Positions 1-64,000 of a stretch of 64,000 bases of DNA are shown here, one piece after another. Position 1 is the first letter of the stretch, and each line of letters opens with the position of its first letter. The notes beneath the pieces were generated by a model, which was not told the origin of the DNA, did no database searches, and was given only the letters and a program-made list of their open reading frames with translations. Source of the DNA: Dielma fastidiosa (lineage in GTDB: Bacteria; Bacillota_I; Bacilli_A; Erysipelotrichales; Erysipelotrichaceae). The stretch spans positions 108,572-172,571 of the forward strand of contig NZ_HE578924.1 of assembly GCF_000313565.1 (NCBI RefSeq), in the 5' to 3' direction. A program made the position numbers and the translations under genes.

Positions 1-886
1 TTGTTCTAAGACTTAAATAACCGCCGCTGGCCGTGATACGATTACTGATAATATTCAAATCAGCCAGCCGTTTACTGCTTGCTGTTTCAAAATCAACACC
101 TAGTTTCATGGTGATGCCCTCATCATCACGCGTTGCCTGCACATTAACGCCCGGGAACTGGAAAGGTGCTAAATAAGCCTGAAGTTCATCATCGCTCATA
201 TCAATTAATTGAGCAGTTTCAACCATGCCTAATATTTCATCCCCTTTAGCAAATATTTCAAAGGCATCATATTTATTTGAGCAGGTTGTCATTGTACTAT
301 AAATATAGTAATAAAAGCCGCCATTCAGCAAATCAAAGAATTCACGGTTGGTATTCGTATCCATAACATTCTCACCGTCGCGGTTGCCGACATAAACCGT
401 CATTTCCTTTTCGACAGGTTCAGCAGTCTCTATTGCCTTCAGCATCCATGCCGGCATATTTTTAAAACTGTCATCGTTATTTGCTACCTCAGAAGCAATT
501 GCTTCACTCATCGCAGTTAAGATATTGCCGGAAATGTCTTTCGTTTGAATTTTAACACTGACTTCGCCCCAACGTTCTTTTCCCTCTACTGCCTTGGCTG
601 TAAACGTGAAATCTTTTGTCAGTTCATGAACCCGTTTAAAAACTTCTTCCATGCCATTGCCGTTGCCCTCCGTCAATACACTAAAGAATGTATGCAGCTT
701 ATTATCATCAGAAATGAATGGCTTGATTGCTTCATAATCGCCATTTTGATAAGCCTGAAGAAAAGTATTCACTACTTCTTCATCGGATAATTCTTCTTTT
801 TGGGGAACCAATGCACAGCCGCTGATGCTCAGACATAAAAACAGTGTCATCATCATGATAACAATTCTTTTCATTTTAATGATCAT
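1..886 (-). CDS. Putative lipoprotein (3' end outside window)
   Basis: This is a partial gene read leftward. It starts at 886, with AGGAG six bases upstream, and is open to the window edge (295 codons visible). The product begins with a basic, hydrophobic signal peptide ending in a lipobox (SISGC), so it should be exported and lipid-anchored. The mature part opens with an acidic stretch and a motif like AYQNGDYEAI, as in many small secreted Firmicute lipoproteins of DUF5105/DUF4878 type. No catalytic motif is visible. A second in-frame ATG at 874 lies further from the ribosome site. Family membership is tentative. Confidence 0.75.
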   Translation of the reverse strand, partial: MIIKMKRIVIMMMTLFLCLSISGCALVPQKEELSDEEVVNTFLQAYQNGDYEAIKPFISDDNKLHTFFSVLTEGNGNGMEEVFKRVHELTKDFTFTAKAVEGKERWGEVSVKIQTKDISGNILTAMSEAIASEVANNDDSFKNMPAWMLKAIETAEPVEKEMTVYVGNRDGENVMDTNTNREFFDLLNGGFYYYIYSTMTTCSNKYDAFEIFAKGDEILGMVETAQLIDMSDDELQAYLAPFQFPGVNVQATRDDEGITMKLGVDFETASSKRLADLNIISNRITASGGYLSLRT

Positions 887-1007
887 ATACTTCTCCTTTT
901 CACAAGATAAAGCGTAATATGCTTCATCAATCCCTTTGACAATATTATAGCATGCTAATTTATATTGTATAGTCTGACAAAGGCCATTATAAAGTCGAAA
1001 TTAGACA

Positions 1008-1034
1008 TAAAAACAGCTGTCAGGGCAGCTGTTG
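1008..1034 (-). terminator. Intrinsic terminator after pduL
   Basis: AACAGCTG and CAGCTGTT pair as a hairpin followed by a T-run on the minus strand, five bases past the pduL stop codon. Confidence 0.8.
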
Positions 1035-1038
1035 ATAA

Positions 1039-1614
1039 CTATTCTAAAATTAAACCTGTTGTATCACCATTTATATTAGCAGCATTACCTTCATCGGTAT
1101 CTAAATGAACAGCCGGCCGATATTTCTCACTTACCCGCACAACAACATCACCAAACACTAAAGAACGCTCCTCACTTGTAAGCTTTACATTAACAATTTC
1201 ACCATCTGACTTATTTAATTTCTTTGCCGTTTCAGGATCTAAATGCACATGCCTTTTTGCTACCATTAATCCTTGTTCTAAAGTAACACTGCCGCATGGC
1301 CCCTCAATAATGATAGATTCTGTACCTTCAATATCCCCTGATAATCTGATTGGAGCATCAGCACCTAATGTTCTTGCATCTGTTTTTGAAACTTCAACCT
1401 GATTTAGATTACGGCAAGGCCCTAATATACTGACATTCATAATATTCTTCTTTTTGCCGATCAAGTTAACTTTCTTATCACTTACAAATTGACCCGGCTG
1501 AGACAATGCCTTTTTAAATCCTAATACCGCATCATCACCAAATAATATTCTAAACGTCTCTTCAGTTACATGCACATGTCTCGCGGATATTTCCACTAAA
1601 ATTTCATTATCCAT
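1039..1614 (-). CDS. pduL: Phosphate propanoyltransferase, PduL family
   Basis: 191-residue phosphotransacylase of the PduL type, which interconverts acyl-CoA and acyl-phosphate and is unrelated to Pta. Two zinc-binding His motifs are visible: RHVHV near residue 10 and KRHVHLD near residue 120, each opening one of the two similar beta-barrel halves. No microcompartment gene is nearby, and there is no N-terminal encapsulation-peptide-like extension. It therefore probably acts in cytosolic acetate or propionate metabolism. The start at 1614 is chosen over an upstream in-frame start because GAGG sits seven bases before it and homology begins there. Monocistronic, with its own terminator. Confidence 0.92.
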   Translation of the reverse strand: MDNEILVEISARHVHVTEETFRILFGDDAVLGFKKALSQPGQFVSDKKVNLIGKKKNIMNVSILGPCRNLNQVEVSKTDARTLGADAPIRLSGDIEGTESIIIEGPCGSVTLEQGLMVAKRHVHLDPETAKKLNKSDGEIVNVKLTSEERSLVFGDVVVRVSEKYRPAVHLDTDEGNAANINGDTTGLILE

Positions 1615-1926
1615 GTTTTTACCTCGTTTCTTTATAAAAAGTATAACACACAAATGTTTATATCAAATTAGATTTTATATGCTATTTTAAGTGTTGTTAA
1701 TTTTATCTTCATAATTTAAAGTTGTATTTTCTATTCTATTTTTTATGTTTTTTTCAATCAATGATTTATAGATCAAAATTTACTTTTTTTAACTATATTA
1801 CTGAAAATAAGTTCACCACTTAGTGAGATTTTTAATACCCTAATTTATAAATTTCTTTTTAGCTTTCTACAATAATATGGTTTTGTATAAGAAGAATTAA
1901 GACATAATTTGATAACTACTTCATGT
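1615..1926. other. AT-rich intergenic region
   Basis: About 310 bases between pduL and the kinase gene, strongly AT-rich. It should hold the pduL promoter. I see no RNA gene, repeat or convincing short gene. A short frame downstream of the kinase contains two cysteines but has no start or ribosome site of its own. Confidence 0.5.
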
Positions 1927-3195
1927 TTATTCCTCTTTTGGTAAACATATTTGTGCAGTGAATATGTTGTTTTCGATATGATTATCATATAACCCTTCAT
2001 ACCTATCAACAACTTCTTGAATATTTTGTATACCATAACCGACATGATGTGGTTTCGTAGATAAAAAGCTGTCGTTGCTTGTTTTTAGTTGATGACAATA
2101 AGTGTTGGATAAACGAATGACTATCATACAATTCTTGGAAAAGATTGCAAGTTCAATTTTTGGTTCGTCACAAAGCTTGGCAGCATCGAGTGCATTTGAA
2201 AATAAATTAGAAAAGATGGTAATTAATTCTGTATCCGGTATCTTTCCAAAAGTTATTCGTGTGTCAATTGAATAACTGAAATTAACATTAACTTCTTTAC
2301 ACTCACCAATAAAATGTGTAATTAGTATTTTTAAAGCTTTATTGCCAACTGAAACAGTGTCAAAATCTAATGATTGAAATAATTGTTTCGAGTAATTCTT
2401 AGCACTATCAATTTCATTGTTTTGATATAGTTGTTCTAAAATATGAATATGTTTTTTAATATCATGATTTATTTTCATTTGTTGTTCATATTGCTTAATT
2501 TTCTCAGCATTATACTCATTGCTTAATTGCTGCTGCAATTTCAAGAGTTCTAAATTATGCTTTAGCTGTACATTTTGATTTTTTCTTTCAATAGCAAAAA
2601 CACAATATATACTAAATAAAGAGATAACTATACAAATAAAAATCATTTCATATAAAAATGAAGAAGGTAAATCCTTTCTGATGAAACGTGAAATATTAAG
2701 GATTTCCAAAAAGCTAACAATTAATATAATGTATTCAAAAACATGCTTTATTTGCGACCCCTTTTTACTTTTTGAAAGCAGCATCTGCAGAGGGTTATAA
2801 GCAATTATCATCAATATCGTGCTACATAAAACGGATATGTAATATAGATGTTGTATATCTATATCCAAAGTAACAAAAACTATTTGTAAAAAAAAGCCAA
2901 TACATGTTTCCAAAATTAATAATAAAATAAATAGTAGTAACGTTAATTTATAGATACCCACCCCTTTATAGAGCAGTGTTGTTAAAATAAGATAGAAAAT
3001 AAAAGACCATAAATAATTCAAATAAGTATTCGCAAAAAAATTAATTCCAACATTGATTAAAACACATATACCAAAATAAGCCAAATAGTTACCATTGTGT
3101 TTTTTTTCAAAATTTAAACTCATAAAATTCTCAAAAATAAAGCAGGTCGTCGAGCAAGAAATCAATAATACAATGAATTTAATTGATAATTCCAT
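1927..3195 (-). CDS. AgrC-like sensor histidine kinase (GHKL type)
   Basis: 422-residue membrane histidine kinase. The first ~200 residues form about six hydrophobic segments, as in AgrC/ComD peptide-sensing kinases. A coiled linker follows, then a phosphoacceptor region with HDIKKH (His near residue 245). The C-terminal GHKL ATPase domain shows the N-box (NLFSNALDAA) and a glycine box (GYGIQNI). It lies five bases after the response regulator gene and has no strong ribosome site, which suggests translational coupling. No agrB/agrD-like processing or peptide gene is visible here, so the ligand is unknown. The gene lies in a segment more AT-rich than the surrounding metabolic genes. Confidence 0.85.
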   Translation of the reverse strand: MELSIKFIVLLISCSTTCFIFENFMSLNFEKKHNGNYLAYFGICVLINVGINFFANTYLNYLWSFIFYLILTTLLYKGVGIYKLTLLLFILLLILETCIGFFLQIVFVTLDIDIQHLYYISVLCSTILMIIAYNPLQMLLSKSKKGSQIKHVFEYIILIVSFLEILNISRFIRKDLPSSFLYEMIFICIVISLFSIYCVFAIERKNQNVQLKHNLELLKLQQQLSNEYNAEKIKQYEQQMKINHDIKKHIHILEQLYQNNEIDSAKNYSKQLFQSLDFDTVSVGNKALKILITHFIGECKEVNVNFSYSIDTRITFGKIPDTELITIFSNLFSNALDAAKLCDEPKIELAIFSKNCMIVIRLSNTYCHQLKTSNDSFLSTKPHHVGYGIQNIQEVVDRYEGLYDNHIENNIFTAQICLPKEE

Positions 3196-3200
3196 GATTA

Positions 3201-3944
3201 CTAAAAGTTTTCTCTGATAAATTCATTAAATTGTTTTCTAACGCCAGATGCTCTTTTTTGAGATAAAGGTATTACAACATTATTAGTCATTATGATTTCA
3301 TTATGTCTGAAAATTTTTATATAATTCATATTAACAATAAATGATTTATGTGGAATAATAAATATATCATTAGAAAGCTCGTTGTAAATATGACTTATTT
3401 TTTCTTTTACGATATAGGTTGCATTATTGGTATAAATTTTAACTACACGATTAAATAAATCTTTCAATTTATCAAAATACTCTAAATAAATAATCTCATT
3501 ATGTGTTAATATTACTCTTCCTGTTGTAGTTTGAAAAGTAGATTTATGAACTTTTACCGGTTCAAAATATGTGTACTTATAAACATCATCAAGTAATTTA
3601 AATAATTTTAATTTCGAAATTGGCTTGCATATGTAGTCAAAAGCATGTACCTCATATGATTCAAAAATATAATCAGAATAATCAGTGATAAAACAGATAA
3701 AACAAGCCTGATTGACATTCTTGATTTTTCTAGCAATTTCGATACCATTGTAAACAGGCATATCAATATCTAGAAGGATAAGATTCAATTCAAGATAATT
3801 GGATTCTAAAAACAGCATTGTATTTGTGTATTCTTCAATCTTAGCACTGTAAGAATGATTTTGAAGATAGAGCTTACATAATTTAGAAATTTCCTTTACT
3901 TGCATTGGATCATCATCAACAATAGCAATATTAAATTTATCCAT
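3201..3944 (-). CDS. LytTR-family response regulator (AgrA-like)
   Basis: 247-residue response regulator. The receiver domain (residues 1-120) has the acidic pair VDDD, phosphoacceptor Asp in LLDIDMP and the conserved Lys in ICKPIS. A C-terminal LytTR DNA-binding domain (about 140-245) shows a typical IIYLEYF...PHKSFIVN pattern. It pairs with the kinase just downstream. The start at 3944 follows a GGAG ribosome site; the reading frame continues upstream but has no such site there. The divergent small-membrane-protein genes with conserved leaders are the obvious candidate targets; this is inferred from position only. Confidence 0.9.
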   Translation of the reverse strand: MDKFNIAIVDDDPMQVKEISKLCKLYLQNHSYSAKIEEYTNTMLFLESNYLELNLILLDIDMPVYNGIEIARKIKNVNQACFICFITDYSDYIFESYEVHAFDYICKPISKLKLFKLLDDVYKYTYFEPVKVHKSTFQTTTGRVILTHNEIIYLEYFDKLKDLFNRVVKIYTNNATYIVKEKISHIYNELSNDIFIIPHKSFIVNMNYIKIFRHNEIIMTNNVVIPLSQKRASGVRKQFNEFIRENF

Positions 3945-4084
3945 ATAAATCACTCCCCCCTTTTGCTTCATTATAAATGATACGTCTTGTCGGTTCAACA
4001 AAGTAACACAATGTCTACATATAAACGCTTAGTGTATTTGTATAGGTGAATCTATTCATTAATAATGATAATATAAAATAATTT

Positions 4085-4203
4085 GATGCAAATGATACTT
4101 TAAGTATGATTTGTTATCTTTGAAGTTAAATTGTATAGAAATCATGATAAATAATCTACACTTTAGTTGTACACCAAACTGACTTGTAGAATGGAGTGTG
4201 AAA
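4085..4203 (+). repeat. Leader repeat, copy 1
   Basis: A 119-base stretch directly upstream of the first small membrane protein gene. It matches 4524-4642 without gaps, with 12 mismatches by hand alignment. It contains a near-palindrome (GATACT-tta-AGTATG) at its left end, a possible promoter (TTAAAT, 16 bases, TAAATA) and the GGAG ribosome site. The leader is better conserved between copies than the genes it precedes. Confidence 0.85.
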
Positions 4204-4518
4204 ATGTCAATGAATAAGAAAATCATTATCAAAAATTACCGACAATTGACACTAGATTATGTTTTGCTTTACTCATTCCTAATAATAAACAATATATTAA
4301 GCTACTATGCCATCTTGCCATTAAGTATCAGCTTGTTGATCCTAATCTTAACCCTTTATTTTCATCATAAGTTGGTTAAGAAAGACTATGCTGATGATGC
4401 TAGTAAGATAAGATTTAAATATAAGTTAATAATTTGTGTGATTTTTATATTGTTTCTAAATACATGTTGGTTTGTCGATGTTTTCATTAAATTTTTAATA
4501 AATAGTATTGGTTCATAA
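4204..4518 (+). CDS. Small multi-pass membrane protein, paralog 1
   Basis: 104-residue protein of unknown function. A short basic N-terminus (MSMNKKIIIKNYRQ) precedes two hydrophobic segments (about 16-35 and 38-55). A charged loop and one longer C-terminal hydrophobic stretch follow. It resembles its neighbour at 4643-4951 along the full length, so the pair arose by tandem duplication. ATG at 4204 follows GGAG at seven bases; a GTG six bases earlier is too close. Size, topology and the adjacent peptide-sensing-type kinase would suit an immunity or signalling accessory protein, but no family is recognised. Confidence 0.7.
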   Translation: MSMNKKIIIKNYRQLTLDYVLLYSFLIINNILSYYAILPLSISLLILILTLYFHHKLVKKDYADDASKIRFKYKLIICVIFILFLNTCWFVDVFIKFLINSIGS

Positions 4519-4523
4519 AAGCG

Positions 4524-4642
4524 GATGCAGTTGATACTTTGAGTATCATTTATTATCTTTGAAGTTGAATTGTATAGAAATGATGATAAATAGTCTACAC
4601 TTTAGTTGTACAACAAATTGACTTGTGGAATGGAGTGTAAAA
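4524..4642 (+). repeat. Leader repeat, copy 2
   Basis: Second copy of the 119-base leader, gap-free against 4085-4203. Here the palindrome is perfect (GATACT-ttg-AGTATC), followed by a possible promoter (TTGAAT, 16 bases, TAAATA) and a GGAG ribosome site. Its presence before the second gene means that gene probably has its own promoter. Confidence 0.85.
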
Positions 4643-4951
4643 ATGTCAATGAATAAAAAAATTCTCATCAAAAATTACCAACAGCTAGGACTGGACTATG
4701 CTTTGCTATTTTCATTTCTAACACTAAACAATATTGTAAGCTATCATGGCATCATACCGCTAAGTGTTAGCGTATTAATCTTAGTATTAACCTTTTTTCT
4801 TCATCATAAGTTTGTTAAGAAAGAGATTGAGGTTGATAGCGGAACATTAAAATTTTACCTATTTATTTTCATTTTCATTACGCTTTTCGTTAAAACTTGC
4901 TGGTTCTTCGATATATTTATTGAATTTATAAAGAATAGTATTAGTTTGTAA
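4643..4951 (+). CDS. Small multi-pass membrane protein, paralog 2
   Basis: 102-residue paralog of the protein at 4204-4518, with the same basic N-terminus (MSMNKKILIKNYQQ), LSVSVLIL hydrophobic core, HHKFVKK loop and TCWFFDIFIEF C-terminal segment. Divergence is greatest in the charged loop. ATG at 4643 is placed as in paralog 1; the upstream in-frame GTG at 4625 is rejected because the ribosome site lies inside that extension. Function unknown. Confidence 0.7.
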   Translation: MSMNKKILIKNYQQLGLDYALLFSFLTLNNIVSYHGIIPLSVSVLILVLTFFLHHKFVKKEIEVDSGTLKFYLFIFIFITLFVKTCWFFDIFIEFIKNSISL

Positions 4952-5012
4952 AGTATTAAAGCAAGTTAATTCAGTCTCTATATGCAGTTAAAATCAAAAG
5001 GGGAAATTATCA

Positions 5013-6218
5013 ATGAGAAAAACTGAACCAGTGTTGCTTTGCCTTTTGCTTATGTCTGGGTGTGCATATGAAAAAGTTGACGAACCTTCAGTTCCTGTGC
5101 AGCCTTTAGTTCCTGTACAAGAAGAAACCAATCCGTATCAACATCAGAAATTAATGCAAATATCTGAGGAATATAAATATTTACCTACCAAAGTAGCTGA
5201 TAAAGAAGAATTGTGTAAGGGATTGCCTTTTGATGATTATTTATCCATTCAATATGCAGAAAATGGCAAAGTCTATTATATCGTGCATGACCCTATTAGC
5301 GATAACCGGCAAGTTTTATTATGCGCATATGATATTGAACAAAAACAAGTTGAGATATTAGAACAATGGTCAATTGGTAATCTTTATATTTCATCATTTG
5401 CATATATCAATGATACTCTTGTATACTGTACGATAAATTCTTATGATGATTTATTAGCGGAATACATAATATTTATTAAAGAAGGCGATGAAGTAAAAGA
5501 AATTGACAACGGAAAATTGCTTACCTACTACCTCAACAGCAGCCCTATACTAACCAAGGTCGGCAAACACCTTTATTACGGCACCATGCTTCACGATATT
5601 GATGAAGATGGAATTGGAAAAGTAGGCTTTAAATTTGTGAAAATAAATAACGGAACCGCTGAAACGTTAATTTTAAAAGATTTTTCATTTTCTTACTATG
5701 AATATGATAACAACCATTTTGAAAGGTATCGTTACTTGATTTTTAGTAATAATCAAGTTGCCGCATTAGCATGGGATGATGATAAATCTTATGCATATTT
5801 ATATGATGATATCAAAAAGGATTTTAAGGTCATTGAAATTCTAGGTATGCAAGACTTTATGGGCTTTTTAAACAACGATTTATTATTTTCGAAAGTGTTT
5901 GACGGCATGAGTTACCCTTCCACAGCACTGCCCTATTCTTTATATGATATTAATACGGATAGAATCAGAGAGGTCGGCTGGGATAACTATCAATATGTTT
6001 CTTTTCTTAACGATAATGAGCTTCTTTGTTACAATGAATCATCTGAGTATTGGGTTATTTCACAAAGTGAAAATGGAAACGTAGAAGCCACTGAAGTAGA
6101 GTTTAAATGGGATATGAAGATGCCACATATTGGTAAGGGTTATGCTTTGAATGATAACCAATTTCTTATAACTACTTCTGAAGAAGTGTGGCTATGCAGC
6201 AAAACTTCAATTGAATAA
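5013..6218 (+). CDS. Putative lipoprotein with beta-propeller-like repeats
   Basis: 401-residue predicted lipoprotein: short signal peptide, lipobox LMSGC, then a Pro/Val-rich spacer (about 22-45). The remainder is rich in Tyr, Asp and alternating hydrophobics, with recurring pieces such as VYYIVHD, LYYGTML and YAYLYDD, as in beta-propeller proteins. No enzyme motif is seen. AAGGGG lies upstream of the ATG. It follows the duplicated membrane proteins on the same strand, but a shared function is not shown. Not recognised as a named family. Confidence 0.65.
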   Translation: MRKTEPVLLCLLLMSGCAYEKVDEPSVPVQPLVPVQEETNPYQHQKLMQISEEYKYLPTKVADKEELCKGLPFDDYLSIQYAENGKVYYIVHDPISDNRQVLLCAYDIEQKQVEILEQWSIGNLYISSFAYINDTLVYCTINSYDDLLAEYIIFIKEGDEVKEIDNGKLLTYYLNSSPILTKVGKHLYYGTMLHDIDEDGIGKVGFKFVKINNGTAETLILKDFSFSYYEYDNNHFERYRYLIFSNNQVAALAWDDDKSYAYLYDDIKKDFKVIEILGMQDFMGFLNNDLLFSKVFDGMSYPSTALPYSLYDINTDRIREVGWDNYQYVSFLNDNELLCYNESSEYWVISQSENGNVEATEVEFKWDMKMPHIGKGYALNDNQFLITTSEEVWLCSKTSIE

Positions 6219-6258
6219 AATGTTGTGATAAGAAATAACTGTCTTACAAATTAAAATA

Positions 6259-6312
6259 AGGAAGTTTTAAAATCATTGAATTTTCTAATCAATGAAATTA
6301 AGCCTTCCTTTA
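6259..6312. terminator. Bidirectional terminator between convergent genes
   Basis: Outer arms AAGGAAG/CTTCCTT and inner arms ATCATTGA/TCAATGA form a long hairpin with T-rich flanks on both strands. It serves the lipoprotein gene and the glycine cleavage operon end. Confidence 0.8.
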
Positions 6313-6334
6313 TAATTGCAATACACAAACTATT

Positions 6335-7669
6335 CTATCTTTTCTTCTGCATCGCCGCTGAGGCAATCGCCTCACTAAATGTAGGATGCGGGTGAATGAC
6401 TGATGCCAGCTGATCAACAGTAAGTCCTGCACTGATAGCTAATGTCAGCTCACTAATCATATCACTGGCCCGCTCGCAGAATAAATGAGCGCCTAAGAGT
6501 CTGCCGCTTTCTTCATCAACAATCAGCTTCACAAAACCGCTTTCCTGCTGTGACAAGACAGATTTGCCATTTGCGGACATCAGCGCTTTCATCGCAATGG
6601 CCGAAATACCTTTGCTCTTTGCCATCTCTAAGGTTAGTCCAACACTGGCAATTTCCGGTTTGGTATAGACACATGACGGTACCAATGTCAGATCAACCTT
6701 TGGTGATTCATGCAGAATATGTTCAAGCACTTTTTTACCCTGAGCTACTGCCGCATGAGCCAGCATCATTTCCTTGTTTACATCGCCAATCGCATAGATC
6801 GACGGCACTGAGGTTTGATAATACTCATTGACTGTCAGCCGGCCATTCATGACCTCAAGATCGACATTGGTCCATAGTGAATCAACATTTGCCTGTCTGC
6901 CAACCGCAGCCAAAATAGCATCACATTCAATAGTATGCTCACATTCTTTTTCAAAATAAGTGATTTTAAGCCCCGGTTCAATACCGGCTACCTTCGCTGC
7001 CGTATGAATATCAATGCCCCGTTTATTCATCAGCATTTTCAGTTTCAACGCGATTTCCTTATCCATGGCTGGCAGCAGCTGATCCTGTGCTTCAATAACA
7101 CTGACCTTTGAACCCATCGCATGATAGATAGAGGCAAATTCCATACCGATAACGCCGCCGCCAATAATCACTAAGTGTCTGATCGGCTGATCATATTCAA
7201 GCAATTCATCGCTGGTCATAACATTTTTCAGCCGCGGAATGAAGGAAGGCATCGATGGCCGTGAACCAGAAGCTAAAATAATATGCTCTGCCTCTAAAAT
7301 TTCACCATTGACCGCTACCTGATGAGCACCGACAATCTGCGCATTGCCATGAATCAGCTCAACTTTGGCTTTTTTCAGCTGAAGTTCAATGCCTGATCTA
7401 AGCTTTTCAATCACTTCATTTTTATAAGCCTGAAGCTGTTTCAAATCAAGCTGCGGCCGATTGCCTGAAAGGCCCAGCTTTGCATATTCCTCTGTATTCA
7501 AAAATTCGGAAGCGTGCAGCAGGGTTTTGGTTGGAATACAGCCCCGATTCAGGCATGTCCCGCCTAACTCACGCTTTTCTATCAATTTAGTTTTTAATCC
7601 CTTCTCAGCAGCCAGGATCGCCGTTTCATAACCACCCGGCCCAGCGCCGATGATAATCACATCATTCAT
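6335..7669 (-). CDS. lpdA: Dihydrolipoyl dehydrogenase
   Basis: 444-residue FAD/NAD disulfide oxidoreductase, the L-protein (E3) that reoxidises dihydrolipoyl GcvH. Visible features are the N-terminal FAD dinucleotide fold (IIGAGPGG), the redox disulfide GGTCLNRGC followed by IPTK, a second NAD-binding fold (VIIGGGVIGMEFA, about residue 170), the FAD motif YAIGDV, and the C-terminal HPHPTFSEA with the active-site His and Glu. It is the last gene of the gcv operon, starting one base after lplA with GGAGGG six bases before the ATG. No 2-oxoacid dehydrogenase gene is adjacent, so the glycine cleavage role is the natural one. Confidence 0.95.
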   Translation of the reverse strand: MNDVIIIGAGPGGYETAILAAEKGLKTKLIEKRELGGTCLNRGCIPTKTLLHASEFLNTEEYAKLGLSGNRPQLDLKQLQAYKNEVIEKLRSGIELQLKKAKVELIHGNAQIVGAHQVAVNGEILEAEHIILASGSRPSMPSFIPRLKNVMTSDELLEYDQPIRHLVIIGGGVIGMEFASIYHAMGSKVSVIEAQDQLLPAMDKEIALKLKMLMNKRGIDIHTAAKVAGIEPGLKITYFEKECEHTIECDAILAAVGRQANVDSLWTNVDLEVMNGRLTVNEYYQTSVPSIYAIGDVNKEMMLAHAAVAQGKKVLEHILHESPKVDLTLVPSCVYTKPEIASVGLTLEMAKSKGISAIAMKALMSANGKSVLSQQESGFVKLIVDEESGRLLGAHLFCERASDMISELTLAISAGLTVDQLASVIHPHPTFSEAIASAAMQKKR

Positions 7670-7670
7670 T

Positions 7671-8645
7671 TTAATCCCTCCAGAAAGAATCATGAATCAA
7701 TTCCTTCACCTCATCCGCAGCTGCATGAATCGGCACCGCCGAGCACATATCCGCCTCTGTATAACGGCAGCCAAGCAGCTGCTTCTTTAATGCCAGTATA
7801 AAATCCTGATCCATCGCGTCTGAATAACAGTTTAAGCTTTGTATCAAGCCTTTATCAACATGCAGCTGCAAATCAACAGAGCCCCAGCTAAAACGTCTTT
7901 TAAGCTGATGATCAAACTGAATGCTGCGGCCATACAGCCAATCCCAAGACGCGAATTGTGCTTTCAATTCATCAAGCCGCTGCTGATCCAACTGCTTAGG
8001 TTCGATTAACGAATATCCGCCATATACATCCATATAGGCTTCTACCAGTTTTTCTTTCAGCTTTTCAACCGTTAAGGATGGCTGAAACTCACATAAATTC
8101 ACGACTCTTGAACGCACCGAAGCAACTCCTTTTGACTGCAGTTTTTCTTCAGATACATTCAGATAGCGTGACAGATCATCCATATTAGCATTCACCAACA
8201 GAGTTCCGTGATGGTAGCATTGCTGATGCTTCTTGTAATATGCGTTGCCACTGAATTTACGATTTTCCACGGTTAAATCATTGCGGCCATTTTTTTCACC
8301 ATGAATTCCCAGCTTCGCCAATGCCTTTAAAATCACAGAAAGCTGTTTATCTACATCATACACCGACTCATGAACAAGAAAAGTAAAGTTTAAATTGCCT
8401 AAATCCTGAAAGACTGCACCACCGCCTGAATAACGCCGTGCCACATGTCCCTCTTCCTTATTCAGCTGCTCTACCTTCAGTTCCTGCCAAGCATTTTGAT
8501 TTCGGCCGATAACCACAGTGCGCTGATTCTGCCAAAGATATAAAATACACTCATTCTCTTTAACGGTTTCCAACAGCAAGGCTTCTAAGCCTAAATTATA
8601 ATAAGGATCGAAGCTATCGCTGAAACAGAGTGAACATTTATTCAT
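7671..8645 (-). CDS. lplA: Lipoate-protein ligase A
   Basis: About 324-residue lipoate-protein ligase that activates free lipoate with ATP and attaches it to GcvH. It shows the lipoyl-binding loop RRYSGGGAVFQD, NLNFTFL, and the catalytic-lysine region (ENRKFSGNAYY), plus a C-terminal accessory domain (about 245-324) typical of full-length LplA. The start overlaps the end of gcvPB at a double ATG (8645 or 8648). Placement inside the gcv operon supplies the cofactor of the H-protein and suggests dependence on scavenged lipoate; no lipA/lipB genes are visible. Confidence 0.93.
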   Translation of the reverse strand: MNKCSLCFSDSFDPYYNLGLEALLLETVKENECILYLWQNQRTVVIGRNQNAWQELKVEQLNKEEGHVARRYSGGGAVFQDLGNLNFTFLVHESVYDVDKQLSVILKALAKLGIHGEKNGRNDLTVENRKFSGNAYYKKHQQCYHHGTLLVNANMDDLSRYLNVSEEKLQSKGVASVRSRVVNLCEFQPSLTVEKLKEKLVEAYMDVYGGYSLIEPKQLDQQRLDELKAQFASWDWLYGRSIQFDHQLKRRFSWGSVDLQLHVDKGLIQSLNCYSDAMDQDFILALKKQLLGCRYTEADMCSAVPIHAAADEVKELIHDSFWRD

Positions 8646-10074
8646 CATCAGGCCAAATATAGCGCAGATGCGGCTCACGGGCTGCTTTCACTTCATCAAG
8701 CCGTCTGACTGGTGTCAAAAGCGGTGCCTGATGAACATTTTCCGGATTAGCCATCGCGTCTGCCATGATTTTCTTAAATACATCGACGGCGCGATCCAGC
8801 GTTTCTAAGGTTTCAGTTTCTGTCGGCTCAATCATCAATGCTTCATGAACAATCAGCGGAAAATACATCGTAGGCGGATGAATGCCATAATCCAGCAATG
8901 CCTTCGCAATATCCATCGCTGATACATTGCAGTCATGCTTTTCCTTATTTAAACTGATGACAAACTCATGCATACAAGTCTGATCATAAGCAAGGTCATA
9001 AGTATCCTTAAGCTGATGCATCATATAATTAGCATTTAATACCGCATTTTGTGCTGTTTCACGAATTCCTTCACTGCCCAGTGTCAGCAAATAGGCCCAT
9101 GTTTTCACAACAACTAGGAAATTGCCATAAAACGCTTTGATAGCCCCAACACTCTGTTTTGGCTGATGCCATGCATACCCCTCTTCAGTAAGACATGGCA
9201 GTACACCCGGCAGATAGTCCGCGAGAAATTGCTTGCATCCGCATGGGCCGCTGCCCGGTCCGCCGCCGCCATGAGGGGTTGAGAATGTCTTATGCAGATT
9301 CAGATGGATAACATCAAAGCCCATATCGCCTGGCCGTGCTATACCCATGATTGCATTCAGATTGGCGCCGTCATAGTAATTTAAACCGCCGGCATCATGA
9401 ATAATCTGCGTAATTTCAAGAATATGCTTATCAAATAAACCCACCGTATTCGGATTAGTCAGCATTAAACCAGCGGTATCCTCACCGACTGCCTGACGCA
9501 ATGCATCAAGATCTACACAGCCGTCTTCTTTAGAAGCAATCGTGACAACCTTAAAGCCCGCCATACTTGCACTTGCCGGATTAGTGCCGTGAGCCGAATC
9601 AGGAATAATAATTTTATTACGTTTTAAGTCATTGCGCATTTCATGATATTTCTTAATCAGCAGCAAGCCGCAGAATTCGCCATGCGCACCGGCCGCGGGT
9701 TGAAATGTCATCGCGTCCATACCAGTAATCGTACAAAGTGCTTTTTCCGTCTGCTTCATCAATTCCAGACAGCCCTGCACACTTTCAAGATCCTGCAGCG
9801 GATGAATTTCAGTAAAACCGCCAAGACTTGCCAGGGCATCATTAATTTTAGGATTATACTTCATCGTACACGAGCCAAGCGGATAGAAGCCATCATTGAC
9901 GCCATGTGTCTGCTTTGCTAATTCGGTATAATGACGGCTGATTTCGTTTTCACACAAAACCGGAAGATGCAGCTTCTGCTTGCGTTTAAGTGATAACTCC
10001 GTCCTCTCAACATCGCATTTAGGAAGATAAGTGCTTTGTTTCTGCTGATTTTCATAATCAAAGAGTAAACGCAT
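8638..10074 (-). CDS. gcvPB: Glycine dehydrogenase (decarboxylating) subunit 2
   Basis: 478-residue PLP-dependent C-terminal half of the two-subunit P-protein. The cofactor lysine lies in HLNLHKTFSTPHGGGG, the characteristic signature. With subunit 1 it decarboxylates glycine and passes aminomethyl to lipoyl-GcvH. It overlaps gcvPA by 17 bases and has a GGAGGTG ribosome site inside gcvPA. Length is normal for the split form found in Firmicutes. Confidence 0.96.
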   Translation of the reverse strand: MRLLFDYENQQKQSTYLPKCDVERTELSLKRKQKLHLPVLCENEISRHYTELAKQTHGVNDGFYPLGSCTMKYNPKINDALASLGGFTEIHPLQDLESVQGCLELMKQTEKALCTITGMDAMTFQPAAGAHGEFCGLLLIKKYHEMRNDLKRNKIIIPDSAHGTNPASASMAGFKVVTIASKEDGCVDLDALRQAVGEDTAGLMLTNPNTVGLFDKHILEITQIIHDAGGLNYYDGANLNAIMGIARPGDMGFDVIHLNLHKTFSTPHGGGGPGSGPCGCKQFLADYLPGVLPCLTEEGYAWHQPKQSVGAIKAFYGNFLVVVKTWAYLLTLGSEGIRETAQNAVLNANYMMHQLKDTYDLAYDQTCMHEFVISLNKEKHDCNVSAMDIAKALLDYGIHPPTMYFPLIVHEALMIEPTETETLETLDRAVDVFKKIMADAMANPENVHQAPLLTPVRRLDEVKAAREPHLRYIWPDDE

Positions 10075-11386
10075 GATTCAGCACCTCCTTCACCGTCTCT
10101 GCGCATTGATCCATTTCTTCCTTGGTATTCATTTCCGTAGCGCACCATAGCAGATCAAATTCATTCAGCGGTAAACCGCCCAAAATGCCTTTTTCCTTTA
10201 ATGCCTTTAAAAGTATCGTACATGGAATTGGTGAACGCAGTACAAATTCATGACAGAATTCCTGCGGATAAACACGTTCAAGACCACTATTCACCAACTG
10301 TTTCATCAGATAATGAGCTTTAGAAATACACTGACCGGCAGCTTCCTGCATACCAGAAGCACCCATCGCTGCCATATAAACAGCCGCGTTCAACGCGCAA
10401 TATGCTTGATTGGAACAAATATTACTGGATGCTTTTTCACGCCGGATATGCTGTTCACGAGCCTGCAGTGTTAACACATAAGCCCGTTTACCCTCGACAT
10501 CCACCGTTTCACCGACAATTCGTCCCGGCAGCTTGCGGCCCATGGCTTCAACCGTACTCATAAATCCAAGATATGGCCCGCCAAAAGCCAAAGACATACC
10601 CAAAGGCTGTCCTTCACCAACTGCAATATCAGCACCGCATTCTCTTGGTGTCGGCAAGATGGAAAGCATGATTGGATTACAGCTCATAATACTCTTAGCA
10701 CCCGCCTGATGAGCAAGCGCTGATATCTCTTCACAAGGTTCTAAATGACCATAATAATTGGGCTGCTGAATCAAAACACAGGCACATGCTTCATCTAGCA
10801 AGTTTGACAATGCCGCTAAATCAGTAATGCCGTCACGTTCTGGAATTACCACAACCTCACGATCTTTGCCCCAGCAATAAGTTTTAACCGCTGCCAGTGT
10901 CTGCGGATGAATCGCTGCGGAAACAACTACTTTCTGACGTTTACGCTCACAGCACATACCCACTGCCTCAGCTGCCGCGCTGGCGCCATCATAAACAGAA
11001 GCATTGCTGACATCCATACCGGTCAGTTCACAGATCATTGTCTGATACTCAAAGATTGACTGCAGAATCCCTTGACTGATTTCAGCCTGATAAGGCGTAT
11101 AAGCAGTAATGAACTCCTCTTTGCTGATTACATTCTTAACAATTGCCGGAATATAATGACGATAAGCACCAGCACCTCTAAAAATTGTTGGATATACCGT
11201 ATTTTTAGCAGCTAACGCAGTAATCAAGCGCTGAACCTCTAATTCACTGAGACCTTCAGGCAGATCGAGGTGATCCAGCTTGACAGAATCAGGAATAACT
11301 GAAAACAATTCATCATAGCTTGCCATGCCGATTGCTTCAAGCATCGCCTTTTGCTGCTGTGCTGTATTAGGTACATAATTACCCAT
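10058..11386 (-). CDS. gcvPA: Glycine dehydrogenase (decarboxylating) subunit 1
   Basis: 442-residue N-terminal-type half of the split P-protein. It begins with the family's MGNYVPNT and contains FRGAGAYRHYIP, TAYTPYQAEISQG and GEGQPLG, all conserved in GcvPA. It lacks the PLP lysine, as expected, and works as a heterotetramer with GcvPB. It starts seven bases after gcvH; the nearest purine-rich site overlaps the gcvH stop, at longer than usual spacing. Confidence 0.95.
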   Translation of the reverse strand: MGNYVPNTAQQQKAMLEAIGMASYDELFSVIPDSVKLDHLDLPEGLSELEVQRLITALAAKNTVYPTIFRGAGAYRHYIPAIVKNVISKEEFITAYTPYQAEISQGILQSIFEYQTMICELTGMDVSNASVYDGASAAAEAVGMCCERKRQKVVVSAAIHPQTLAAVKTYCWGKDREVVVIPERDGITDLAALSNLLDEACACVLIQQPNYYGHLEPCEEISALAHQAGAKSIMSCNPIMLSILPTPRECGADIAVGEGQPLGMSLAFGGPYLGFMSTVEAMGRKLPGRIVGETVDVEGKRAYVLTLQAREQHIRREKASSNICSNQAYCALNAAVYMAAMGASGMQEAAGQCISKAHYLMKQLVNSGLERVYPQEFCHEFVLRSPIPCTILLKALKEKGILGGLPLNEFDLLWCATEMNTKEEMDQCAETVKEVLNHAFTL

Positions 11387-11393
11387 AAAACGC

Positions 11394-11777
11394 CTATGCC
11401 TCCAACTCAGTTAGATATTCCTGATAAGCGGTTGCATCCAATAATGTTTCAGGCTTAACATCACCCTCCACTTTAACAAACCAAGCGCCGTATGGATCTT
11501 CATTAATTTTCTGCGGTGCGTCTAAAAGCTCCTCATTAATTTCTAAAACCTTACCGTTAATAGGTGCAAATACATCAGAAACGGCTTTTACTGATTCTAC
11601 ATCCGCAAACATTTCACCGACAATTAAATCATCGCCGACTTCCGGCAGATTTACAAAAACCAGATCGCCTAATTCATTTTGGGCATAATCACTTAATCCG
11701 ATTAAAGCAGTGCCATCCTCAAGCAATTGAATCCATTCATGTGATTTTGTGTAAAAATAATTTTCAATAACCTTCAT
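11394..11777 (-). CDS. gcvH: Glycine cleavage system H protein
   Basis: 127-residue lipoyl carrier that shuttles the aminomethyl group between P, T and L proteins. The lipoylated lysine is in VESVKAVSD (about residue 63). Typical N-terminal YTKSHEWI and C-terminal NEDPYGAWFVKV are present. Start 11777 is supported by AGGAGG seven bases upstream; a longer upstream frame overlaps gcvT and lacks a ribosome site. Confidence 0.96.
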   Translation of the reverse strand: MKVIENYFYTKSHEWIQLLEDGTALIGLSDYAQNELGDLVFVNLPEVGDDLIVGEMFADVESVKAVSDVFAPINGKVLEINEELLDAPQKINEDPYGAWFVKVEGDVKPETLLDATAYQEYLTELEA

Positions 11778-11799
11778 TGTTAGTTCCTCCTTGGACTTG

Positions 11800-12873
11800 T
11801 TATTTTTTATAAAAAGGCAGACGGACAATTTCCGCTTCTACACGGCGTCCCCTTACCTCAACTTCCACTTTTGTACCCATTTCTTTATATTCCTTATCAA
11901 TCAATGCCATAGCAATTGCGGCATTTAAGGTCGGCGACATGGTTCCAGATGTTGTAACCCCAATCTTTTGATCTTCTTTATACACCGGCATGGCTTCCCG
12001 TACAATACCGCGGCCAATAACCTTTAAGCCCACTCTTGTCCGTTTAACCGTCTGTGTCAGCAAAGCCTCTTTGCCGATGAAAGCTGCTTTATTTAATTTA
12101 ACCGCAAACTTTAAATTAGTTTCTAATGGGGTAATCTCATCATTCATCTCATGCCCATATAATGGCATCGCCGCTTCCAGCCGCAGTGTATCACGAGCTC
12201 CCAAGCCACATGGCAGCAAACCATCTGCTTGCCCTTCTTGCATCAGCATTTCCCATAAAGCTGCCGCATCCTTATTCGCCAGATAAATCTCAAAACCATC
12301 TTCACCCGTATATCCTGTCCGTGATACCAGCGCCTTCAGCCCGCCGACATCCACATTAGCTTTAAAGCTATAATACTTATCCGGCAACTCTGTGCATAAC
12401 CGGCTCAAAATGGCCTCCGCCTTTGGCCCCTGTAATGCCAGCTGAGCAATATCTCCTGATAAATCCTTAAATTCCACATTACCATGCTGATGGGCCTTCA
12501 TCCATGCATAATCCTTATCCTTATTCGATGCATTAACAACGATAAAATAAGCTTCATCATTCAGCTTATAAACAATCAAATCATCAACGACACCGCCCTG
12601 TTCATTACACATCGGTGAATATCGGCAGCTGCCGGCTTCCATTTCTGTGAAATCATTGCTCAGCAGATAATTGATATTAAGCAAAGCATCTTTACCGCTG
12701 CAAACTATTTCTCCCATATGGGATACATCAAATAAACCGCATTGTTCTCTGACCGCTTTATGCTCTGCCAGAATGCCATGCTCATACTGCACCGGCATCA
12801 AATAACCGGCAAAAGGAACCATCTTACCTTTAATGCTTAAATGTGTTTCATATAACGGAGTTTTTAATTCCAT
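11800..12873 (-). CDS. gcvT: Aminomethyltransferase (glycine cleavage T protein)
   Basis: 357-residue T-protein that transfers the methylene group to tetrahydrofolate and releases ammonia. It shows LFDVSHMGEI, the RTGYTGEDGFEIY folate-site signature, LGARDTLRLEA and a C-terminal GCV_T barrel domain. It is the first gene of the operon, about 20 bases after the riboswitch terminator. Length matches the family. Confidence 0.96.
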   Translation of the reverse strand: MELKTPLYETHLSIKGKMVPFAGYLMPVQYEHGILAEHKAVREQCGLFDVSHMGEIVCSGKDALLNINYLLSNDFTEMEAGSCRYSPMCNEQGGVVDDLIVYKLNDEAYFIVVNASNKDKDYAWMKAHQHGNVEFKDLSGDIAQLALQGPKAEAILSRLCTELPDKYYSFKANVDVGGLKALVSRTGYTGEDGFEIYLANKDAAALWEMLMQEGQADGLLPCGLGARDTLRLEAAMPLYGHEMNDEITPLETNLKFAVKLNKAAFIGKEALLTQTVKRTRVGLKVIGRGIVREAMPVYKEDQKIGVTTSGTMSPTLNAAIAMALIDKEYKEMGTKVEVEVRGRRVEAEIVRLPFYKK

Positions 12874-12893
12874 AGCTCACCTTTCCGCTCCAA

Positions 12894-12936
12894 CAAAAAA
12901 AGACACATAGAAAAACTATGCATCTCTGTCTTTTTA
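12894..12936 (-). terminator. Riboswitch-controlled terminator
   Basis: On the minus strand AAAAAGACA and CATAG pair with CTATG and TGTCTTTTT around a TTTTT loop, followed by a T-run. The 5' arm runs into the last strand of aptamer 2 helix P1, so glycine binding should block the hairpin and switch the operon on. Confidence 0.85.
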
Positions 12937-13071
12937 CCTGAAAGATTTCCTTCCTTAGAAGTTGCTTCGTCGGTGTTTTTATCTTTCCAGAGTTTCGTCT
13001 GGATATGGTCCTTTTGCCTGAGAGTTTATTTGCAACTGCCCCTTCGGCGCCCTACGGTCTCTCCCATATCC
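12924..13071 (-). ncRNA. Tandem glycine riboswitch (gcvT motif)
   Basis: Two consecutive aptamers read leftward. Aptamer 1 (13071-13001) is closed by P1 GGATATGG/CCATATCC and has the GGGAGAGACC, GCGCCGAAGGGGCA and AAACTCTCAGGCAAAAGGACC cores. Aptamer 2 (12992-12924) is closed by CTCTG/CAGAG and has CACCGACGAAGCAA and CTTTCAGGTAAAA. The short linker contains GACGAAA. This two-aptamer layout upstream of gcvT is the classic glycine ON switch. Confidence 0.96.
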
Positions 13072-13144
13072 TTCATCCGATATGTTGGTTAGCTTCTTTT
13101 CTAGTATAATCTTACCATGATGAAGATATGCGGTCAACCAAAAT

Positions 13145-13158
13145 TGAAAGCGTTTTCT
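13145..13158. promoter_or_regulatory. Probable cre (CcpA) site upstream of gcv
   Basis: TGAAAGCGTTTTCT matches 13 of 14 positions of the cre consensus TGWNANCGNTNWCA. It lies about 75 bases upstream of the first aptamer and touches the lspA stop codon, so carbon status may modulate glycine cleavage. A TATACT -10 box for the operon lies downstream (about 13105-13110, minus strand), but its -35 is weak. Confidence 0.65.
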
Positions 13159-13634
13159 TAACGTTTGCAGCGTTCGTGATACATACTTAAAAATACAAAA
13201 ATCAACACCGCCAAGCTTAAGTAGCAATCCTTTAAATCAAAGGTGAAAAATAAAGGAATCTGGATAAAATCAAGACTGCCGCCCCAAAATAATTTGTCAA
13301 TTAATGAACAAATACTGCCAGCCATTAAAAGTACAAATACAATTGTTGCCCACGGCTCGTATTTATTCAATGTCTGTTTATAATGATAAAAACTTACCAG
13401 TACGATTATGATGACGATGATATTGAGGATATTCGCGACCCATGGATTGCTGAGAAAGGTGAAATAATTGCCGCCCCACGATAAATTCACATTGATAATC
13501 GGACGAAAACGCAGCAAGTTGTTGATGATGGTAAACGTAGAGTTAAACCAGTAGCGGTCAATAAATAATTTAATGCATTGATCAATCAGTACCAGCAGGC
13601 TGATTGATAAGCCATAACGACAAACCTTTCGCAT
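13158..13634 (-). CDS. lspA: Signal peptidase II (prolipoprotein)
   Basis: 158-residue membrane aspartic protease that removes signal peptides from diacylglyceryl-modified prolipoproteins. Four hydrophobic segments are present. The two catalytic aspartates are in SLIDKLFWGGSLDFI (family pattern N-x-x-D-R) and FDLKDCYL (family pattern F-N-x-A-D). The Asn before the first Asp is Ser here and the N-terminal DQ motif is IDQCIK, so it is somewhat divergent but complete. Six lipoprotein genes in this window would be its substrates. GGGGGAG precedes the ATG. Confidence 0.85.
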   Translation of the reverse strand: MRKVCRYGLSISLLVLIDQCIKLFIDRYWFNSTFTIINNLLRFRPIINVNLSWGGNYFTFLSNPWVANILNIIVIIIVLVSFYHYKQTLNKYEPWATIVFVLLMAGSICSLIDKLFWGGSLDFIQIPLFFTFDLKDCYLSLAVLIFVFLSMYHERCKR

Positions 13635-13800
13635 TTAACTCCCCCTTTTATTATGTATTAATTATTTTAACATAAATAGCGATAAAAGGAAAATCTATGG
13701 TGGCTGATGATGGTATTCATTGAACCAGCTAATAAATCAATAGCTGATAGAATGACTTAAATCAGCTGATTGAAATTTAATTTTTCCCTATAGTCAAATA

Positions 13801-14088
13801 ATTATCGACGCTGATTTACCTGGATGTATTACCTGTGGTGATACTGTGCAAGATGCTATAATCAATGCTCAAGATGCTAAGAAAGCATGGCTTGAAGCTG
13901 CGTTGGAAGAAGGAATAGAAATTTATGAACCAGATTCACTTGAAGATTATTCAGGATAGTTTAAATTGCGTATACCGCGCAGTTTGCATAAATCACTTGC
14001 AGAACATTCTAAGAAAGAAGGCATAAGTATGAATCAATATTGTTTGTATCTGCTTACCAAAAATGACGCTTTTTTCACATCAAAATAA
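13801..14088 (+). pseudogene. hicB: Decayed hicB antitoxin gene
   Basis: An uninterrupted homology frame of 95 codons reads as a HicB antitoxin: LPGCITCGDTVQDAI, then AKKAWLEAALEEGI, then a ribbon-helix-helix tail (LRIPRSLHKSLAEHSKKEG). The frame has an in-frame TAG at 13957-13959 between the HicB core and the DNA-binding tail. The N-terminal strand and start codon are missing, and no hicA is beside it. It is a remnant of a toxin-antitoxin pair. The rest of 13635-14250 has no other gene that I can see. Confidence 0.85.
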
Positions 14089-14285
14089 GAATATAATAAT
14101 CAGAATGTAAAAGCAGTTAATCTGCTGTTATTTATAAAATTTAGATTACACAGAAAGGATTCAAGGAATGTTAAAATGAATCCTTTTTTATTCTTAGAAT
14201 GATCATTCACATTGACCAGTGCTTTATGAAGCTTTCAAGAACTACGTTTATTTTTGTATATAATTCGATCTATATGCCTTTTCAC

Positions 14286-14301
14286 ATCAATTATTTTTGA
14301 T
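14286..14301. promoter_or_regulatory. ArsR operator, copy 1
   Basis: ATCAA-N6-TTGAT inverted repeat just upstream of the -35 box of the arsR promoter. The same arms and spacing recur at 14343 and 14717. Confidence 0.75.
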
Positions 14302-14307
14302 ATGTCA

Positions 14308-14336
14308 TTGACAAAGCTTTTAATATCAGTTATGAT
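14308..14336 (+). promoter_or_regulatory. arsR promoter
   Basis: TTGACA (14308-14313), 17-base spacer, TATGAT (14331-14336): near-consensus sigma-A promoter, flanked by two operator copies. Confidence 0.85.
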
Positions 14337-14342
14337 TCTTAT

Positions 14343-14358
14343 ATCAAAATTATTTGAT
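14343..14358. promoter_or_regulatory. ArsR operator, copy 2
   Basis: ATCAA-N6-TTGAT inverted repeat covering the expected transcription start region, directly before the arsR ribosome site. Confidence 0.8.
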
Positions 14359-14373
14359 ATGAGGAGTGATAAA

Positions 14374-14679
14374 ATGACTGATTATTCAAGTGACGCCAAA
14401 ATATTTAAAGCACTCTGTGATGAAAAACGGCTGGCTATTATAAATCATTTAAAAAGCGGTGAAAAGTGCGCATGTGTTTTAATTCAGGCCATGAACATTG
14501 GACAATCGGCTTTATCCTATCATATGAAAATACTTTGTGACTCTGGTATTGTAACCAGCAGACAAGACGGCAAATGGACTCATTACAGTCTTAGTCAAGC
14601 TGGCAGTGAGTATGCCGCAAAGCGTCTTATGGAGCTGACAATGCCTGAATCAAAAACATATTTAAAATGCGGTGAATAG
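14374..14679 (+). CDS. arsR: ArsR/SmtB-family metalloid-responsive repressor
   Basis: 101-residue winged-helix repressor. The HTH (about 30-70) contains the ArsR recognition pattern QSALSYHMKILCDSGIV. A Cys pair in EKCACVL, on the helix where ArsR-type sensors bind As/Sb, is present; a further Cys lies in ILCDSG. The start at 14374 follows GAGGAG. It should repress its own operon by binding the three ATCAA-N6-TTGAT sites and release on As(III) or a similar ligand. A longer upstream frame has no ribosome site and runs through the promoter, so it is discarded. Confidence 0.92.
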   Translation: MTDYSSDAKIFKALCDEKRLAIINHLKSGEKCACVLIQAMNIGQSALSYHMKILCDSGIVTSRQDGKWTHYSLSQAGSEYAAKRLMELTMPESKTYLKCGE

Positions 14680-14716
14680 AGGTCATCTTCGGATGGCTTT
14701 TATAAAACTAATATAT

Positions 14717-14732
14717 ATCAAAATATTTTGAT
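14717..14732. promoter_or_regulatory. ArsR operator, copy 3
   Basis: ATCAA-N6-TTGAT between arsR and the permease gene, inside an extended perfect palindrome ATATCAAAATATTTTGATAT. It suggests a second regulated start for the permease. Confidence 0.8.
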
Positions 14733-14754
14733 ATGAAGGAAGGAAGTGATTATT

Positions 14755-15768
14755 TTGGAAACAATCAAAACTATCTGGCTGTTTTTTCAAGATCAGCTAT
14801 TAGGCATGAAATGGTTAAACAACTTGCTCGGTGATGTTTTATCAGCAATGGGATTGGATATCAACAGTCAAATAGGCGGCAGTGTGCAGTTCTTTATCTA
14901 TGATGTGATTAAGATTACCGTCTTATTATGCCTGTTAATCTTCTTTATCTCTTATATCCAGAGTTATTTTCCACCGGAAAGAAGTAAGAAAATACTCGGT
15001 AAATTTCATGGCATTAAGGCAAATATCCTATCTGCCCTGCTAGGTACCGTTACACCCTTTTGTTCATGTTCATCAATTCCCTTGTTTATTGGCTTTACAA
15101 GCGCAGGATTGCCATTAGGCGTTACCTTTTCATTTCTTATATCTTCGCCAATGGTTGATTTAGGAAGTCTTGTCTTACTGATGAGCATTTTTGGCGTAAA
15201 GATTGCGATTGCCTACGTCCTTATCGGCTTGGTCATTGCGGTAGTTGGCGGTACCTTGATTGAAAAGATGCGCATGGAAAAGTACGTCGAGGATTTTGTA
15301 TACCATGCTAGTAATGTAGACATTAGTTCACCGGCGCTTACCAAAAAGGAGCGGGTGCAATATGCCAAAGAACAGGTTGCGGAAACATTTAAAAAGGTAT
15401 TTCCTTATATATTAGTAGGTGTAGGTATTGGCGCTATTATCCATAACTGGATACCAGAGAGCTGGATTGAAACCGTTTTGGGAAGCAATAACCCCTTGGG
15501 TGTTGTATTAGCTGCACTGGTGGGTATCCCGATGTATGCCGATATTTTCGGTACGATACCAGTGGCGGAGGCATTGCTTGCCAAAGGCGCGCAGTTAGGT
15601 ACAATTTTGGCATTTATGATGGCGGTAACAACATTAAGCCTGCCATCAATAATTATGCTCAAGAAAGCCGTAAAGCCTAAACTATTAACTTTATTTATCG
15701 TGATTTGCACGTTAGGCATTATTGCTGTTGGTTATCTATTTAATCTGTTTCATGGGTTCTTAATTTAA
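14755..15768 (+). CDS. Permease, COG0701/ArsP family
   Basis: About 337 residues with roughly eight membrane segments. The TPFCSCSSIPLF motif near residue 95 is the cysteine signature of COG0701 permeases, whose ArsP members export trivalent organoarsenicals. A cytoplasmic loop (about 170-215) follows the first bundle; a second TM bundle contains GIPMYADIFGTIP. Start choice is uncertain: a GTG at 14746 abuts the AGGAAG site, whereas TTG at 14755 is eight bases from it, so TTG is preferred. The operon context (arsR, thioredoxin-like, arsenate reductase) supports metalloid efflux. There is no ArsB or Acr3. Confidence 0.85.
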   Translation: METIKTIWLFFQDQLLGMKWLNNLLGDVLSAMGLDINSQIGGSVQFFIYDVIKITVLLCLLIFFISYIQSYFPPERSKKILGKFHGIKANILSALLGTVTPFCSCSSIPLFIGFTSAGLPLGVTFSFLISSPMVDLGSLVLLMSIFGVKIAIAYVLIGLVIAVVGGTLIEKMRMEKYVEDFVYHASNVDISSPALTKKERVQYAKEQVAETFKKVFPYILVGVGIGAIIHNWIPESWIETVLGSNNPLGVVLAALVGIPMYADIFGTIPVAEALLAKGAQLGTILAFMMAVTTLSLPSIIMLKKAVKPKLLTLFIVICTLGIIAVGYLFNLFHGFLI

Positions 15769-15787
15769 TAAATCGGAGGTAGTTAAA

Positions 15788-16114
15788 ATGAAATTATTTA
15801 AAAAGAAAGAAGAAGAAAAAACTTGCTGTAATTGTAATGTTGATGCTATTGCGGAGGCGGAGAAGCTGAAATCGGATAAGGGTATTAAAATCTTAGGCTC
15901 TGGCTGCGCAAAATGCCAAGCCTTAGAGAAAGCTGTCCGTACAGCGGTTGAAGAATTAGCGTTGGATTATTCGATTGATCACATTACTGATTTTGCGCAA
16001 ATTGCCAGCTATGGGGTTATGTCCACACCAGCTATAGTAGTTGATGGCAAAGTCGTAGCCTATGGCAAAGTATTATCCGTAACAGAAGTAAAAGATATTT
16101 TAAAAGGTATTTAG
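15788..16114 (+). CDS. Thioredoxin-like small redox protein
   Basis: 108-residue protein. A Lys/Glu-rich start with a CCNC cluster is followed by a thioredoxin_3-type fold (about 36-108), with active-site CAKC and a cis-proline region STPAIVVDG. Such redox-active disulfide proteins accompany COG0701 permeases and could reduce the arsenate reductase or hand on metalloid thiols. It lies 20 bases after the permease, with GGAGG upstream of its ATG. The extra N-terminal CCNC is a possible metal or As(III) site. The partner is inferred. Confidence 0.85.
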   Translation: MKLFKKKEEEKTCCNCNVDAIAEAEKLKSDKGIKILGSGCAKCQALEKAVRTAVEELALDYSIDHITDFAQIASYGVMSTPAIVVDGKVVAYGKVLSVTEVKDILKGI

Positions 16115-16116
16115 GA

Positions 16117-16524
16117 ATGGAACATTTACCAAAGGCAGCATTTATTTGTGTGCATAATTCCTGCCGCAGTCAAATCGCTGAAGCACTTGGCAAACAGCTG
16201 GCTGCTGATGCTTTTGAAAGTTACTCTGCCGGTACAGAAACCAAGCCGCAGATCAATCAGGATGCAGTACGTCTGATGAAAGAAAGATATCAGATTGATA
16301 TGGAGGCAACTCAATATTCAAAGCTCATCGAAGAACTGCCGCCTATCGATATTGTTATTACTATGGGATGCAATGTTGAATGTCCTGCTATTCCATGCAA
16401 ATATCAGGAAGATTGGGGACTTGATGATCCAACAGATAAAAATGATGAAGAATTTAATAAAGTGATTGATACAATCTATGAGAAAATTGTGGCATTAGCC
16501 GCAAAATGCAGTCAACTCATATAA
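16117..16524 (+). CDS. arsC: Arsenate reductase, low-Mr phosphatase type
   Basis: 135-residue protein of the low-molecular-weight phosphatase fold. The P-loop CVHNSCRS carries the nucleophilic Cys (about residue 11). The pair of resolving cysteines lies in MGCNVECPAIPC (about 83-92), and LDDP supplies the general acid. This arrangement is that of thioredoxin-coupled arsenate reductases that turn As(V) into As(III). It starts three bases after the thioredoxin-like gene, so the two are probably translated together. Confidence 0.9.
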   Translation: MEHLPKAAFICVHNSCRSQIAEALGKQLAADAFESYSAGTETKPQINQDAVRLMKERYQIDMEATQYSKLIEELPPIDIVITMGCNVECPAIPCKYQEDWGLDDPTDKNDEEFNKVIDTIYEKIVALAAKCSQLI

Positions 16525-16535
16525 AGTGTGTAATT

Positions 16536-16560
16536 TAGCCCATTCATTAATGGGCTTTTA
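16536..16560 (+). terminator. Terminator of the ars operon
   Basis: AGCCCAT/ATGGGCT hairpin followed by TTTTAT, about a dozen bases after arsC. Confidence 0.85.
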
Positions 16561-16937
16561 TATAGAAAAAAGGCCGCTATCAGTAACCTTCAGCATCTTA
16601 CTTGCAGCAGCTGATTGATAGATAAGATAACGGAATGATTAAAGAATTTACCGGTATTTGCAGATGCGGTAAATTCTTTTTGCTGTTTACTATATTTAAG
16701 AGATATTGGAGAATGATGTTGATGCCAGTCATATCATCGAGATTGCCATAAACGGCATTGAGAATGAGGAATTAAGAGATTCCAAGGTGTGCTTCAAGTT
16801 TATTAATTATCTGCTTCTTGATGAAGTACAGTTCATGCTGCGATTTGTGGAAGTATTAAACAGCTTGCTGCTCTGAATTCCAATGTTCACTTAAATTTTA
16901 TGTGCATATGCACATTTTAATGGAGTGAAAACCCAAT
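16561..16937. other. Intergenic remnant region
   Basis: Contains a strong hairpin with T-run at 16641-16682 (arms AAAGAATTTACCG/CGGTAAATTCTTT, plus-strand reading) that terminates no visible gene. Then comes a 59-codon plus-strand frame (about 16698-16876; begins after a stop, no ATG or ribosome site) with coding-like composition. It reads like the tail of a lost gene, but I do not recognise it. Confidence 0.4.
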
Positions 16938-17522
16938 CTAATTATTGCTTCTTCTGCATAATGTAAGTATCTCCTTAATCATAACCTCACCCAAATTGAA
17001 ATCCCCTTCCTGCATGCAGTAACAGAAATAGTTAGCGATAATCATTTTTAATACGATCCACGCCAATTCATCAGCGGGTATATCCTTGCGGATGCTGCCG
17101 TCTTTTTGACCGGCGCTGACAACCTTTTTCAATACCTGATAGTTAATGCTGTTTTTATCCGGCATTGTATCCGCGCGGTGATAGAGATAGATTCGGAAAA
17201 TTTCACGCAGCCATTCGACATCATTGCCATTCAGCAATTCATTCTGCATCTCAAGATAGACCTCAAGGTTAGCCAAGCCAGTTTCACGATTCAGCCTCGG
17301 CGCAATTTCTTCACGGGTATGCAGTGAGCTTTTCATTGACTGCTGGACAATGATATCATCCTTGGAATTAAAATGCTTATAATAAGAACCAATCGAAATA
17401 TCCGCCTTCTGACAAATCTCTCTGATTGTGATTGAATCATAATTCTTTTCTTTTACCAATTCAGTAATTGCCTGATGAATTTTTCGGTAAGTTTCTTTTT
17501 TCTGTTCATCTCGGATACCCAT
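16938..17522 (-). CDS. TetR-family transcriptional regulator
   Basis: 194-residue regulator. The N-terminal HTH (about 10-55) has the TetR pattern ITIREICQKADISIGSYYKHFNSKDDI; the ligand-binding domain is helical and diverged. It is downstream of the flavin reductase gene on the same strand, with a hairpin terminator between them. AGGAG precedes the ATG. The GTGAA-N4-TTCAC palindrome at the reductase promoter (19383) is a plausible operator, so it probably controls expression of the reductase in response to an electron acceptor or related ligand. That role is inferred from context. Confidence 0.88.
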   Translation of the reverse strand: MGIRDEQKKETYRKIHQAITELVKEKNYDSITIREICQKADISIGSYYKHFNSKDDIIVQQSMKSSLHTREEIAPRLNRETGLANLEVYLEMQNELLNGNDVEWLREIFRIYLYHRADTMPDKNSINYQVLKKVVSAGQKDGSIRKDIPADELAWIVLKMIIANYFCYCMQEGDFNLGEVMIKEILTLCRRSNN

Positions 17523-17547
17523 AAAATCACTCCTATCCTTAGAAGTA

Positions 17548-17573
17548 AAAGCTGCCGATGCCGACAGCTTTTC
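17548..17573 (-). terminator. Terminator after flavin reductase gene
   Basis: AAAGCTG/CAGCTTT arms with complementary inner bases and a T-run on the minus strand, between the reductase stop and the TetR gene. Confidence 0.75.
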
Positions 17574-17603
17574 TTTAGCAGATTTATTATACCTTATTTT
17601 TAA

Positions 17604-19364
17604 CTATTTTGCAGCATTGATACCCGCAATCCGTCCAAAACGTACAGCTGATCCGATAGCCATACCGCAGCAAGGATATTCAGTACCGAATAAGCCAGTA
17701 AAGGCAACCTCACCTGCCGCATACAGACCCTTGATCGGCGTATTATTTGTATCAAGTACCTGAGCTTCCACATCAGTTACCAGACCGCCGTAAGTTACCG
17801 TAACAACCGGTTTCATTTCGATAGCATAAATTGTACCTTCAAGAGCATTCATTTTATCAGCTGGTTTGCCGAAATCTTCATCATTGCCAGCCGCGCATAA
17901 TTCATTGTAACGTGCTACTGCTGATGCGAATGTTGTAGGATCAACACCCATCAGTGCCGCTAATTCTTCCGCTGATTCAGCTTTTAATGTTGAATCTAAA
18001 GTCATTGCATATTGTACAGTTGGCGCTGGATCATTAGCACTTGCGATATACCAGCCAATCTTGCTGCCAGAGTTAACTAACGCTTCAGCTACATGATATT
18101 GATAAGTGAATTCATCAACAACACGTTCGCCTTTTTCATTTACGATTAAGCCTGCTTCTTCATTGATGCCGACACCGCTTGTAAAGCTTGTAAATACGAT
18201 TTGTGTGCTTGGTGCATTGAAAATCTGCGCGCCGACAGCTTCACTCATAGTAAGACCATCACCGACATTACCTCTAGGAACTGAAGTTACATAGCCTTCA
18301 GCTGATGGATAACGAGAAATCATTTCTTTATTCTGCGCATAACCGCCAGTTGCGATAATTACTGACTTCGCGTTAACCGTTACCTTTGATCCGTCAGGCT
18401 TAACCCCAACAACACCTACAACATCACCATTTTCATTTGTTAATAACTCATTTGCTGATACATTATATTTAATTTCAGCATCAGTAGCCTGAACGGCCTT
18501 TACTAATGGTACAGTAATCAAACCGCCGTTGCCGTTTGTCATACCCGCTTTTTCAAGCGTATTGTGTACACGCCAAGGAGTAATTGATGAATGAATTGGT
18601 TCCACATCCTTAACAACTACGCCGTTATCAATCAGCCAATTAAAATCACCCAGCGCATTATCTGTAAATTCATGAAGCTTTTCATCATCGATCAGATCAC
18701 CGCCGACACCCTTTAGATAATCATATAATGCTTCCGGTGTATCACCTTCAAAACCAGCAGCTTCCTGGAATTCAGTACCTGCTGCCAGTAATTTACCGCC
18801 GCTCAGTGTAGTCGCACCGCCTGGGATTCCTTGTTTTTCAAGAATAATAACCTTCGCACCGGCATTGGATGCTTCTAAAGCCGCACTCATACCCGCTGCG
18901 CCGGCACCTACGATAACAACATCAGCATCTAATGTTTCATCCTTTGCCGCTGCCTTTTCAACTTCCACTGCCTTTAACGCGTCAACATCACCGCCAGCTT
19001 GTTTTACCGCATCACCGACAGCACTCAAAATTGCATTACTCGTAATCGTCGCACCAGTAATTGCATCAATATTTAAGGATTGTGTTTCAAGAATCTTGCC
19101 TGGCAATGTTTCATAAGGTGTCATGTCTAATCCATAACCAACACCATATGTATCATTGGTAGTCGTAATTTCAATCTTCGTAATTTCGGAATCGCTGAAG
19201 GTTACATCAACATTCATGTCGCCCTTCATACCTCTGGATGTACCTGTAAAAGTACCTGCCGTATAACCTGCTTTCGGTTCTTCCGGCTTCTCTGCCGGTG
19301 TTGAACAAGCGCCTAAACTTAAGGCCATCAATGCTGAGATACCAACTAATATACCTTTCTTCAT
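17604..19364 (-). CDS. Secreted FMN/FAD flavoprotein reductase (fumarate-reductase-like)
   Basis: 586-residue lipoprotein with lipobox LSLGAC. An FMN_bind domain (about 35-125) ends in DAITGATIT, where the Thr is the usual covalent FMN site (attached by ApbE). A FAD_binding_2 reductase domain (about 148-586) begins VVIVGAGAAGMSAALEA. This layout matches extracellular anaerobic reductases such as fumarate, urocanate or methacrylate reductases, fed electrons through flavins at the cell surface. The fumarate-binding His and Arg positions near the C-terminus are replaced (VVTVTYGG instead of the HHTMGG type; GLFGTEYPCCG instead of the GANRLGG type), so the substrate is probably not fumarate. AGGAGG precedes the ATG. 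Confidence 0.9.
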   Translation of the reverse strand: MKKGILVGISALMALSLGACSTPAEKPEEPKAGYTAGTFTGTSRGMKGDMNVDVTFSDSEITKIEITTTNDTYGVGYGLDMTPYETLPGKILETQSLNIDAITGATITSNAILSAVGDAVKQAGGDVDALKAVEVEKAAAKDETLDADVVIVGAGAAGMSAALEASNAGAKVIILEKQGIPGGATTLSGGKLLAAGTEFQEAAGFEGDTPEALYDYLKGVGGDLIDDEKLHEFTDNALGDFNWLIDNGVVVKDVEPIHSSITPWRVHNTLEKAGMTNGNGGLITVPLVKAVQATDAEIKYNVSANELLTNENGDVVGVVGVKPDGSKVTVNAKSVIIATGGYAQNKEMISRYPSAEGYVTSVPRGNVGDGLTMSEAVGAQIFNAPSTQIVFTSFTSGVGINEEAGLIVNEKGERVVDEFTYQYHVAEALVNSGSKIGWYIASANDPAPTVQYAMTLDSTLKAESAEELAALMGVDPTTFASAVARYNELCAAGNDEDFGKPADKMNALEGTIYAIEMKPVVTVTYGGLVTDVEAQVLDTNNTPIKGLYAAGEVAFTGLFGTEYPCCGMAIGSAVRFGRIAGINAAK

Positions 19365-19382
19365 ATGTCCCTCCTGAATTTA

Positions 19383-19398
19383 AGTGAACACGTTCACT
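19383..19398. promoter_or_regulatory. Palindromic operator at reductase promoter
   Basis: AGTGAA-CACG-TTCACT lies just downstream of the -10 box on the minus strand, a good place for the neighbouring TetR repressor. Part of it also matches 12 of 14 cre positions, so CcpA is an alternative. Confidence 0.65.
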
Positions 19399-19406
19399 GT
19401 AATATT

Positions 19407-19434
19407 ATTATAGCAGTTGTTAATAAAAAAACAA
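19407..19434 (-). promoter_or_regulatory. Promoter of flavin reductase gene
   Basis: TTGTTT, 16-base spacer, TATAAT (19412-19407) reading leftward; the -10 is perfect and the -35 weak. Confidence 0.6.
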
Positions 19435-19584
19435 GACCTTTTGTGATAGTTTTGTCAATTTTTTATTCATTAGCTTTTAATCTTGCGTTAACCTTCAAAT
19501 AATCAGCCATTATTTTGTATTTTGTCATGAATCAGCAGCAATTTTGGAGGTATTCAGGTACTGTCGACAGCCTTCGCGCAACCC

Positions 19585-19613
19585 TTGACAATCCGTGATA
19601 TGAATATTAGAAT
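19585..19613 (+). promoter_or_regulatory. Promoter of TPR-protein gene
   Basis: TTGACA, 17-base spacer, TAGAAT, about 50 bases upstream of the start codon. Confidence 0.75.
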
Positions 19614-19661
19614 GAAATCAATCGACTATGTTTATCAAGCACACAGCTGGGAGAAAAAACT

Positions 19662-21170
19662 ATGAACATCTTAGAACAGTGCCAGATTTGGCATGAAAAC
19701 GATGAATATAATAAAATCATTGAAGCGATTGAAGCCTTGCCTTCAAATGAACGCACACCCGAATTAGACAGTGAATTAGCCCGAGCCTACAATAATTTAG
19801 CGTCCACTGAAGACCGTTCACTTTTTAAGAAAGCGATTGCGCTGCTGAAACAGCATGAAGAATATTTTAAAGGTGATCACTTTTGGAATTTTCGCATAGG
19901 TTATGCCTATTATTACTTAGATCAGGAATATAATGCACTGCCTTATTTTGAACAGGCGCTGGCAGCCCGTCCAAATGATGAGGATACACTGGCCTTTATC
20001 CGAAGCTGCCGCAAATGTTTGACAATGCCCCGCTTCCGCAAGAATTTCAGTCAGCGTACGGCTGAATGCTGGCAGGCATTTATTGAAGGTGAGGCTGAAC
20101 TGCGCAGCCTGATGGATGTGCGTAATCGAGATGAGGTCAGTGAACAATTAATGGAAAAATGTCATGCCATTCTCTCATTAGCATTTGAGGATATCGCATT
20201 TGAACTAGGTTTTAATGGAAAGCAATATGAATTAATTCTCTCACCGGAAGGTAATTTCAGTACCTTATTCAAGCTAGTCTATTTTAAGCGTCAAGCACCA
20301 TCATTGCCGCAATGGAATATCTGGGTAGGCAGACAGGCTGCCAATGGCTTTGCCCTGCGTTATGAAGATATTCAGATCAGCGCCGATGATGTACAGGTAT
20401 GGGTTAATGTCACAGATAAAAGAAAAATTGACCTGACTTTATATTGTGAAGCTTTAGTAAAATTGCTTGAAGAGGATGAAGGCCGAGCTTGGTGGTTTTT
20501 ATCCGTACTCACTGATCAGACGCTGGGTGAAATTAATGCTATGATGCTGATTGATGAGTTTGAAGTAATCGGCAAACCAAAAGCAGAAGCGGCTCATCCC
20601 CTTGCCAAGCTGCCGGATTTACTGACTGAAAAGGGTTTTGATTTACAGTTTGATGTTGAAGCCTATTTAGAAAGAAGCTATATCGGTTATCAGCTTGATC
20701 CGGATAATGACATGAAGGCAGATTGGCGTATGGATGTCTATGTTGGGTCCACCCGCTGTCCGAATTTGATCAATGAATATCTGAATCATGAACATCAGAC
20801 AATGGATGCTTTCCATAAGGATGGTGCGGTACCTGGCTTCTTCTGTTACTCACTGGATGCCTTTAATGATGCGCCAAAGAATGCTGTACTTGATTTCAGA
20901 GATATGATTGAAGCCGCTATTTTAAAAAGTGCTGGTGAACATGCGGTTACCTTTACCGGCGGTGCGACCGGCATATACTGCGGTTATCTTGATTTTATCG
21001 CTTGGGATCTGCCTGCTGTCCTTGATGCTGCGCAGGCAGAATTTGAAGCCAGCCCAATTTCATGGGCAAACTTCCACGTTTTCCGCAGAGATGCCCAAAC
21101 GATTTCCTTAATTGATAAAGAAAAGGCGGATGAAGACTCAGCGCCAACCAACAGCAAACTTCTGAGTTAA
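19662..21170 (+). CDS. Hypothetical TPR-containing protein
   Basis: 502-residue cytoplasmic protein without signal peptide. The first ~120 residues form TPR-like helical repeats (LARAYNNLAS; FRIGYAYYYLDQEYNALPYFEQALAA). The rest is acidic and rich in Trp and Asp, with no catalytic motif that I recognise. It resembles a recurrent gut-bacterial hypothetical family that pairs TPRs with immunity/SuFu-like domains. It stands alone with its own promoter and a shared terminator. Function unknown. Confidence 0.75.
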   Translation: MNILEQCQIWHENDEYNKIIEAIEALPSNERTPELDSELARAYNNLASTEDRSLFKKAIALLKQHEEYFKGDHFWNFRIGYAYYYLDQEYNALPYFEQALAARPNDEDTLAFIRSCRKCLTMPRFRKNFSQRTAECWQAFIEGEAELRSLMDVRNRDEVSEQLMEKCHAILSLAFEDIAFELGFNGKQYELILSPEGNFSTLFKLVYFKRQAPSLPQWNIWVGRQAANGFALRYEDIQISADDVQVWVNVTDKRKIDLTLYCEALVKLLEEDEGRAWWFLSVLTDQTLGEINAMMLIDEFEVIGKPKAEAAHPLAKLPDLLTEKGFDLQFDVEAYLERSYIGYQLDPDNDMKADWRMDVYVGSTRCPNLINEYLNHEHQTMDAFHKDGAVPGFFCYSLDAFNDAPKNAVLDFRDMIEAAILKSAGEHAVTFTGGATGIYCGYLDFIAWDLPAVLDAAQAEFEASPISWANFHVFRRDAQTISLIDKEKADEDSAPTNSKLLS

Positions 21171-21188
21171 CTATTTTCATATTAAAAC

Positions 21189-21231
21189 AAAAGGTTGATT
21201 TTAAGAGTGTATCTCCTAAAACCAACCTTTT
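21189..21231. terminator. Bidirectional terminator
   Basis: AAAAGGTTG and CCAACCTTTT pair, with inner TTTTA/TAAAA, between two convergent genes. T-rich on both strands. Confidence 0.8.
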
Positions 21232-21234
21232 CGC

Positions 21235-22584
21235 TTATTTTAATTCAGGCCAGTAAGCCTTGTTTGCTTCGATCATCTCATCAAGCACTTCTTTAGCCAC
21301 TTCAATTGACGGCACTGTTTTATTTAGTGCAAACGCCTGAAGCACTTTTGTATAAGAACCTTCGATTGCCCCTTCCACAAGCAGATGCTCACAAGCGTTC
21401 TGCTGTTCAATCATACCTTTATAGAAAGTGGAAATTGGTTCAATACCAATCAATTCAGGACCGTTCTTAGTGATCCATGCTGGTAATTCAATCATTGTAT
21501 CATCCGGCAGATTTGGCACCTTGCCGTTATTTGGTTCAATGATGATGAATTTCTTCTTCTCATCACCTAAGAGTGCTACAGCTAAATCAGCGATGAAGTT
21601 TCCGTGCGCACCGGCATAGAATACCTTTTTATCTATTTCACCCGTTGCCAGATAACGGTCAACTCCTTCAAACAATGCCTTTTCACGAGTTTCCATTACT
21701 TCGTTAGCGCGTGTGTGATTCGGATCTGAATGTTCAACATTTTCCTTCGGGAATAAATAGTAAGTCAAATAAGTATTAGGAATATATTCCGGACATAATT
21801 CCATCAAACGGGCTGCGTTTGTCCATACCTTGATCCAAGACTGATTGGCATGACGATCCCCTGTTGCTTCATGCTTCTTAAGCGCCTCAATATGCTCCTT
21901 AGGCAGCAGGATACCATGTTCCTTCGCATAAGCACGGATTTCTGCCGCTACATCACGGCCTTCATATTCCATGCGGGTAAACCAGCCAAAGTGATTTAAA
22001 CCAAAGTAATCAACATCAATGTTTGTGTAATCCTTAATACCAACGCATTTACCGATCATTTCAATAATTGCGATCGGCATATCACAGATATTGATAATCC
22101 GTGCATTAGGTCTCAGCTTCTGACAAGCGATTGCCACAATAGCTGCCGGGTTGGAATAGTTTAAAATCCAATGATCCTTTGCGGCATATTTCTCTACATC
22201 ATCAATCATTTCAATCATTGGGAAAATAGTACGCAGACCATAAGCCATACCGCCGCAGCCGCATGTTTCCTGTCCTACAACACCATGACGCAAGGAAATT
22301 TTTTCATCCTGTTCACGCATTGCATATTTGCCGACACGCATTTGCGCAAAGATAAATTTCGCGTCTGTATAAGCTTCTTTTTTGTCTGTGGTAACCGTTA
22401 ATTTGATCGGAGATTTCATATCCTTTAAAATCCAGTCAACAACAACACCCACCTTGCTTTGACGTTCTCCGTCAATATCATATAAACGAACTTCTGTAAC
22501 ACCTAATTCTTTTTGTCTTAATGCAATCGAAGTAACAATACCCGGCGTAAATGTGCTGCCGCCGCCTACAATAGTAATAATCAT
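21235..22584 (-). CDS. 6-phospho-alpha-glucosidase, GH4
   Basis: 449-residue NAD- and Mn-dependent glycoside hydrolase family 4 enzyme, cleaving PTS-imported alpha-glucoside phosphates such as maltose-6'-phosphate. An N-terminal NAD fold (IVGGGSTFTPG) is followed by ICDMP (about residue 172), the GH4 motif with the metal Cys that marks alpha-specific members (beta-specific ones have a CN-type motif). The metal His is in FGLNHFGWF. ATG at 22584 is chosen; the upstream GTG overlaps the AAAGGTGG ribosome site. Co-transcribed with the EIIBC gene 21 bases upstream. Confidence 0.92.
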   Translation of the reverse strand: MIITIVGGGSTFTPGIVTSIALRQKELGVTEVRLYDIDGERQSKVGVVVDWILKDMKSPIKLTVTTDKKEAYTDAKFIFAQMRVGKYAMREQDEKISLRHGVVGQETCGCGGMAYGLRTIFPMIEMIDDVEKYAAKDHWILNYSNPAAIVAIACQKLRPNARIINICDMPIAIIEMIGKCVGIKDYTNIDVDYFGLNHFGWFTRMEYEGRDVAAEIRAYAKEHGILLPKEHIEALKKHEATGDRHANQSWIKVWTNAARLMELCPEYIPNTYLTYYLFPKENVEHSDPNHTRANEVMETREKALFEGVDRYLATGEIDKKVFYAGAHGNFIADLAVALLGDEKKKFIIIEPNNGKVPNLPDDTMIELPAWITKNGPELIGIEPISTFYKGMIEQQNACEHLLVEGAIEGSYTKVLQAFALNKTVPSIEVAKEVLDEMIEANKAYWPELK

Positions 22585-22605
22585 TTTAATTTCCACCTTT
22601 CTTTT

Positions 22606-24165
22606 TTATAATGACGCAAGCTTTTCATCAACAGCCTTGCGGATCTGCGGTACTTCCAAACCATAGATAATCTGTACATTATTGCCGCGTTTCACAATGC
22701 CGCTGTTTTTTGTTTCATTAATTTTCGCTTCATTCACTAATGCCATATCTGCCACATCAACACGCAGACGTGTGAAGCAGTTTTCTACACCCTTGATATT
22801 CGCTTTGCCGCCTAAGCCTTCGATAATCGCCATGATCTGTGCTTCAGCCATCGCACTGCCGGCAGCTGATGTCGATGCTTGTTCATTATTCTCCAGCACC
22901 TTTTCCTCACGGCCCGGTGTATGCAGCTTAAATTTCTTAATCAGGAATACAAAGACTAAGAAATAGACAACAATTTCAGCCGCAGCGATGAGATAGAATA
23001 CCGGCCAGTTTGTTCTTTCCATACCGGCAGCCAGATTCATGACAAAGCCATTGATTAAACCAGTGCTCATCGCGTGAACATTAAATACTTTCAGCAAGGC
23101 TAAGAATGTACCGGCAATTACTGAATGCACAAGGAATAAGAGCGGCGCGGTGAAGGCAAACATGAAGTCGATCGGTTCCGTAATACCAGCCAGTGAAGCC
23201 GTCATTACTAATGGAATCAATATATTTTTAATATTCTTTTTATTCTCCGGATAAGCGGTAAAGTAGAAGGCTGCGCAGATACCGATATAACCAAATGTCT
23301 TCGCAAGACCCGTACCCATGTAATAGATTGAATCAGAGAATGGCACACCCATCTGCAGTTCAGTCATAACGATTGGATAAGCACCAACGACTGTTGTTTC
23401 ACCTAATGCCAGCGTACCGCCAAGATCACCAAACTGGAATGGCGCGTAGACTAAATGATGAAGACCGGTTGGAATCAACAGACGTTCAAGCATACCATAT
23501 AAGAATAAACCAAATTCACCTGAATTAGCGATAACCTGTGCTAAGGCTGTGATCACACTTTGTACAAATGGCCAAACATAAGTACAGCCAAAACCAAACA
23601 GAATTGAAACACCCACCATGCAGGCAAAACTGAAACGAGTTCCTGAATACATCGCCCAATAGCCTTTGAAGCGGGCTTCACATGTTTTATTAAATACATA
23701 ACCAGTCAGACAGCCAAGAATGATACCGCTGAATACACCCATATCGGTAACCTGCAGCCCCAATACCGTTGATTGACCAGTACCGTAAAGGCCAAGCATC
23801 GCACTTGGTTCAGCCAACAAGCCGTTCGTTGACAAGGTTACATTATTAGCTGTCAGGAACATAATATATGCAAGCAGACCAACCATAGCCGCCTGATGCT
23901 TTTCCTTTTTAGCCAAAGCAGCCCCAATACCTACGGCAAAGATTAAACCGAGGTTATTGATAATTGCCATGATACATTGATATAGTAAATTACCCGCTAA
24001 CTGAATCGGCGCTGCCTGTAATAATGTCAGCATGCCGGTAATTGTTGTGTTGGTCAGCAATACGCCGATAACCAGAATCATACCCGCTACTGAGATATAG
24101 CTGAGCGGCTGAACCATTGCTTTGGAGAATTTCTCCATTACTCCCATAATTTTGTCTTTCATCAT
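22606..24165 (-). CDS. Alpha-glucoside PTS permease EIIBC
   Basis: 519-residue glucose-family permease. The EIIC domain (about 10-425) has roughly ten membrane segments and the GITEPIDFMFAF motif around the sugar site. The C-terminal EIIB domain (about 445-519) carries the phosphorylated Cys in ENCFTRLRV. It lacks EIIA, supplied by the gene at 25388. With the GH4 enzyme it makes a MalX/GlvC-like maltose or alpha-glucoside import system. Two adjacent ATGs (24165, 24162) follow AGGAG; the second has the better spacing. The leader carries an antiterminator target and terminator. Confidence 0.92.
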   Translation of the reverse strand: MMKDKIMGVMEKFSKAMVQPLSYISVAGMILVIGVLLTNTTITGMLTLLQAAPIQLAGNLLYQCIMAIINNLGLIFAVGIGAALAKKEKHQAAMVGLLAYIMFLTANNVTLSTNGLLAEPSAMLGLYGTGQSTVLGLQVTDMGVFSGIILGCLTGYVFNKTCEARFKGYWAMYSGTRFSFACMVGVSILFGFGCTYVWPFVQSVITALAQVIANSGEFGLFLYGMLERLLIPTGLHHLVYAPFQFGDLGGTLALGETTVVGAYPIVMTELQMGVPFSDSIYYMGTGLAKTFGYIGICAAFYFTAYPENKKNIKNILIPLVMTASLAGITEPIDFMFAFTAPLLFLVHSVIAGTFLALLKVFNVHAMSTGLINGFVMNLAAGMERTNWPVFYLIAAAEIVVYFLVFVFLIKKFKLHTPGREEKVLENNEQASTSAAGSAMAEAQIMAIIEGLGGKANIKGVENCFTRLRVDVADMALVNEAKINETKNSGIVKRGNNVQIIYGLEVPQIRKAVDEKLASL

Positions 24166-24197
24166 TTTTCTCCTTTAAATAATGTTATAAATAAAAT

Positions 24198-24244
24198 AAA
24201 GACCTATAAAATCCCCTTTTATAAAGGTTCATCTTATAGGTCTT
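24198..24244 (-). terminator. Antitermination-controlled terminator before EIIBC gene
   Basis: AAGACCTATAA pairs with TTTATAGGTCTT and is followed by T-rich sequence on the minus strand. The 5' arm overlaps the end of the antiterminator target at 24239-24268, so only one of the two can form. Confidence 0.88.
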
Positions 24245-24268
24245 GCCTGCTTATCAGTAACAATCCTT
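24239..24268 (-). promoter_or_regulatory. RAT antiterminator site 2 (LicT/SacY type)
   Basis: AAGGATTGTTACTG, short loop, then GCAGGCAAGACC reading leftward: a near-consensus ribonucleic antiterminator, between the regulator stop and the EIIBC gene. The regulator protein should bind it and stop formation of the terminator at 24198. Confidence 0.92.
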
Positions 24269-25096
24269 CTATTTTACTACTTTAAGCAAATGAATCATCA
24301 GATACACCTGCTCCTGTCTTGATAATGTATAATTAAATGTCTGTTCGATATAAGTAGTGACATTAATGATACAGTTCTTTAATCGGTCATCCTTTTTTAT
24401 CAGCAGATCATACATATCCTCAACCTCATTCAGTTCACTGCTTTCACCTTGAAAGATACGCTGAGCCAAAAACTTTAAATGCGTCATTAATCTTGCCGCA
24501 TCCAGCTGATCCGGATCAAGCTTAATATTAAATTCCTGACGAATCACATCAAGCACACCTTTAGTAAACAGCAGAATACTTGTAGTTTTATCGGTTGTAC
24601 TCTGCATTGTCGCATTGACGATATGCATCGTAATATAACCCGCTTCATCTTCATCAAGGCGGATGCCGGTAATCTGTTCAATAATATTCAATGACCAAAG
24701 CGCAAGCTTATATTCATCCCGATACATCGTTCTGATTTCACTGATCATCAGATTGGGAAGCTGTACTCCCTCCTGCTGACGCTGAACAGCGAAGTAGATA
24801 TGATCAGTGAGCGCGATTACGATCTGATTGCTGAGATTCACATGCAGCTGTTTCTTAACCTCTTCCATAATCATTTCAGCAATTTGGAAATACTCAATCG
24901 GTGTCTGATCAAATAATTCATTAAACTTACTCATATGTTCATCAAGGATATAATACATCCGTTCAATCTTTTCCGCATCAATCGTATCACCGGGTTTCTT
25001 TTGAAAACCAATGCCGGCACCTTGAGCGATCGCATCTTTATTATCGTCGGTTCTAGTGGCCACTATGTTGTTATTGAATACACGAAGTACTTTCAT
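24269..25096 (-). CDS. BglG/LicT-family transcriptional antiterminator
   Basis: 275-residue RNA-binding antiterminator. The N-terminal CAT domain (about 1-57) starts MKVLRVFNNNIV. PRD1 (about 65-170) and PRD2 (about 175-275) carry the histidines that PTS proteins phosphorylate (ALTDHIYFA, GYITMHIVNA, LMTHLKFLAQR, YLMIHLL). Binding to the RAT hairpins at 25156, 24239 and probably 25307 should allow read-through when alpha-glucosides are transported. ATG at 25096 follows GGAGGGAG; the upstream in-frame start lies in the terminator and is rejected. Confidence 0.93.
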   Translation of the reverse strand: MKVLRVFNNNIVATRTDDNKDAIAQGAGIGFQKKPGDTIDAEKIERMYYILDEHMSKFNELFDQTPIEYFQIAEMIMEEVKKQLHVNLSNQIVIALTDHIYFAVQRQQEGVQLPNLMISEIRTMYRDEYKLALWSLNIIEQITGIRLDEDEAGYITMHIVNATMQSTTDKTTSILLFTKGVLDVIRQEFNIKLDPDQLDAARLMTHLKFLAQRIFQGESSELNEVEDMYDLLIKKDDRLKNCIINVTTYIEQTFNYTLSRQEQVYLMIHLLKVVK

Positions 25097-25117
25097 ACAA
25101 ATCTCCCTCCGATAAAT

Positions 25118-25160
25118 AAAAAAACCAAACAAAAAAGTAGTATACCTTCATGTTCGGTCT
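25118..25160 (-). terminator. Antitermination-controlled terminator before antiterminator gene
   Basis: ACCGAACA pairs with TGTTTGGT (one G-T pair), followed by a run of Ts on the minus strand, overlapping the 3' part of RAT site 1. Confidence 0.82.
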
Positions 25161-25185
25161 TGCCTGCTTAACAGTAACAATCCTT
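25156..25185 (-). promoter_or_regulatory. RAT antiterminator site 1
   Basis: AAGGATTGTTACTG, loop TTAA, GCAGGCAAGACC on the minus strand, about 13 bases downstream of the -10 box. The antiterminator gene is thus autoregulated. Confidence 0.93.
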
Positions 25186-25197
25186 GATTACGGTTTG

Positions 25198-25226
25198 ATT
25201 ATAGCCAATCCAATCTCGTTTGTCAA
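25198..25226 (-). promoter_or_regulatory. Promoter of antiterminator/EIIBC/GH4 operon
   Basis: TTGACA (25226-25221), 17-base spacer, TATAAT (25203-25198): a perfect sigma-A promoter. Confidence 0.93.
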
Positions 25227-25234
25227 CGCTTTCA
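25221..25234. promoter_or_regulatory. cre (CcpA) site, perfect consensus
   Basis: TGTCAACGCTTTCA matches TGWNANCGNTNWCA at all 14 positions. It overlaps the -35 box of the leftward promoter and lies 40 bases upstream of the rightward -35, so glucose should repress both transcripts, the leftward one most directly. Confidence 0.88.
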
Positions 25235-25273
25235 GGAAAAATATTTATTTTTTTGATTTTAAGCTTTTAGGGG

Positions 25274-25302
25274 TTGACAAACACGTTTGAAAAATTTAAG
25301 AT
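25274..25302 (+). promoter_or_regulatory. Promoter of EIIA gene
   Basis: TTGACA, 17-base spacer, TAAGAT reading rightward. The transcript would start just before the RAT-like element. Confidence 0.8.
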
Positions 25303-25306
25303 AGTG

Positions 25307-25370
25307 GCAACAATGTTACTGTTAAATCAGGCATGAGTTCTATTTCTTTGATAGCGCTCATGCCTTTTTT
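25307..25370 (+). promoter_or_regulatory. RAT-like site 3 with terminator, EIIA leader
   Basis: The leader of the divergent EIIA gene holds ACAATGTTACTGTTAAATCAGGC, a weaker match to the RAT sites 1 and 2. Its 3' end GGCATGAG (25330-25337) also pairs with CTCATGCC (25357-25364) followed by six Ts, a clear intrinsic terminator. The mutually exclusive layout is that of sites 1 and 2, so the same antiterminator probably controls EIIA. Confidence 0.75.
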
Positions 25371-25387
25371 AACCCTAGGAGGAAAAT

Positions 25388-25879
25388 ATGTTCAACTTTT
25401 TAAAAAAAGAAAAGAATACGGTTAAGACACTGACAGCGCCGGTAGATGGCAAGGTGATTGATTTAAGTGAGGTTGATGATCCAGTCTTTGCGCAGAAGAT
25501 GATGGGTGAAGGGATTGCGATCATTCCAGATGGCAATATCGTTGCGGCACCAGCGGATGGCACAATCGTATTAATACCGGAAACAAGACACGCGTTTGGT
25601 ATGAAGCTGGCAGACGGCTTGGAATTGCTTGTGCATATTGGTTTGGATACAGTAAATCTGGGCGGTGAAGGCTTCAGCGCACTTGTGGATGTAAATACAG
25701 AAGTAAAAGCTGGTGATCCAATCATCAAGGTTGACACTGATTTTGTTAAGTCAAAGGGTATCTCACTAACGACGCCGATGATTATCATGAATCACAATGA
25801 TTATGAACTGACAGCATTTCATACCGGCGGCCAAGCTAAAATGGGGGAAACTGTGCTGATTGAATATACAAGTAAATAA
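25388..25879 (+). CDS. PTS EIIA, glucose family (Crr-like)
   Basis: 163-residue single-domain EIIA of the glucose superfamily. Family motifs are present: APVDGKVIDLSEVDDPVF, then TRHAFG with one active-site His, and LLVHIGLDTV with the phosphorylated His (about residue 90). It donates phosphate to the EIIB domain of the EIIBC at 22606, which has no EIIA of its own. A GGAGG site precedes the ATG. It is transcribed away from that operon but shares cre and RAT control with it. Confidence 0.94.
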   Translation: MFNFLKKEKNTVKTLTAPVDGKVIDLSEVDDPVFAQKMMGEGIAIIPDGNIVAAPADGTIVLIPETRHAFGMKLADGLELLVHIGLDTVNLGGEGFSALVDVNTEVKAGDPIIKVDTDFVKSKGISLTTPMIIMNHNDYELTAFHTGGQAKMGETVLIEYTSK

Positions 25880-25911
25880 AGCCTAGGCCTCATGAATGTA
25901 AGGCTTTTATT
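25877..25911 (+). terminator. Terminator after EIIA gene
   Basis: AAAGCCT/AGGCTTT hairpin with trailing TTTTATT, overlapping the EIIA stop codon. Confidence 0.7.
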
Positions 25912-25920
25912 GATTAAGAA

Positions 25921-25987
25921 TCAACAGAATGTTACTATTCAAGGTAATGCTTACAGCTTTAACGCAAAAGGTGAAATGATTGAATAA
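25921..25987 (+). pseudogene. Fragment resembling a cell-wall-binding repeat
   Basis: About 20 codons in frame before a TAA at 25985 read NVTIQGNAYSFNAKGEMIE, recalling the G-x-x-Y-x-F-x-x-x-G-x-M pattern of choline/cell-wall-binding repeats. No start or larger gene surrounds it. This could be a remnant or chance. Confidence 0.3.
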
Positions 25988-25992
25988 ATCAA

Positions 25993-26031
25993 AAAGAAGG
26001 TTTCAGCCATATAACAGGTTGAAACCTTTTT
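25993..26031. terminator. Bidirectional terminator
   Basis: AAGGTTTCA and TTGAAACCTT pair, T-rich at both ends; it closes the ribokinase-like gene transcribed leftward. Confidence 0.8.
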
Positions 26032-26038
26032 GTTTATA

Positions 26039-26920
26039 TTACAGCGCCTTTTCTACCTCATCCAAGGTTGGAATTGAATTACCCGCGCCATGTCTGCCGA
26101 TAACGATTGAGCTGGCAGTCGATGCCATGTTCAGGCATTCCTTTACTGACTTACGGCTCATGATGCCATAGATAAAGTAACCGGTAAATGTATCGCCGGC
26201 ACCCACAGTATCCACAACCTCTGTTTTAATCGCCGGTTCATAGACATATTGATTTTCATCAGCATAGACAGCCCCGCGTTCTCCCAATGTCAGAATCACC
26301 TTGATTGCCGGGTATCTTTCCAAAATCAGCCGTGGAATCTCTTTTTCATTATCAGAACCGCTCAGCTGTCTTCCTTCTACCTCATTAATAAACAAATAAT
26401 CAATCTTATCCATCGGCAATGTCTCAATCACATGATTATACGGCGAAGGATTAAACACAATGATCAAACCGGCAGCCTTAGCTTTTTCAATAATTAAATG
26501 AAGGTTGTTAATTTCATTTTGAATAACCAGAATATCTCCCTTTTCAAAATGCGGCAGCACTGAATCAATATATGCTTCACTGATATGCTCATTGCAGTTG
26601 CCGCTGACAATGATTGCATTATTGCCTGCCTTATCCACCTGAATAATTGCCTGCCCGCTGTCTTCATCGACATGGTTCAGCAGTGATATATCAACATTGC
26701 CGCTTTTCAGCGTATCAGCTAATACCTGTCCATTTCTTCCTAGATTGCTGGCAATATAGACTGGCAGTCCGGTTTTGGCAAATGCCATTGCCTGATTCAA
26801 CCCCTTACCGCCTGCTGAGATTTCACAGCCGGAAGCGCAGATTGTCTCGTTTGGCTGCACGATATGCTCCAGCTTATAAATAGTATCAATATTTAATGAT
26901 CCAAATACAAGTACTTTCAT
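26039..26920 (-). CDS. PfkB-family sugar kinase, ribokinase-like
   Basis: 293-residue carbohydrate kinase. It has the N-terminal substrate signature (GSLNID; SAGGKGLNQA) and the C-terminal PfkB signature DTVGAGDTFTGYF with catalytic Asp. Together these fit ribokinase better than fructokinase, but the natural sugar could be another pentose or a nucleoside. It is monocistronic, with no ribose transporter or rbsD visible. GGAGAG precedes the ATG. The neighbouring GH43-like gene might deliver a pentose, which is speculation. Confidence 0.88.
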   Translation of the reverse strand: MKVLVFGSLNIDTIYKLEHIVQPNETICASGCEISAGGKGLNQAMAFAKTGLPVYIASNLGRNGQVLADTLKSGNVDISLLNHVDEDSGQAIIQVDKAGNNAIIVSGNCNEHISEAYIDSVLPHFEKGDILVIQNEINNLHLIIEKAKAAGLIIVFNPSPYNHVIETLPMDKIDYLFINEVEGRQLSGSDNEKEIPRLILERYPAIKVILTLGERGAVYADENQYVYEPAIKTEVVDTVGAGDTFTGYFIYGIMSRKSVKECLNMASTASSIVIGRHGAGNSIPTLDEVEKAL

Positions 26921-26990
26921 GATTCTTACTCTCCTACGTTCTATAACTTGATTATACCCTATATTTAATGAAAAAGCGCAAATGATTTAT

Positions 26991-27884
26991 TTAAAATTGA
27001 TCCTGCCAGATTACCTCAATGCCATCTTCAGTAAAAGTGATTGGCAAAAAGCTGTACCCTGAATGCTGCAAATCATCAGGCTGCCAATGATCAAGCATAA
27101 GTATATACTGCCCATCGCTTTCAAACACATAAGATGCCTGAGCATTAAATGTTTTGCGGTAATTCTTGCCTGAGCATGGATTGTCAATCAGCTTCCAGCC
27201 GCTGTACAGATGGTTTGATTTAGCATAAAGCGCTGCGTTGGGATGCCAGCCAGTACAGCCTGAGGTAATCATGTAATAGGTATCAGCTTTCTTAAAGAGT
27301 ATCGGCGCCTCGCGTTCCTGATCGATGAGCGCCGAAGTATAAAAACCGGTGACATCATCATAAGCGTCATTTAATTCCGCCAGTACCATCGTTTTATTGT
27401 AATTGGAGCTGTGAATTAATACCGCTTTGCCATTTTGATCTTTAAACAATGTCATATCCCGGCTGTCAAGGCGATTGGGCTGCATAAATCTGACATCATG
27501 AAAAGGTCCCTGCGGATGCTTAGAACGGGCAACACCTACACCCGCGTAATAATACTGTGCATCATCCGCATGAAACCAAAGCAGATATTCATCATTCAAT
27601 TCATTATAGATGACCTTGGGACGCTCACAAACACAGCTTGGATGAAGATAATTATCAGCCTGCTCATCAGCGGATAATGCCAATCCCTCATATTTCCACG
27701 TATGCAGATCAGTCGATGAGTAACAGGCAATGCCAATGACATCAACGCGTGTTTGATGAGGGCAGTTATCAGCTCCCTTATGCTCACCATACCAATAATA
27801 ACGGTCTTTAAACTTTGCGATCATGCCTCCATGCGCCTGAATTGGGTTGCCGTCCTGATCCAGCCAAAGCGTTCCATTATGCAT
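26991..27884 (-). CDS. GH43-like glycoside hydrolase (cytoplasmic)
   Basis: 297-residue five-bladed-propeller type protein. Family-like motifs are GTLWLDQDGNPIQAHGGMI, YYWYGEHK, SRDMTLFKDQNGK, EAPILFKK and YYMITSGCTGWHPN. These fit the GH43 group that contains exo-galactanase and xylosidase-like members. An acidic residue at the expected base position lies in the LDQDG segment, but the exact catalytic triad cannot be fixed by eye. No signal peptide, so it acts on imported oligosaccharides. AGGAGG precedes the ATG. A terminator separates it from the upstream PTS cluster, so it may have its own promoter. Confidence 0.75.
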   Translation of the reverse strand: MHNGTLWLDQDGNPIQAHGGMIAKFKDRYYWYGEHKGADNCPHQTRVDVIGIACYSSTDLHTWKYEGLALSADEQADNYLHPSCVCERPKVIYNELNDEYLLWFHADDAQYYYAGVGVARSKHPQGPFHDVRFMQPNRLDSRDMTLFKDQNGKAVLIHSSNYNKTMVLAELNDAYDDVTGFYTSALIDQEREAPILFKKADTYYMITSGCTGWHPNAALYAKSNHLYSGWKLIDNPCSGKNYRKTFNAQASYVFESDGQYILMLDHWQPDDLQHSGYSFLPITFTEDGIEVIWQDQF

Positions 27885-27939
27885 ATAAGATCCTCCTGCT
27901 TTTTTATTATTTTATCATATGCGACAGCCTCCGAAAAGA

Positions 27940-27980
27940 AAAACAGTCCTAGCGCTGATCCGCGATAGAACTGTCTTTTA
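27940..27980 (-). terminator. Terminator of the DhaK/PTS cluster
   Basis: GACAGTTCTA pairs with TAGGACTGTTTTT (one mismatch) on the minus strand, directly after the cupin gene. Confidence 0.75.
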
Positions 27981-27982
27981 GC

Positions 27983-28258
27983 TTATTTCATATCAAAGAT
28001 ATAATGCTTTTTAATTTTCTTTTCAACACACCAGATGCAGTCCATATTCGGCTGGAAAGTAACCAAATCCCCGGCTGCGAAGTGATAGCGGATGCCATCT
28101 TGAGTCTGCACATAGGCTTCCCCTTCAATGACTAAACATGTTTCTTCACGCTCATCATAGCTGGCTTCCCATGTTTCCGGCTCATGTTCCCATGTCGGCT
28201 GTGCCAGCAGCAATGCCTTTTGTTCCTCAGTGGGTTTTCTAACAAATACAGGTTTCAT
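27983..28258 (-). CDS. Small cupin-domain protein
   Basis: 91-residue single cupin of the cupin_3/EutQ-like type. It shows EETCLVIEGEAYVQ and FAAGDLVTFQPN, the beta-strand motifs, and a C-terminal WCVEKKIKKHYIF. The usual metal-binding His set is incomplete, as in many sugar-isomerase-like or regulatory cupins. It is the last gene of the DeoR-linked PTS cluster, 18 bases after EIIB. It could be an isomerase or mutarotase acting on the imported sugar phosphate; this is inferred from position only. Confidence 0.8.
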   Translation of the reverse strand: MKPVFVRKPTEEQKALLLAQPTWEHEPETWEASYDEREETCLVIEGEAYVQTQDGIRYHFAAGDLVTFQPNMDCIWCVEKKIKKHYIFDMK

Positions 28259-28276
28259 ATAGTTTCCTTTCTTCCC

Positions 28277-28780
28277 TTATAAATTCGGATAATGCTTCGC
28301 CTTAACATCCTGCCACGAAACTTCCTTATCATCAGGAACCGGCTGAAAATATGCCTTTAAACCTGCTTTGGCCATTTCGTTCATCATTCGCGCATCCTCA
28401 TCGTCAAAGGAAATCGGGCCCATGACAATCTTGCGGCCAAAACCGCCGCCGATGCCGCCAACCTGCAGCTCAGGATAATTAAAGCCTGCCATATAAGCGC
28501 GGTAAGCATTGGGAACATCTTTAAAAAGAATGAAAATCGGTTCAACCTCCCCAAGCTGATTCGCCTGCCAGCGTCTGCCGGCTTCTTCACAGGATATGGT
28601 TTCTAGTTCAACACCTACCGGACATGCCATTGAGAATAGCTGAGAGAGAAATGGATCTTTCGCAGACTGATCATCAATAATATATACTTTTTTACTCTTT
28701 GTACGGTACAGCCATTGTGTACATACCTGCCCGTGAATTAATCGGCTGTCGATTCTAACTAATCCGATCTTTGCCATCAT
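28277..28780 (-). CDS. PTS EIIB, mannose/sorbose family
   Basis: 167-residue cytoplasmic EIIB. RIDSRLIHGQV contains the phosphorylated His (about residue 16), and IDDQSAKDPF follows. It is separated from the EIICD and EIIA genes by four enzyme genes. Two adjacent ATGs follow GGAGG; the second, at 28777, has the better spacing. It should receive phosphate from the EIIA at 34314 and pass it to sugar in the fused EIICD. Confidence 0.92.
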   Translation of the reverse strand: MMAKIGLVRIDSRLIHGQVCTQWLYRTKSKKVYIIDDQSAKDPFLSQLFSMACPVGVELETISCEEAGRRWQANQLGEVEPIFILFKDVPNAYRAYMAGFNYPELQVGGIGGGFGRKIVMGPISFDDEDARMMNEMAKAGLKAYFQPVPDDKEVSWQDVKAKHYPNL

Positions 28781-28792
28781 AATGCCTCCTTT

Positions 28793-29653
28793 TTAGTCAG
28801 TGATTTTGAGCCAGTTCTTCCCTACCGAACCAGTTACTTTCATATAGTCCATCACTCTTTCTTTATAACCAGCCCACATAATATCACCCGCCATACGAGC
28901 GCCGATATTTTCTTCTGGATAACGGCCGTCCTCCATCAGCAGCTGTAAGCCATAATTATAAGCATCAGTTCCCATATTTACTTTTTGAGTGCCAATCTGA
29001 CAGCATTTCGCGATATTATCAAAACCGGAGAACGAACCACCGTGGAATACTAATGGCACATCAACCAGTTCTTTAATTTTCGCAAGCCGCTCAAAGTCAA
29101 TTTCTGGTCCCTTATTCGTATATTCACCATGAGCTTCACCAATTGATACCGCTAAGCAGTCACAGCCAGAGGCTTCCACAAAAGCTTTTGCCTTCTCAGG
29201 ATCGGTCAAAAATTCCTCACGTTTTTCTTCATAATCACAGCCATCAGCAATCTGTCCAAATTCTGCCTCAACCGTAATTCCCAATGGTTCACAGATTCGT
29301 TTAAAATAAGCGACCTCTTTCGCATTTTCCTCAAACGGCAATGCTGAACGATCCACCATGATACCGGTAAAACCGCCGTATATAGCTTTTACGCATGCCT
29401 CAAATGTATCGCCATGATCAAGATTCAAGGCTACCGGGATACGAACCTCATTGGCTAACTGGGTAACGATTCGGCCGAATGAAACCAGATCCTTGTGATT
29501 GCCTGGCAGTACATCGATAATTACCGGTGAATCCAATTCTACCGCTGCTTCAAGGCAGGCTCTGACTGAATCTTCATTAAATACATTCGGGGCTAGAACC
29601 CCATAACCGCCTTCTTTGGCTTTCTTCATAATCTCAAGCATTGATACTAACAT
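28793..29653 (-). CDS. Class II ketose-bisphosphate aldolase
   Basis: 286-residue zinc-dependent class II aldolase (Fba/GatY/KbaY family). Zinc ligands and partners are visible in ALNLDHGDTFE, EAEFGQI, GEAHGEY and LVFHGGS. Substrate specificity cannot be read from sequence. Location between EIIB and a DhaK/DhaL pair suggests it cleaves the imported sugar phosphate, possibly releasing dihydroxyacetone or its phosphate. AGGAGG site. A second paralog lies at 56248. Confidence 0.92.
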   Translation of the reverse strand: MLVSMLEIMKKAKEGGYGVLAPNVFNEDSVRACLEAAVELDSPVIIDVLPGNHKDLVSFGRIVTQLANEVRIPVALNLDHGDTFEACVKAIYGGFTGIMVDRSALPFEENAKEVAYFKRICEPLGITVEAEFGQIADGCDYEEKREEFLTDPEKAKAFVEASGCDCLAVSIGEAHGEYTNKGPEIDFERLAKIKELVDVPLVFHGGSFSGFDNIAKCCQIGTQKVNMGTDAYNYGLQLLMEDGRYPEENIGARMAGDIMWAGYKERVMDYMKVTGSVGKNWLKITD

Positions 29654-29665
29654 TTTGATTTCCTC

Positions 29666-30691
29666 CTAATTGCTGTTTAGCTTTTTTAATCGTTCAAATG
29701 GTTCCCGCTGCGCTCTGACACAGTTATTCAAAAACAGCAGCAGATCTTTAATAGCAGCCGATGAATCCTTGTCAAAAAATAAATCATGACGGCTGTTGGC
29801 ATAATATTTATAGAAAATATTCTGAGCCGAAGATGCTTTTAATTTGATCAGCATCGAATCAATATTCTTCGTATAATTAGAAATAGGATCAAGCATACCC
29901 GCCATGATATACAAAGGCAGATACTTAGGAAAAGCAGCCGTCCATGTTTCAAGATCAATCAGCATCTGCTGATTCAGCAGTTCAGTATAAGCCCGTACTG
30001 TATACTCAAAATTACAAGCACTGTCGTTATTGATTTTCCTTAATTCCTGACGTTTGCTGCTGCGGTAGGCGTGTGTGTCCTTTTCACCTTCAAGATAAAT
30101 TTGCTTATTTTCTTCAAGCAGCGCTTTTAATTCTGATGCGTAAGAGTTCTTGCCCTTTTCCTTCATTGCTTTTCTACATGCCATGGCTGATCTGCGCGGG
30201 TGAGCGGGAAAACCTTCATCACTGCATAAAATCAGCGCATTGACATCTTTGTATTTCATCATGTAATTCCTAGCCAGCACACAGCCAAAGCCAATGCCCA
30301 GCATGCCATGCAGAATCGGTTCTACGGCATGGGTAACCGTCTGGCTGCCTTTTTTATCTGACTGATTGACCGCGATCGTTGCCGGTATTTTTTTGAAATC
30401 ATTGAATACATAGAGAAAGAGTTGGTGAATATCCTCAATAAGCTGCCATGAATGATTCACCTCAATGACACCCAATGATGCTGCTGTTTTCCCATGACCG
30501 AGCAAATCGCAGCCAAATGATAGATAACCATCATTGGCTAGCTGTTTCATTAGATCACAATAACGAGAAATATGGTCATAGCGATCATGAATAATCTGTA
30601 TATAGCCGCGGATCGATGAATCTGGATAGCAGACAAGACCATAAACCGTATCCGTCTGATTAGCGCTTGGATAGCGATATTCTTTAAACAT
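29666..30691 (-). CDS. Alpha/beta-hydrolase-fold protein lacking the nucleophile Ser
   Basis: 341-residue protein resembling S33/monoglyceride-lipase hydrolases: GHGKTA near residue 65, core strand and elbow, a cap insertion (about 170-250), then acid and His motifs (AGMLDPISNY and NSRHDLFF). The nucleophile elbow, normally G-x-S-x-G, reads GIGFG (positions near 30278-30292), so the serine is glycine, while the Asp and His are kept. It lies inside a sugar PTS operon with an AGGAGG site and looks intact. It may be a non-hydrolytic member, or use a different mechanism. Confidence 0.8.
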   Translation of the reverse strand: MFKEYRYPSANQTDTVYGLVCYPDSSIRGYIQIIHDRYDHISRYCDLMKQLANDGYLSFGCDLLGHGKTAASLGVIEVNHSWQLIEDIHQLFLYVFNDFKKIPATIAVNQSDKKGSQTVTHAVEPILHGMLGIGFGCVLARNYMMKYKDVNALILCSDEGFPAHPRRSAMACRKAMKEKGKNSYASELKALLEENKQIYLEGEKDTHAYRSSKRQELRKINNDSACNFEYTVRAYTELLNQQMLIDLETWTAAFPKYLPLYIMAGMLDPISNYTKNIDSMLIKLKASSAQNIFYKYYANSRHDLFFDKDSSAAIKDLLLFLNNCVRAQREPFERLKKLNSN

Positions 30692-30710
30692 GATCTTGCC
30701 TCCTTATGAA

Positions 30711-30953
30711 TCAGCGGCTTGCTTTTGGCCGCTTAGCCCTGTGTTCTTTAATATCATGAATCAACAGAAGGGCAAAGAACAGCAGCAAACTGCCAAGCAT
30801 TAAGCCATTCTCCGTAAATGCGTTCTGATTCGGCGAAGATGAGCTGACGCTCTGTCCCAGCGTTGTGGTTAAACCTTGGGTCATGAACCAGTAGATTGCT
30901 AGCGTCAGTCCTGCCAGCTTCATGAGCCAGATAATTTGTTTCTTTCTGATCAT
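30711..30953 (-). CDS. Small two-helix membrane protein
   Basis: 80 residues with two hydrophobic segments (about 8-28 and 50-68), a Ser/Asn-rich loop, and a basic C-terminal tail (KEHRAKRPKASR). Its ATG overlaps the dhaL stop (ATGA), so it is translated with dhaL. No recognised family. Membrane placement inside the PTS operon hints at an accessory of the permease, unproven. Confidence 0.65.
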   Translation of the reverse strand: MIRKKQIIWLMKLAGLTLAIYWFMTQGLTTTLGQSVSSSSPNQNAFTENGLMLGSLLLFFALLLIHDIKEHRAKRPKASR

Positions 30954-31582
30954 TGCTGTTCACTGGCTATTGTTTTCAACAGCCCCTCAATATAGAGCTT
31001 GGCAACGACGGTACCCGGATCAATGATGCCGATGCTGTCCGCTTTTCGAAAAGCCAGACGGCCATGCTTCGCTTCCATCTTGGCCGCGTCATCAACTCCC
31101 TGACAAGCTGCTTGGTATCCGGCAGTCAGAAAATCAATAGGTGCTGATGTTAAGTTATCTTCGATACTCCTAGCAGCCGGATAAATCGCGTCGAGGAAGG
31201 TTTTTTCACCTTCTTCAGCTTTACCTGTCTGTTTGACTCCGGCCGCCATCTCACGCACCAATAGCAGCAGTTCCTCATTAGCTAAAGCTGTTTTGCCCTT
31301 AAGCTTTTTGCCTATATTCATAAATCCTGATGATAACAAGGTACCCATCGAGGAAGAAGCCGCATTATTGAAGCATTTGCCTGCCTGATAAAACAGCTTG
31401 CCTAAATCAGTCTCCATGCTGTCATGAACAAATTGATCGGCAGCCTTAAACCCGTCACCCATTACAATCCCTAAATCACCGTCACCGCCAACCGAATCAA
31501 GCTCGGTCAGCGTTTCAATATTGGCCTGAAAAATCACATCCCATTGTGTAAACAGCTTTTCAATAAATGTTTTATCCAGCAT
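30950..31582 (-). CDS. dhaL: Dihydroxyacetone kinase subunit DhaL
   Basis: 210-residue all-helical ADP-binding subunit. It shows LDSVGGDGDLGIVMGDGF with the Mg-binding aspartates and SSMGTLLSSGFMNIGK in the nucleotide site. With DhaK it phosphorylates dihydroxyacetone. No DhaM is visible in this window, so the phosphate donor (PEP through PTS, or ATP) is unresolved. It starts four bases after dhaK with GGTGAG upstream; longer in-frame starts within dhaK are rejected. Confidence 0.92.
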   Translation of the reverse strand: MLDKTFIEKLFTQWDVIFQANIETLTELDSVGGDGDLGIVMGDGFKAADQFVHDSMETDLGKLFYQAGKCFNNAASSSMGTLLSSGFMNIGKKLKGKTALANEELLLLVREMAAGVKQTGKAEEGEKTFLDAIYPAARSIEDNLTSAPIDFLTAGYQAACQGVDDAAKMEAKHGRLAFRKADSIGIIDPGTVVAKLYIEGLLKTIASEQQ

Positions 31583-31586
31583 AAGC

Positions 31587-32606
31587 TCACCGCCCAAATT
31601 GTTTAAACAGCGGTGTATCCGCCTGAGCATCAAGCAGCGGCTTGAGCTCATCATCCAGTTTAAACAGTGTGATCGACATACCCGCCATTTCCAATGATGT
31701 GGCATATTCACCGACATATGTTTTATATACTGATATTCCTGCTTTCGTTAACAATTCATTTACCTTGCGGTTAATCAGATATTGTTCTTCTAAAGGTGTA
31801 GCACCCAAGCCGTTGATCAAAACCGCGGCCTCATCCTGAGCATTCAGTTTTAAATCATCGATCAGTGCCGGCAGAATTTCCTCAACGATGGCATCCGCAC
31901 TCAGCAAAGGTCCGCGGCGAAGACCGGCTTCACCATGGATACCCATGCCGATTTCCATTTCATCATCACCAATGGTAAAGCTGGGATGACCGATTCGCGG
32001 TACCGTGCAGGGGGTCAGTGCCGCTCCCATAGTAGATACCCGCTCACTGGCTTTTTTAGCCAGCCGTTCAACCTCATCCAACGGCAGCAGCTGATCGGCT
32101 GCCGCCCCGGCGATTTTGTAGACAAAGAAGATACCGGCTACTCCGCGGCGCACATTCTTTTCACCCGCTGCCGCTCTAGGCCCGGAAGCTGCATCTTCAC
32201 CGGCAATGATTGATCGAACCTCAATGTCGGCTTCCATGTCAGCCATTTCCGCAGCCATTGTGAAATTAAAAATATCACCGTTATAATTTCCATAAATATA
32301 AAGCACACCGCTGCCTTGATCGATTGCCTTCGTCACATTCAGCATTTCATCAGCGCTTGGTGATTGAAAAACACCGCCGATGGCACAGCCGTCAAGCATG
32401 CCCTTGCCCACATAACCGAGAAACAATGGCAGATGACCGCTGCCGCCGCCGGTAGCTAATGCAACCTTGCCCGGCTTTTTATGAACCGCGCATAAACAGC
32501 GCAGATTGTTGTCAACCGGTTTTACATAATCAGGATGCGCCGCATAATAACCCGCCAGCATTTCTGGTATGAAATCCTCAGCCTTATTCATAAACTTTTT
32601 CATCAT
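31587..32606 (-). CDS. dhaK: Dihydroxyacetone kinase subunit DhaK
   Basis: 339-residue substrate-binding subunit. GGGSGHLPLFLGYVG is the phosphate-loop-like segment, NYNGDIFNF lies near the substrate, and MGIHGEAGLRR carries the His that binds dihydroxyacetone covalently as a hemiaminal. Normal length. Its presence in a PTS/aldolase operon implies free dihydroxyacetone is made in this pathway. Confidence 0.93.
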   Translation of the reverse strand: MMKKFMNKAEDFIPEMLAGYYAAHPDYVKPVDNNLRCLCAVHKKPGKVALATGGGSGHLPLFLGYVGKGMLDGCAIGGVFQSPSADEMLNVTKAIDQGSGVLYIYGNYNGDIFNFTMAAEMADMEADIEVRSIIAGEDAASGPRAAAGEKNVRRGVAGIFFVYKIAGAAADQLLPLDEVERLAKKASERVSTMGAALTPCTVPRIGHPSFTIGDDEMEIGMGIHGEAGLRRGPLLSADAIVEEILPALIDDLKLNAQDEAAVLINGLGATPLEEQYLINRKVNELLTKAGISVYKTYVGEYATSLEMAGMSITLFKLDDELKPLLDAQADTPLFKQFGR

Positions 32607-32627
32607 TTACACCTCCTTAACAATTTG

Positions 32628-34256
32628 CTATGCCAAAATACCTAAACCGCCTAATACGATAGAAAGTCCCAGCAGAATCAGTGTAGCCTTTAAGATATTG
32701 CCGCCTTTTTGCAGATATTTATAAATTCCAAATACCGCGCATAATGAAAGCAGACCCGGCGCGATGCCGTCAATCAATGTTTCCTGAAGACTTAAGAATT
32801 CACCGCCATAAGGAACATTTAAGCCTAACGCGACACTGACGTTCTCCGCAGCCATGACACCCATCACAAATAAACCAATAATACTGAAGAAAGTCACAAT
32901 CTTTTGTACGGCACGGTTCTGCAAGATGCTGGTAGCTGATTTAGTACCCAGCTTATAGCCCAGATTAAACATGAACTTGCCTTCTGAAGTTAAAATGATA
33001 TAAAGCAGTAAATCATAGACGATCGGCGCCCAGATATACCCCTTTTGCGCAAAGCCCATAAAGAAGGCTGCCATCAGCGGTTTAATCGTAGCGTAATTCA
33101 GCGTATCACCGATACCGGCAAAAGGCCCCATCATACCGGTTTTTACTGAGTTAATTAATTCACCGCTGATTACCTGTGTTTCATCATCACCCTCACGCAA
33201 TGCACGGGCTCTTTCTTCTTCCATTGATACAACTACGCCTGGAATAATACCGCCGATCATATTCTCAGTAATAAAGAACTGCATATGACGTTTTAAACCA
33301 TCAATCTGCGCGTCCTTATCATTCGGATATAATTCCTCAAGTGCCGGTGCCATAGTTAAGCACATACCTAATGCCTGAAGACGTTCAACATTATCCACAT
33401 GACAGATATGCATCCGCCAGTTAAACCAAACCTTATTTAATGTCTTCTTACTTAACAGCCGTTCACCCTGTGATTCAGTGTTATTCAGACTCATTAAATC
33501 CGCAAATACATTGCCTGAATCATTGGCATCCTTCGTGAATGTCATATACAGCCATGCCAGGAAAATACCTAACAGACAGCCTGGAATTGAACTCAATCCT
33601 GAATATTGTGCGAAGAAGAAACCGGCAATAAAGAAAGGAATCAAATTACCCTTACCGATAACCATAATCGTCATCGCAAAGCCCAGCGCCGGCATCATGC
33701 CGCCGGCAACCGTAAACATATTTTCTGCCCAGGCCGGCAGACCATTTAATAAAATACCTAAGCTGACCGTTCCATATTTCAAAATTAAAGTCATTGGAAT
33801 TAAGAAGATAACGGCTCTGATTAATGGTCCGTAAATTAATGATGTGCGCTGTAATCCGCTGATATCGCCTTGTTCGGCACATTTATCCGCATGGTGAACC
33901 GTCCACAGCATCGCAACACGTTTTACTGTATGAAGCTGAGCACAGATTAAAGCGGCAGCCGATGAGATAACCAGACCTTCTTCAAGACTGATACCCTGTG
34001 TAATAACCATGGAGGTCGTCACAACCCCCGCCGCGACCTTGTCGACCGGTAATGCCCCGCCTACTGCTGTTAATGCCAGATATAATGGCTGAATCGTACC
34101 GCCGACGATAACGCCTGTCGTAATGTCTCCCAAGATGAGACCCGTCAGCATTGATACGAACATCAGATCACAGAAACAGTACGTAAAGGGTACAAATATT
34201 TCCCCTGCGTCGAGCCAATACAATGCCGCAATCAGTATTGCTTGAACTAGTGTCAT
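32628..34256 (-). CDS. Fused PTS EIIC-EIID permease, mannose/sorbose family
   Basis: 542 residues joining two subunits that are normally separate. Residues 1-265 form EIIC (about eight membrane segments; GDITTGVIVGGTIQPLYLAL). Residues 275-542 form EIID (WRMHICHVDNVERLQALG; ENMIGGIIPGVVVSMEEERA; GMMGPFAGIGDTLNYATIKP). The two domains meet near residue 270 in one open frame, with a clean GGAG start and no internal ribosome site seen. It transports an unknown sugar together with EIIB (28277) and EIIA (34314). Confidence 0.9.
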   Translation of the reverse strand: MTLVQAILIAALYWLDAGEIFVPFTYCFCDLMFVSMLTGLILGDITTGVIVGGTIQPLYLALTAVGGALPVDKVAAGVVTTSMVITQGISLEEGLVISSAAALICAQLHTVKRVAMLWTVHHADKCAEQGDISGLQRTSLIYGPLIRAVIFLIPMTLILKYGTVSLGILLNGLPAWAENMFTVAGGMMPALGFAMTIMVIGKGNLIPFFIAGFFFAQYSGLSSIPGCLLGIFLAWLYMTFTKDANDSGNVFADLMSLNNTESQGERLLSKKTLNKVWFNWRMHICHVDNVERLQALGMCLTMAPALEELYPNDKDAQIDGLKRHMQFFITENMIGGIIPGVVVSMEEERARALREGDDETQVISGELINSVKTGMMGPFAGIGDTLNYATIKPLMAAFFMGFAQKGYIWAPIVYDLLLYIILTSEGKFMFNLGYKLGTKSATSILQNRAVQKIVTFFSIIGLFVMGVMAAENVSVALGLNVPYGGEFLSLQETLIDGIAPGLLSLCAVFGIYKYLQKGGNILKATLILLGLSIVLGGLGILA

Positions 34257-34313
34257 TTTATTCCTCTCCTTTCATAACACCTATTCTATAAGAACTTCAT
34301 TTGACTAACTAAA

Positions 34314-34712
34314 CTAGCAGTTTGGAATATATACCTCCTGTATCCCGTTTTTCCCGATTTCCGCTGCTTTCTTGCTTAGTTCTTCCAACGAAGCGTTCTC
34401 CATGGTAAGCAATAACTCTAAAACCATCCCTAAATTCAAACCTGTCACAACCCGATAATGCGCTTCCCTGAATGCCAGAATGCTTGAATTGCATGGACTC
34501 GCGCCGTACATATCCGCCAGAATCAGATAATCACCGTCAGGATCTTTTGCCAATACCGCTTTGGCCTCCTCGACAAACTCTGCCATCGACTTCTCCGCGC
34601 TCATGCATAATGTTTCAAGACTTTCCGCGGGGCTGTGTCCGGCGATCATTGCGATTGTCTGCTTATAGCTTTCGGCGAGTGTTCCATGCGTTGCCAGTAT
34701 TAAATGTGTCAT
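34314..34712 (-). CDS. PTS EIIA, mannose family
   Basis: 132-residue EIIA of the mannose/sorbose family. The phosphorylated His is in ILATHG (about residue 9), and ILADMYGASPCN is the family's second motif. Its start overlaps the membrane-protein stop by four bases. It differs from DhaM (no GVNI-type motif), so it serves the sugar permease rather than the kinase, although cross-talk is possible. Confidence 0.92.
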   Translation of the reverse strand: MTHLILATHGTLAESYKQTIAMIAGHSPAESLETLCMSAEKSMAEFVEEAKAVLAKDPDGDYLILADMYGASPCNSSILAFREAHYRVVTGLNLGMVLELLLTMENASLEELSKKAAEIGKNGIQEVYIPNC

Positions 34713-35287
34713 TTGTTATTTCCCTTTCTGTTTTTTTGAACCAAAATGGTTCCAACCATTACTGATGAAGTAAAGGTAACCAAAATCATTGCCAGTGAAA
34801 GCAGAAGCATTAATGTGCGGTTCCAATCAGTGATCATACGGAAATCATCAATGCTGATTTGCATCTCAAATAAATTCCAAATGAACAAAGAGCCAATAAG
34901 AATCGCGCCAATGATTCTCTTCACCAATACAGATGCCTCATTGTTGCTGAGCTTGTGCATCATTGATTCCTTTGCCGGCAATTCAAACCGATTGGTCATC
35001 GGCAGTTCCGGCAGGAAACGCTGATGATAATAAAACTGCAGCAGCACAAAGCAGATAAGCCCAATGCTGACAGACAATGGATAATTCGGCAAATAATAAT
35101 AAATCAGAAAACCAACGGTAATCGGAATAATGAAACGGCAGCGAACCAGCTGGAATTTAAGCTGATTATTTTTATCCAATGTGTAAGCCAGATTTTTACG
35201 CTTATCATAGATATAAACCTTACCTGCATTATCCTTATAAAGATTACGTCCGATATTGGTTAAACGGCTTTGCATTTTTTGTTTCAT
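34709..35287 (-). CDS. Hypothetical four-helix membrane protein
   Basis: 192 residues: a basic N-terminus with Tyr-rich KVYIYDKRKNLAYTL, a hydrophobic hairpin (about 50-85), a charged loop with NRFELPAKESM, and a second hydrophobic pair (about 120-140 and 155-180). It is the first gene of the DeoR-linked cluster. No family recognised. Its position suggests a role in sensing or supporting uptake, which is a guess. Confidence 0.65.
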   Translation of the reverse strand: MKQKMQSRLTNIGRNLYKDNAGKVYIYDKRKNLAYTLDKNNQLKFQLVRCRFIIPITVGFLIYYYLPNYPLSVSIGLICFVLLQFYYHQRFLPELPMTNRFELPAKESMMHKLSNNEASVLVKRIIGAILIGSLFIWNLFEMQISIDDFRMITDWNRTLMLLLSLAMILVTFTSSVMVGTILVQKNRKGNNK

Positions 35288-35309
35288 GAGCTTATTTTAA
35301 GCACCCATC

Positions 35310-35323
35310 TGTAAGCGCTTTAC
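35310..35323. promoter_or_regulatory. Possible cre site in leader of PTS/DhaK cluster
   Basis: TGTAAGCGCTTTAC matches 12 of 14 cre positions and is itself nearly palindromic. It sits about 25 bases before the first start codon. A weak promoter (TTGCTT, 17 bases, TATTAC) lies upstream around 35340-35370. Confidence 0.5.
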
Positions 35324-35540
35324 TTCCTCCTGCCTTAGTAATATCATTTCAAAACTATTAAAGCAATACTTCTCCTATAAATCGATAGTTCAAAACATTT
35401 TTATCCTATTTCAATCAGTTTTATCCTTTTGTTTGTTTTGTTTCAAAAATATTATCAGAACATTAATATGGTTAATATTAACACCATTACTGATAAATGA
35501 TAACCAGCTTTCAGCCTGATGCTGCCAAAACGAAAACATA
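35324..35540. other. AT-rich promoter region of PTS/DhaK cluster
   Basis: About 220 bases rich in T/A with several TTTTATCC and TTTTGTTTTG stretches. No gene is seen. A near-repeat of GATAAAA occurs here and may be a DeoR operator, but no clear palindrome could be fixed. Confidence 0.4.
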
Positions 35541-35575
35541 AAAAAAGAATGTACATTCGCTGTACATCCTATCCT
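35541..35575 (-). terminator. Terminator after DeoR gene
   Basis: GGATGTACA/TGTACATTC arms with a GCGA-type loop and seven Ts on the minus strand. Confidence 0.85.
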
Positions 35576-35583
35576 ACTCTTAT

Positions 35584-36342
35584 CTACTCACTGCCAACTT
35601 CAATCACCGTAGTATTGATCTTGCCTTTAAGCTGATCAGGCACCTTATCCGTAACCAGTAAATCAAAATCGGAAAATTGCGCATACTGAAATCTAGCCGG
35701 CCTTGTAAATTTACTGGAATCCATTATCAAAATATTACGTTTGCTGCGCTTCATCACCGCCATGTTGGTAAACACCGCATCCTCAGTTTGGGTTCCCGGC
35801 CCGTCAAGTCCCTCGCTGCCATCTAAGCCGAAAATAGCTACATCAAAGGAGAATTTACTGATCATATCCGTTACAAAATGACCCTGAGTTCGTTTGCCTG
35901 TTTTTGAATAGGAACCGCCCAGCATGATGATTTCATGCTTGCTTTCAGCAGCAATACTGACCATATCGAAACAATTTGTAATCAGCAGCAGGTTTTTCTT
36001 CAGGCAGATCAGCCTTCCTAATGGCAATGCGGTGGAGCTTGGATCAATAAAGACAACATTATCGTTATCAATATAATTGATTACCTTGGAACAGATCAAT
36101 CGTTTAATATCCATTTTCTCCTGAGTTCTAATATTCAGCGGAATATCGACATTAGAATTTCTGAGCACGGCTCCGCCATGGGTTCGAAACAGAAAACCTT
36201 TATTCTCCAAAAAGCTGAAATCTTTGCGAATCGTTTCCGGTGTCACATCTAATACTCTGGCAATTTCATTCACACTTGCCCGCTCATAAGCCAGCAAATA
36301 TTTTCTGATTTCCTCATGTCTGCGTTCTGTACTTTTTTCCAT
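35584..36342 (-). CDS. DeoR-family sugar regulator
   Basis: 252-residue repressor. The N-terminal DeoR HTH (about 6-60) includes the signature YLLAYERASVNEIARVLDVT...RKDFSFLE. The C-terminal effector domain has the ISOCOT-type sugar-phosphate loop (VFIDPSSTALPLGR) and FDVAIFGLDG. It is immediately upstream of the PTS/DhaK cluster on the same strand, separated by a terminator, so it probably represses that cluster and responds to a phosphorylated sugar intermediate. Confidence 0.9.
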   Translation of the reverse strand: MEKSTERRHEEIRKYLLAYERASVNEIARVLDVTPETIRKDFSFLENKGFLFRTHGGAVLRNSNVDIPLNIRTQEKMDIKRLICSKVINYIDNDNVVFIDPSSTALPLGRLICLKKNLLLITNCFDMVSIAAESKHEIIMLGGSYSKTGKRTQGHFVTDMISKFSFDVAIFGLDGSEGLDGPGTQTEDAVFTNMAVMKRSKRNILIMDSSKFTRPARFQYAQFSDFDLLVTDKVPDQLKGKINTTVIEVGSE

Positions 36343-36371
36343 AAGCTGCCTCTTTTCATTTTAAAAGAAAT

Positions 36372-37787
36372 TTAATAATCTACAACAAATTCATCATAGC
36401 GATCAAACACACCTTGATTTTTAATCAGGATTGGCAAGACCAGCTGTCCTTGATCATTAATTGTGTAGTGCGTGGTTGTGACCCTGTATTCAGGTTGTAT
36501 ATATGAATCAATACTCCATTCAATTTCCACATAGCAGTCACCCTCATCCATCATTTCCTCATAGACACCAGAACAAACACCAATATTTTTCTGTGCCATA
36601 TATTGTCTGATGGTTTGGTTGGGATCGCCGCTAAAAGCCTCAGCATTAATATCATTATCAGACAAGGTAAGGCCCGTTTCCTTGACAAAGATAAACTGTT
36701 TTGGTCTACTGCCTACAAATGGAAACACCAGTGAAATCAATTGATTATTTTCTCTGAGCTGATAATCGCGGTGTACATCTGTCCAATTAAATTTAAAAAA
36801 CATAACCTCATTAAACAATTTAGCGGCAGCATGCTCTGCATCCAATGCCAAATGATACGCCCGATCATCATGTACTTCAATAAACTGATCCACTGTAATC
36901 GGTGATGTTTTTACATAGTTAGAATTAGCTTCTTTGATTACCTTGCTCGTCATTTCATTTTTATTTACTTCAACTAGTTCGGCTTCATCCATATGATAAA
37001 GCATAAAGGATAAAACTTCCAATCCCCGCAAAGATTGATGCCGATCTTTTTTTCTATACATTTGCGGCAGCAGCTGGGTATTGCCTAATGAATTTGATTT
37101 AAACCGCAGACAACATACAATGCCATTTTTTTCCGCAACTGCGAAATAATCATTTTCAAGGAATTCAGCATCCGTATAAGTTTCATCATATTGCTGGGTA
37201 TTTTTTAATAACTCAGCCTCGCTCAGCCAATGATCAGCATCCGCATATTTCACTAATCCTTCTTCGATCGGGCCATCAATCAAACCTCTTCTGCCATGCC
37301 ATTCTTCCATGCTAGTTAGCTTATAACCTGTATCAATAATTTCATCAGCATTTTCTATTACATAATTATAAAGGGTATCTTCCTCAACCTTAAAGGCTAG
37401 GTTGTACTCATTAACACTATAATAAACAGCATCGTCATCAGAAACATCTATATAGCTTTCCATGATATATGTTTCACCATTCTTATCCGTCAGCTGATAA
37501 ATAATATACAAACTATCTTCCGGCCGTTGATAAAAATAACCAGTATCCATCCCTTGTAAAGTTGTCATAACCATATTTAAATGCTCAGAATCGTTGAGTC
37601 TATATTCGACAATACCATCACTATTCATCACATCCGCAACCACTTCACTCAACGCTAAGGTCTGATAGAAATCAAATATTTCATCAGGGGTTGAATGATC
37701 ATAATCATAGGTAATCGCAGGTTCTTCCAGCTTTGGTTCTGCCTTACAGCCGCCGATAACTAATAGGATACAAAGACATAACTTTTT
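36372..37787 (-). CDS. Large lipoprotein A
   Basis: About 472 residues with lipobox VIGGC after a short signal. Mature protein acidic, rich in Tyr/Asp/Glu, mixed alpha/beta, no enzyme motif. Its start (37790 at the most) overlaps the upstream lipoprotein gene by four bases, so the two are co-translated. It shares the general composition and some phrasing with lipoprotein B (for example QLPGQ-like YMLDPM regions are absent; overall similarity is low and only suggestive). Not recognised. Confidence 0.65.
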   Translation of the reverse strand, partial: KKLCLCILLVIGGCKAEPKLEEPAITYDYDHSTPDEIFDFYQTLALSEVVADVMNSDGIVEYRLNDSEHLNMVMTTLQGMDTGYFYQRPEDSLYIIYQLTDKNGETYIMESYIDVSDDDAVYYSVNEYNLAFKVEEDTLYNYVIENADEIIDTGYKLTSMEEWHGRRGLIDGPIEEGLVKYADADHWLSEAELLKNTQQYDETYTDAEFLENDYFAVAEKNGIVCCLRFKSNSLGNTQLLPQMYRKKDRHQSLRGLEVLSFMLYHMDEAELVEVNKNEMTSKVIKEANSNYVKTSPITVDQFIEVHDDRAYHLALDAEHAAAKLFNEVMFFKFNWTDVHRDYQLRENNQLISLVFPFVGSRPKQFIFVKETGLTLSDNDINAEAFSGDPNQTIRQYMAQKNIGVCSGVYEEMMDEGDCYVEIEWSIDSYIQPEYRVTTTHYTINDQGQLVLPILIKNQGVFDRYDEFVVDY

Positions 37788-39298
37788 CATTCTGCACCCT
37801 CCTCACTGGCATCCGCAGGTGTACTGACATCTGTATTAGTTGAAGCATCACTCATTGTCGATGATTCAGGTTCTAAGTCAAGATCCGTATCCGCAGCTGG
37901 CGATGAATCCCCTTCACTCGCAGCATCACTATCCGTTGCCGGCTCTTCTTCAGGCGCTGCCAACTTGTTTAAATATTTAAATGAATTGATGCGGATACCC
38001 TCATCAGTTTCCTCTAATACAATTCTGACTTGTTTAAAATGTTCTTCATTCCCTATAACGTTATCATAAGCTTCACCTAAATCATTTTTATAAACATAAA
38101 ATAGTTCATTAAAGGAATGAGAATTTTTACCATCATCAGGTGACTCTATGCTGCCTGTATAAATCAATAAATCATAAGTACGCTGATTACCATTGACCGC
38201 TTCTTCAAATATCCAGCCGGTTTCCAAAGTTGCGAAAAAATACTCATAAGGTGTATGAATATCACAGAGCTTTAATTGCGGACTGTGATTGACGGTAAAC
38301 ATCGGATAATCAGCAAGATGTTTTTCAGTAATAACCGGCATTGTAAAATCCTGACTGAATAAAACTTTGCCTGCCTTTTCTATCATCGAATAAGTCACAA
38401 AGCGATCCGGCTGCAGGGAATGAACAGGCAGTACATCTTCATCCATGTTTATAGTAACACTATCCCCCTGCGGTCCATAATAAGTATACATATCAGACCC
38501 ATAATTATTTCGCCGATAACCATTCTGAATCTGCTGCATCGCTAAGCCTGCCACAACCTTATTCCAATCTTGAATATCATGATAATCTGTAAATTCATCA
38601 TTAATGTAGAATGCCATTTTTAGTGCCTGCAGCCATGGATCATTCTCAAAGTACCATGTATTGTAAGCTGTTGGTGAAAGATATTCCTCATTTCCAAAAG
38701 TGTATTCTTCCTGATAAGTATCTTCAAATTCAGCGGCTGGTGTTTCTGCCCATGTGCCCATATCAACCGTAATTTCATCTAAATCGATGGGTAAAACCGG
38801 CAACCCGGAATCGGTATGCTTTTTAAAGAAATCAAGCAAAACCATCTTTTCTTCGGTGAGTGCGCATGCGTTCTTCGTAAGACAAAAGCCATAATCATTC
38901 CCTTTAAATACAATAGGCTCTTTATCCTTCACGGTAACCTCAAAGGCAAAAAGCTGTCCATCAGGAAGGGTTTCAATATGATCTTTATTCACATCAACCT
39001 TAATTGTATCCAATAGCTGTTTAAACTCATTGAGGATGGATTCATCACTAATCGAATACTCCATCGCTGTTTCATTTTGTTCATCATTAAGAATAAAGCG
39101 CAGGCTGACAAGTTCATTAACGCGCAGATTATCGATTCGATTGCGGATTGCATACGTATCACCAAAACGTTTAGAACACCCATTTTTGATAAACATGGTG
39201 GATATTTCCGGTTTGATTACATCAGGCTGCTCTGGCTCACTTTGTTTGGTACACCCAAATAAAATCAACACAAGTAAGATTAATTTTGCTTTTCTCAT
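37787..39298 (-). CDS. Large lipoprotein B with acidic C-terminal tail
   Basis: 503 residues with lipobox LILFGC. A folded, acidic body runs to about residue 450. It ends in a ~50-residue tail made almost only of Glu, Asp, Ser, Thr, Ala and Pro (EEEPATDSDAASEGDSS onward). Such tails are unusual on lipoproteins, which normally keep the disordered linker next to the N-terminal Cys. It overlaps lipoprotein A by four bases. Function unknown. Confidence 0.65.
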   Translation of the reverse strand: MRKAKLILLVLILFGCTKQSEPEQPDVIKPEISTMFIKNGCSKRFGDTYAIRNRIDNLRVNELVSLRFILNDEQNETAMEYSISDESILNEFKQLLDTIKVDVNKDHIETLPDGQLFAFEVTVKDKEPIVFKGNDYGFCLTKNACALTEEKMVLLDFFKKHTDSGLPVLPIDLDEITVDMGTWAETPAAEFEDTYQEEYTFGNEEYLSPTAYNTWYFENDPWLQALKMAFYINDEFTDYHDIQDWNKVVAGLAMQQIQNGYRRNNYGSDMYTYYGPQGDSVTINMDEDVLPVHSLQPDRFVTYSMIEKAGKVLFSQDFTMPVITEKHLADYPMFTVNHSPQLKLCDIHTPYEYFFATLETGWIFEEAVNGNQRTYDLLIYTGSIESPDDGKNSHSFNELFYVYKNDLGEAYDNVIGNEEHFKQVRIVLEETDEGIRINSFKYLNKLAAPEEEPATDSDAASEGDSSPAADTDLDLEPESSTMSDASTNTDVSTPADASEEGAE

Positions 39299-39409
39299 TG
39301 TGATGCCCCCTTTACTATCATTTTATTTTTTATTTGATTGAATGTCCACATAAAGATCGTTGCTGCCGATAATATTTTAGAAGATTTAATATTTTGAATA
39401 TGCATAAAC

Positions 39410-39444
39410 AAAAGAAGCCGAATCATTGTGACTCAGCTTCCTAA
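39410..39444 (-). terminator. Terminator downstream of RpiR gene
   Basis: GAAGCTGAGTC pairs with GATTCGGCTTC (G-T pairs included), followed by TTTTG on the minus strand. Confidence 0.7.
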
Positions 39445-39501
39445 TCATTTAATAAATTCATTAAGAAATGTTGGCAATATACAGTCAGCTTTTAACCGAC
39501 C

Positions 39502-40344
39502 CTATGCCTTATAGTTTAATTTTGTCTGGATCTTCATCATTGTAGAATGCATTTCAAAACGCTCAAAATCCTTCTTCAAAAGATTCAGATAAATCATATC
39601 AAAAACTGCCAGCAAGGAAGAACGGATCAAATTAGTTCTTAGGAAAGTGCGATTGCCATACTCTACTAATTTGAAATTAATATCAGAGAGTGCTTTAATT
39701 GTATTTTCAGATACTTTAGTAATTGATATTACCTTCATACCCCGCTTTTTGGCCAGCTTCGCAAAGTTTACCATATCCCTGGTTTCTCCGGATTCTGACA
39801 ATACGATGATGACATCCTGATCATTACACTGATTCAATGCTGAATAGATCATTGTCGTATGGTCATGATGATAGGCATCCAAACCAATATAACTCAGCCG
39901 GTGCGCAAAGTAATCAGCAAAGCAATTATTACGGACAGAGAAACCGGCGATGATAATCTTACGCGCATTATAAAGGAAATCCACCGCCAGATCAACATCA
40001 TCACTCTTATTCATATCAAAGGTCATGTCGAGAATCAGATTATACTGTTCCCGCAGCTTTTCCATTGTTTCAACGGTACTTTCCTGATCATCAATTTCAA
40101 GATCTACATAGGCATCTGGATTATCCATACTGATATCGGCAATCATCTTTTTATAATTGCCATAGCCAAGCTTTTGTGAAAAACGAATCACCGTTGACTG
40201 GCCGACACCTACCGCATCAGCCAACTCCTGTGAGGTAAGATTTCTGATTTCTTCCCTATGTTCCTGAATGTAGTTTGAAAGCTTCTCCTCTGAGAAGGTC
40301 AGACCGTCAAAAACCATTTTTAATTTGTTTGTATACGAGGACAT
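39502..40344 (-). CDS. RpiR/MurR-family sugar regulator
   Basis: 280-residue regulator. The HTH_6 domain (about 1-77) has LTSQELADAVGVGQSTVIRFSQKLGYGNY. The SIS domain (about 120-260) binds phosphosugars (IIAGFSVRNN; VIIVLSESGETRDMV). The start at 40344 is set by GGAGG eight bases upstream. It is the distal gene of the mannose-family PTS cluster, 74 bases after EIIA. The TGGTT-N5-AACCA palindrome over that cluster's -35 box is a candidate operator. Confidence 0.9.
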   Translation of the reverse strand: MSSYTNKLKMVFDGLTFSEEKLSNYIQEHREEIRNLTSQELADAVGVGQSTVIRFSQKLGYGNYKKMIADISMDNPDAYVDLEIDDQESTVETMEKLREQYNLILDMTFDMNKSDDVDLAVDFLYNARKIIIAGFSVRNNCFADYFAHRLSYIGLDAYHHDHTTMIYSALNQCNDQDVIIVLSESGETRDMVNFAKLAKKRGMKVISITKVSENTIKALSDINFKLVEYGNRTFLRTNLIRSSLLAVFDMIYLNLLKKDFERFEMHSTMMKIQTKLNYKA

Positions 40345-40418
40345 CGCAATTGCCTCCATTCCCTATAAATCAAGCTTTTATCAAGGTTAGTGTAGCATAA
40401 TAAGCAAAGTATTGTAAA

Positions 40419-40835
40419 CTAAATGATTTCATCATCACTTTCATCAAAGCATAAATGGGTCTCCATCATGCCGCTTTTAGCCTCGTCAATCAACTGATCC
40501 AATTCACTCTGTGACAAAATGCCCTGATGCAGCAAAATACCAATCACCAGTCCCATATTCATACCATTTACTAAATGCACATTCTCACGTAGACTCAGAC
40601 GGCTCACCGCATTGGACACACTGCCGCCTAATAAATCCGCCAAAATGATAAACTGTGTATCAGGTTGTGCATCAATCTTAGCCTCAATAGCTTCGGCAAT
40701 CGTTTCAGGCATTTCACCCGGCTGCAAGCCATAACAGGTTAAATCCTTTGTTTCACCGATAATCATACCCACTGAATTCATCATACCCGCTGACAGATTA
40801 CCATGTGAAATTAAGATTACTTTTTTCTTATCCAT
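40419..40835 (-). CDS. PTS EIIA, mannose family
   Basis: 138-residue EIIA with phosphorylated His in ILISHGNLSAG (about residue 10) and ILADLLGGSVSNAVSR. Completes the EIIB-EIIC-EIID set encoded at 44018-46140. GGAG precedes the ATG. Confidence 0.92.
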   Translation of the reverse strand: MDKKKVILISHGNLSAGMMNSVGMIIGETKDLTCYGLQPGEMPETIAEAIEAKIDAQPDTQFIILADLLGGSVSNAVSRLSLRENVHLVNGMNMGLVIGILLHQGILSQSELDQLIDEAKSGMMETHLCFDESDDEII

Positions 40836-40843
40836 AATAGCTC

Positions 40844-42058
40844 CTATTCATCTAAGGGATTTTTACCCAATATTTCATAATATGCATTGAGAATCAATTG
40901 ATAAATAATTGCGTCATATTCTGCCTCTAAATGCAGGGAGCAGCATGACTGAATCACCTGTTCAATGCCCTCATTTTCAATCCGCCTGCGTAATTCAACA
41001 CTCTGTGGATCATGTTCATTATAATAGAAAAATCCATAAGCGAGACATTTAGTTATATAATAAGGCACAATACCATGCTTGATGCAGCAGAAGGCAGGTC
41101 CTAAGAAGCGGTCATTGCGGCCAAATTTACGAATTGGTTCACGCGCGATGCGGTGCAGGCTGTCCTGAAATTCTTCATTTCTGAAAATCGTGACCGTTTT
41201 CTTTGCTTCTTCATCACTGCGCGGCGGTAAATGGTACTCGGCAGCTACACCGTTGTATCCCTCTACCGCGGCATAATAGGCATAAAGTGATGCCTTGGGA
41301 TGATGAGCCGCTTCATTGGTATATTCAATGCCGTCTTTTAAGGCTACAAAGGCCATTGAACATTGTACTAAATTACCAGTCCAAATCTTATAGACCATCG
41401 CCAGATCGAGATTCTTTTCTAATCGGAAGAACGCCGGCAGTTCTGCTTTTTCACGCAGTACAGGCAGATCCTCTACACGCAGTACCGGCTTATTATCGCC
41501 GATGATCCGATATTGATCTTCCGTTTTATGAGCCGTGTCCGGCAGCAGATTCTTACGGTTTACGATAGACATAATCAAACACATGGATGCCTCATAAACT
41601 GGAATTAATTCAGTATCTAATGCCTTGCGGATCAGCGTATCAAAGGTTTGATACAAACCGACATAATTGGCTCCCAGCGTAACTAACACCTTTTTATTCA
41701 GTTTTAAATCCGCAAGCCTTGCCACGGCTGCCGCCAGATCCTTGGCAACTTGTTTAAAGGCATCGGGTTTTAAAGCGGTCGCAACATAATCAGCGTTAAT
41801 TATCGCATCGATATATTCATCATAATCGTTGACCGTATCCAACACCTTAAAATTTTCGATTCGCCGTTCCTGATTTTCATTGGTTGACAGGTCAGTCATC
41901 TGCACCGTGTAATAGTTCTGTTTCCGCAATCCTTCAACTAACTGTGTGTCATTATCCGCAAAAATCAGCTGCCAGCCATCGCGGTCAAACAATTCACCAA
42001 GCATTCCACGGCCGCTGCGGCCGGCGCCGATAATCAGCACGCATCCTTTTTTATCCAT
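40844..42058 (-). CDS. Mannitol-dehydrogenase-family oxidoreductase, divergent
   Basis: 404-residue polyol-specific long-chain dehydrogenase. The N-terminal NAD fold has VLIIGAGRSGRG; the C-terminal helical domain starts near residue 210. The family active site K-x4-N-x2-H appears as KIWTGNLVQ, with Lys and Asn kept but the His replaced by Gln. Identity to mannitol-1-phosphate dehydrogenase is therefore uncertain. It lies between EIIA and a phosphotriesterase-family gene, so the substrate is probably a phosphorylated sugar, sugar alcohol or uronate. ATG 42058 follows GAGG; an earlier ATG is too close. Confidence 0.8.
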   Translation of the reverse strand: MDKKGCVLIIGAGRSGRGMLGELFDRDGWQLIFADNDTQLVEGLRKQNYYTVQMTDLSTNENQERRIENFKVLDTVNDYDEYIDAIINADYVATALKPDAFKQVAKDLAAAVARLADLKLNKKVLVTLGANYVGLYQTFDTLIRKALDTELIPVYEASMCLIMSIVNRKNLLPDTAHKTEDQYRIIGDNKPVLRVEDLPVLREKAELPAFFRLEKNLDLAMVYKIWTGNLVQCSMAFVALKDGIEYTNEAAHHPKASLYAYYAAVEGYNGVAAEYHLPPRSDEEAKKTVTIFRNEEFQDSLHRIAREPIRKFGRNDRFLGPAFCCIKHGIVPYYITKCLAYGFFYYNEHDPQSVELRRRIENEGIEQVIQSCCSLHLEAEYDAIIYQLILNAYYEILGKNPLDE

Positions 42059-42102
42059 AGTCATCCTCTTTTCTGTTAGGGAAACAGGCATTTAGGGAGC
42101 GC

Positions 42103-43059
42103 TTAAATGCCTGATGCTTCAAAAATATGTTTTGGATTCTCAATAAAAATCTGATGAAGCTCCGTTTCCGTAAGCCCCTCTTCACGCAAGAGAGGAATCA
42201 CCTCTCTGATCAAATAGCTTAAAGAATCCGGTGCATAATTAATGTATGATTTATGATCATAATCCGCAAAGCGCGCTGAATTGAAACAGATGACGGCATC
42301 ATGGGAGAGAATGAGCCGCTTAGCCCAGCCGTGCTGGCAGATCGTTTTAATCACCTTTAAATTATGCGCCAACTGATGAGCGTTAAAATTCATCTGATCG
42401 ACAGCGATATAGGCGCCACGCTGCATAACATTAAACGCGTAATCAAGCGGATCACCCTTGCGGAAATGACCGATGACTACTTTACTTAAATCCGCTCCCT
42501 GTTCTTCAAACAGATCCAGCTGAAATAGACCCTGACGCGTATTGGCCGGCCGGCAGTGAGTAATGATGGGAGCACCGGTAAGCCGCTGCGCTTTGCCGGC
42601 AGCCCGCAAGACCTTTATTGTGTTTGCAGTAAAGCCTAGTTCAGTAGTTCCGCATTTAATAACACCGCACTTGATATCACTGCCCTGACAGCCCTCACTC
42701 AATTCACGAACAAACAGCTTTACTAAAAGTTCTTCAGGCATATCTCTAAGCCAGACATCTTCACAGCCCAGCACACCGGTTGCCGCAATAATCTGCATGC
42801 CGGTGCGTTTAGCGATGGCCTGCATCAGTAAGACATCACGGCCGTAATTGATCGGTGTAACATCAACCAGCGTTTCCACACCATGCGCCTTGGCATCAGC
42901 GATTACTTCTTCAATCATCTGCATCGCCTGCTCTTGATCAAAAAATTGTGGATCAGCCATTCTCAGATTCCAATCACTCAGCAGTAAATGCTCATGCATC
43001 AAAGTAAAACCTAAATCCTTTAACGCAAGTGATCCCAATACGGTATTGATTGGTTCCAT
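42103..43059 (-). CDS. Phosphotriesterase-family metal hydrolase
   Basis: 318-residue amidohydrolase-fold protein of the PTE family. The binuclear metal site is complete: MHEHLLL (HxH), carboxylated Lys in GVIKCG, His in IITHCRP and VVIGHFRK, and Asp in LILSHDA. Bacterial relatives next to sugar genes include lactonases for pentonolactone phosphates, a better fit than organophosphate hydrolysis. It starts one base after the manA stop. The ATG at 43059 is chosen over an upstream TTG. Confidence 0.88.
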   Translation of the reverse strand: MEPINTVLGSLALKDLGFTLMHEHLLLSDWNLRMADPQFFDQEQAMQMIEEVIADAKAHGVETLVDVTPINYGRDVLLMQAIAKRTGMQIIAATGVLGCEDVWLRDMPEELLVKLFVRELSEGCQGSDIKCGVIKCGTTELGFTANTIKVLRAAGKAQRLTGAPIITHCRPANTRQGLFQLDLFEEQGADLSKVVIGHFRKGDPLDYAFNVMQRGAYIAVDQMNFNAHQLAHNLKVIKTICQHGWAKRLILSHDAVICFNSARFADYDHKSYINYAPDSLSYLIREVIPLLREEGLTETELHQIFIENPKHIFEASGI

Positions 43060-43060
43060 A

Positions 43061-43996
43061 TTATTCCTCAATATAAGAAATACTCATACATTCCATTTCA
43101 CCTTTTAATACAAAAGGTCCAAAATGAGCAGGAATAAATAAGGTTTCCCCTTTGTGAATGGCTGTATCATGAATCATCCCCTGTCCTTTAACACAAAGGA
43201 TAAAAAGGAATTGATCGCATTCATAAGTCCCTTCACCGTTGATGCTAAAGCCTTTGGCAGTATATTCATTGGGCTTGGAATAATAATGATGAATGATCAT
43301 ACCCGGCTGTTTTTCATCAATGATATCATGCGGTTTTAAATCTGTTTCCGGCATATTCAAGCATTCAAAAGCTTGTTTCAGATGCAAGGGTCTTTTGGGA
43401 TCATCACGTTCATAATCATACATGCGGTAAGTGATGTCTGAATTGGTTGAGAATACCACACTCATCGTTTCAGAGCCGCCGCCGCTGTGAATTACCCCAG
43501 CCGGTGTATTTAAAAACTGATTTGGTTTCACTTCTACACGCTGAAGCAAATTATCAAAATCCCGCTTTTCAAACAGCTCTTTAAATTCCTCAATTGTTTT
43601 AGCAGTATGCCCCATGCGTTTATAGACTGTTTCATTTGGCTTATCTAAAATAGCAACCCCGCCGGATACCTTACCGCGGCAATGTTCATGCTGCCACGCA
43701 TATTCATCATTGGGATGCAGATGATAAGACATCAGTCCCTGTCCGCATGAGGTAGCCATACGGATTGGGAAAATAGGGTATTGGCAGTCAAACAGTTCAG
43801 GGTGACGCTCAAAGAACTCGGATAAATGCTCCTTAGTTTCACTGATTATATTGTCAAGATGATCAGGCAGGGCAATGACATGATATGCCTGCCCCACCTT
43901 TGTCATCGTCGTTTGATAGCCATAATATTCAGTAATTTTATCACCTGCCCAGACAAAGGATTCCAGCACAGGCTCGACGTGATAGATTTTTTTCAT
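43061..43996 (-). CDS. manA: Mannose-6-phosphate isomerase, class I
   Basis: 311-residue cupin-type phosphomannose isomerase. Zinc-site motifs HLHPNDEYA and NTPAGVIHSGGG are present, with Arg in the RMYDYERDDP segment. It interconverts mannose-6-phosphate and fructose-6-phosphate; the short length matches Firmicute ManA. It connects the mannose-family PTS to glycolysis. GAGG site upstream. Confidence 0.88.
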   Translation of the reverse strand: MKKIYHVEPVLESFVWAGDKITEYYGYQTTMTKVGQAYHVIALPDHLDNIISETKEHLSEFFERHPELFDCQYPIFPIRMATSCGQGLMSYHLHPNDEYAWQHEHCRGKVSGGVAILDKPNETVYKRMGHTAKTIEEFKELFEKRDFDNLLQRVEVKPNQFLNTPAGVIHSGGGSETMSVVFSTNSDITYRMYDYERDDPKRPLHLKQAFECLNMPETDLKPHDIIDEKQPGMIIHHYYSKPNEYTAKGFSINGEGTYECDQFLFILCVKGQGMIHDTAIHKGETLFIPAHFGPFVLKGEMECMSISYIEE

Positions 43997-44017
43997 TTCC
44001 TCACCCTCGAATTAAGC

Positions 44018-44836
44018 CTAGACAATACCCAGCAATGAAAGGGCAATCACCGCTGCCATGACCACATAGAAAAGTGTCTGCATTTTAACTTTCTTTATCT
44101 TAAGCAGATAATAGAACAGCAGGATCAACAAAAGACTTAACAAATTAGGGAATATCTGATTCAGCATATCAGAGAATAATACTTGTTCACCATTATTTTC
44201 AAATGCCAGCTTCAGCGCGAATTTAACTCTTGATGCTGACAGACAGCCAACAACAATTAAACCAAATACACCGACTGCCTTTGTAATATCACTGATACCG
44301 GCATTGCCGAAGAATTCCAGTGATTTTTTTCCTAATCGATAACCATTATTGAAAAGCACTTTACCAAATACCAGAATAATCGCCAGCAACGCAACGGTAT
44401 AGAAAATAGGTCCCAATGGACTGCCGCTTTCACCGCTGATGGCAATCGTCAAAGTAATCAGAATCGGAATCAGCGTCGCCTGAATCAATGAATCACCAAT
44501 ACCGGCAACCGGTCCCATCAAACCAGATTTAATAGCGGTAATCATTTCAGGATCAACATCCCCGGTGATTGCTTTTTCTTCTTCAAGCCCCAATACGATA
44601 CCAAAGATCAGTGATCCGGCAATTGGCTCAGTGTTGTACCATGTGAAATGACGCATGATATTCTCGGTAATTCCCTCTTGATCATAAAACTTTTTATAGA
44701 ACGGCAGCAGCCACCAAGGCCAGCTCTTACCTTGCAGGTATACCGCATCAACACCTGGGCAGCCATATAATAAATAACGTGTATATAATTGATTCTGCTC
44801 TTTCTTACTGAGCGCTTCTTTTCTGATTGTTGCCAT
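44018..44836 (-). CDS. PTS EIID, mannose family
   Basis: 272-residue EIID. N-terminal YTRYLLYGCPGVDAVYLQGKS and NIMRHFTWYNTEP, central SGLMGPVAGIGDSLIQATLIP, then four C-terminal membrane segments. Its ATG overlaps the EIIC stop by one base (TAATG). Confidence 0.93.
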   Translation of the reverse strand: MATIRKEALSKKEQNQLYTRYLLYGCPGVDAVYLQGKSWPWWLLPFYKKFYDQEGITENIMRHFTWYNTEPIAGSLIFGIVLGLEEEKAITGDVDPEMITAIKSGLMGPVAGIGDSLIQATLIPILITLTIAISGESGSPLGPIFYTVALLAIILVFGKVLFNNGYRLGKKSLEFFGNAGISDITKAVGVFGLIVVGCLSASRVKFALKLAFENNGEQVLFSDMLNQIFPNLLSLLLILLFYYLLKIKKVKMQTLFYVVMAAVIALSLLGIV

Positions 44837-45624
44837 TATATGATTTCCTCGCTTTCATCGATTTCTGATGGCTTAGCGCCCTTATTCATCGTTCGATAAT
44901 ATAAGTAAGCCACAACAATGGCCGGGAAAATGATGGCCGTTGTGCTTAAACCTAAATATACGTAGCAGGCAAAGCCAAACAGGAAGAAAACAATACCCCA
45001 GATATCTTCTACCAGATAGCCCATCAAAGCCGCCATACCAATGGCAGGCAGGACGGTTGCGACAGCCGCGAAGGCAGTCATTAACGATGCCGGCATGAAT
45101 GCTAATAAAGCATCAACAGCAGCCGTACCGAAGTAAACTAACAGAAAGCTTGGCACACCGCGTTCCAACAGATAGAAAATAGTCGGCAGACCTACATAAC
45201 CCCATGTAAACTTCTTCCAGTTACCTTCCGCAGCCGCATTTTTCATCATTTCACCAAACTGTACACAGACAAGCCGTACCACTGAATCAATTGATGTGAA
45301 AACCGTTGCCAGACCAGTTGCCAGTGCGATAGCTGCTGTCGTATCAATATTTGAAGCAATAGCGATGGCTACACATGGGAAGGAGATAATACCCATATCC
45401 ATTGAACCAACACCGCCGACCTGGAAATAACCGATATAAACGAGCTGCATAGCACAGCCGATAATAACACCCTTTTGAATATCACCAAGAATAATACCGC
45501 ATAATAGACCGCCGATAAACGGACGCTGGAATAAATATTTGAGCGGATAGCCGCCAATTGGTGCCGACCCGGATGAAGCAAACGTAGTTAATATACCGAT
45601 AAGGATACATTGAATGACAAACAT
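44836..45624 (-). CDS. PTS EIIC, mannose family
   Basis: 262-residue EIIC with about eight membrane segments. FIGGLLCGIILGDIQKGVIIGCAMQLVYIG is the family signature region. Forms the membrane channel with EIID. Confidence 0.92.
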   Translation of the reverse strand: MFVIQCILIGILTTFASSGSAPIGGYPLKYLFQRPFIGGLLCGIILGDIQKGVIIGCAMQLVYIGYFQVGGVGSMDMGIISFPCVAIAIASNIDTTAAIALATGLATVFTSIDSVVRLVCVQFGEMMKNAAAEGNWKKFTWGYVGLPTIFYLLERGVPSFLLVYFGTAAVDALLAFMPASLMTAFAAVATVLPAIGMAALMGYLVEDIWGIVFFLFGFACYVYLGLSTTAIIFPAIVVAYLYYRTMNKGAKPSEIDESEEII

Positions 45625-45639
45625 GATTGAACTCCCTTT

Positions 45640-46140
45640 CTAGCCCTGATGTACGCTTTCGTACTTCTTTTTGGCTTCATCAAATGAAATATTTTCAAAC
45701 TTACAGCTAGGATCAAAAATTATTTCTGCACCAGCATCATGAGCATATTGAATCGCTGCCCATTCTTCTTCCGTACTGCCTACAGAATTCAAATACTTTG
45801 GTGCGTTATCTCTGATAAACTGCTGACCAATCGTAATTGGCCCCTTAAATACATACCCCTTTTCCAACAGCCGTTTAACGGTAATTGGTGTTTTAAAAAT
45901 AACGAAATAATTAAGCTGTGAATCTTCAGCTTTCTTCAGATTGTCAAAGCCCTTTTGAAGATCCAGAATATGCACCTTAATATCACTGGATACGGTACTT
46001 GAATAAAGACTGACCATGTATTTATCCTTCGCAATTTCATCATCGATTACAATAATTCGATTCAATGGGAAAGATTTTTTTAAAATCGTAGTCGTTTGTC
46101 CATGTACCACTCGCATGTCAACACGATAATGAGTTATCAT
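45640..46140 (-). CDS. PTS EIIB, mannose family
   Basis: 166-residue EIIB with the phosphorylated His in DMRVVHGQT (about residue 14) and IDDEIAKDK. It is the first gene after the regulated promoter and sets the operon order EIIB-EIIC-EIID-manA-PTE-dehydrogenase-EIIA-rpiR. Confidence 0.92.
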   Translation of the reverse strand: MITHYRVDMRVVHGQTTTILKKSFPLNRIIVIDDEIAKDKYMVSLYSSTVSSDIKVHILDLQKGFDNLKKAEDSQLNYFVIFKTPITVKRLLEKGYVFKGPITIGQQFIRDNAPKYLNSVGSTEEEWAAIQYAHDAGAEIIFDPSCKFENISFDEAKKKYESVHQG

Positions 46141-46207
46141 AAATTAACCCCTTTCTTTATTTAATATAGATTGCTGGCATAACGCTTTGTCCTCAGCCCT
46201 CCTTTTG

Positions 46208-46221
46208 TGAAAGCGTTATCA
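46208..46221. promoter_or_regulatory. cre (CcpA) site, perfect consensus
   Basis: TGAAAGCGTTATCA matches all 14 positions of the cre consensus. It lies just downstream of the -10 box of the mannose-PTS promoter, a position where CcpA blocks transcription. Confidence 0.88.
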
Positions 46222-46232
46222 CTTACAATTTC

Positions 46233-46260
46233 ATTATAACGTGTTTTATGGTTACGTCAA
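46233..46260 (-). promoter_or_regulatory. Promoter of mannose-PTS cluster
   Basis: TTGACG (46260-46255), 16-base spacer, TATAAT (46238-46233) on the minus strand. Confidence 0.85.
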
Positions 46261-46263
46261 CCA
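46249..46263. promoter_or_regulatory. Candidate RpiR operator
   Basis: TGGTT-ACGTC-AACCA is a perfect 5-base inverted repeat over the -35 box. It is distinct from the cre site, so it is a second control point, most simply for the cluster's RpiR regulator. Confidence 0.55.
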
Positions 46264-46440
46264 TTTTATTCATTTTTTATTATTTATTTTTGAATAAATA
46301 GAATTATTTGAATTGTAATATGCTTTTTATGCCGATTTAAGCCGATTAATATTCAAATTATGATGAATATTTTGAATATAATGATTCATTAATCAAAGTA
46401 TGAATATCGCACATAATAAAACGCTCATCACTGAGCGCCG
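46264..46440. other. AT-rich upstream region
   Basis: A strongly AT-rich stretch upstream of the mannose-PTS promoter, ending in a hairpin near 46415-46445 (AACGCTCATCA/TGAGCGCCGTT) that likely terminates the Crp/Fnr gene. Confidence 0.45.
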
Positions 46441-46448
46441 TTTTTGCT

Positions 46449-47156
46449 TCATTGTCCTATAAATATTCTAGCCATCTCATTATCCAGCATATAAATATCA
46501 TTCGCCGCCGCTTTTAATTCATCTAAGCAGATCAGCTGATAACCAGTTTCTGTTTTTTTCAGCCAGCCCCGCAAACAAAATTGCTTCAGCGCACGCAGAA
46601 GCTGACGGTGACTGCAGCCAAGATATTCTGCCAGCTGAGTATGATTTTCTCTGAATTGATGATTTCTTTGCGTAGAAATGATATAACTGGCCAGCTTTTC
46701 CTCGGTGGTACAGTGCTGAGTAATCGAGGCATTATGATCGTTATGCCGCATTTTCTGTGTAAAAAAGCTGCATAAACGATTCATGAATTGAATATCCGCG
46801 AGTAATATTTTACGGCATGGTTCATGGGGTATCATCAGGCATAACGCTGATTCAAGCACTTCCACACTGCATGATGCCTTCGTATTTTCAATTAATTCAA
46901 TCTCCCCAAACAAAGTAAAGCCTTCATAAAAGCTGATTAAATTTCGTTTGCCATTGCTGAGCAGCTTAGTAACCATGCATTTTCCCTTAAGCATAAAATA
47001 AAGATTTGCTAAGGGTTCAAATTCAACACAGATATATTCATGGGCATCAAACTTACAAAGCTTCATTTGCGCACAGACTTCTAATGGCAAGGCTTGATCA
47101 AGATGCACAGATTCAATCAGCTGCTGCTTCAATTTCTCATCATTTATAATTATCAT
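46449..47156 (-). CDS. Crp/Fnr-family transcriptional regulator
   Basis: 235-residue regulator. The cyclic-nucleotide-binding-type domain (about 20-130) has FMLKGKCMV and FGEIELIENTKASCSVEV. A C-terminal Crp-type HTH (about 165-215) has HTQLAEYLGCSHRQLLRALKQF. Fnr-type four-cysteine Fe-S ligands are not obvious, so a small-molecule effector is likely. Divergent from the paired transporter genes. The AACTATG-N8-CATAGTT palindrome between them is the probable operator. Confidence 0.88.
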   Translation of the reverse strand: MIIINDEKLKQQLIESVHLDQALPLEVCAQMKLCKFDAHEYICVEFEPLANLYFMLKGKCMVTKLLSNGKRNLISFYEGFTLFGEIELIENTKASCSVEVLESALCLMIPHEPCRKILLADIQFMNRLCSFFTQKMRHNDHNASITQHCTTEEKLASYIISTQRNHQFRENHTQLAEYLGCSHRQLLRALKQFCLRGWLKKTETGYQLICLDELKAAANDIYMLDNEMARIFIGQ

Positions 47157-47172
47157 AAAACACCTCTTTCTT

Positions 47173-47196
47173 TAACTATGTCATATGTCATAGTTA
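47173..47196. promoter_or_regulatory. Crp/Fnr-type operator
   Basis: TAACTATG-TCATATGT-CATAGTTA has perfect 8-base arms and a nearly symmetric centre. It lies 16 bases upstream of the regulator start and upstream of a possible rightward promoter (TTGCAA, 16 bases, TAGACT). Confidence 0.8.
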
Positions 47197-47246
47197 GTTG
47201 CAAGTCCCTTATGTTAAATTAGACTCATTAAAGGGGAGGTTATGCC

Positions 47247-47666
47247 ATGATTTATTTCTTAGTATTTATCGCTGGCTTGATGCTGGCATGTATGCAAAGC
47301 TTTAACGGCTTGTTAAGCAATTATATTGGAACTTATGGAACAAGCTTGATTGTTCACTGTATCGGCGCTGTTATGCTGCTTGTTTATCTGCTTATTAAAA
47401 AGGAAAGGATTCGTCTTTATCCAATGCCTTGGTATCTGTACAGCGCCGGCATCTTCGGCTTGGTTCTGGTGGCTTTTACCAGTGTCAGTGTGAGTGTCAT
47501 CGGCGCCGCATTAACAACCTGTCTGTCAATTACCGGGCAGATCTTCTGTTCCATAGTGATTGATCATACCGGTGCTTTTCATTTACCGAAGCTGCGCTTC
47601 AATAAGAAACGGATACCATGCCTGCTGATGATTCTTTGCGGACTGGTAATTGTGCTGATTAATTAG
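47247..47666 (+). CDS. YdcZ/DUF606-type small transporter, subunit 1
   Basis: 139-residue protein with about five membrane segments. ACMQSFNGLLSNYIGTYGTSLIVHCIGA is typical of the DUF606 (YdcZ) branch of the drug/metabolite transporter superfamily. It is paired with a second half-size gene 10 bases downstream; such pairs may form heterodimers with opposite topology. The cargo is unknown. GGGGAGG site. Confidence 0.85.
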   Translation: MIYFLVFIAGLMLACMQSFNGLLSNYIGTYGTSLIVHCIGAVMLLVYLLIKKERIRLYPMPWYLYSAGIFGLVLVAFTSVSVSVIGAALTTCLSITGQIFCSIVIDHTGAFHLPKLRFNKKRIPCLLMILCGLVIVLIN

Positions 47667-47676
47667 GAGGTACCTT

Positions 47677-48102
47677 ATGTATATCATACTTGCTTTTCTG
47701 CTTGGCTGTATCAATGTCATATCGAAAACAATCAATTATCAGGCAACTACCTATCTGGGGACAGCCTGCGGGTCGCTGATTAATTATCTCACAGCCTCCC
47801 TGCTTTCCTTGCTGCTTTTTCTGTTTTTAAATCCGGCTTATGTGAATGCTGAAAGCTTTCTGTCAGCCCCATTTTGGCTCTATCTGGGCGGTGTCTGCGG
47901 TTTGCTGGCACTGATCATCAACGTGACCTCACTCAAGCATATGAATCTGTTTCAATCAACAACACTGCTGCTGATCGGACAGCTCTTTGGTTCTGCCCTG
48001 CTGGATTTATTGCTTTTACAATCCTTATCCTTTTTCCGCTTATGCGGTCTTTTAATTCTTACCGCTGGTGTCATCTGGGATAAACGCGTACTCATGCATT
48101 GA
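47677..48102 (+). CDS. YdcZ/DUF606-type small transporter, subunit 2
   Basis: 141-residue paralog with about five membrane segments. ISKTINYQATTYLGTACGSLINYLTA and the C-terminal LCGLLILTAGV fit the family. It probably partners the preceding gene and is controlled by the divergent Crp/Fnr regulator. Confidence 0.85.
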   Translation: MYIILAFLLGCINVISKTINYQATTYLGTACGSLINYLTASLLSLLLFLFLNPAYVNAESFLSAPFWLYLGGVCGLLALIINVTSLKHMNLFQSTTLLLIGQLFGSALLDLLLLQSLSFFRLCGLLILTAGVIWDKRVLMH

Positions 48103-48129
48103 GATAAGGCTGATTATCCGCTAATTTAC

Positions 48130-48158
48130 TTGCGAAAGAGAGCCGCTCTTGTTATACT
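48130..48158 (+). promoter_or_regulatory. Promoter of glgP
   Basis: TTGCGA, 17-base spacer, TATACT. The spacer contains an AAGAGAG/CTCTT inverted repeat of unknown meaning. Confidence 0.65.
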
Positions 48159-48181
48159 GATTGCAGTAAGAGGGGTTGAAC

Positions 48182-50443
48182 ATGACACTTGAAAAACAAT
48201 TAAATGAACTATTTGAAAAGGCTTCTACCAGCTTTGAAGAAGCCAGTAATGAACAATATTATTATGCCTTACTGAGTGTGCTTAAACAGCGATTAGCTGA
48301 CACGTCAATCATTCAAGGCAAGAAAAAGCTTTATTATATATCCGCTGAATTTTTGATCGGCAAGCTGCTCTCTAATAATTTAATTAATCTGAATCTCTAT
48401 GATGAAGCAAAGACATTGTTAGAAAGCCATGGCCGTTCATTAGCTGAAATCGAGGAAATTGAACCAGAACCATCGCTTGGCAACGGCGGTTTGGGACGGC
48501 TTGCCGCTTGTTTTTTAGACTCTATCGCTACCCTTGGCTTAGCGGGTGACGGTATCGGTCTCTGTTACCATTTTGGCTTATTTAAGCAACAGTTTGTTAA
48601 TCATCAGCAAAAAGAAGAAATTAATCCATGGATTGAAAAAGACAGTTGGCTGCGTGAACGTGATGTTACTTTCACTGTACCCTTTGGCGGCTTCTCTTTA
48701 GATTCCAAGCTTTACGACATTGATGTTGTCGGTTATGAGAATGGCAAAAATCAGCTGCATCTTTTTGATATACAAAAGGTTGATGAAAGCATCGTTCATG
48801 ACGGCATTGATTTTGATAAGGGGAATCTCTTACGCAATCTGACACTTTTCCTCTATCCTGATGATTCTGATGAGGCAGGCCGGATGCTGCGTATTTATCA
48901 GCAGTATTTCATGGTCAGCAACGGCGCTCAATATATTTTAATGAATGCCAAGAAGGAAGGTCTTGATCTTCATAAACTCAACGAATTTGTGACGATTCAG
49001 ATTAATGATACTCATCCGACACTGGTTATTCCGGAACTGATTCGCCTGCTGATGCTTGAGGGAATTGACTTAGATGAAGCGATTGCGATTACTTCTAAAA
49101 CATGCGCCTATACAAATCATACGATCCTTGCGGAAGCTTTAGAGACATGGCCGCGCCGCTTTTTAGAAGAAGCGGTACCGCATCTCATGCCGATCATTGA
49201 AGCATTGGATCAAAGAGTAAAGGCTCATTATGATAATCCAAGCGTTGCTATTATTGATGATGCTGATTTAGTGCATATGGCGCATATTGATATTCATTAT
49301 GGGTATTCAGTCAACGGGGTAGCAGCCATTCATACGGAAATCTTAAAGAACACTGAATTAAAGCCTTTCTATCAGATTTATCCTGAGAAGTTCAATAACA
49401 AGACGAACGGCATTACCTTCAGACGCTGGCTTTATGCCTGCAACCCTGAATTGGATCAATGGCTGAATCAATGGATTGGCAGTGATTATAAGAAAGATGC
49501 CGCTAAGCTGGAACAATTGCTGGCATTCAAGGATAATAAACAATGCCTCGATGAGCTGGCCGCTATCAAACAGTTAAAAAAGAAGCAACTGGCACAGATG
49601 CTTAAAGCCACACAAAATATTGATCTTGATCCAGAATCTGTCTTCTGTATTCAAATCAAGCGTCTGCATGAATATAAACGCCAGCAAATGAACGCGCTTT
49701 ATATCATTCATAAATATTTTGAAATTAAAGCAGGTAAATTACCAGCCCGGCCTATCACGATGATCTTTGGTGCTAAGGCAGCGCCTGCTTATATCATTGC
49801 CAAGGATATTATTCATCTGATTCTCTGTCTTTCTGAATTCATTGCCAAAGACCCTGATGTTGCTCCATATCTCAAGGTTGTCATGGTTGAAAACTACAAT
49901 GTGACACTGGCTGAAAAACTGATTCCTGCCTGCGATATTTCTGAACAGATCTCACTGGCAAGCAAGGAAGCCAGCGGTACCGGCAACATGAAATTCATGC
50001 TGAACGGCGCGGTTACTTTAGGTACAGCGGATGGCGCGAATGTAGAGATTGCTGAGCTGGTTGGCGAACAGAATATTTATACCTTTGGTGAAAGCAGTGA
50101 ACAGGTTATCGCTCACTATCAGAACCATGATTATATCAGTAAGAAAATCTACAAGCAGGAGCCGCATATTAAACAGTGCGTAGACTTTATCGTTTCGAAA
50201 GAATTATGCAGCATCGGTTCAAGAAAGATTTTACGGCAGCTGCAGCAGGAATTAATCAATAAGGACTGGTTTATGACACTGCTTGATCTGAATGCCTATA
50301 TTGCGGAAAAAGACCGCTGCCTCGCTGATTATGAGAAGCATGAGGAATGGACAAAGAAAATGCTTGTTAATATCGCAAAAGCCGGATTCTTCTCTTCGGA
50401 TCGTACTATTGCGCAGTATAATCAAGATATCTGGAAACTTTAA
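48182..50443 (+). CDS. glgP: Glycogen/maltodextrin phosphorylase
   Basis: 753-residue GT35 phosphorylase that releases glucose-1-phosphate from alpha-1,4-glucans. [18 protein letters not shown] near residue 100, [22 protein letters not shown]-type [12 protein letters not shown], and [14 protein letters not shown] with the PLP Lys are all present. The N-terminal regulatory extension of eukaryotic enzymes is missing and the protein is slightly shorter than E. coli homologues. ATG 48182 follows AGAGGGG; an upstream TTG is rejected. With malQ nearby it forms a maltodextrin or glycogen breakdown pair. Confidence 0.95.
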
Positions 50444-50466
50444 GCATCCTATGGGATGCTTTTTCT
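50443..50466 (+). terminator. Terminator of glgP
   Basis: AGCATCC/GGGATGCT hairpin with five Ts right after the stop codon. Confidence 0.85.
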
Positions 50467-50470
50467 ATAT

Positions 50471-50503
50471 TAAAAGGAGTGCGAACACACACTCCCCTTT
50501 TAG
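50471..50503. terminator. Bidirectional terminator
   Basis: AAAAGGAGTG pairs with CACTCCCCTTTT; it serves the leftward diguanylate cyclase gene as well. Confidence 0.75.
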
Positions 50504-50508
50504 ATTAT

Positions 50509-52133
50509 TTACTGACCGTTATGCGCTTTCTGATCAAATTTGCACTGATACATATTCTTATCAGCCTGCTTAAATAAATTTTCAATATCTGTCTGATCAC
50601 TTCCCACAGCACATCCGTATGCCAGTGAAATTGGATGCTGATGATCAGCGTTAAATCGTTGTATTACCATTTCTAAACGGCTGAGATAAATATCAAGGTT
50701 TTCAGGCTTATTAAGCATTAAAACCACAAATTCATCACCGCCGATACGGTATACTTCACCTATTTCACTAAAGGCATTAAGAATACAGTGACAAGTATTA
50801 ATTATCATTTCATCGCCTTCATGGTGACCATACTGATCATTTACCTGCTTTAGATTGTTGATATCCAGAATCATTAAAGCCATTGATTCTGTTGACAGAT
50901 TCATCAGCTGAGCCATCTTTTCATTAAAAGCGGTGCGGTTCTTCGCATTTGTCATGATATCGTTATAGGCCAGCTTATGATAAAGTGCCAGCTTCGTATT
51001 TTGTTCATATAACAGCCATACTCGTTTAATACAAAAATAAACCAGTAAAATAATAAAGGCAATAAAACCAAACATGAATGAAGTACGGCCGGTGACGATC
51101 GGTTTAACATAAAACTGAACTAAGGAGACCAGTGAAAAGACGATCAGAATCGATAAGGCAATTAATATACCTTTGGCCATCATTGAATTGCTGGTTTTAA
51201 TTTCTTGAATCAAGGCATAGACCATACATACTACGGAGCCGACAATCAGCGCGTGAGTCAGCGGCAGCAGTGTTATAAAATTAGTCAGATTCAAAATATA
51301 CAGCACTGGCTGAATCAGTAAATTCAAATAAAGAATATTGATCAGCACTTGAAGCAGGCGCTTTTGCTTGACACAGATCACATTAACAAAAGCGACAATT
51401 GGCAAAGGAATTGCAATAAAGCTGATAAAAGAAAGCAGTGAAACCGCGGCGGCATCCGCTTCATTGACATGGTAGGCTGGTGAATCCGTAGCCAAACCGC
51501 CGAAATCAGCGCAAAGACACCGAGGTACAAAAAGACCCGGTAATCATATGTCTTTTTCCTGAAATCCAAATATGCTGCCACAGCTATAAGGCCTAAGCCA
51601 AACAGCAGCATCATCAATAAAATAACGATATTAATGGCATTTTCCTGAAGCAGTGCCAGCATATGAGCGGCTTCATCACCTATGGCAATCATTGAAATAC
51701 CGCCTGGTATTTGTGTGTCACCAATTATTTCAAAGCTGACTTTCTGATGGCTGTAAGCTGTCTGCAAAGGGATATAAAGATATATATCACCGCGGATTTT
51801 ATTGAATGTTGTAACGGTCGGCATATATTCATAAATCAGCTGCTGATCAACATAAACACGCAGCCCCTTAAAGGAATCACGGATAATCAGTGAATCATTT
51901 TCAGTTACGTCAGGCAATTCATTGGATATCCAAAAGGTATCTGCATTGCCTTCAATCATATATGGAAAGCTTTCAATGCTATTCATCTCACAGGTCCAGC
52001 CGCTTTCAAAAGGTCTGAATCCCTGTTTCACATCAGTACGCAGCTTAATCGGATACTGATTAAAAGCGCTTAAAACAATTAGAAATGCGGTGAAAACACA
52101 GAGAATTTTAAAGTATTTCTCAATTATTTTCAT
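50509..52133 (-). pseudogene. Frameshifted 7TM-GGDEF diguanylate cyclase
   Basis: Two overlapping leftward frames make up one protein. 52133-~51490 encodes a signal/anchor helix, an extracellular jelly-roll-like domain (about 45-155) and the first two membrane helices. ~51490-50509 encodes the remaining helices and a C-terminal GGDEF domain (RIGGDEFVVLM) with the usual LDINNLKQVNDQYGH loop. Fusion at the junction after SAVW, near 51491, needs one extra base. The inhibitory RxxD site is degenerate (SEIG). It starts in the malQ stop (ATGA). A sequencing error, phase change or true inactivation cannot be told apart here. Confidence 0.85.
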
Positions 52134-53569
52134 AAGCGATTCCCTTTTTCAAGCATGTCTCGCAGCTCGGGAATACGCTGTTCAAAAGCAGAGAAATCAA
52201 TCATCTTCCATTCCCAGTTTGGTGAACCAATGGTACCGGGTGTATTCATACGTGCCGCATCATCAAGCTTTAGAATATCCTGCATCGCAATGATGGCAGT
52301 GTCCGCAGCATCGCAGAATGTATATTCAAGCAGCCGATCAAGCATAGAAGCATGCCGATATTTTCTTAGTGACCAGCGGCAGCGCAGCTTAAAGCGCCAG
52401 TTTTGATCCTCATACCATGAACACAGTGTCTGATTATCATGGGTACCTGGATAAACAATCATATTTGTTTGTGCATTGTGATCCTCATGCCAAGGATCAA
52501 AGGTAAACTCAATAACCTTCATGCCAGGAAAATGGTAGTGGTCACGCAGAATCAGCACTTCTTTACGCAAATCGCCCAGATCCTCGGCAATAATATGAAA
52601 GTTTGGCAGAGTTTTCAGTAAATGATCAAATAATTCATAGCCTGGTGCTTCTATCCATTCGCCAACAACAGCGGTCGGACAGTCCGCAGGGATTTTCCAA
52701 TACGTATCAAAAGCCCTAAAATGATCGATACGCACAATATCAAACAGGCTGAGATTATAAGCAATTCGCTTTTCCCAGAATTTAAAATCATGAGCTTTCA
52801 GATAGTCCCAGTCATAGATAGGATTTCCCCACCGCTGTCCCGTCTTGGAAAAATAATCAGGCGGTACGCCGGCAATAAACAATGGATGGCCGTCATCATC
52901 AAGCAAAAAGCTGTCTTGATGACTCCACACATCCTCACTGTCAAGACCCACATAAATTGGAATATCACCGATACATTGAATCCCCTGTTTGTTGGCATAA
53001 GCCTTAACGCTCATCCATTGCTGATACAGCTTGTATTGCGCAAACATCTCCAGACGGATATCCTCTTTAAACGGTTCTAAGTCAAATTCATGATTTTTGA
53101 TCCAATTTTTCTGCTTGCTTGGCCAATCAATCCAAAGCTTATCATCATTGTGTTTTTTCAATGCTTTGAATACCGCGTAATTATGCACCCACGCATTTTT
53201 AATAAACTCACGATATCCATCATCCGGCTCAAAGTTCTGATATGCCTCATAGATATACGGTTCCTTAAAAGCTCGCACTGCCGCGTAATCAACACGATCA
53301 GCCTGCGCATTGTATTCCTTAAAACCAGCTATCAGACCTTCTGCTTTTAAAGAATCCAGTGACAAATAGAGATCATCAATGGCAAATGATGAATAAGGCT
53401 GATAGGGCGAATTACCATAGCCGAGCGGATTCAGCGGCAAAAACTGCCAGCACTGCATTCCACATGCCTTTAAATCATCTATAAATTGATAACATGCCGG
53501 TCCAAAATCGCCTACACCCGTTTTACTTGGCAATGATGAAACGGCAAGCAATATTCCTGCTTTTCTCAT
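52130..53569 (-). CDS. malQ: 4-alpha-glucanotransferase (amylomaltase)
   Basis: 479-residue GH77 enzyme that transfers alpha-1,4-glucan segments. Catalytic residues lie in VRIDHFRAF (Asp nucleophile), IAEDLG (Glu acid/base) and PGTHDNQT (Asp). N-terminal LPSKTGVGDFG and YGNSPYQPYSSFA are typical. It complements glgP, transcribed toward it from the other side. Downstream it overlaps the broken GGDEF gene. Confidence 0.95.
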   Translation of the reverse strand: MRKAGILLAVSSLPSKTGVGDFGPACYQFIDDLKACGMQCWQFLPLNPLGYGNSPYQPYSSFAIDDLYLSLDSLKAEGLIAGFKEYNAQADRVDYAAVRAFKEPYIYEAYQNFEPDDGYREFIKNAWVHNYAVFKALKKHNDDKLWIDWPSKQKNWIKNHEFDLEPFKEDIRLEMFAQYKLYQQWMSVKAYANKQGIQCIGDIPIYVGLDSEDVWSHQDSFLLDDDGHPLFIAGVPPDYFSKTGQRWGNPIYDWDYLKAHDFKFWEKRIAYNLSLFDIVRIDHFRAFDTYWKIPADCPTAVVGEWIEAPGYELFDHLLKTLPNFHIIAEDLGDLRKEVLILRDHYHFPGMKVIEFTFDPWHEDHNAQTNMIVYPGTHDNQTLCSWYEDQNWRFKLRCRWSLRKYRHASMLDRLLEYTFCDAADTAIIAMQDILKLDDAARMNTPGTIGSPNWEWKMIDFSAFEQRIPELRDMLEKGNRL

Positions 53570-53728
53570 AAAATCCCCTGCTTCCTTATGATATTATATG
53601 ATTAATTATACAAAAAAGCTGAACTTTTTACTATTAAATTAAGTGAATTTAAGCAAAGTATTCATTCAAAATCTAATTCTTATTAAGTCAAGATAATTTC
53701 AATGATTGTCATTTAATACGCTAAAATA

Positions 53729-53754
53729 AAGATCTGCCCAAAAGCAGACCTTTT
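53729..53754 (-). terminator. Terminator of HAD/fructose-PTS cluster
   Basis: AAAGGTCTGC pairs with GCAGATCTTT with T-rich end on the minus strand, one base after the HAD stop. Confidence 0.8.
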
Positions 53755-54555
53755 TCATATAAGAAAGTATTGATATAAAAATTCACCGACACCATCATGA
53801 TTATTATCATATTCTGTGCAGCAGTCAGCACTGGCTTTGATTTGCTCATTGCCGTTAAGCATCGCCACGCCAATACCACACTCCAATAATAAATCTAAAT
53901 CATTCATTTCATCACCAAATGCCATTACCTCACGCAAGGAACAGCCCTCATGTTCACAGATTTGTCGGACAGCGTTACATTTTGAGTTTTCGATGCTGAC
54001 GATTTCCAGACAAAACGGCAGTGTCTGCATCACCCGCAAATCAGTAAACGATTGAAGTGAATCGATAACCGCTTTGCTTGTTGACGGCTCGCATAATACA
54101 AGCAGTTTTTCGTAATTATTAATGATTGGCTGCACTTGAATATCATATGTTGACTGATTTATAGAGATGATGTATTTACCATAATCATCCAGCCTGTGCA
54201 GGTATGCCTTCTGCTTCATCATATCATAAAGATAATAATTAATATTGTAAGGCAGACAAAAAGTGATAATCGCATTCAGCTGTTCAGCGCTTAATAGATG
54301 CTGGCGGAAACAAACTGCCTCTTTGAGCGAATAGATCTGGGCGCCATTCATGCCGATAATTACATCAATCTGATTGACCAGCTGCCATGATTTCAACAGT
54401 TTCAGCACGATATCAACACTGCGCCCGGTTGCTAAACCGATATGCAGACCTTTTTGCTTTAGAGCCTTGATTGCCAATAAGCCTTTACTGCCCGGCTGCT
54501 TATGCTGATCCAACAGCGTCCCGTCAAGATCAATGAATATCCATCTTATCTTCAT
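53755..54555 (-). CDS. Cof-type HAD phosphatase
   Basis: 266-residue HAD IIB phosphatase. Motif I IDLDGTLLD (nucleophile Asp), motif II ATGRS, motif III Lys region and motif IV FGDEMNDLDLL are all visible. Members dephosphorylate sugar phosphates and similar metabolites. It is the last gene of the fructose-PTS cluster, overlapping the transaldolase-family stop, so it may remove a dead-end phosphate from that pathway. Confidence 0.9.
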   Translation of the reverse strand: MKIRWIFIDLDGTLLDQHKQPGSKGLLAIKALKQKGLHIGLATGRSVDIVLKLLKSWQLVNQIDVIIGMNGAQIYSLKEAVCFRQHLLSAEQLNAIITFCLPYNINYYLYDMMKQKAYLHRLDDYGKYIISINQSTYDIQVQPIINNYEKLLVLCEPSTSKAVIDSLQSFTDLRVMQTLPFCLEIVSIENSKCNAVRQICEHEGCSLREVMAFGDEMNDLDLLLECGIGVAMLNGNEQIKASADCCTEYDNNHDGVGEFLYQYFLI

Positions 54556-55592
54556 TGATAAGATCTGATTTTATCCAATGCCTTTAACCAGGCATCTTCA
54601 AAGCTGCTTCTGAACAAGACTACCGGACCAAAATCTTCATATTCAGATGGTTTGATAGCTTCCACAAAATAAGCCTTTCTAAAATCAGGCAGCTTCGTGC
54701 ATAACTCATCGACCACACGATCCGGCGTCGGCATAAAGAAGCGCTGCACAACCATTGGATTCTCGGCAATCAGCTTATCGGCTGTCCCCTGCCAATTAAT
54801 CGTGATATTCGCATCCGCGCCCACCATTTCCGTGAAATGATGCAAACCGCGAGCACCGCCGCCGATAAAACCAACTTCCTTATTTTTCTGGCGGCAGAGC
54901 CAGTAAGTTTTCTTAGCCGCACAGATTCCCGCGTGCCACAGTGTGTCCGCTGATATCTCAATCTTTTCTGTTTCGACAACCTTTTTTAAATACTCATCAA
55001 GAATACCGGTGATGTGTGAATAATAAATCGGCGCCTTGTTTTTCATGCCATGGGTTGCTCGTTCATATACCTCACAGACATCCAATGCCTGACGGACAGA
55101 CATAACCTCAGTCGCATTGATCGGTACACCCTGCGCGACCAATACCTCAATGGCCTTTAAGCCTTCCTCAGTAACCGGTACCTTAGCCATAATATTAGGG
55201 CCTGCCTGACGATTAAACAGTGCGTGCGCGATAATCGTATCCGCATCCTCATGGAAAGGATCGCCTTGAATACTCACATAACCGCAGCGGCCCTGACTGG
55301 CCTCATATTGATCTAGAAAGACAGCCGCAATATCTTTAACTAAATCACGCTGAATCTTGATTAGAATTTCATTGGCATCGGATTCCTCACCAACATATTT
55401 TTTAATCAAGGCTTCAACCTTTTCCTGCATATCCGGATGATTCATCATCTTATAGACATATGATGGATTCTGAGTACAGCCCACCGCTCCTTCATCAATC
55501 GCCCAATGCGCTTCTTTTTCAGTCACATTATTGATCCAGAAGCGGGTTTCACTCTGTTCCTTTACACGCTGAAAATAATGTTTTTCACTCAT
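54552..55592 (-). CDS. Transaldolase-family protein
   Basis: 346-residue TIM barrel. The Schiff-base Lys is in NIMAKVPVTEEGL, after GYVSIQGDP; GCTQNPSYVY is the N-terminal signature variant. It is longer than the ~215-residue fructose-6-phosphate-aldolase-like forms and resembles the larger uncharacterised transaldolase-like group. It lies in a PTS operon next to a class II aldolase, so a second aldol step in the same pathway is likely. Four-base overlap with the racemase-family gene. Confidence 0.85.
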   Translation of the reverse strand: MSEKHYFQRVKEQSETRFWINNVTEKEAHWAIDEGAVGCTQNPSYVYKMMNHPDMQEKVEALIKKYVGEESDANEILIKIQRDLVKDIAAVFLDQYEASQGRCGYVSIQGDPFHEDADTIIAHALFNRQAGPNIMAKVPVTEEGLKAIEVLVAQGVPINATEVMSVRQALDVCEVYERATHGMKNKAPIYYSHITGILDEYLKKVVETEKIEISADTLWHAGICAAKKTYWLCRQKNKEVGFIGGGARGLHHFTEMVGADANITINWQGTADKLIAENPMVVQRFFMPTPDRVVDELCTKLPDFRKAYFVEAIKPSEYEDFGPVVLFRSSFEDAWLKALDKIRSYQ

Positions 55593-56251
55593 TTTATTTC
55601 TCCTTCCAGCATTTGCTTAATTCGCTCAATTGCCAATCGCGGACTGGTCAGCACTGGCTTGGCTATCCCGTCAAGATAAGGCAGCAAGGAAGTCATTGAT
55701 CCCTGTGCCAATACCACGACATCATTCTCTTCTGCGGCTTTTTGAATCTGTGCTAAAACAAGCTGATTGTGCTTTTCCACATTTTTCTCTTTCATTAAAA
55801 TGTCCAAAGCGCCATCTACCAAATATTCCCTTACTTCCACATTCTTACCCGCAGTCTCAGCCTTGGTTTTCACAAGATTACAGCTTGGCAGCATCGTTGA
55901 TGCCACAGTGGCGATGACACCGATTTTTGTACCTAGGGATACCGCTTTTTCAGCCATCGCTTCATCAATTTTTAAAGTCATCCTTGATGTGCACCGCTTC
56001 GCAAGATCAAAGGCTTCACCCACCGAGGAGCATTGATTGAAAATTAAATCCGGTGCCAGTTTATCAGCAATCTGCACATACTGACACATGCGGCTGATAA
56101 TAGCAGGCGTCAGACCGCCATTCTTCTTCACCTCATCAAGCAGACTGTCATCAATGATATTTACTAATTCCACATCCGGTATGATTTCTGCGCACAATGC
56201 TTTTAATTCATTCAGTGATACCGGACTTGTATGAATCATTACTACTTTCAT
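55589..56251 (-). CDS. Asp/Glu/hydantoin racemase-superfamily protein
   Basis: 220 residues. It shows NQCSSVGEA with the first catalytic Cys and VVLAQGSMTSLLP at the second catalytic position, where a Ser-Met replaces the usual Cys. That LAQ-x-SM form is common in an uncharacterised subgroup, so racemase activity on amino acids should not be assumed. The gene sits between two sugar aldolase genes with four-base overlaps, implying a sugar-related isomerase or epimerase step. Confidence 0.8.
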   Translation of the reverse strand: MKVVMIHTSPVSLNELKALCAEIIPDVELVNIIDDSLLDEVKKNGGLTPAIISRMCQYVQIADKLAPDLIFNQCSSVGEAFDLAKRCTSRMTLKIDEAMAEKAVSLGTKIGVIATVASTMLPSCNLVKTKAETAGKNVEVREYLVDGALDILMKEKNVEKHNQLVLAQIQKAAEENDVVVLAQGSMTSLLPYLDGIAKPVLTSPRLAIERIKQMLEGEIK

Positions 56252-57135
56252 GCCTCTTCACCCCGCCTTAAATTCTCATAATATAGATAAGCCTTATCGA
56301 TGCAGCCAAAAACATTCATCTTATGGGCGACTACCGCTTTGGCAGCTGCCATTGCTTTTGGCATAGTAATAGCAAATTTAAAATCTTTTGTTTCTGTGAT
56401 AATACGGTTTAATTCATATGAATACGCTGCCTTATATTCACTGGCAACATTAATTTTCTGAATACCGATCTTGGATGCCTGACGCACCTGTTCATCATCT
56501 TGACCAGAACCGCCATGCAGCACCAATGGGATATCGCTGACCGCCCTGATGCGCTTAAGCAGATCAAGCTGTAATACTGGTTTAAAGCCTTCTGGATATA
56601 AACCATGAGACGTACCAATGGCAATGGCCAGTGTATCGACGCCGGTTTTTGCGACATAGTCCACAACCTCTTCCGGCTGAGTATAGACAATATCCGCGCC
56701 GCCTTCATCACTATTGCCGGTATTGCCGATCGTACCAAGCTCACCCTCGACAGATACATTGATGCAATGCGCAATTTTCGCAATCGCTTTAGTCTGAGCC
56801 ACGTTTTCCTCATAAGGCAGATGTGAGCCATCAAACATTACTGATGTAAAACCGGCCTGTATGGCGCGAAGACAATCCTGCAATGAGCGGCCATGATCCA
56901 GATGCAGACAGTAGGGTACTTGTGAGTTCATCAATTTCTCCCGCACATACTGATAGTATTCCTTTTCACAGAAGTCCAGTTCATTGGCAGCTACCGCAAT
57001 AATCGTCGGTGCCTGCAGTTCTTCCGCCGTTTCAAAAACACATTTGAAATTTGAGACCTCGGTAACATTAAAGGCACCAATCGTAAAATGATGTTTTGAA
57101 GCAACTTTTAATAATTCTTTCATTGTGATAAGCAT
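56248..57135 (-). CDS. Class II ketose-bisphosphate aldolase (second copy)
   Basis: 295-residue zinc aldolase of the Fba/KbaY type. HLDHGRSLQDC, FDGSHLPYEEN, EGELGTIGN, TSHGLYP and LVLHGGSG supply zinc and phosphate sites. Only moderately similar to the aldolase at 28793. A stem-loop at 57164-57186 (GGCTGCC/GGCAGCC) lies in the gap before it, possibly setting relative expression. Substrate unknown. Confidence 0.92.
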   Translation of the reverse strand: MLITMKELLKVASKHHFTIGAFNVTEVSNFKCVFETAEELQAPTIIAVAANELDFCEKEYYQYVREKLMNSQVPYCLHLDHGRSLQDCLRAIQAGFTSVMFDGSHLPYEENVAQTKAIAKIAHCINVSVEGELGTIGNTGNSDEGGADIVYTQPEEVVDYVAKTGVDTLAIAIGTSHGLYPEGFKPVLQLDLLKRIRAVSDIPLVLHGGSGQDDEQVRQASKIGIQKINVASEYKAAYSYELNRIITETKDFKFAITMPKAMAAAKAVVAHKMNVFGCIDKAYLYYENLRRGEEA

Positions 57136-57192
57136 GATTATTTCCTTTCTGCTTTAATAAAGCGGCTGCCTTTTTTCAGGCAGCCATGTCAA

Positions 57193-58290
57193 TTAGAATT
57201 CAATATTTACATCTGCCGCTTCCTGATTTTCATTTGGATCATAATCACTGCCATTGATTACCTGTTCCTCACTCAGACGGCGTTTTAATAAGAATAATAC
57301 GGTTCCCATAATCAGACTGCCTAAAACTAATGCGATGACAAATTTATCAGCATGAGTAAAGGAAGGAATAACAAACCAGCCGCCATGGGCTACCGGTGAC
57401 TGTACATCCCACATCATACATAAGCCGCCGGCAATTGAACCGCCGATGACTGATGAAACAACAACCCGCCATAAATCATTCATTGCCAATGGAATGACAC
57501 ATTCCGTAATCATACAGATGCCCATTGGACCGCATGCTTTTAGGTTTTCTTTTTCATCATTCGTCCAAATTGGTTTATGGAAAATTTTAGATAATGCCCA
57601 GGCAACCAATACGCCCATCGGCGGTATCATACAGGCAACCATGTGACATGCCTTTGGCTGTAAGATGCCGTCCGCCAGCATACCGGTTGTATATAATGAA
57701 ACGGTCTTATTCACTGGACCGCCGAAGTCAAACGCGCTGCCGGCTGACATAACAGCACCGTAAACAAACTTAGAGCCGGAAGATAAACTGGCAATGAAAT
57801 CGGTAAATGCCTTCATGAATGCCGCAATTGGTACACCTAAAACAGTAAACATCACAACCCCTGAAATCAATGACGCAAAGAATGGAATAATCAGTATCGG
57901 CATTAAGCCCTGCATCGTTTTTGGCAGCTTGATATGCTTTTTCATCAAATTAACGAGCCAGCCAACAAAGAATGCACCCAAAATACCGCCAAGGAAACCT
58001 GCCTTTACCTCAGCACTGACCAAACCTACAACTAAGCCCGGCGCAATACCTGGACGATCAGCGATTGAATAGGCGATGGCAGCTGCGATAACGGGTATGA
58101 TCATCGTACCCATTGCCATATTACCGGCTTTATAAATAAAATAAATGAACGTACCCGTTTGATCCGCGATATTAGGACCGCCTAGAATTACCCCTAATGC
58201 CTGACATAAGCCCGCGCCGACAACAACCGGAACCATAAAGGATATACCGGTCATCACATGACGTTTAATCTCCTTAAAATTCATTTTCAT
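57193..58290 (-). CDS. PTS EIIC, fructose family
   Basis: 365-residue membrane permease subunit. Fructose-type motifs are HVMTGISFMVPVVVGAG, FLGGILGAFFVGW, and FDFGGPVNKT. It is separate from EIIB and EIIA, as in 2-O-a-mannosyl-glycerate-like or FrwC-type systems. Start 58290 is chosen because AGGAG precedes it; the upstream ATG overlaps this site. Confidence 0.93.
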   Translation of the reverse strand: MKMNFKEIKRHVMTGISFMVPVVVGAGLCQALGVILGGPNIADQTGTFIYFIYKAGNMAMGTMIIPVIAAAIAYSIADRPGIAPGLVVGLVSAEVKAGFLGGILGAFFVGWLVNLMKKHIKLPKTMQGLMPILIIPFFASLISGVVMFTVLGVPIAAFMKAFTDFIASLSSGSKFVYGAVMSAGSAFDFGGPVNKTVSLYTTGMLADGILQPKACHMVACMIPPMGVLVAWALSKIFHKPIWTNDEKENLKACGPMGICMITECVIPLAMNDLWRVVVSSVIGGSIAGGLCMMWDVQSPVAHGGWFVIPSFTHADKFVIALVLGSLIMGTVLFLLKRRLSEEQVINGSDYDPNENQEAADVNIEF

Positions 58291-58301
58291 ATTGTTTCTC
58301 C

Positions 58302-58619
58302 TCATTTTCTCGAATTTAATTTAGCTTCGATTTTCTTTAAAAAACCCACTGTATTCCGCATCACATCTTCAGTACGGCAGCGTACGATCGGCTTACCCGC
58401 GAAACGGTTTTCACCTGATATCTTCACATCCACCGCCAGAATTACCACATCCGCTTCCGCAATCTGCTGGGCGGTTAATTCATCCTCAACGCCAATCGTT
58501 CCCTGTGTTTCAATATGGCATGGGAATCCGCATTCCTTCGCTGCCTCAACAATTTTCTGCTTGGTGATGTAAGTATGGGCAATACCGGTCGGACATGCCG
58601 TTATACCAACGATTCTCAT
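58302..58619 (-). CDS. PTS EIIB, fructose family
   Basis: 105 residues with phosphorylated Cys in TACPTGIAHT (about residue 9) and the KVETQG-type IETQGTIG motif. Overlaps the EIIA gene by four bases. Confidence 0.93.
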   Translation of the reverse strand: MRIVGITACPTGIAHTYITKQKIVEAAKECGFPCHIETQGTIGVEDELTAQQIAEADVVILAVDVKISGENRFAGKPIVRCRTEDVMRNTVGFLKKIEAKLNSRK

Positions 58620-59086
58620 TCTTTCCCTCCTTTCTGCTCGAAGAGCTCAATAATTTCTTGCTTATCCTCACTGACGAAAATCTGTTCAATCACATCACGC
58701 TGACACAATGAAGTTGCCACATTTGACAAAAGCTTCATATGAACAGTCTTATCCACTGACTTAATCGCCAGCATGATAATTAACCGAACTGGTTTATCAT
58801 CAATTGAACGCCACTCTAGATCATGGTCACTGCGGCCAATGGCTACCGCGGTATGCAGCACCGAATCAGATTTGCCATGCGGTATCGCAATACCATCACC
58901 GATTCCCGTAATCCCTTCTCCTTCACGATAATACACATCCTTTAAAAATTGCTCCTTGGATGACAGAACCGAATCCTTAAACAGCAGATCAACCATTTCA
59001 TCCAATACTTCATCCTTCGTTTGACCTTTAAGATGCAGGTCAATGCGCTGTTCATTTAAAACTGAACGAATACTAAGCTCTTCCAT
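58616..59086 (-). CDS. PTS EIIA, fructose/mannitol family
   Basis: 156-residue PTS_EIIA_2 domain with phosphorylated His in AIPHGKSD (about residue 70) and preceding REGEGITGIGDGIA. Follows the PRD regulator by 15 bases. Confidence 0.93.
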   Translation of the reverse strand: MEELSIRSVLNEQRIDLHLKGQTKDEVLDEMVDLLFKDSVLSSKEQFLKDVYYREGEGITGIGDGIAIPHGKSDSVLHTAVAIGRSDHDLEWRSIDDKPVRLIIMLAIKSVDKTVHMKLLSNVATSLCQRDVIEQIFVSEDKQEIIELFEQKGGKE

Positions 59087-59101
59087 GCTTTCCCTCCCTG
59101 G

Positions 59102-60622
59102 TTACCTATTCTCTAGTACCGATTTCACATTCTTTATGTCATTTTCATTAAATAATACGGAAACAAATGCCAGCGGAATATGCAGCTTATAATCCGCGAT
59201 ATTTACCGTTGATACGATCAGATCAATCTTCTCCGGCAATTGATCCAGCGTATTTACCTTTGAAGCGGCAATCATATCTACCACCTCCCAAGTTGGAAAG
59301 GTCTTTTTGATCCTTGCCATCAGCAGATGCGAAGTTCCGATGCCGCTGGAACAGACAACGATTACCCGCAGTTTTTTAAGCTGTACAACCTCAAGTGAAC
59401 CTTGTATATATAAGGTCAGATAAGCCAGTTCATCTTCCGAGATATGATATTGCGGATAATAACGCTGAGTAATTTCACTGACGGCTTGAACTGTCTTGGC
59501 GAATAATTCCTGATAATCATTTTTTACTGCCGTAAGCAGCGGACAGCTGATCTCAATCTGGTATTTCTGTCTGCCAATCATTGAATGCAGATGCAGCAGT
59601 AAATAACGTTTTAAATAATTGTCGTTGACAATCTGCGGATCAGTCACTTGACTCATCGCGGCGATAATATCATGACAGTATTCTTTTACCTTTGAATTAA
59701 TGTTGGTAAATTCAATATCCTTATTGCTGATTGATGGCTCAATCCCATATCCGCTTGTATCCAAATGCTGATAAATATAATAGATTTCTGAATCCGGAAT
59801 CTCCAAATTCAAATGCAGCTTAATCTTGGTTGACATCTCAACAGCGATGCGGAACACATGCAAATCTACCTCATTGATGCCATTCGGCTTATGATCCAGC
59901 TGTTTACCGCTGCGGACGCGATTGATCAGAATCAGAATATGCGTCAGAATGTTGATATAATAAGGATCACCAATCACACTGTGCAGCTGATTCTCAGCTT
60001 CATGAATCAAATTCTCCACATATACCACAACCTGTTCACTGAATTGCTGAACCAGGATGGTACGAGTATCAGCATCAATGCGTTCTGAAGCACTGGTCTG
60101 CATAGTGGCTGTCCCTGAATGATATTTAATAATTGCGGTTGTCAGCGCCTTTCGGATATCAATTTCCCTGCCGTCAATGCCTGTTCCCAAACTGTTTCTA
60201 ATCAAGGTCAGATCATAACAGTGAATCCATTCCTCAATGTATTTCAAATCATTTTGAATGGAAGATCGTGAAACAAAGTAGTAATCTGAAAGTTTTTTAA
60301 TCGATGTCAGCTGGGGAGCGTTCTGAAGCAGATCTATTAAAATCTCATACCGACGCTGATCCAAGGGAAGTGAGCTGTCGGTCGCAAGCTTCAGCGTCAA
60401 TTGATTCCGCGTAGCCTGATCAAGATCAATCCGTACTCCAGCGCCGATCTTTGAATCAAATTCAATATTTTCATTCCGCAGTAAATTCCTTAACTCATCA
60501 AGTTCCCGATAGATGGTTTTCTTTGATACATTCAGCTGTCTGGCAATCTGTTCAGTCGTTTGGTAGTCATGGGATTCCAATAAGCTTTTCATGATACTTT
60601 TCTGTCTGTCACTTAATTTCAT
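59102..60622 (-). CDS. PRD-containing BglG/MtlR-type transcriptional activator
   Basis: 506 residues. HTH_11/Mga-like DNA-binding domains (about 1-150, TTEQIARQLNVSKKTIYREL) come first. Two PRDs (about 190-290 and 305-400) carry conserved histidines (IYYIYQHLDTSGYG; LHLHSM). A C-terminal EIIB-like domain (about 413-506) has Cys in VVCSSGIGTSHL. No C-terminal EIIA domain is present, unlike ManR/LevR-type long forms. It should activate the fructose-PTS operon when its PRDs are phosphorylated through that PTS. Confidence 0.92.
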   Translation of the reverse strand: MKLSDRQKSIMKSLLESHDYQTTEQIARQLNVSKKTIYRELDELRNLLRNENIEFDSKIGAGVRIDLDQATRNQLTLKLATDSSLPLDQRRYEILIDLLQNAPQLTSIKKLSDYYFVSRSSIQNDLKYIEEWIHCYDLTLIRNSLGTGIDGREIDIRKALTTAIIKYHSGTATMQTSASERIDADTRTILVQQFSEQVVVYVENLIHEAENQLHSVIGDPYYINILTHILILINRVRSGKQLDHKPNGINEVDLHVFRIAVEMSTKIKLHLNLEIPDSEIYYIYQHLDTSGYGIEPSISNKDIEFTNINSKVKEYCHDIIAAMSQVTDPQIVNDNYLKRYLLLHLHSMIGRQKYQIEISCPLLTAVKNDYQELFAKTVQAVSEITQRYYPQYHISEDELAYLTLYIQGSLEVVQLKKLRVIVVCSSGIGTSHLLMARIKKTFPTWEVVDMIAASKVNTLDQLPEKIDLIVSTVNIADYKLHIPLAFVSVLFNENDIKNVKSVLENR

Positions 60623-60816
60623 TTAATCACCTCCCAATAGGGTTTTACCTGGCTCGCTGAATGTCCTCTTTAGCCAATTTCATAATACCATTATCAATAT
60701 GAAAAAAGCGTACCAAGGCTTGTCCATAATATTGTAGACATTTTAACCAGCACCTACTGTAAAGCATCATACACTAAGACCCGCCTTTATAATATTTACA
60801 AATAATGTAAAGACAA

Positions 60817-60842
60817 AAAAACTCAGCGCTGCACTGAGTTAA
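60817..60842 (-). terminator. Terminator of TauE/SafE permease gene
   Basis: AACTCAG/CTGAGTT hairpin followed by seven Ts on the minus strand. Confidence 0.85.
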
Positions 60843-60865
60843 TTTATGATTCTGATGTTATTTAA

Positions 60866-61633
60866 TTAAAAGCCTTTTACGGCAATCATGGCAATTCCAA
60901 GCACTGCTAGCACCACGCCGGTAACGCGGTTCAATACCTTAGGATCAGCTTTATTGGCAAAGACCGCCGCGACTCTGGCGCCGATAAAGGTCGCAAGGAT
61001 ACAGGCAACCAGCGCTGTCAGATCAGGCAGGCCATCGATAACCATATGGGAAACGGCCCCGGTAAACGCGGTAAAAGCCATGATAAAGACACTGGTACCA
61101 ACCGCCGTTTTAAGTTCATAACCAAGAACACTGGTCAAGATCAGCAGCATCATCATACCGCCGCCGGCACCGATAAAGCCGCAGATAAAGCCTATCATGA
61201 TACCGCATAAGATGGATTGAATCGCTTTAGTTTTCGCATCCTTATTCGCCAGCTTCTCTTTCGTCGTCATGACTGGTCTGACAATAAATTTAACCCCTAA
61301 TAAAAAGGTCATAAAGACAGAAAAATTACCCATCGCCGTATTCGGAACTAAGGAAGCGATATAACTGCCGATAACCGTAAAAATTAAGACAGAGACAAGC
61401 ATGATTAAACCATTTTTAATATCCAGATTTTTATTCTTGCCATAAGTATACGCTGAGACCGCGGATGCCAGCACATCGGAAGCTAGCGCGATACCCACAG
61501 CTTCATAAGCAGGGAAATCAAGGAAGGTGATCAGCATCGGTGAAATTACCGCCGCCGCTGATAAGCCTGCCAGACCGGTACCAATACCAGCACCCAGACC
61601 GGCAATAATATATACAATCATTGCTGTTAACAT
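60866..61633 (-). CDS. TauE/SafE-family sulfite-exporter-like permease
   Basis: 255-residue membrane protein with about eight segments arranged as two repeats: GLGAGIGTGLAGLSAAAVISP near the N-terminus and GFICGFIGAGGGMMML in the second half. The family moves sulfite, sulfoacetate or other organic anions. No sulfur-metabolism gene adjoins it, so the cargo is unknown. GGAG site. Monocistronic. Confidence 0.9.
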   Translation of the reverse strand: MLTAMIVYIIAGLGAGIGTGLAGLSAAAVISPMLITFLDFPAYEAVGIALASDVLASAVSAYTYGKNKNLDIKNGLIMLVSVLIFTVIGSYIASLVPNTAMGNFSVFMTFLLGVKFIVRPVMTTKEKLANKDAKTKAIQSILCGIMIGFICGFIGAGGGMMMLLILTSVLGYELKTAVGTSVFIMAFTAFTGAVSHMVIDGLPDLTALVACILATFIGARVAAVFANKADPKVLNRVTGVVLAVLGIAMIAVKGF

Positions 61634-61943
61634 GAAATTTCTCCTTTTAAATATTAGTTCTTTTATGAACTATTATATGCTATTTGTGAGAAATTGCAAG
61701 CCTCAAAAAAAAACAGTTGAAGGAATGCTCATTGATAGAGAGCTTTCATCTGTTTGAAATCAACTTCACCGCATAAATTCCACAAAAGTAAAAATAATTG
61801 AAATAAAGGTGAAAAAGATAAAATCAATCCGGATATATTGTTGGCATATTCTGCTATTTCCGGTTCAACATCTCCAAATCAAAATAGCAGCAGTATCAGA
61901 AAGGTAACGTATTTTAGTTAGCCGCAAATTGATTGATTAACTT
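61634..61943. other. AT-rich intergenic region
   Basis: About 310 bases between the small ORF and the TauE/SafE gene, probably containing its promoter. I see no gene or clear structured RNA in it. Confidence 0.4.
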
Positions 61944-62060
61944 TCACGTTGTCTGATCGCACTGCTTAAAATATTCTTTTTTTATGATGAATTTCATACC
62001 GCCTAAAATGCCAACAGAAATACCACGGCAGACTTGATATAGAAGCTCATTCTTGTTCAT
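61944..62060 (-). CDS. Possible 38-residue peptide
   Basis: Short frame overlapping the end of the DUF4177 gene. It begins MNKNELLYQVCRGISVGILG, with a Gly/Val hydrophobic middle and a Lys-rich end (FIIKKEYFKQCDQTT). The putative ribosome bases AAAAGG touch the ATG, so initiation would be weak or coupled. Coding-like, but could be chance or a remnant. Confidence 0.3.
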   Translation of the reverse strand: MNKNELLYQVCRGISVGILGGMKFIIKKEYFKQCDQTT

Positions 62061-62244
62061 CCTTTTCAAAAATCAAATCCAGCTTTCTAATGTGTGTAGG
62101 ATTTCCTAGCTCAATAGGTATCATACCTGCATAACGGTAGCCTTTTGACGCATACAAATCGATAATTTCACGATGTTTAACGGTGAGTGATTCACGCAGC
62201 TCCTTCACATTATACTCAACAGTAACATATTCATATTTTTTCAT
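62047..62244 (-). CDS. DUF4177 domain protein
   Basis: 65-residue protein beginning MKKYEYVTVEYNVKELR with the compact beta-alpha-beta pattern of DUF4177 (IIDLYASKGYRYAGMIP). Function unknown. The ATG at 62244 is set by AGGAG seven bases upstream; the longer upstream frame is rejected. Lies 87 bases after the lipoprotein gene on the same strand. Confidence 0.75.
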   Translation of the reverse strand: MKKYEYVTVEYNVKELRESLTVKHREIIDLYASKGYRYAGMIPIELGNPTHIRKLDLIFEKDEQE

Positions 62245-62331
62245 GATAAGCTCCTTTCGCCATCTATTCAGGCCGCCATGCATCCTTCTTTGATACCATT
62301 TGTTATATTTCGGATAGGCAGGCAATCAATA

Positions 62332-63141
62332 TTAAAGTTTATATACGGTTATATCTACATTTTCCTGAGCCATTCCTTGTACAACATTTATAAAGATATG
62401 AACCTCTTTATCTTTGATATAAATCAATGATGTGTCGCCGTATTTACTACCCAAGCCGCCAACATACTCACCATAACACGGCTTTGCTCTGACACCATCT
62501 TCATTAACAGGTGAGGAACATGGTAAGTAATCTTTTTCAAGTTGTCGATCCAGTGCTTCTTGAAAATCATCAGCAGAAACATGAACCAGGTTTAATACCT
62601 CTGCATTAGAAAGTAATTCATGTGATGTCAAAGAAAAGTTATAGGTTCTATAGACACTTGGACCAACTCCAGCATTAGCCAATAAACGATCCAGTTTCAC
62701 AACGATGGAAAGTATATCATCATTGACATAGTATTGGGTGTTTAAAAGACTAGCCGTATGCCAATCACCATTTTCATGATAGGTTAATTCTTCTCTGCAT
62801 GTTTGTGCCAGCAAATTCATTTCCTCATTGAACCGTTGGGCATCATTGCTATCCCATAACAATGTCGGCTCTTGAATGAACAATTGGGCTTTATTTTCAC
62901 CATCTAATTGAATCGCGATAGGCTCATTAGTAATACTGAGTATCGTACCCATGTCGATTGGTTCAAATGGTTCCGGTTCTGCTGGCTTTTCAGGCTGATT
63001 AATAACCGGTAAATTTTCTGGTTTCACTGTTTCACTCGGCGTTTGAGCACACCCTGTTATCAGTGCCGGTAACAAGCAGCTAATTAGTAACTGTCTCAGT
63101 TTATCACTAGCCTTAGTACGATGAGTATGTTTTACTATCAT
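62332..63141 (-). CDS. Putative lipoprotein with DUF3298/RsiV-like domain
   Basis: 269 residues: a longer than usual basic N-region, a signal helix and lipobox LITGC (about residue 31). A Pro/Glu-rich linker follows, then a domain (about 90-269) with a pattern like ILSVVVKLDRLL...YRTYNFSLTSHELLS, recalling DUF3298/RsiV family sensor or anti-sigma extracellular domains. No sigma factor gene is seen nearby. ATG 63141 is set by GGAGG eight bases upstream. Confidence 0.65.
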   Translation of the reverse strand: MIVKHTHRTKASDKLRQLLISCLLPALITGCAQTPSETVKPENLPVINQPEKPAEPEPFEPIDMGTILSITNEPIAIQLDGENKAQLFIQEPTLLWDSNDAQRFNEEMNLLAQTCREELTYHENGDWHTASLLNTQYYVNDDILSIVVKLDRLLANAGVGPSVYRTYNFSLTSHELLSNAEVLNLVHVSADDFQEALDRQLEKDYLPCSSPVNEDGVRAKPCYGEYVGGLGSKYGDTSLIYIKDKEVHIFINVVQGMAQENVDITVYKL

Positions 63142-63156
63142 GTAATCATCCTCCAA

Positions 63157-63203
63157 TGTTATTATGCGCATATTTATATGTGCGAAATATGTTATTATGC
63201 GCA
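63157..63203. repeat. Tandem GCGCA repeat block in lipoprotein promoter
   Basis: TGTTATTATGCGCA occurs at 63157-63170 and again at 63190-63203, 33 bases apart (about three helical turns). A mirrored unit (ATGTGCGAAATAT) sits between them. The block lies directly upstream of the ribosome site of the lipoprotein gene, so it overlaps the expected promoter and may be a multi-site operator. Confidence 0.75.
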
Positions 63204-63204
63204 C

Positions 63205-63533
63205 ATAGAGATAAGTTCGTCTGATATTTTAAAACAATTCTTTTTTATTAATAAAATCAATAATCTTCACATGCCAAATACCATTTCTTTTCTGTATAAG
63301 ATAATCAATTGTCATTACATGCTAAGGATAATTATCCTTATGAATTCCAGAAGTATAGGCTCTCGATCTTCTATTTCTTTACTTAACAATCGTATCGGCA
63401 ACTTGCACATAAGTATAATCCATTGTGCTGCTACGCGAAATAAAATCATCCTCTAATTTTCATATTCTCCTTTAGAATAATAGCTCTTTAATGAAATTTC
63501 AATGGTTAAGTAAAATTCAAAAATGGTTTAATG
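63205..63533. other. AT-rich intergenic region
   Basis: About 330 bases between the repeat block and the truncated response regulator. No gene, RNA or clear terminator is evident; several T-rich runs are present. Confidence 0.4.
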
Positions 63534-64000
63534 CTATTTTAATTTCTTATACACATAGGAAGGACGGCCGACATTCCCATATTGTGTTTCCTTTTCCAAT
63601 TCATTCTGCGTCACCAAATAATCAAGATAGACTCTTAACGTAACCATGGAAAAAGCAAATTCCTTTACCATTTTATGTGTATCAATCACCTTTTCATCAC
63701 TGTTTGCCAGATATGTCTGAATCCGTTCAAGCGTAATAGGATGAATGCCTTTAGGTAATTGCTGAACGGAAGGTTTTTCAAACAGACGGTCAATTTCACT
63801 TTGATTGACATCGGTTGCCAAGGTAAACAACTCATAGCGGCTCATATACTTTTCCAAAGCGGCGGTAATCCGCTCTGCAGTAAATGGCTTAATTAAATAA
63901 TCAACCGCGCCCAGCTGCAGTCCTCGCTGAATAATTTTCTTCTCCTTGGCGGCAGTGACAAAAATTACATCAACCTCATGATAAGTAAGCCGCAGTTCTT
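63534..64000 (-). CDS. CitB-type response regulator (5' end outside window)
   Basis: Partial gene read leftward from the window edge. The visible part has the end of a receiver domain (VIFVTAAKEKK with the conserved Thr, then GAVDYLIKPF with the conserved Lys). A linker and a C-terminal winged-helix domain (HKMVKEFAFSMVTLRVYLDYL; GRPSYVYKKL) follow, as in CitB/DcuR-type regulators. Such proteins usually pair with a membrane kinase sensing di/tricarboxylates. A methionine at 63857 is not the real start; the homologous frame continues upstream. Confidence 0.88.
   Translation of the reverse strand, partial: ELRLTYHEVDVIFVTAAKEKKIIQRGLQLGAVDYLIKPFTAERITAALEKYMSRYELFTLATDVNQSEIDRLFEKPSVQQLPKGIHPITLERIQTYLANSDEKVIDTHKMVKEFAFSMVTLRVYLDYLVTQNELEKETQYGNVGRPSYVYKKLK

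Follow-up and report, generated by a model that had tools for sequence, protein, structure and literature searches.

The 64 kb stretch of Dielma fastidiosa DNA analysed here (the window) contains a module that is best read as a two-component system of agr origin that has only the receptor side and faces, in divergent orientation, an ORFan membrane gene present in two copies. That the kinase-regulator pair derives from agr is very likely, and the pair probably controls the twin membrane genes. The full mechanism, in which an agr-type receptor without its signal counterpart senses a peptide and has a protective output, is given a probability of about 0.45. According to this proposal, an AgrC-like membrane kinase would sense an extracellular peptide released by other bacteria, or some other kind of ligand, and would phosphorylate an AgrA-like LytTR regulator. 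The regulator would in turn activate the divergent leaders; each leader may supply its own gene copy, which encodes a protein with three predicted transmembrane segments (3-TM protein), with a full promoter and a translation-start region. The 3-TM proteins would most likely be protective, making the cell immune to, or tolerant of, a membrane-active peptide. The elements of the module are the following.

1621..4951 (no strand): AT-rich stretch holding the whole module (composition)
1927..3195 (-): AgrC-like histidine kinase, 422 aa; PF14501 (HATPase_c_5) 66.9 bits, 46% identity to G113:C80:4733-6001
3201..3944 (-): AgrA-like response regulator, 247 aa; PF00072 57.3 bits, PF04397 44.3 bits
3970..3998 (-): candidate promoter of the regulator-kinase operon, TTGAAC-17-TATAAT; consensus scan, 10/12 matches
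4085..4203 (+): leader A; 107/119 identical to leader B, 0 gaps
4094..4108 (+): dyad GATACT-N3-AGTAT in leader A, imperfect (final G); pattern search
4103..4132 (+): candidate 9-12-9 direct repeat AGTATGATT-N12-AGTTAAATT, possible LytTR site; weak
4204..4518 (+): ORFan 3-TM membrane protein A, 104 aa; no Pfam or NCBIfam family
4524..4642 (+): leader B; starts 5 bases past the gene A stop codon
4533..4547 (+): dyad GATACT-N3-AGTATC in leader B, perfect; pattern search
4643..4951 (+): ORFan 3-TM membrane protein B, 102 aa; 59% identity to A

The duplicated unit consists of a leader and its gene and measures 439 bases. Across the module the G+C content is 20-30%, compared with a window mean of 40%, a composition that would fit acquisition from elsewhere and is not proof of it. 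A mobile-element origin of the kinase-regulator pair was considered and rejected: viral contigs yielded 0 relatives of the pair, and the plasmid search returned only generic kinases and LytTR regulators. Beyond gene B, at a distance of 62 bases on its 3' side, lies a gene for a 401-aa lipoprotein-like protein without family match (window 5013-6218 (+)), which could be on the same transcript as gene B; a long inverted repeat is located past it, near 6258-6312.

The kinase-regulator pair and its agr-associated relative

The kinase combines an N-terminal membrane sensor with a GHKL ATPase and carries the motif MKINHDIKKHI, and the regulator consists of a receiver and a LytTR domain according to Pfam. 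These profile matches (HATPase_c_5; receiver and LytTR) confirm the assignment to a peptide-sensing-type kinase and a LytTR regulator that the earlier note had made from the letters of the sequence. Among 268 genomes of the family queried with the kinase, a comparable kinase occurs in only one other genome, G113, which holds the best relative of both proteins (regulator 51% and kinase 46% identical, full length). G147, a second genome of the same genus, encodes a related regulator (45% identical) with no kinase beside it, and the divergent arrangement is common to the window, G113 and G147. The contig scan queried with the regulator returned distant regulators only.

The G113 relatives are encoded in a single locus comprising the regulator, the kinase and, directly 3' of the kinase, AgrB sequence (PF04647, 25.5 bits; cut-off 23). 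A 39-aa ORF, MDTLLNFIANLFYSIANNSVNSTCVGPLFQIKEPKQLKK, which comes after the divergent genes of this locus, matches the AgrD family TIGR04223 with 29.6 bits (cut-off 19). Since the related pair sits with both agrD and agrB sequence, the window pair can be assigned to the agr receptor type, in agreement with its earlier description as AgrC/AgrA-like.

Two further observations concern the surroundings of the relatives. The divergent genes of G113, located at L061:2924-3816 (-) and preceding agrD, encode an XRE regulator and a small, 198-aa protein with a C-terminal LytTR domain, and they diverge from the regulator-kinase-agrB genes. The G147 regulator lies just upstream of an ABC-transporter cluster and diverges from an ORF whose small product, rich in glycine and alanine, is bacteriocin-like (L062:830-1090 (-) and 2466-4430 (+)); this small ORF has a strong ribosome site and no standard start codon.

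Conservation of the duplicated leaders

Alignment of the two leaders (119 versus 119 bases) reproduces the ungapped match with 12 differences that had drawn attention to this locus, 107 bases being identical. The proteins that the leaders precede are 59% identical, their codon-aligned DNA is 71% and its third positions are 60% identical, and with dN at 0.25 and dS at 1.30 (NG86) the genes do differ far more than the leaders, as was originally stated. The leader differs at 12/119 positions as opposed to 41/102 third codon positions (Fisher's exact test, p = 2e-7), and a comparison restricted to third positions where both codons specify the same residue (21/59, p = 7e-5) likewise places leader conservation far above that of synonymous sites.

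The conserved block does not coincide exactly with the leader. Sliding identity is about 90% throughout the leader and for ~15-40 bases into the coding sequence, and about 70% thereafter, and upstream of 4085 and 4524 there is no homology above background. A two-rate changepoint model places the end of the block at 4218 (range 4200-4246), either within the coding sequence or at its border. The 12 differences are slightly more evenly spread than random (P = 0.035 for gap variance, 0.12 for the longest run). Because the block enters the coding sequence and the differences are evenly spread, gene conversion is possible, and the earlier conclusion of a pressure acting on the leader is not established.

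The strongest competing explanation holds that the likeness of the leaders stems from a recent gene-conversion tract or uneven recombination rather than selection, and that the twin genes are perhaps regulated independently of the pair. Tandem copies 439 bases apart are natural partners for such an exchange, and separate binding sites for a protein should show up as protected islands set apart by variable spacers, whereas the leaders contain no protected sites that stand out and no indels. However, the block has its 5' edge beside the gene A stop codon and its 3' edge in the translation-start region, where functional limits would be expected too, and a tract confined to the leader next to genes with a dS of 1.3 needs to be small and well placed, or else requires selection against converted genes. 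Constraint on the whole leader would give the observed pattern equally well, as would recent homogenisation. We consider gene conversion a serious contender, if one on which we would not wager.

Search for the signal half

The earlier note saw no agrB or agrD in view of the pair, and this holds genome-wide at profile sensitivity. The 3.6 Mb genome to which the window belongs is 98.5% complete; it has no PF04647 match at E <= 0.01, and its best TIGR04223 match, a 17-residue frame at 17.3 bits, stays below the cut-off; AgrD is a short protein of which an unusual form could escape such a search, and the genome is 1.5% incomplete. Four of the six relatives searched alongside (G113, G090, G006 and G020) match both the AgrB and the AgrD family above the cut-offs in at least one place each, and the search control therefore works.

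Within G113, only the start of agrB follows the kinase, at the end of contig C80, and the remainder opens another contig, C68 (junctions L061:6009-6186 and L087:1-130). Inverted ends, CGCTTAACTTGCAATTTGTTG and its near-complement, are present at the two junctions, each of which has the same 8 bases, TAATATTT, on its outer side, in the manner of an 8-base target duplication. The gene appears to be split by an insertion element, and we infer that C80 and C68 adjoin.

These results also bear on the idea that the system is a signal-blind remnant, whose signal genes have been lost, whose kinase and regulator are drifting and whose twin genes are chance neighbours. Undetectable agrB and agrD in its own genome and an apparently interrupted agrB in its closest relative speak for such an origin. 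On the other hand, frame breaks would be expected in a decaying pair, yet both window genes are full length and align with their G113 counterparts at 46-51% identity with hardly a gap, and the H-box of the kinase (NHDIKKHI) and the receiver aspartate region of the regulator (LLDIDMP) are both present. This remnant reading is distinctly improbable.

Candidate control signals in the leaders

The receptor-only reading places the twin genes under the control of the regulator, and the leaders were searched for signals in several ways. GATACT-N3-AGTAT(C/G) is present in both leaders, as first pointed out from the sequence, and its common core GATACT-N3-AGTAT has no further occurrence in the 64 kb (0.02 expected); because one site is a copy of the other, they count as a single event. 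The promoter-like segment that the leaders were thought to share could not be recovered: no sigma-70 match falls at the same place in both, and a simple sigma-70 scan is near chance (13 versus 8.6 +/- 3.2 expected) and identifies no common leader promoter.

LytTR regulators bind 9-base direct repeats that are usually 12 bases apart and situated just upstream of the -35 element (PMC6193735), and the AgrA binding site lies upstream of P2 and P3 (PMC4227749). Both leaders contain a repeat pair with a spacing of 21 bases, AGTATGATT-N12-AGTTAAATT in A and AGTATCATT-N12-AGTTGAATT in B. The leaders agree in nine windows at spacing 21, but in none at spacing 20 or 22, a weak enrichment (P = 0.024 over spacings 20-22); spacing 36 scores equally, and across spacings 11-49 the P value is 0.29. 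The 9-12-9 repeat is a possible LytTR site, a candidate and no more. Against the LytTR consensus, the leaders and the intergenic region score at chance, and equally at chance is the search for a motif common to the leaders and the divergent promoters of G113 and G147, which found none. With repeats that are weakly enriched, a consensus score at chance and no motif shared with the relatives, regulation of the twin genes by the facing LytTR protein, as envisaged at the outset, is not established. A wider regulon was rejected: the weak matches of the leader elsewhere in the genome are at chance level and mostly within genes.

Action of the leader at the RNA level, through a hairpin over the ribosome site or a short leader peptide of the type LLSLKLNCIEIMINNLHFSCTPN that controls translation, is very unlikely, for although in both copies a helix of 9 pairs can form over the ribosome site and a frame of ~20 codons is open, the two leaders fold differently and barely better than shuffles (z = -2.1 and -1.1), their ribosome sites are of ordinary accessibility (ranks 17 and 3 among 40 genes), Rfam has no match in them, and the short frame lacks a ribosome site and shows no preference for silent changes (3/6 differences change the residue), so that both an RNA element and a leader peptide were rejected. 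The only Rfam match is distant from the leaders, a glycine riboswitch (RF00504, 61.9 bits) at window 12996-13076 (-), and the same-strand genes downstream of it resemble glycine cleavage and lipoate genes.

The 3-TM proteins and their third copy

Counted by reading the sequence, proteins A and B each have a positively charged N-terminus followed by three hydrophobic segments; a simple hydropathy count gives two clear peaks in each, and a structure model of protein A has four helices at low confidence (mean pLDDT 60). Neither protein matches a Pfam or NCBIfam family. The relatives found are A, B and a third copy only, all from this genome. The third copy is located on another contig (G000:C4; C4:155341-155649) and is 26% identical, with an alignment score of 89 against a block-shuffle mean of 34 that 0/3000 shuffles equalled. 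No convincing 3-TM relative emerged from the family, 316 genomes of the order, 392 sampled genomes of the phylum, phages, plasmids or viral contigs; the weak hits were rejected as they contain stop codons or belong to longer, unrelated frames.

Operons that combine a sensor pair with an ABC exporter and a CPBP protease have the familiar make-up of peptide resistance or immunity modules. The third paralogue ends an operon of this kind (L077:330-7444 (-)), in which it is preceded by an OmpR-type sensor pair, an ABC ATPase, a 750-aa ABC-2-like permease with an M1 peptidase domain (PF01433), a second permease of this kind and a CPBP protease (PF02517). It is because the third copy ends a peptide-resistance-like operon that the 3-TM proteins are read as protective, and its setting hints at a role of the family in peptide tolerance or immunity. 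A bacteriocin or lantibiotic immunity gene protects against a named peptide and usually adjoins the gene for that peptide; no bacteriocin-like ORF was recognised when the small ORFs around the twin genes were inspected by eye. A check on co-occurrence that had been set beforehand found the twin genes absent beside the related regulators of both G113 and G147, which are distant relatives, and an association of the twin genes with the pair is therefore not supported. The suggestion of an undescribed signalling or immunity module is partly supported: the pair is indeed AgrC/AgrA-like, and for an immunity role the evidence comes only from the neighbours of the third paralogue.

Implications

If the receptor-only reading is true, this bacterium has the receiving half of agr only, wired to a membrane gene family for which the 392 other sampled genomes of its phylum and the 316 of its order gave no find, and it would provide a simple case in which to test whether species overhear each other's peptide signals and use them to trigger protection. 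G113, with its apparently split agrB, would show how receiver-only systems can arise. A more specific version, an eavesdropping defence in which a bacterium without an agr signal of its own uses the agr receptor to sense the cyclic peptides of other species and switches on a duplicated, lineage-specific protective membrane protein, with a separate, selectively maintained promoter for each copy, seems rather unlikely as a whole.

Comparison with known systems

The complete agr system (AgrBDCA), known for example from Staphylococcus, Listeria and clostridia, shares with the window a GHKL AgrC-like kinase and a LytTR AgrA-like regulator. It differs in that the window genome is without detectable AgrB and AgrD and in that the divergent genes here encode ORFan membrane proteins. 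Because AgrB and AgrD were searched for and neither was found, the window system is not filed as a complete agr. Half systems have a precedent in Clostridioides difficile, where agr1 consists of agrB1 and agrD1 only (PMC8534292); the window has the opposite half, a receptor without a signal.

The LytTR Regulatory Systems (LRS) HdrRM and BrsRM are composed of a LytTR regulator and its membrane inhibitor (PMC6193735); an LRS has no kinase, and the inhibitor gene shares the operon of the regulator. They resemble the window in having small membrane proteins beside a LytTR regulator, for which 9-12-9 repeats are the expected binding site. The window regulator, in contrast, has a receiver domain and belongs to a full two-component pair, and its membrane genes are divergent, which places the module outside the LRS definition. 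LytST-LrgAB, with its LrgA and LrgB targets, differs as well, since the twin proteins match no Pfam or NCBIfam family. Finally, an operon built from a sensor pair, an ABC exporter and a CPBP protease ends with the third 3-TM paralogue; the window locus itself is without exporter and without CPBP protease.
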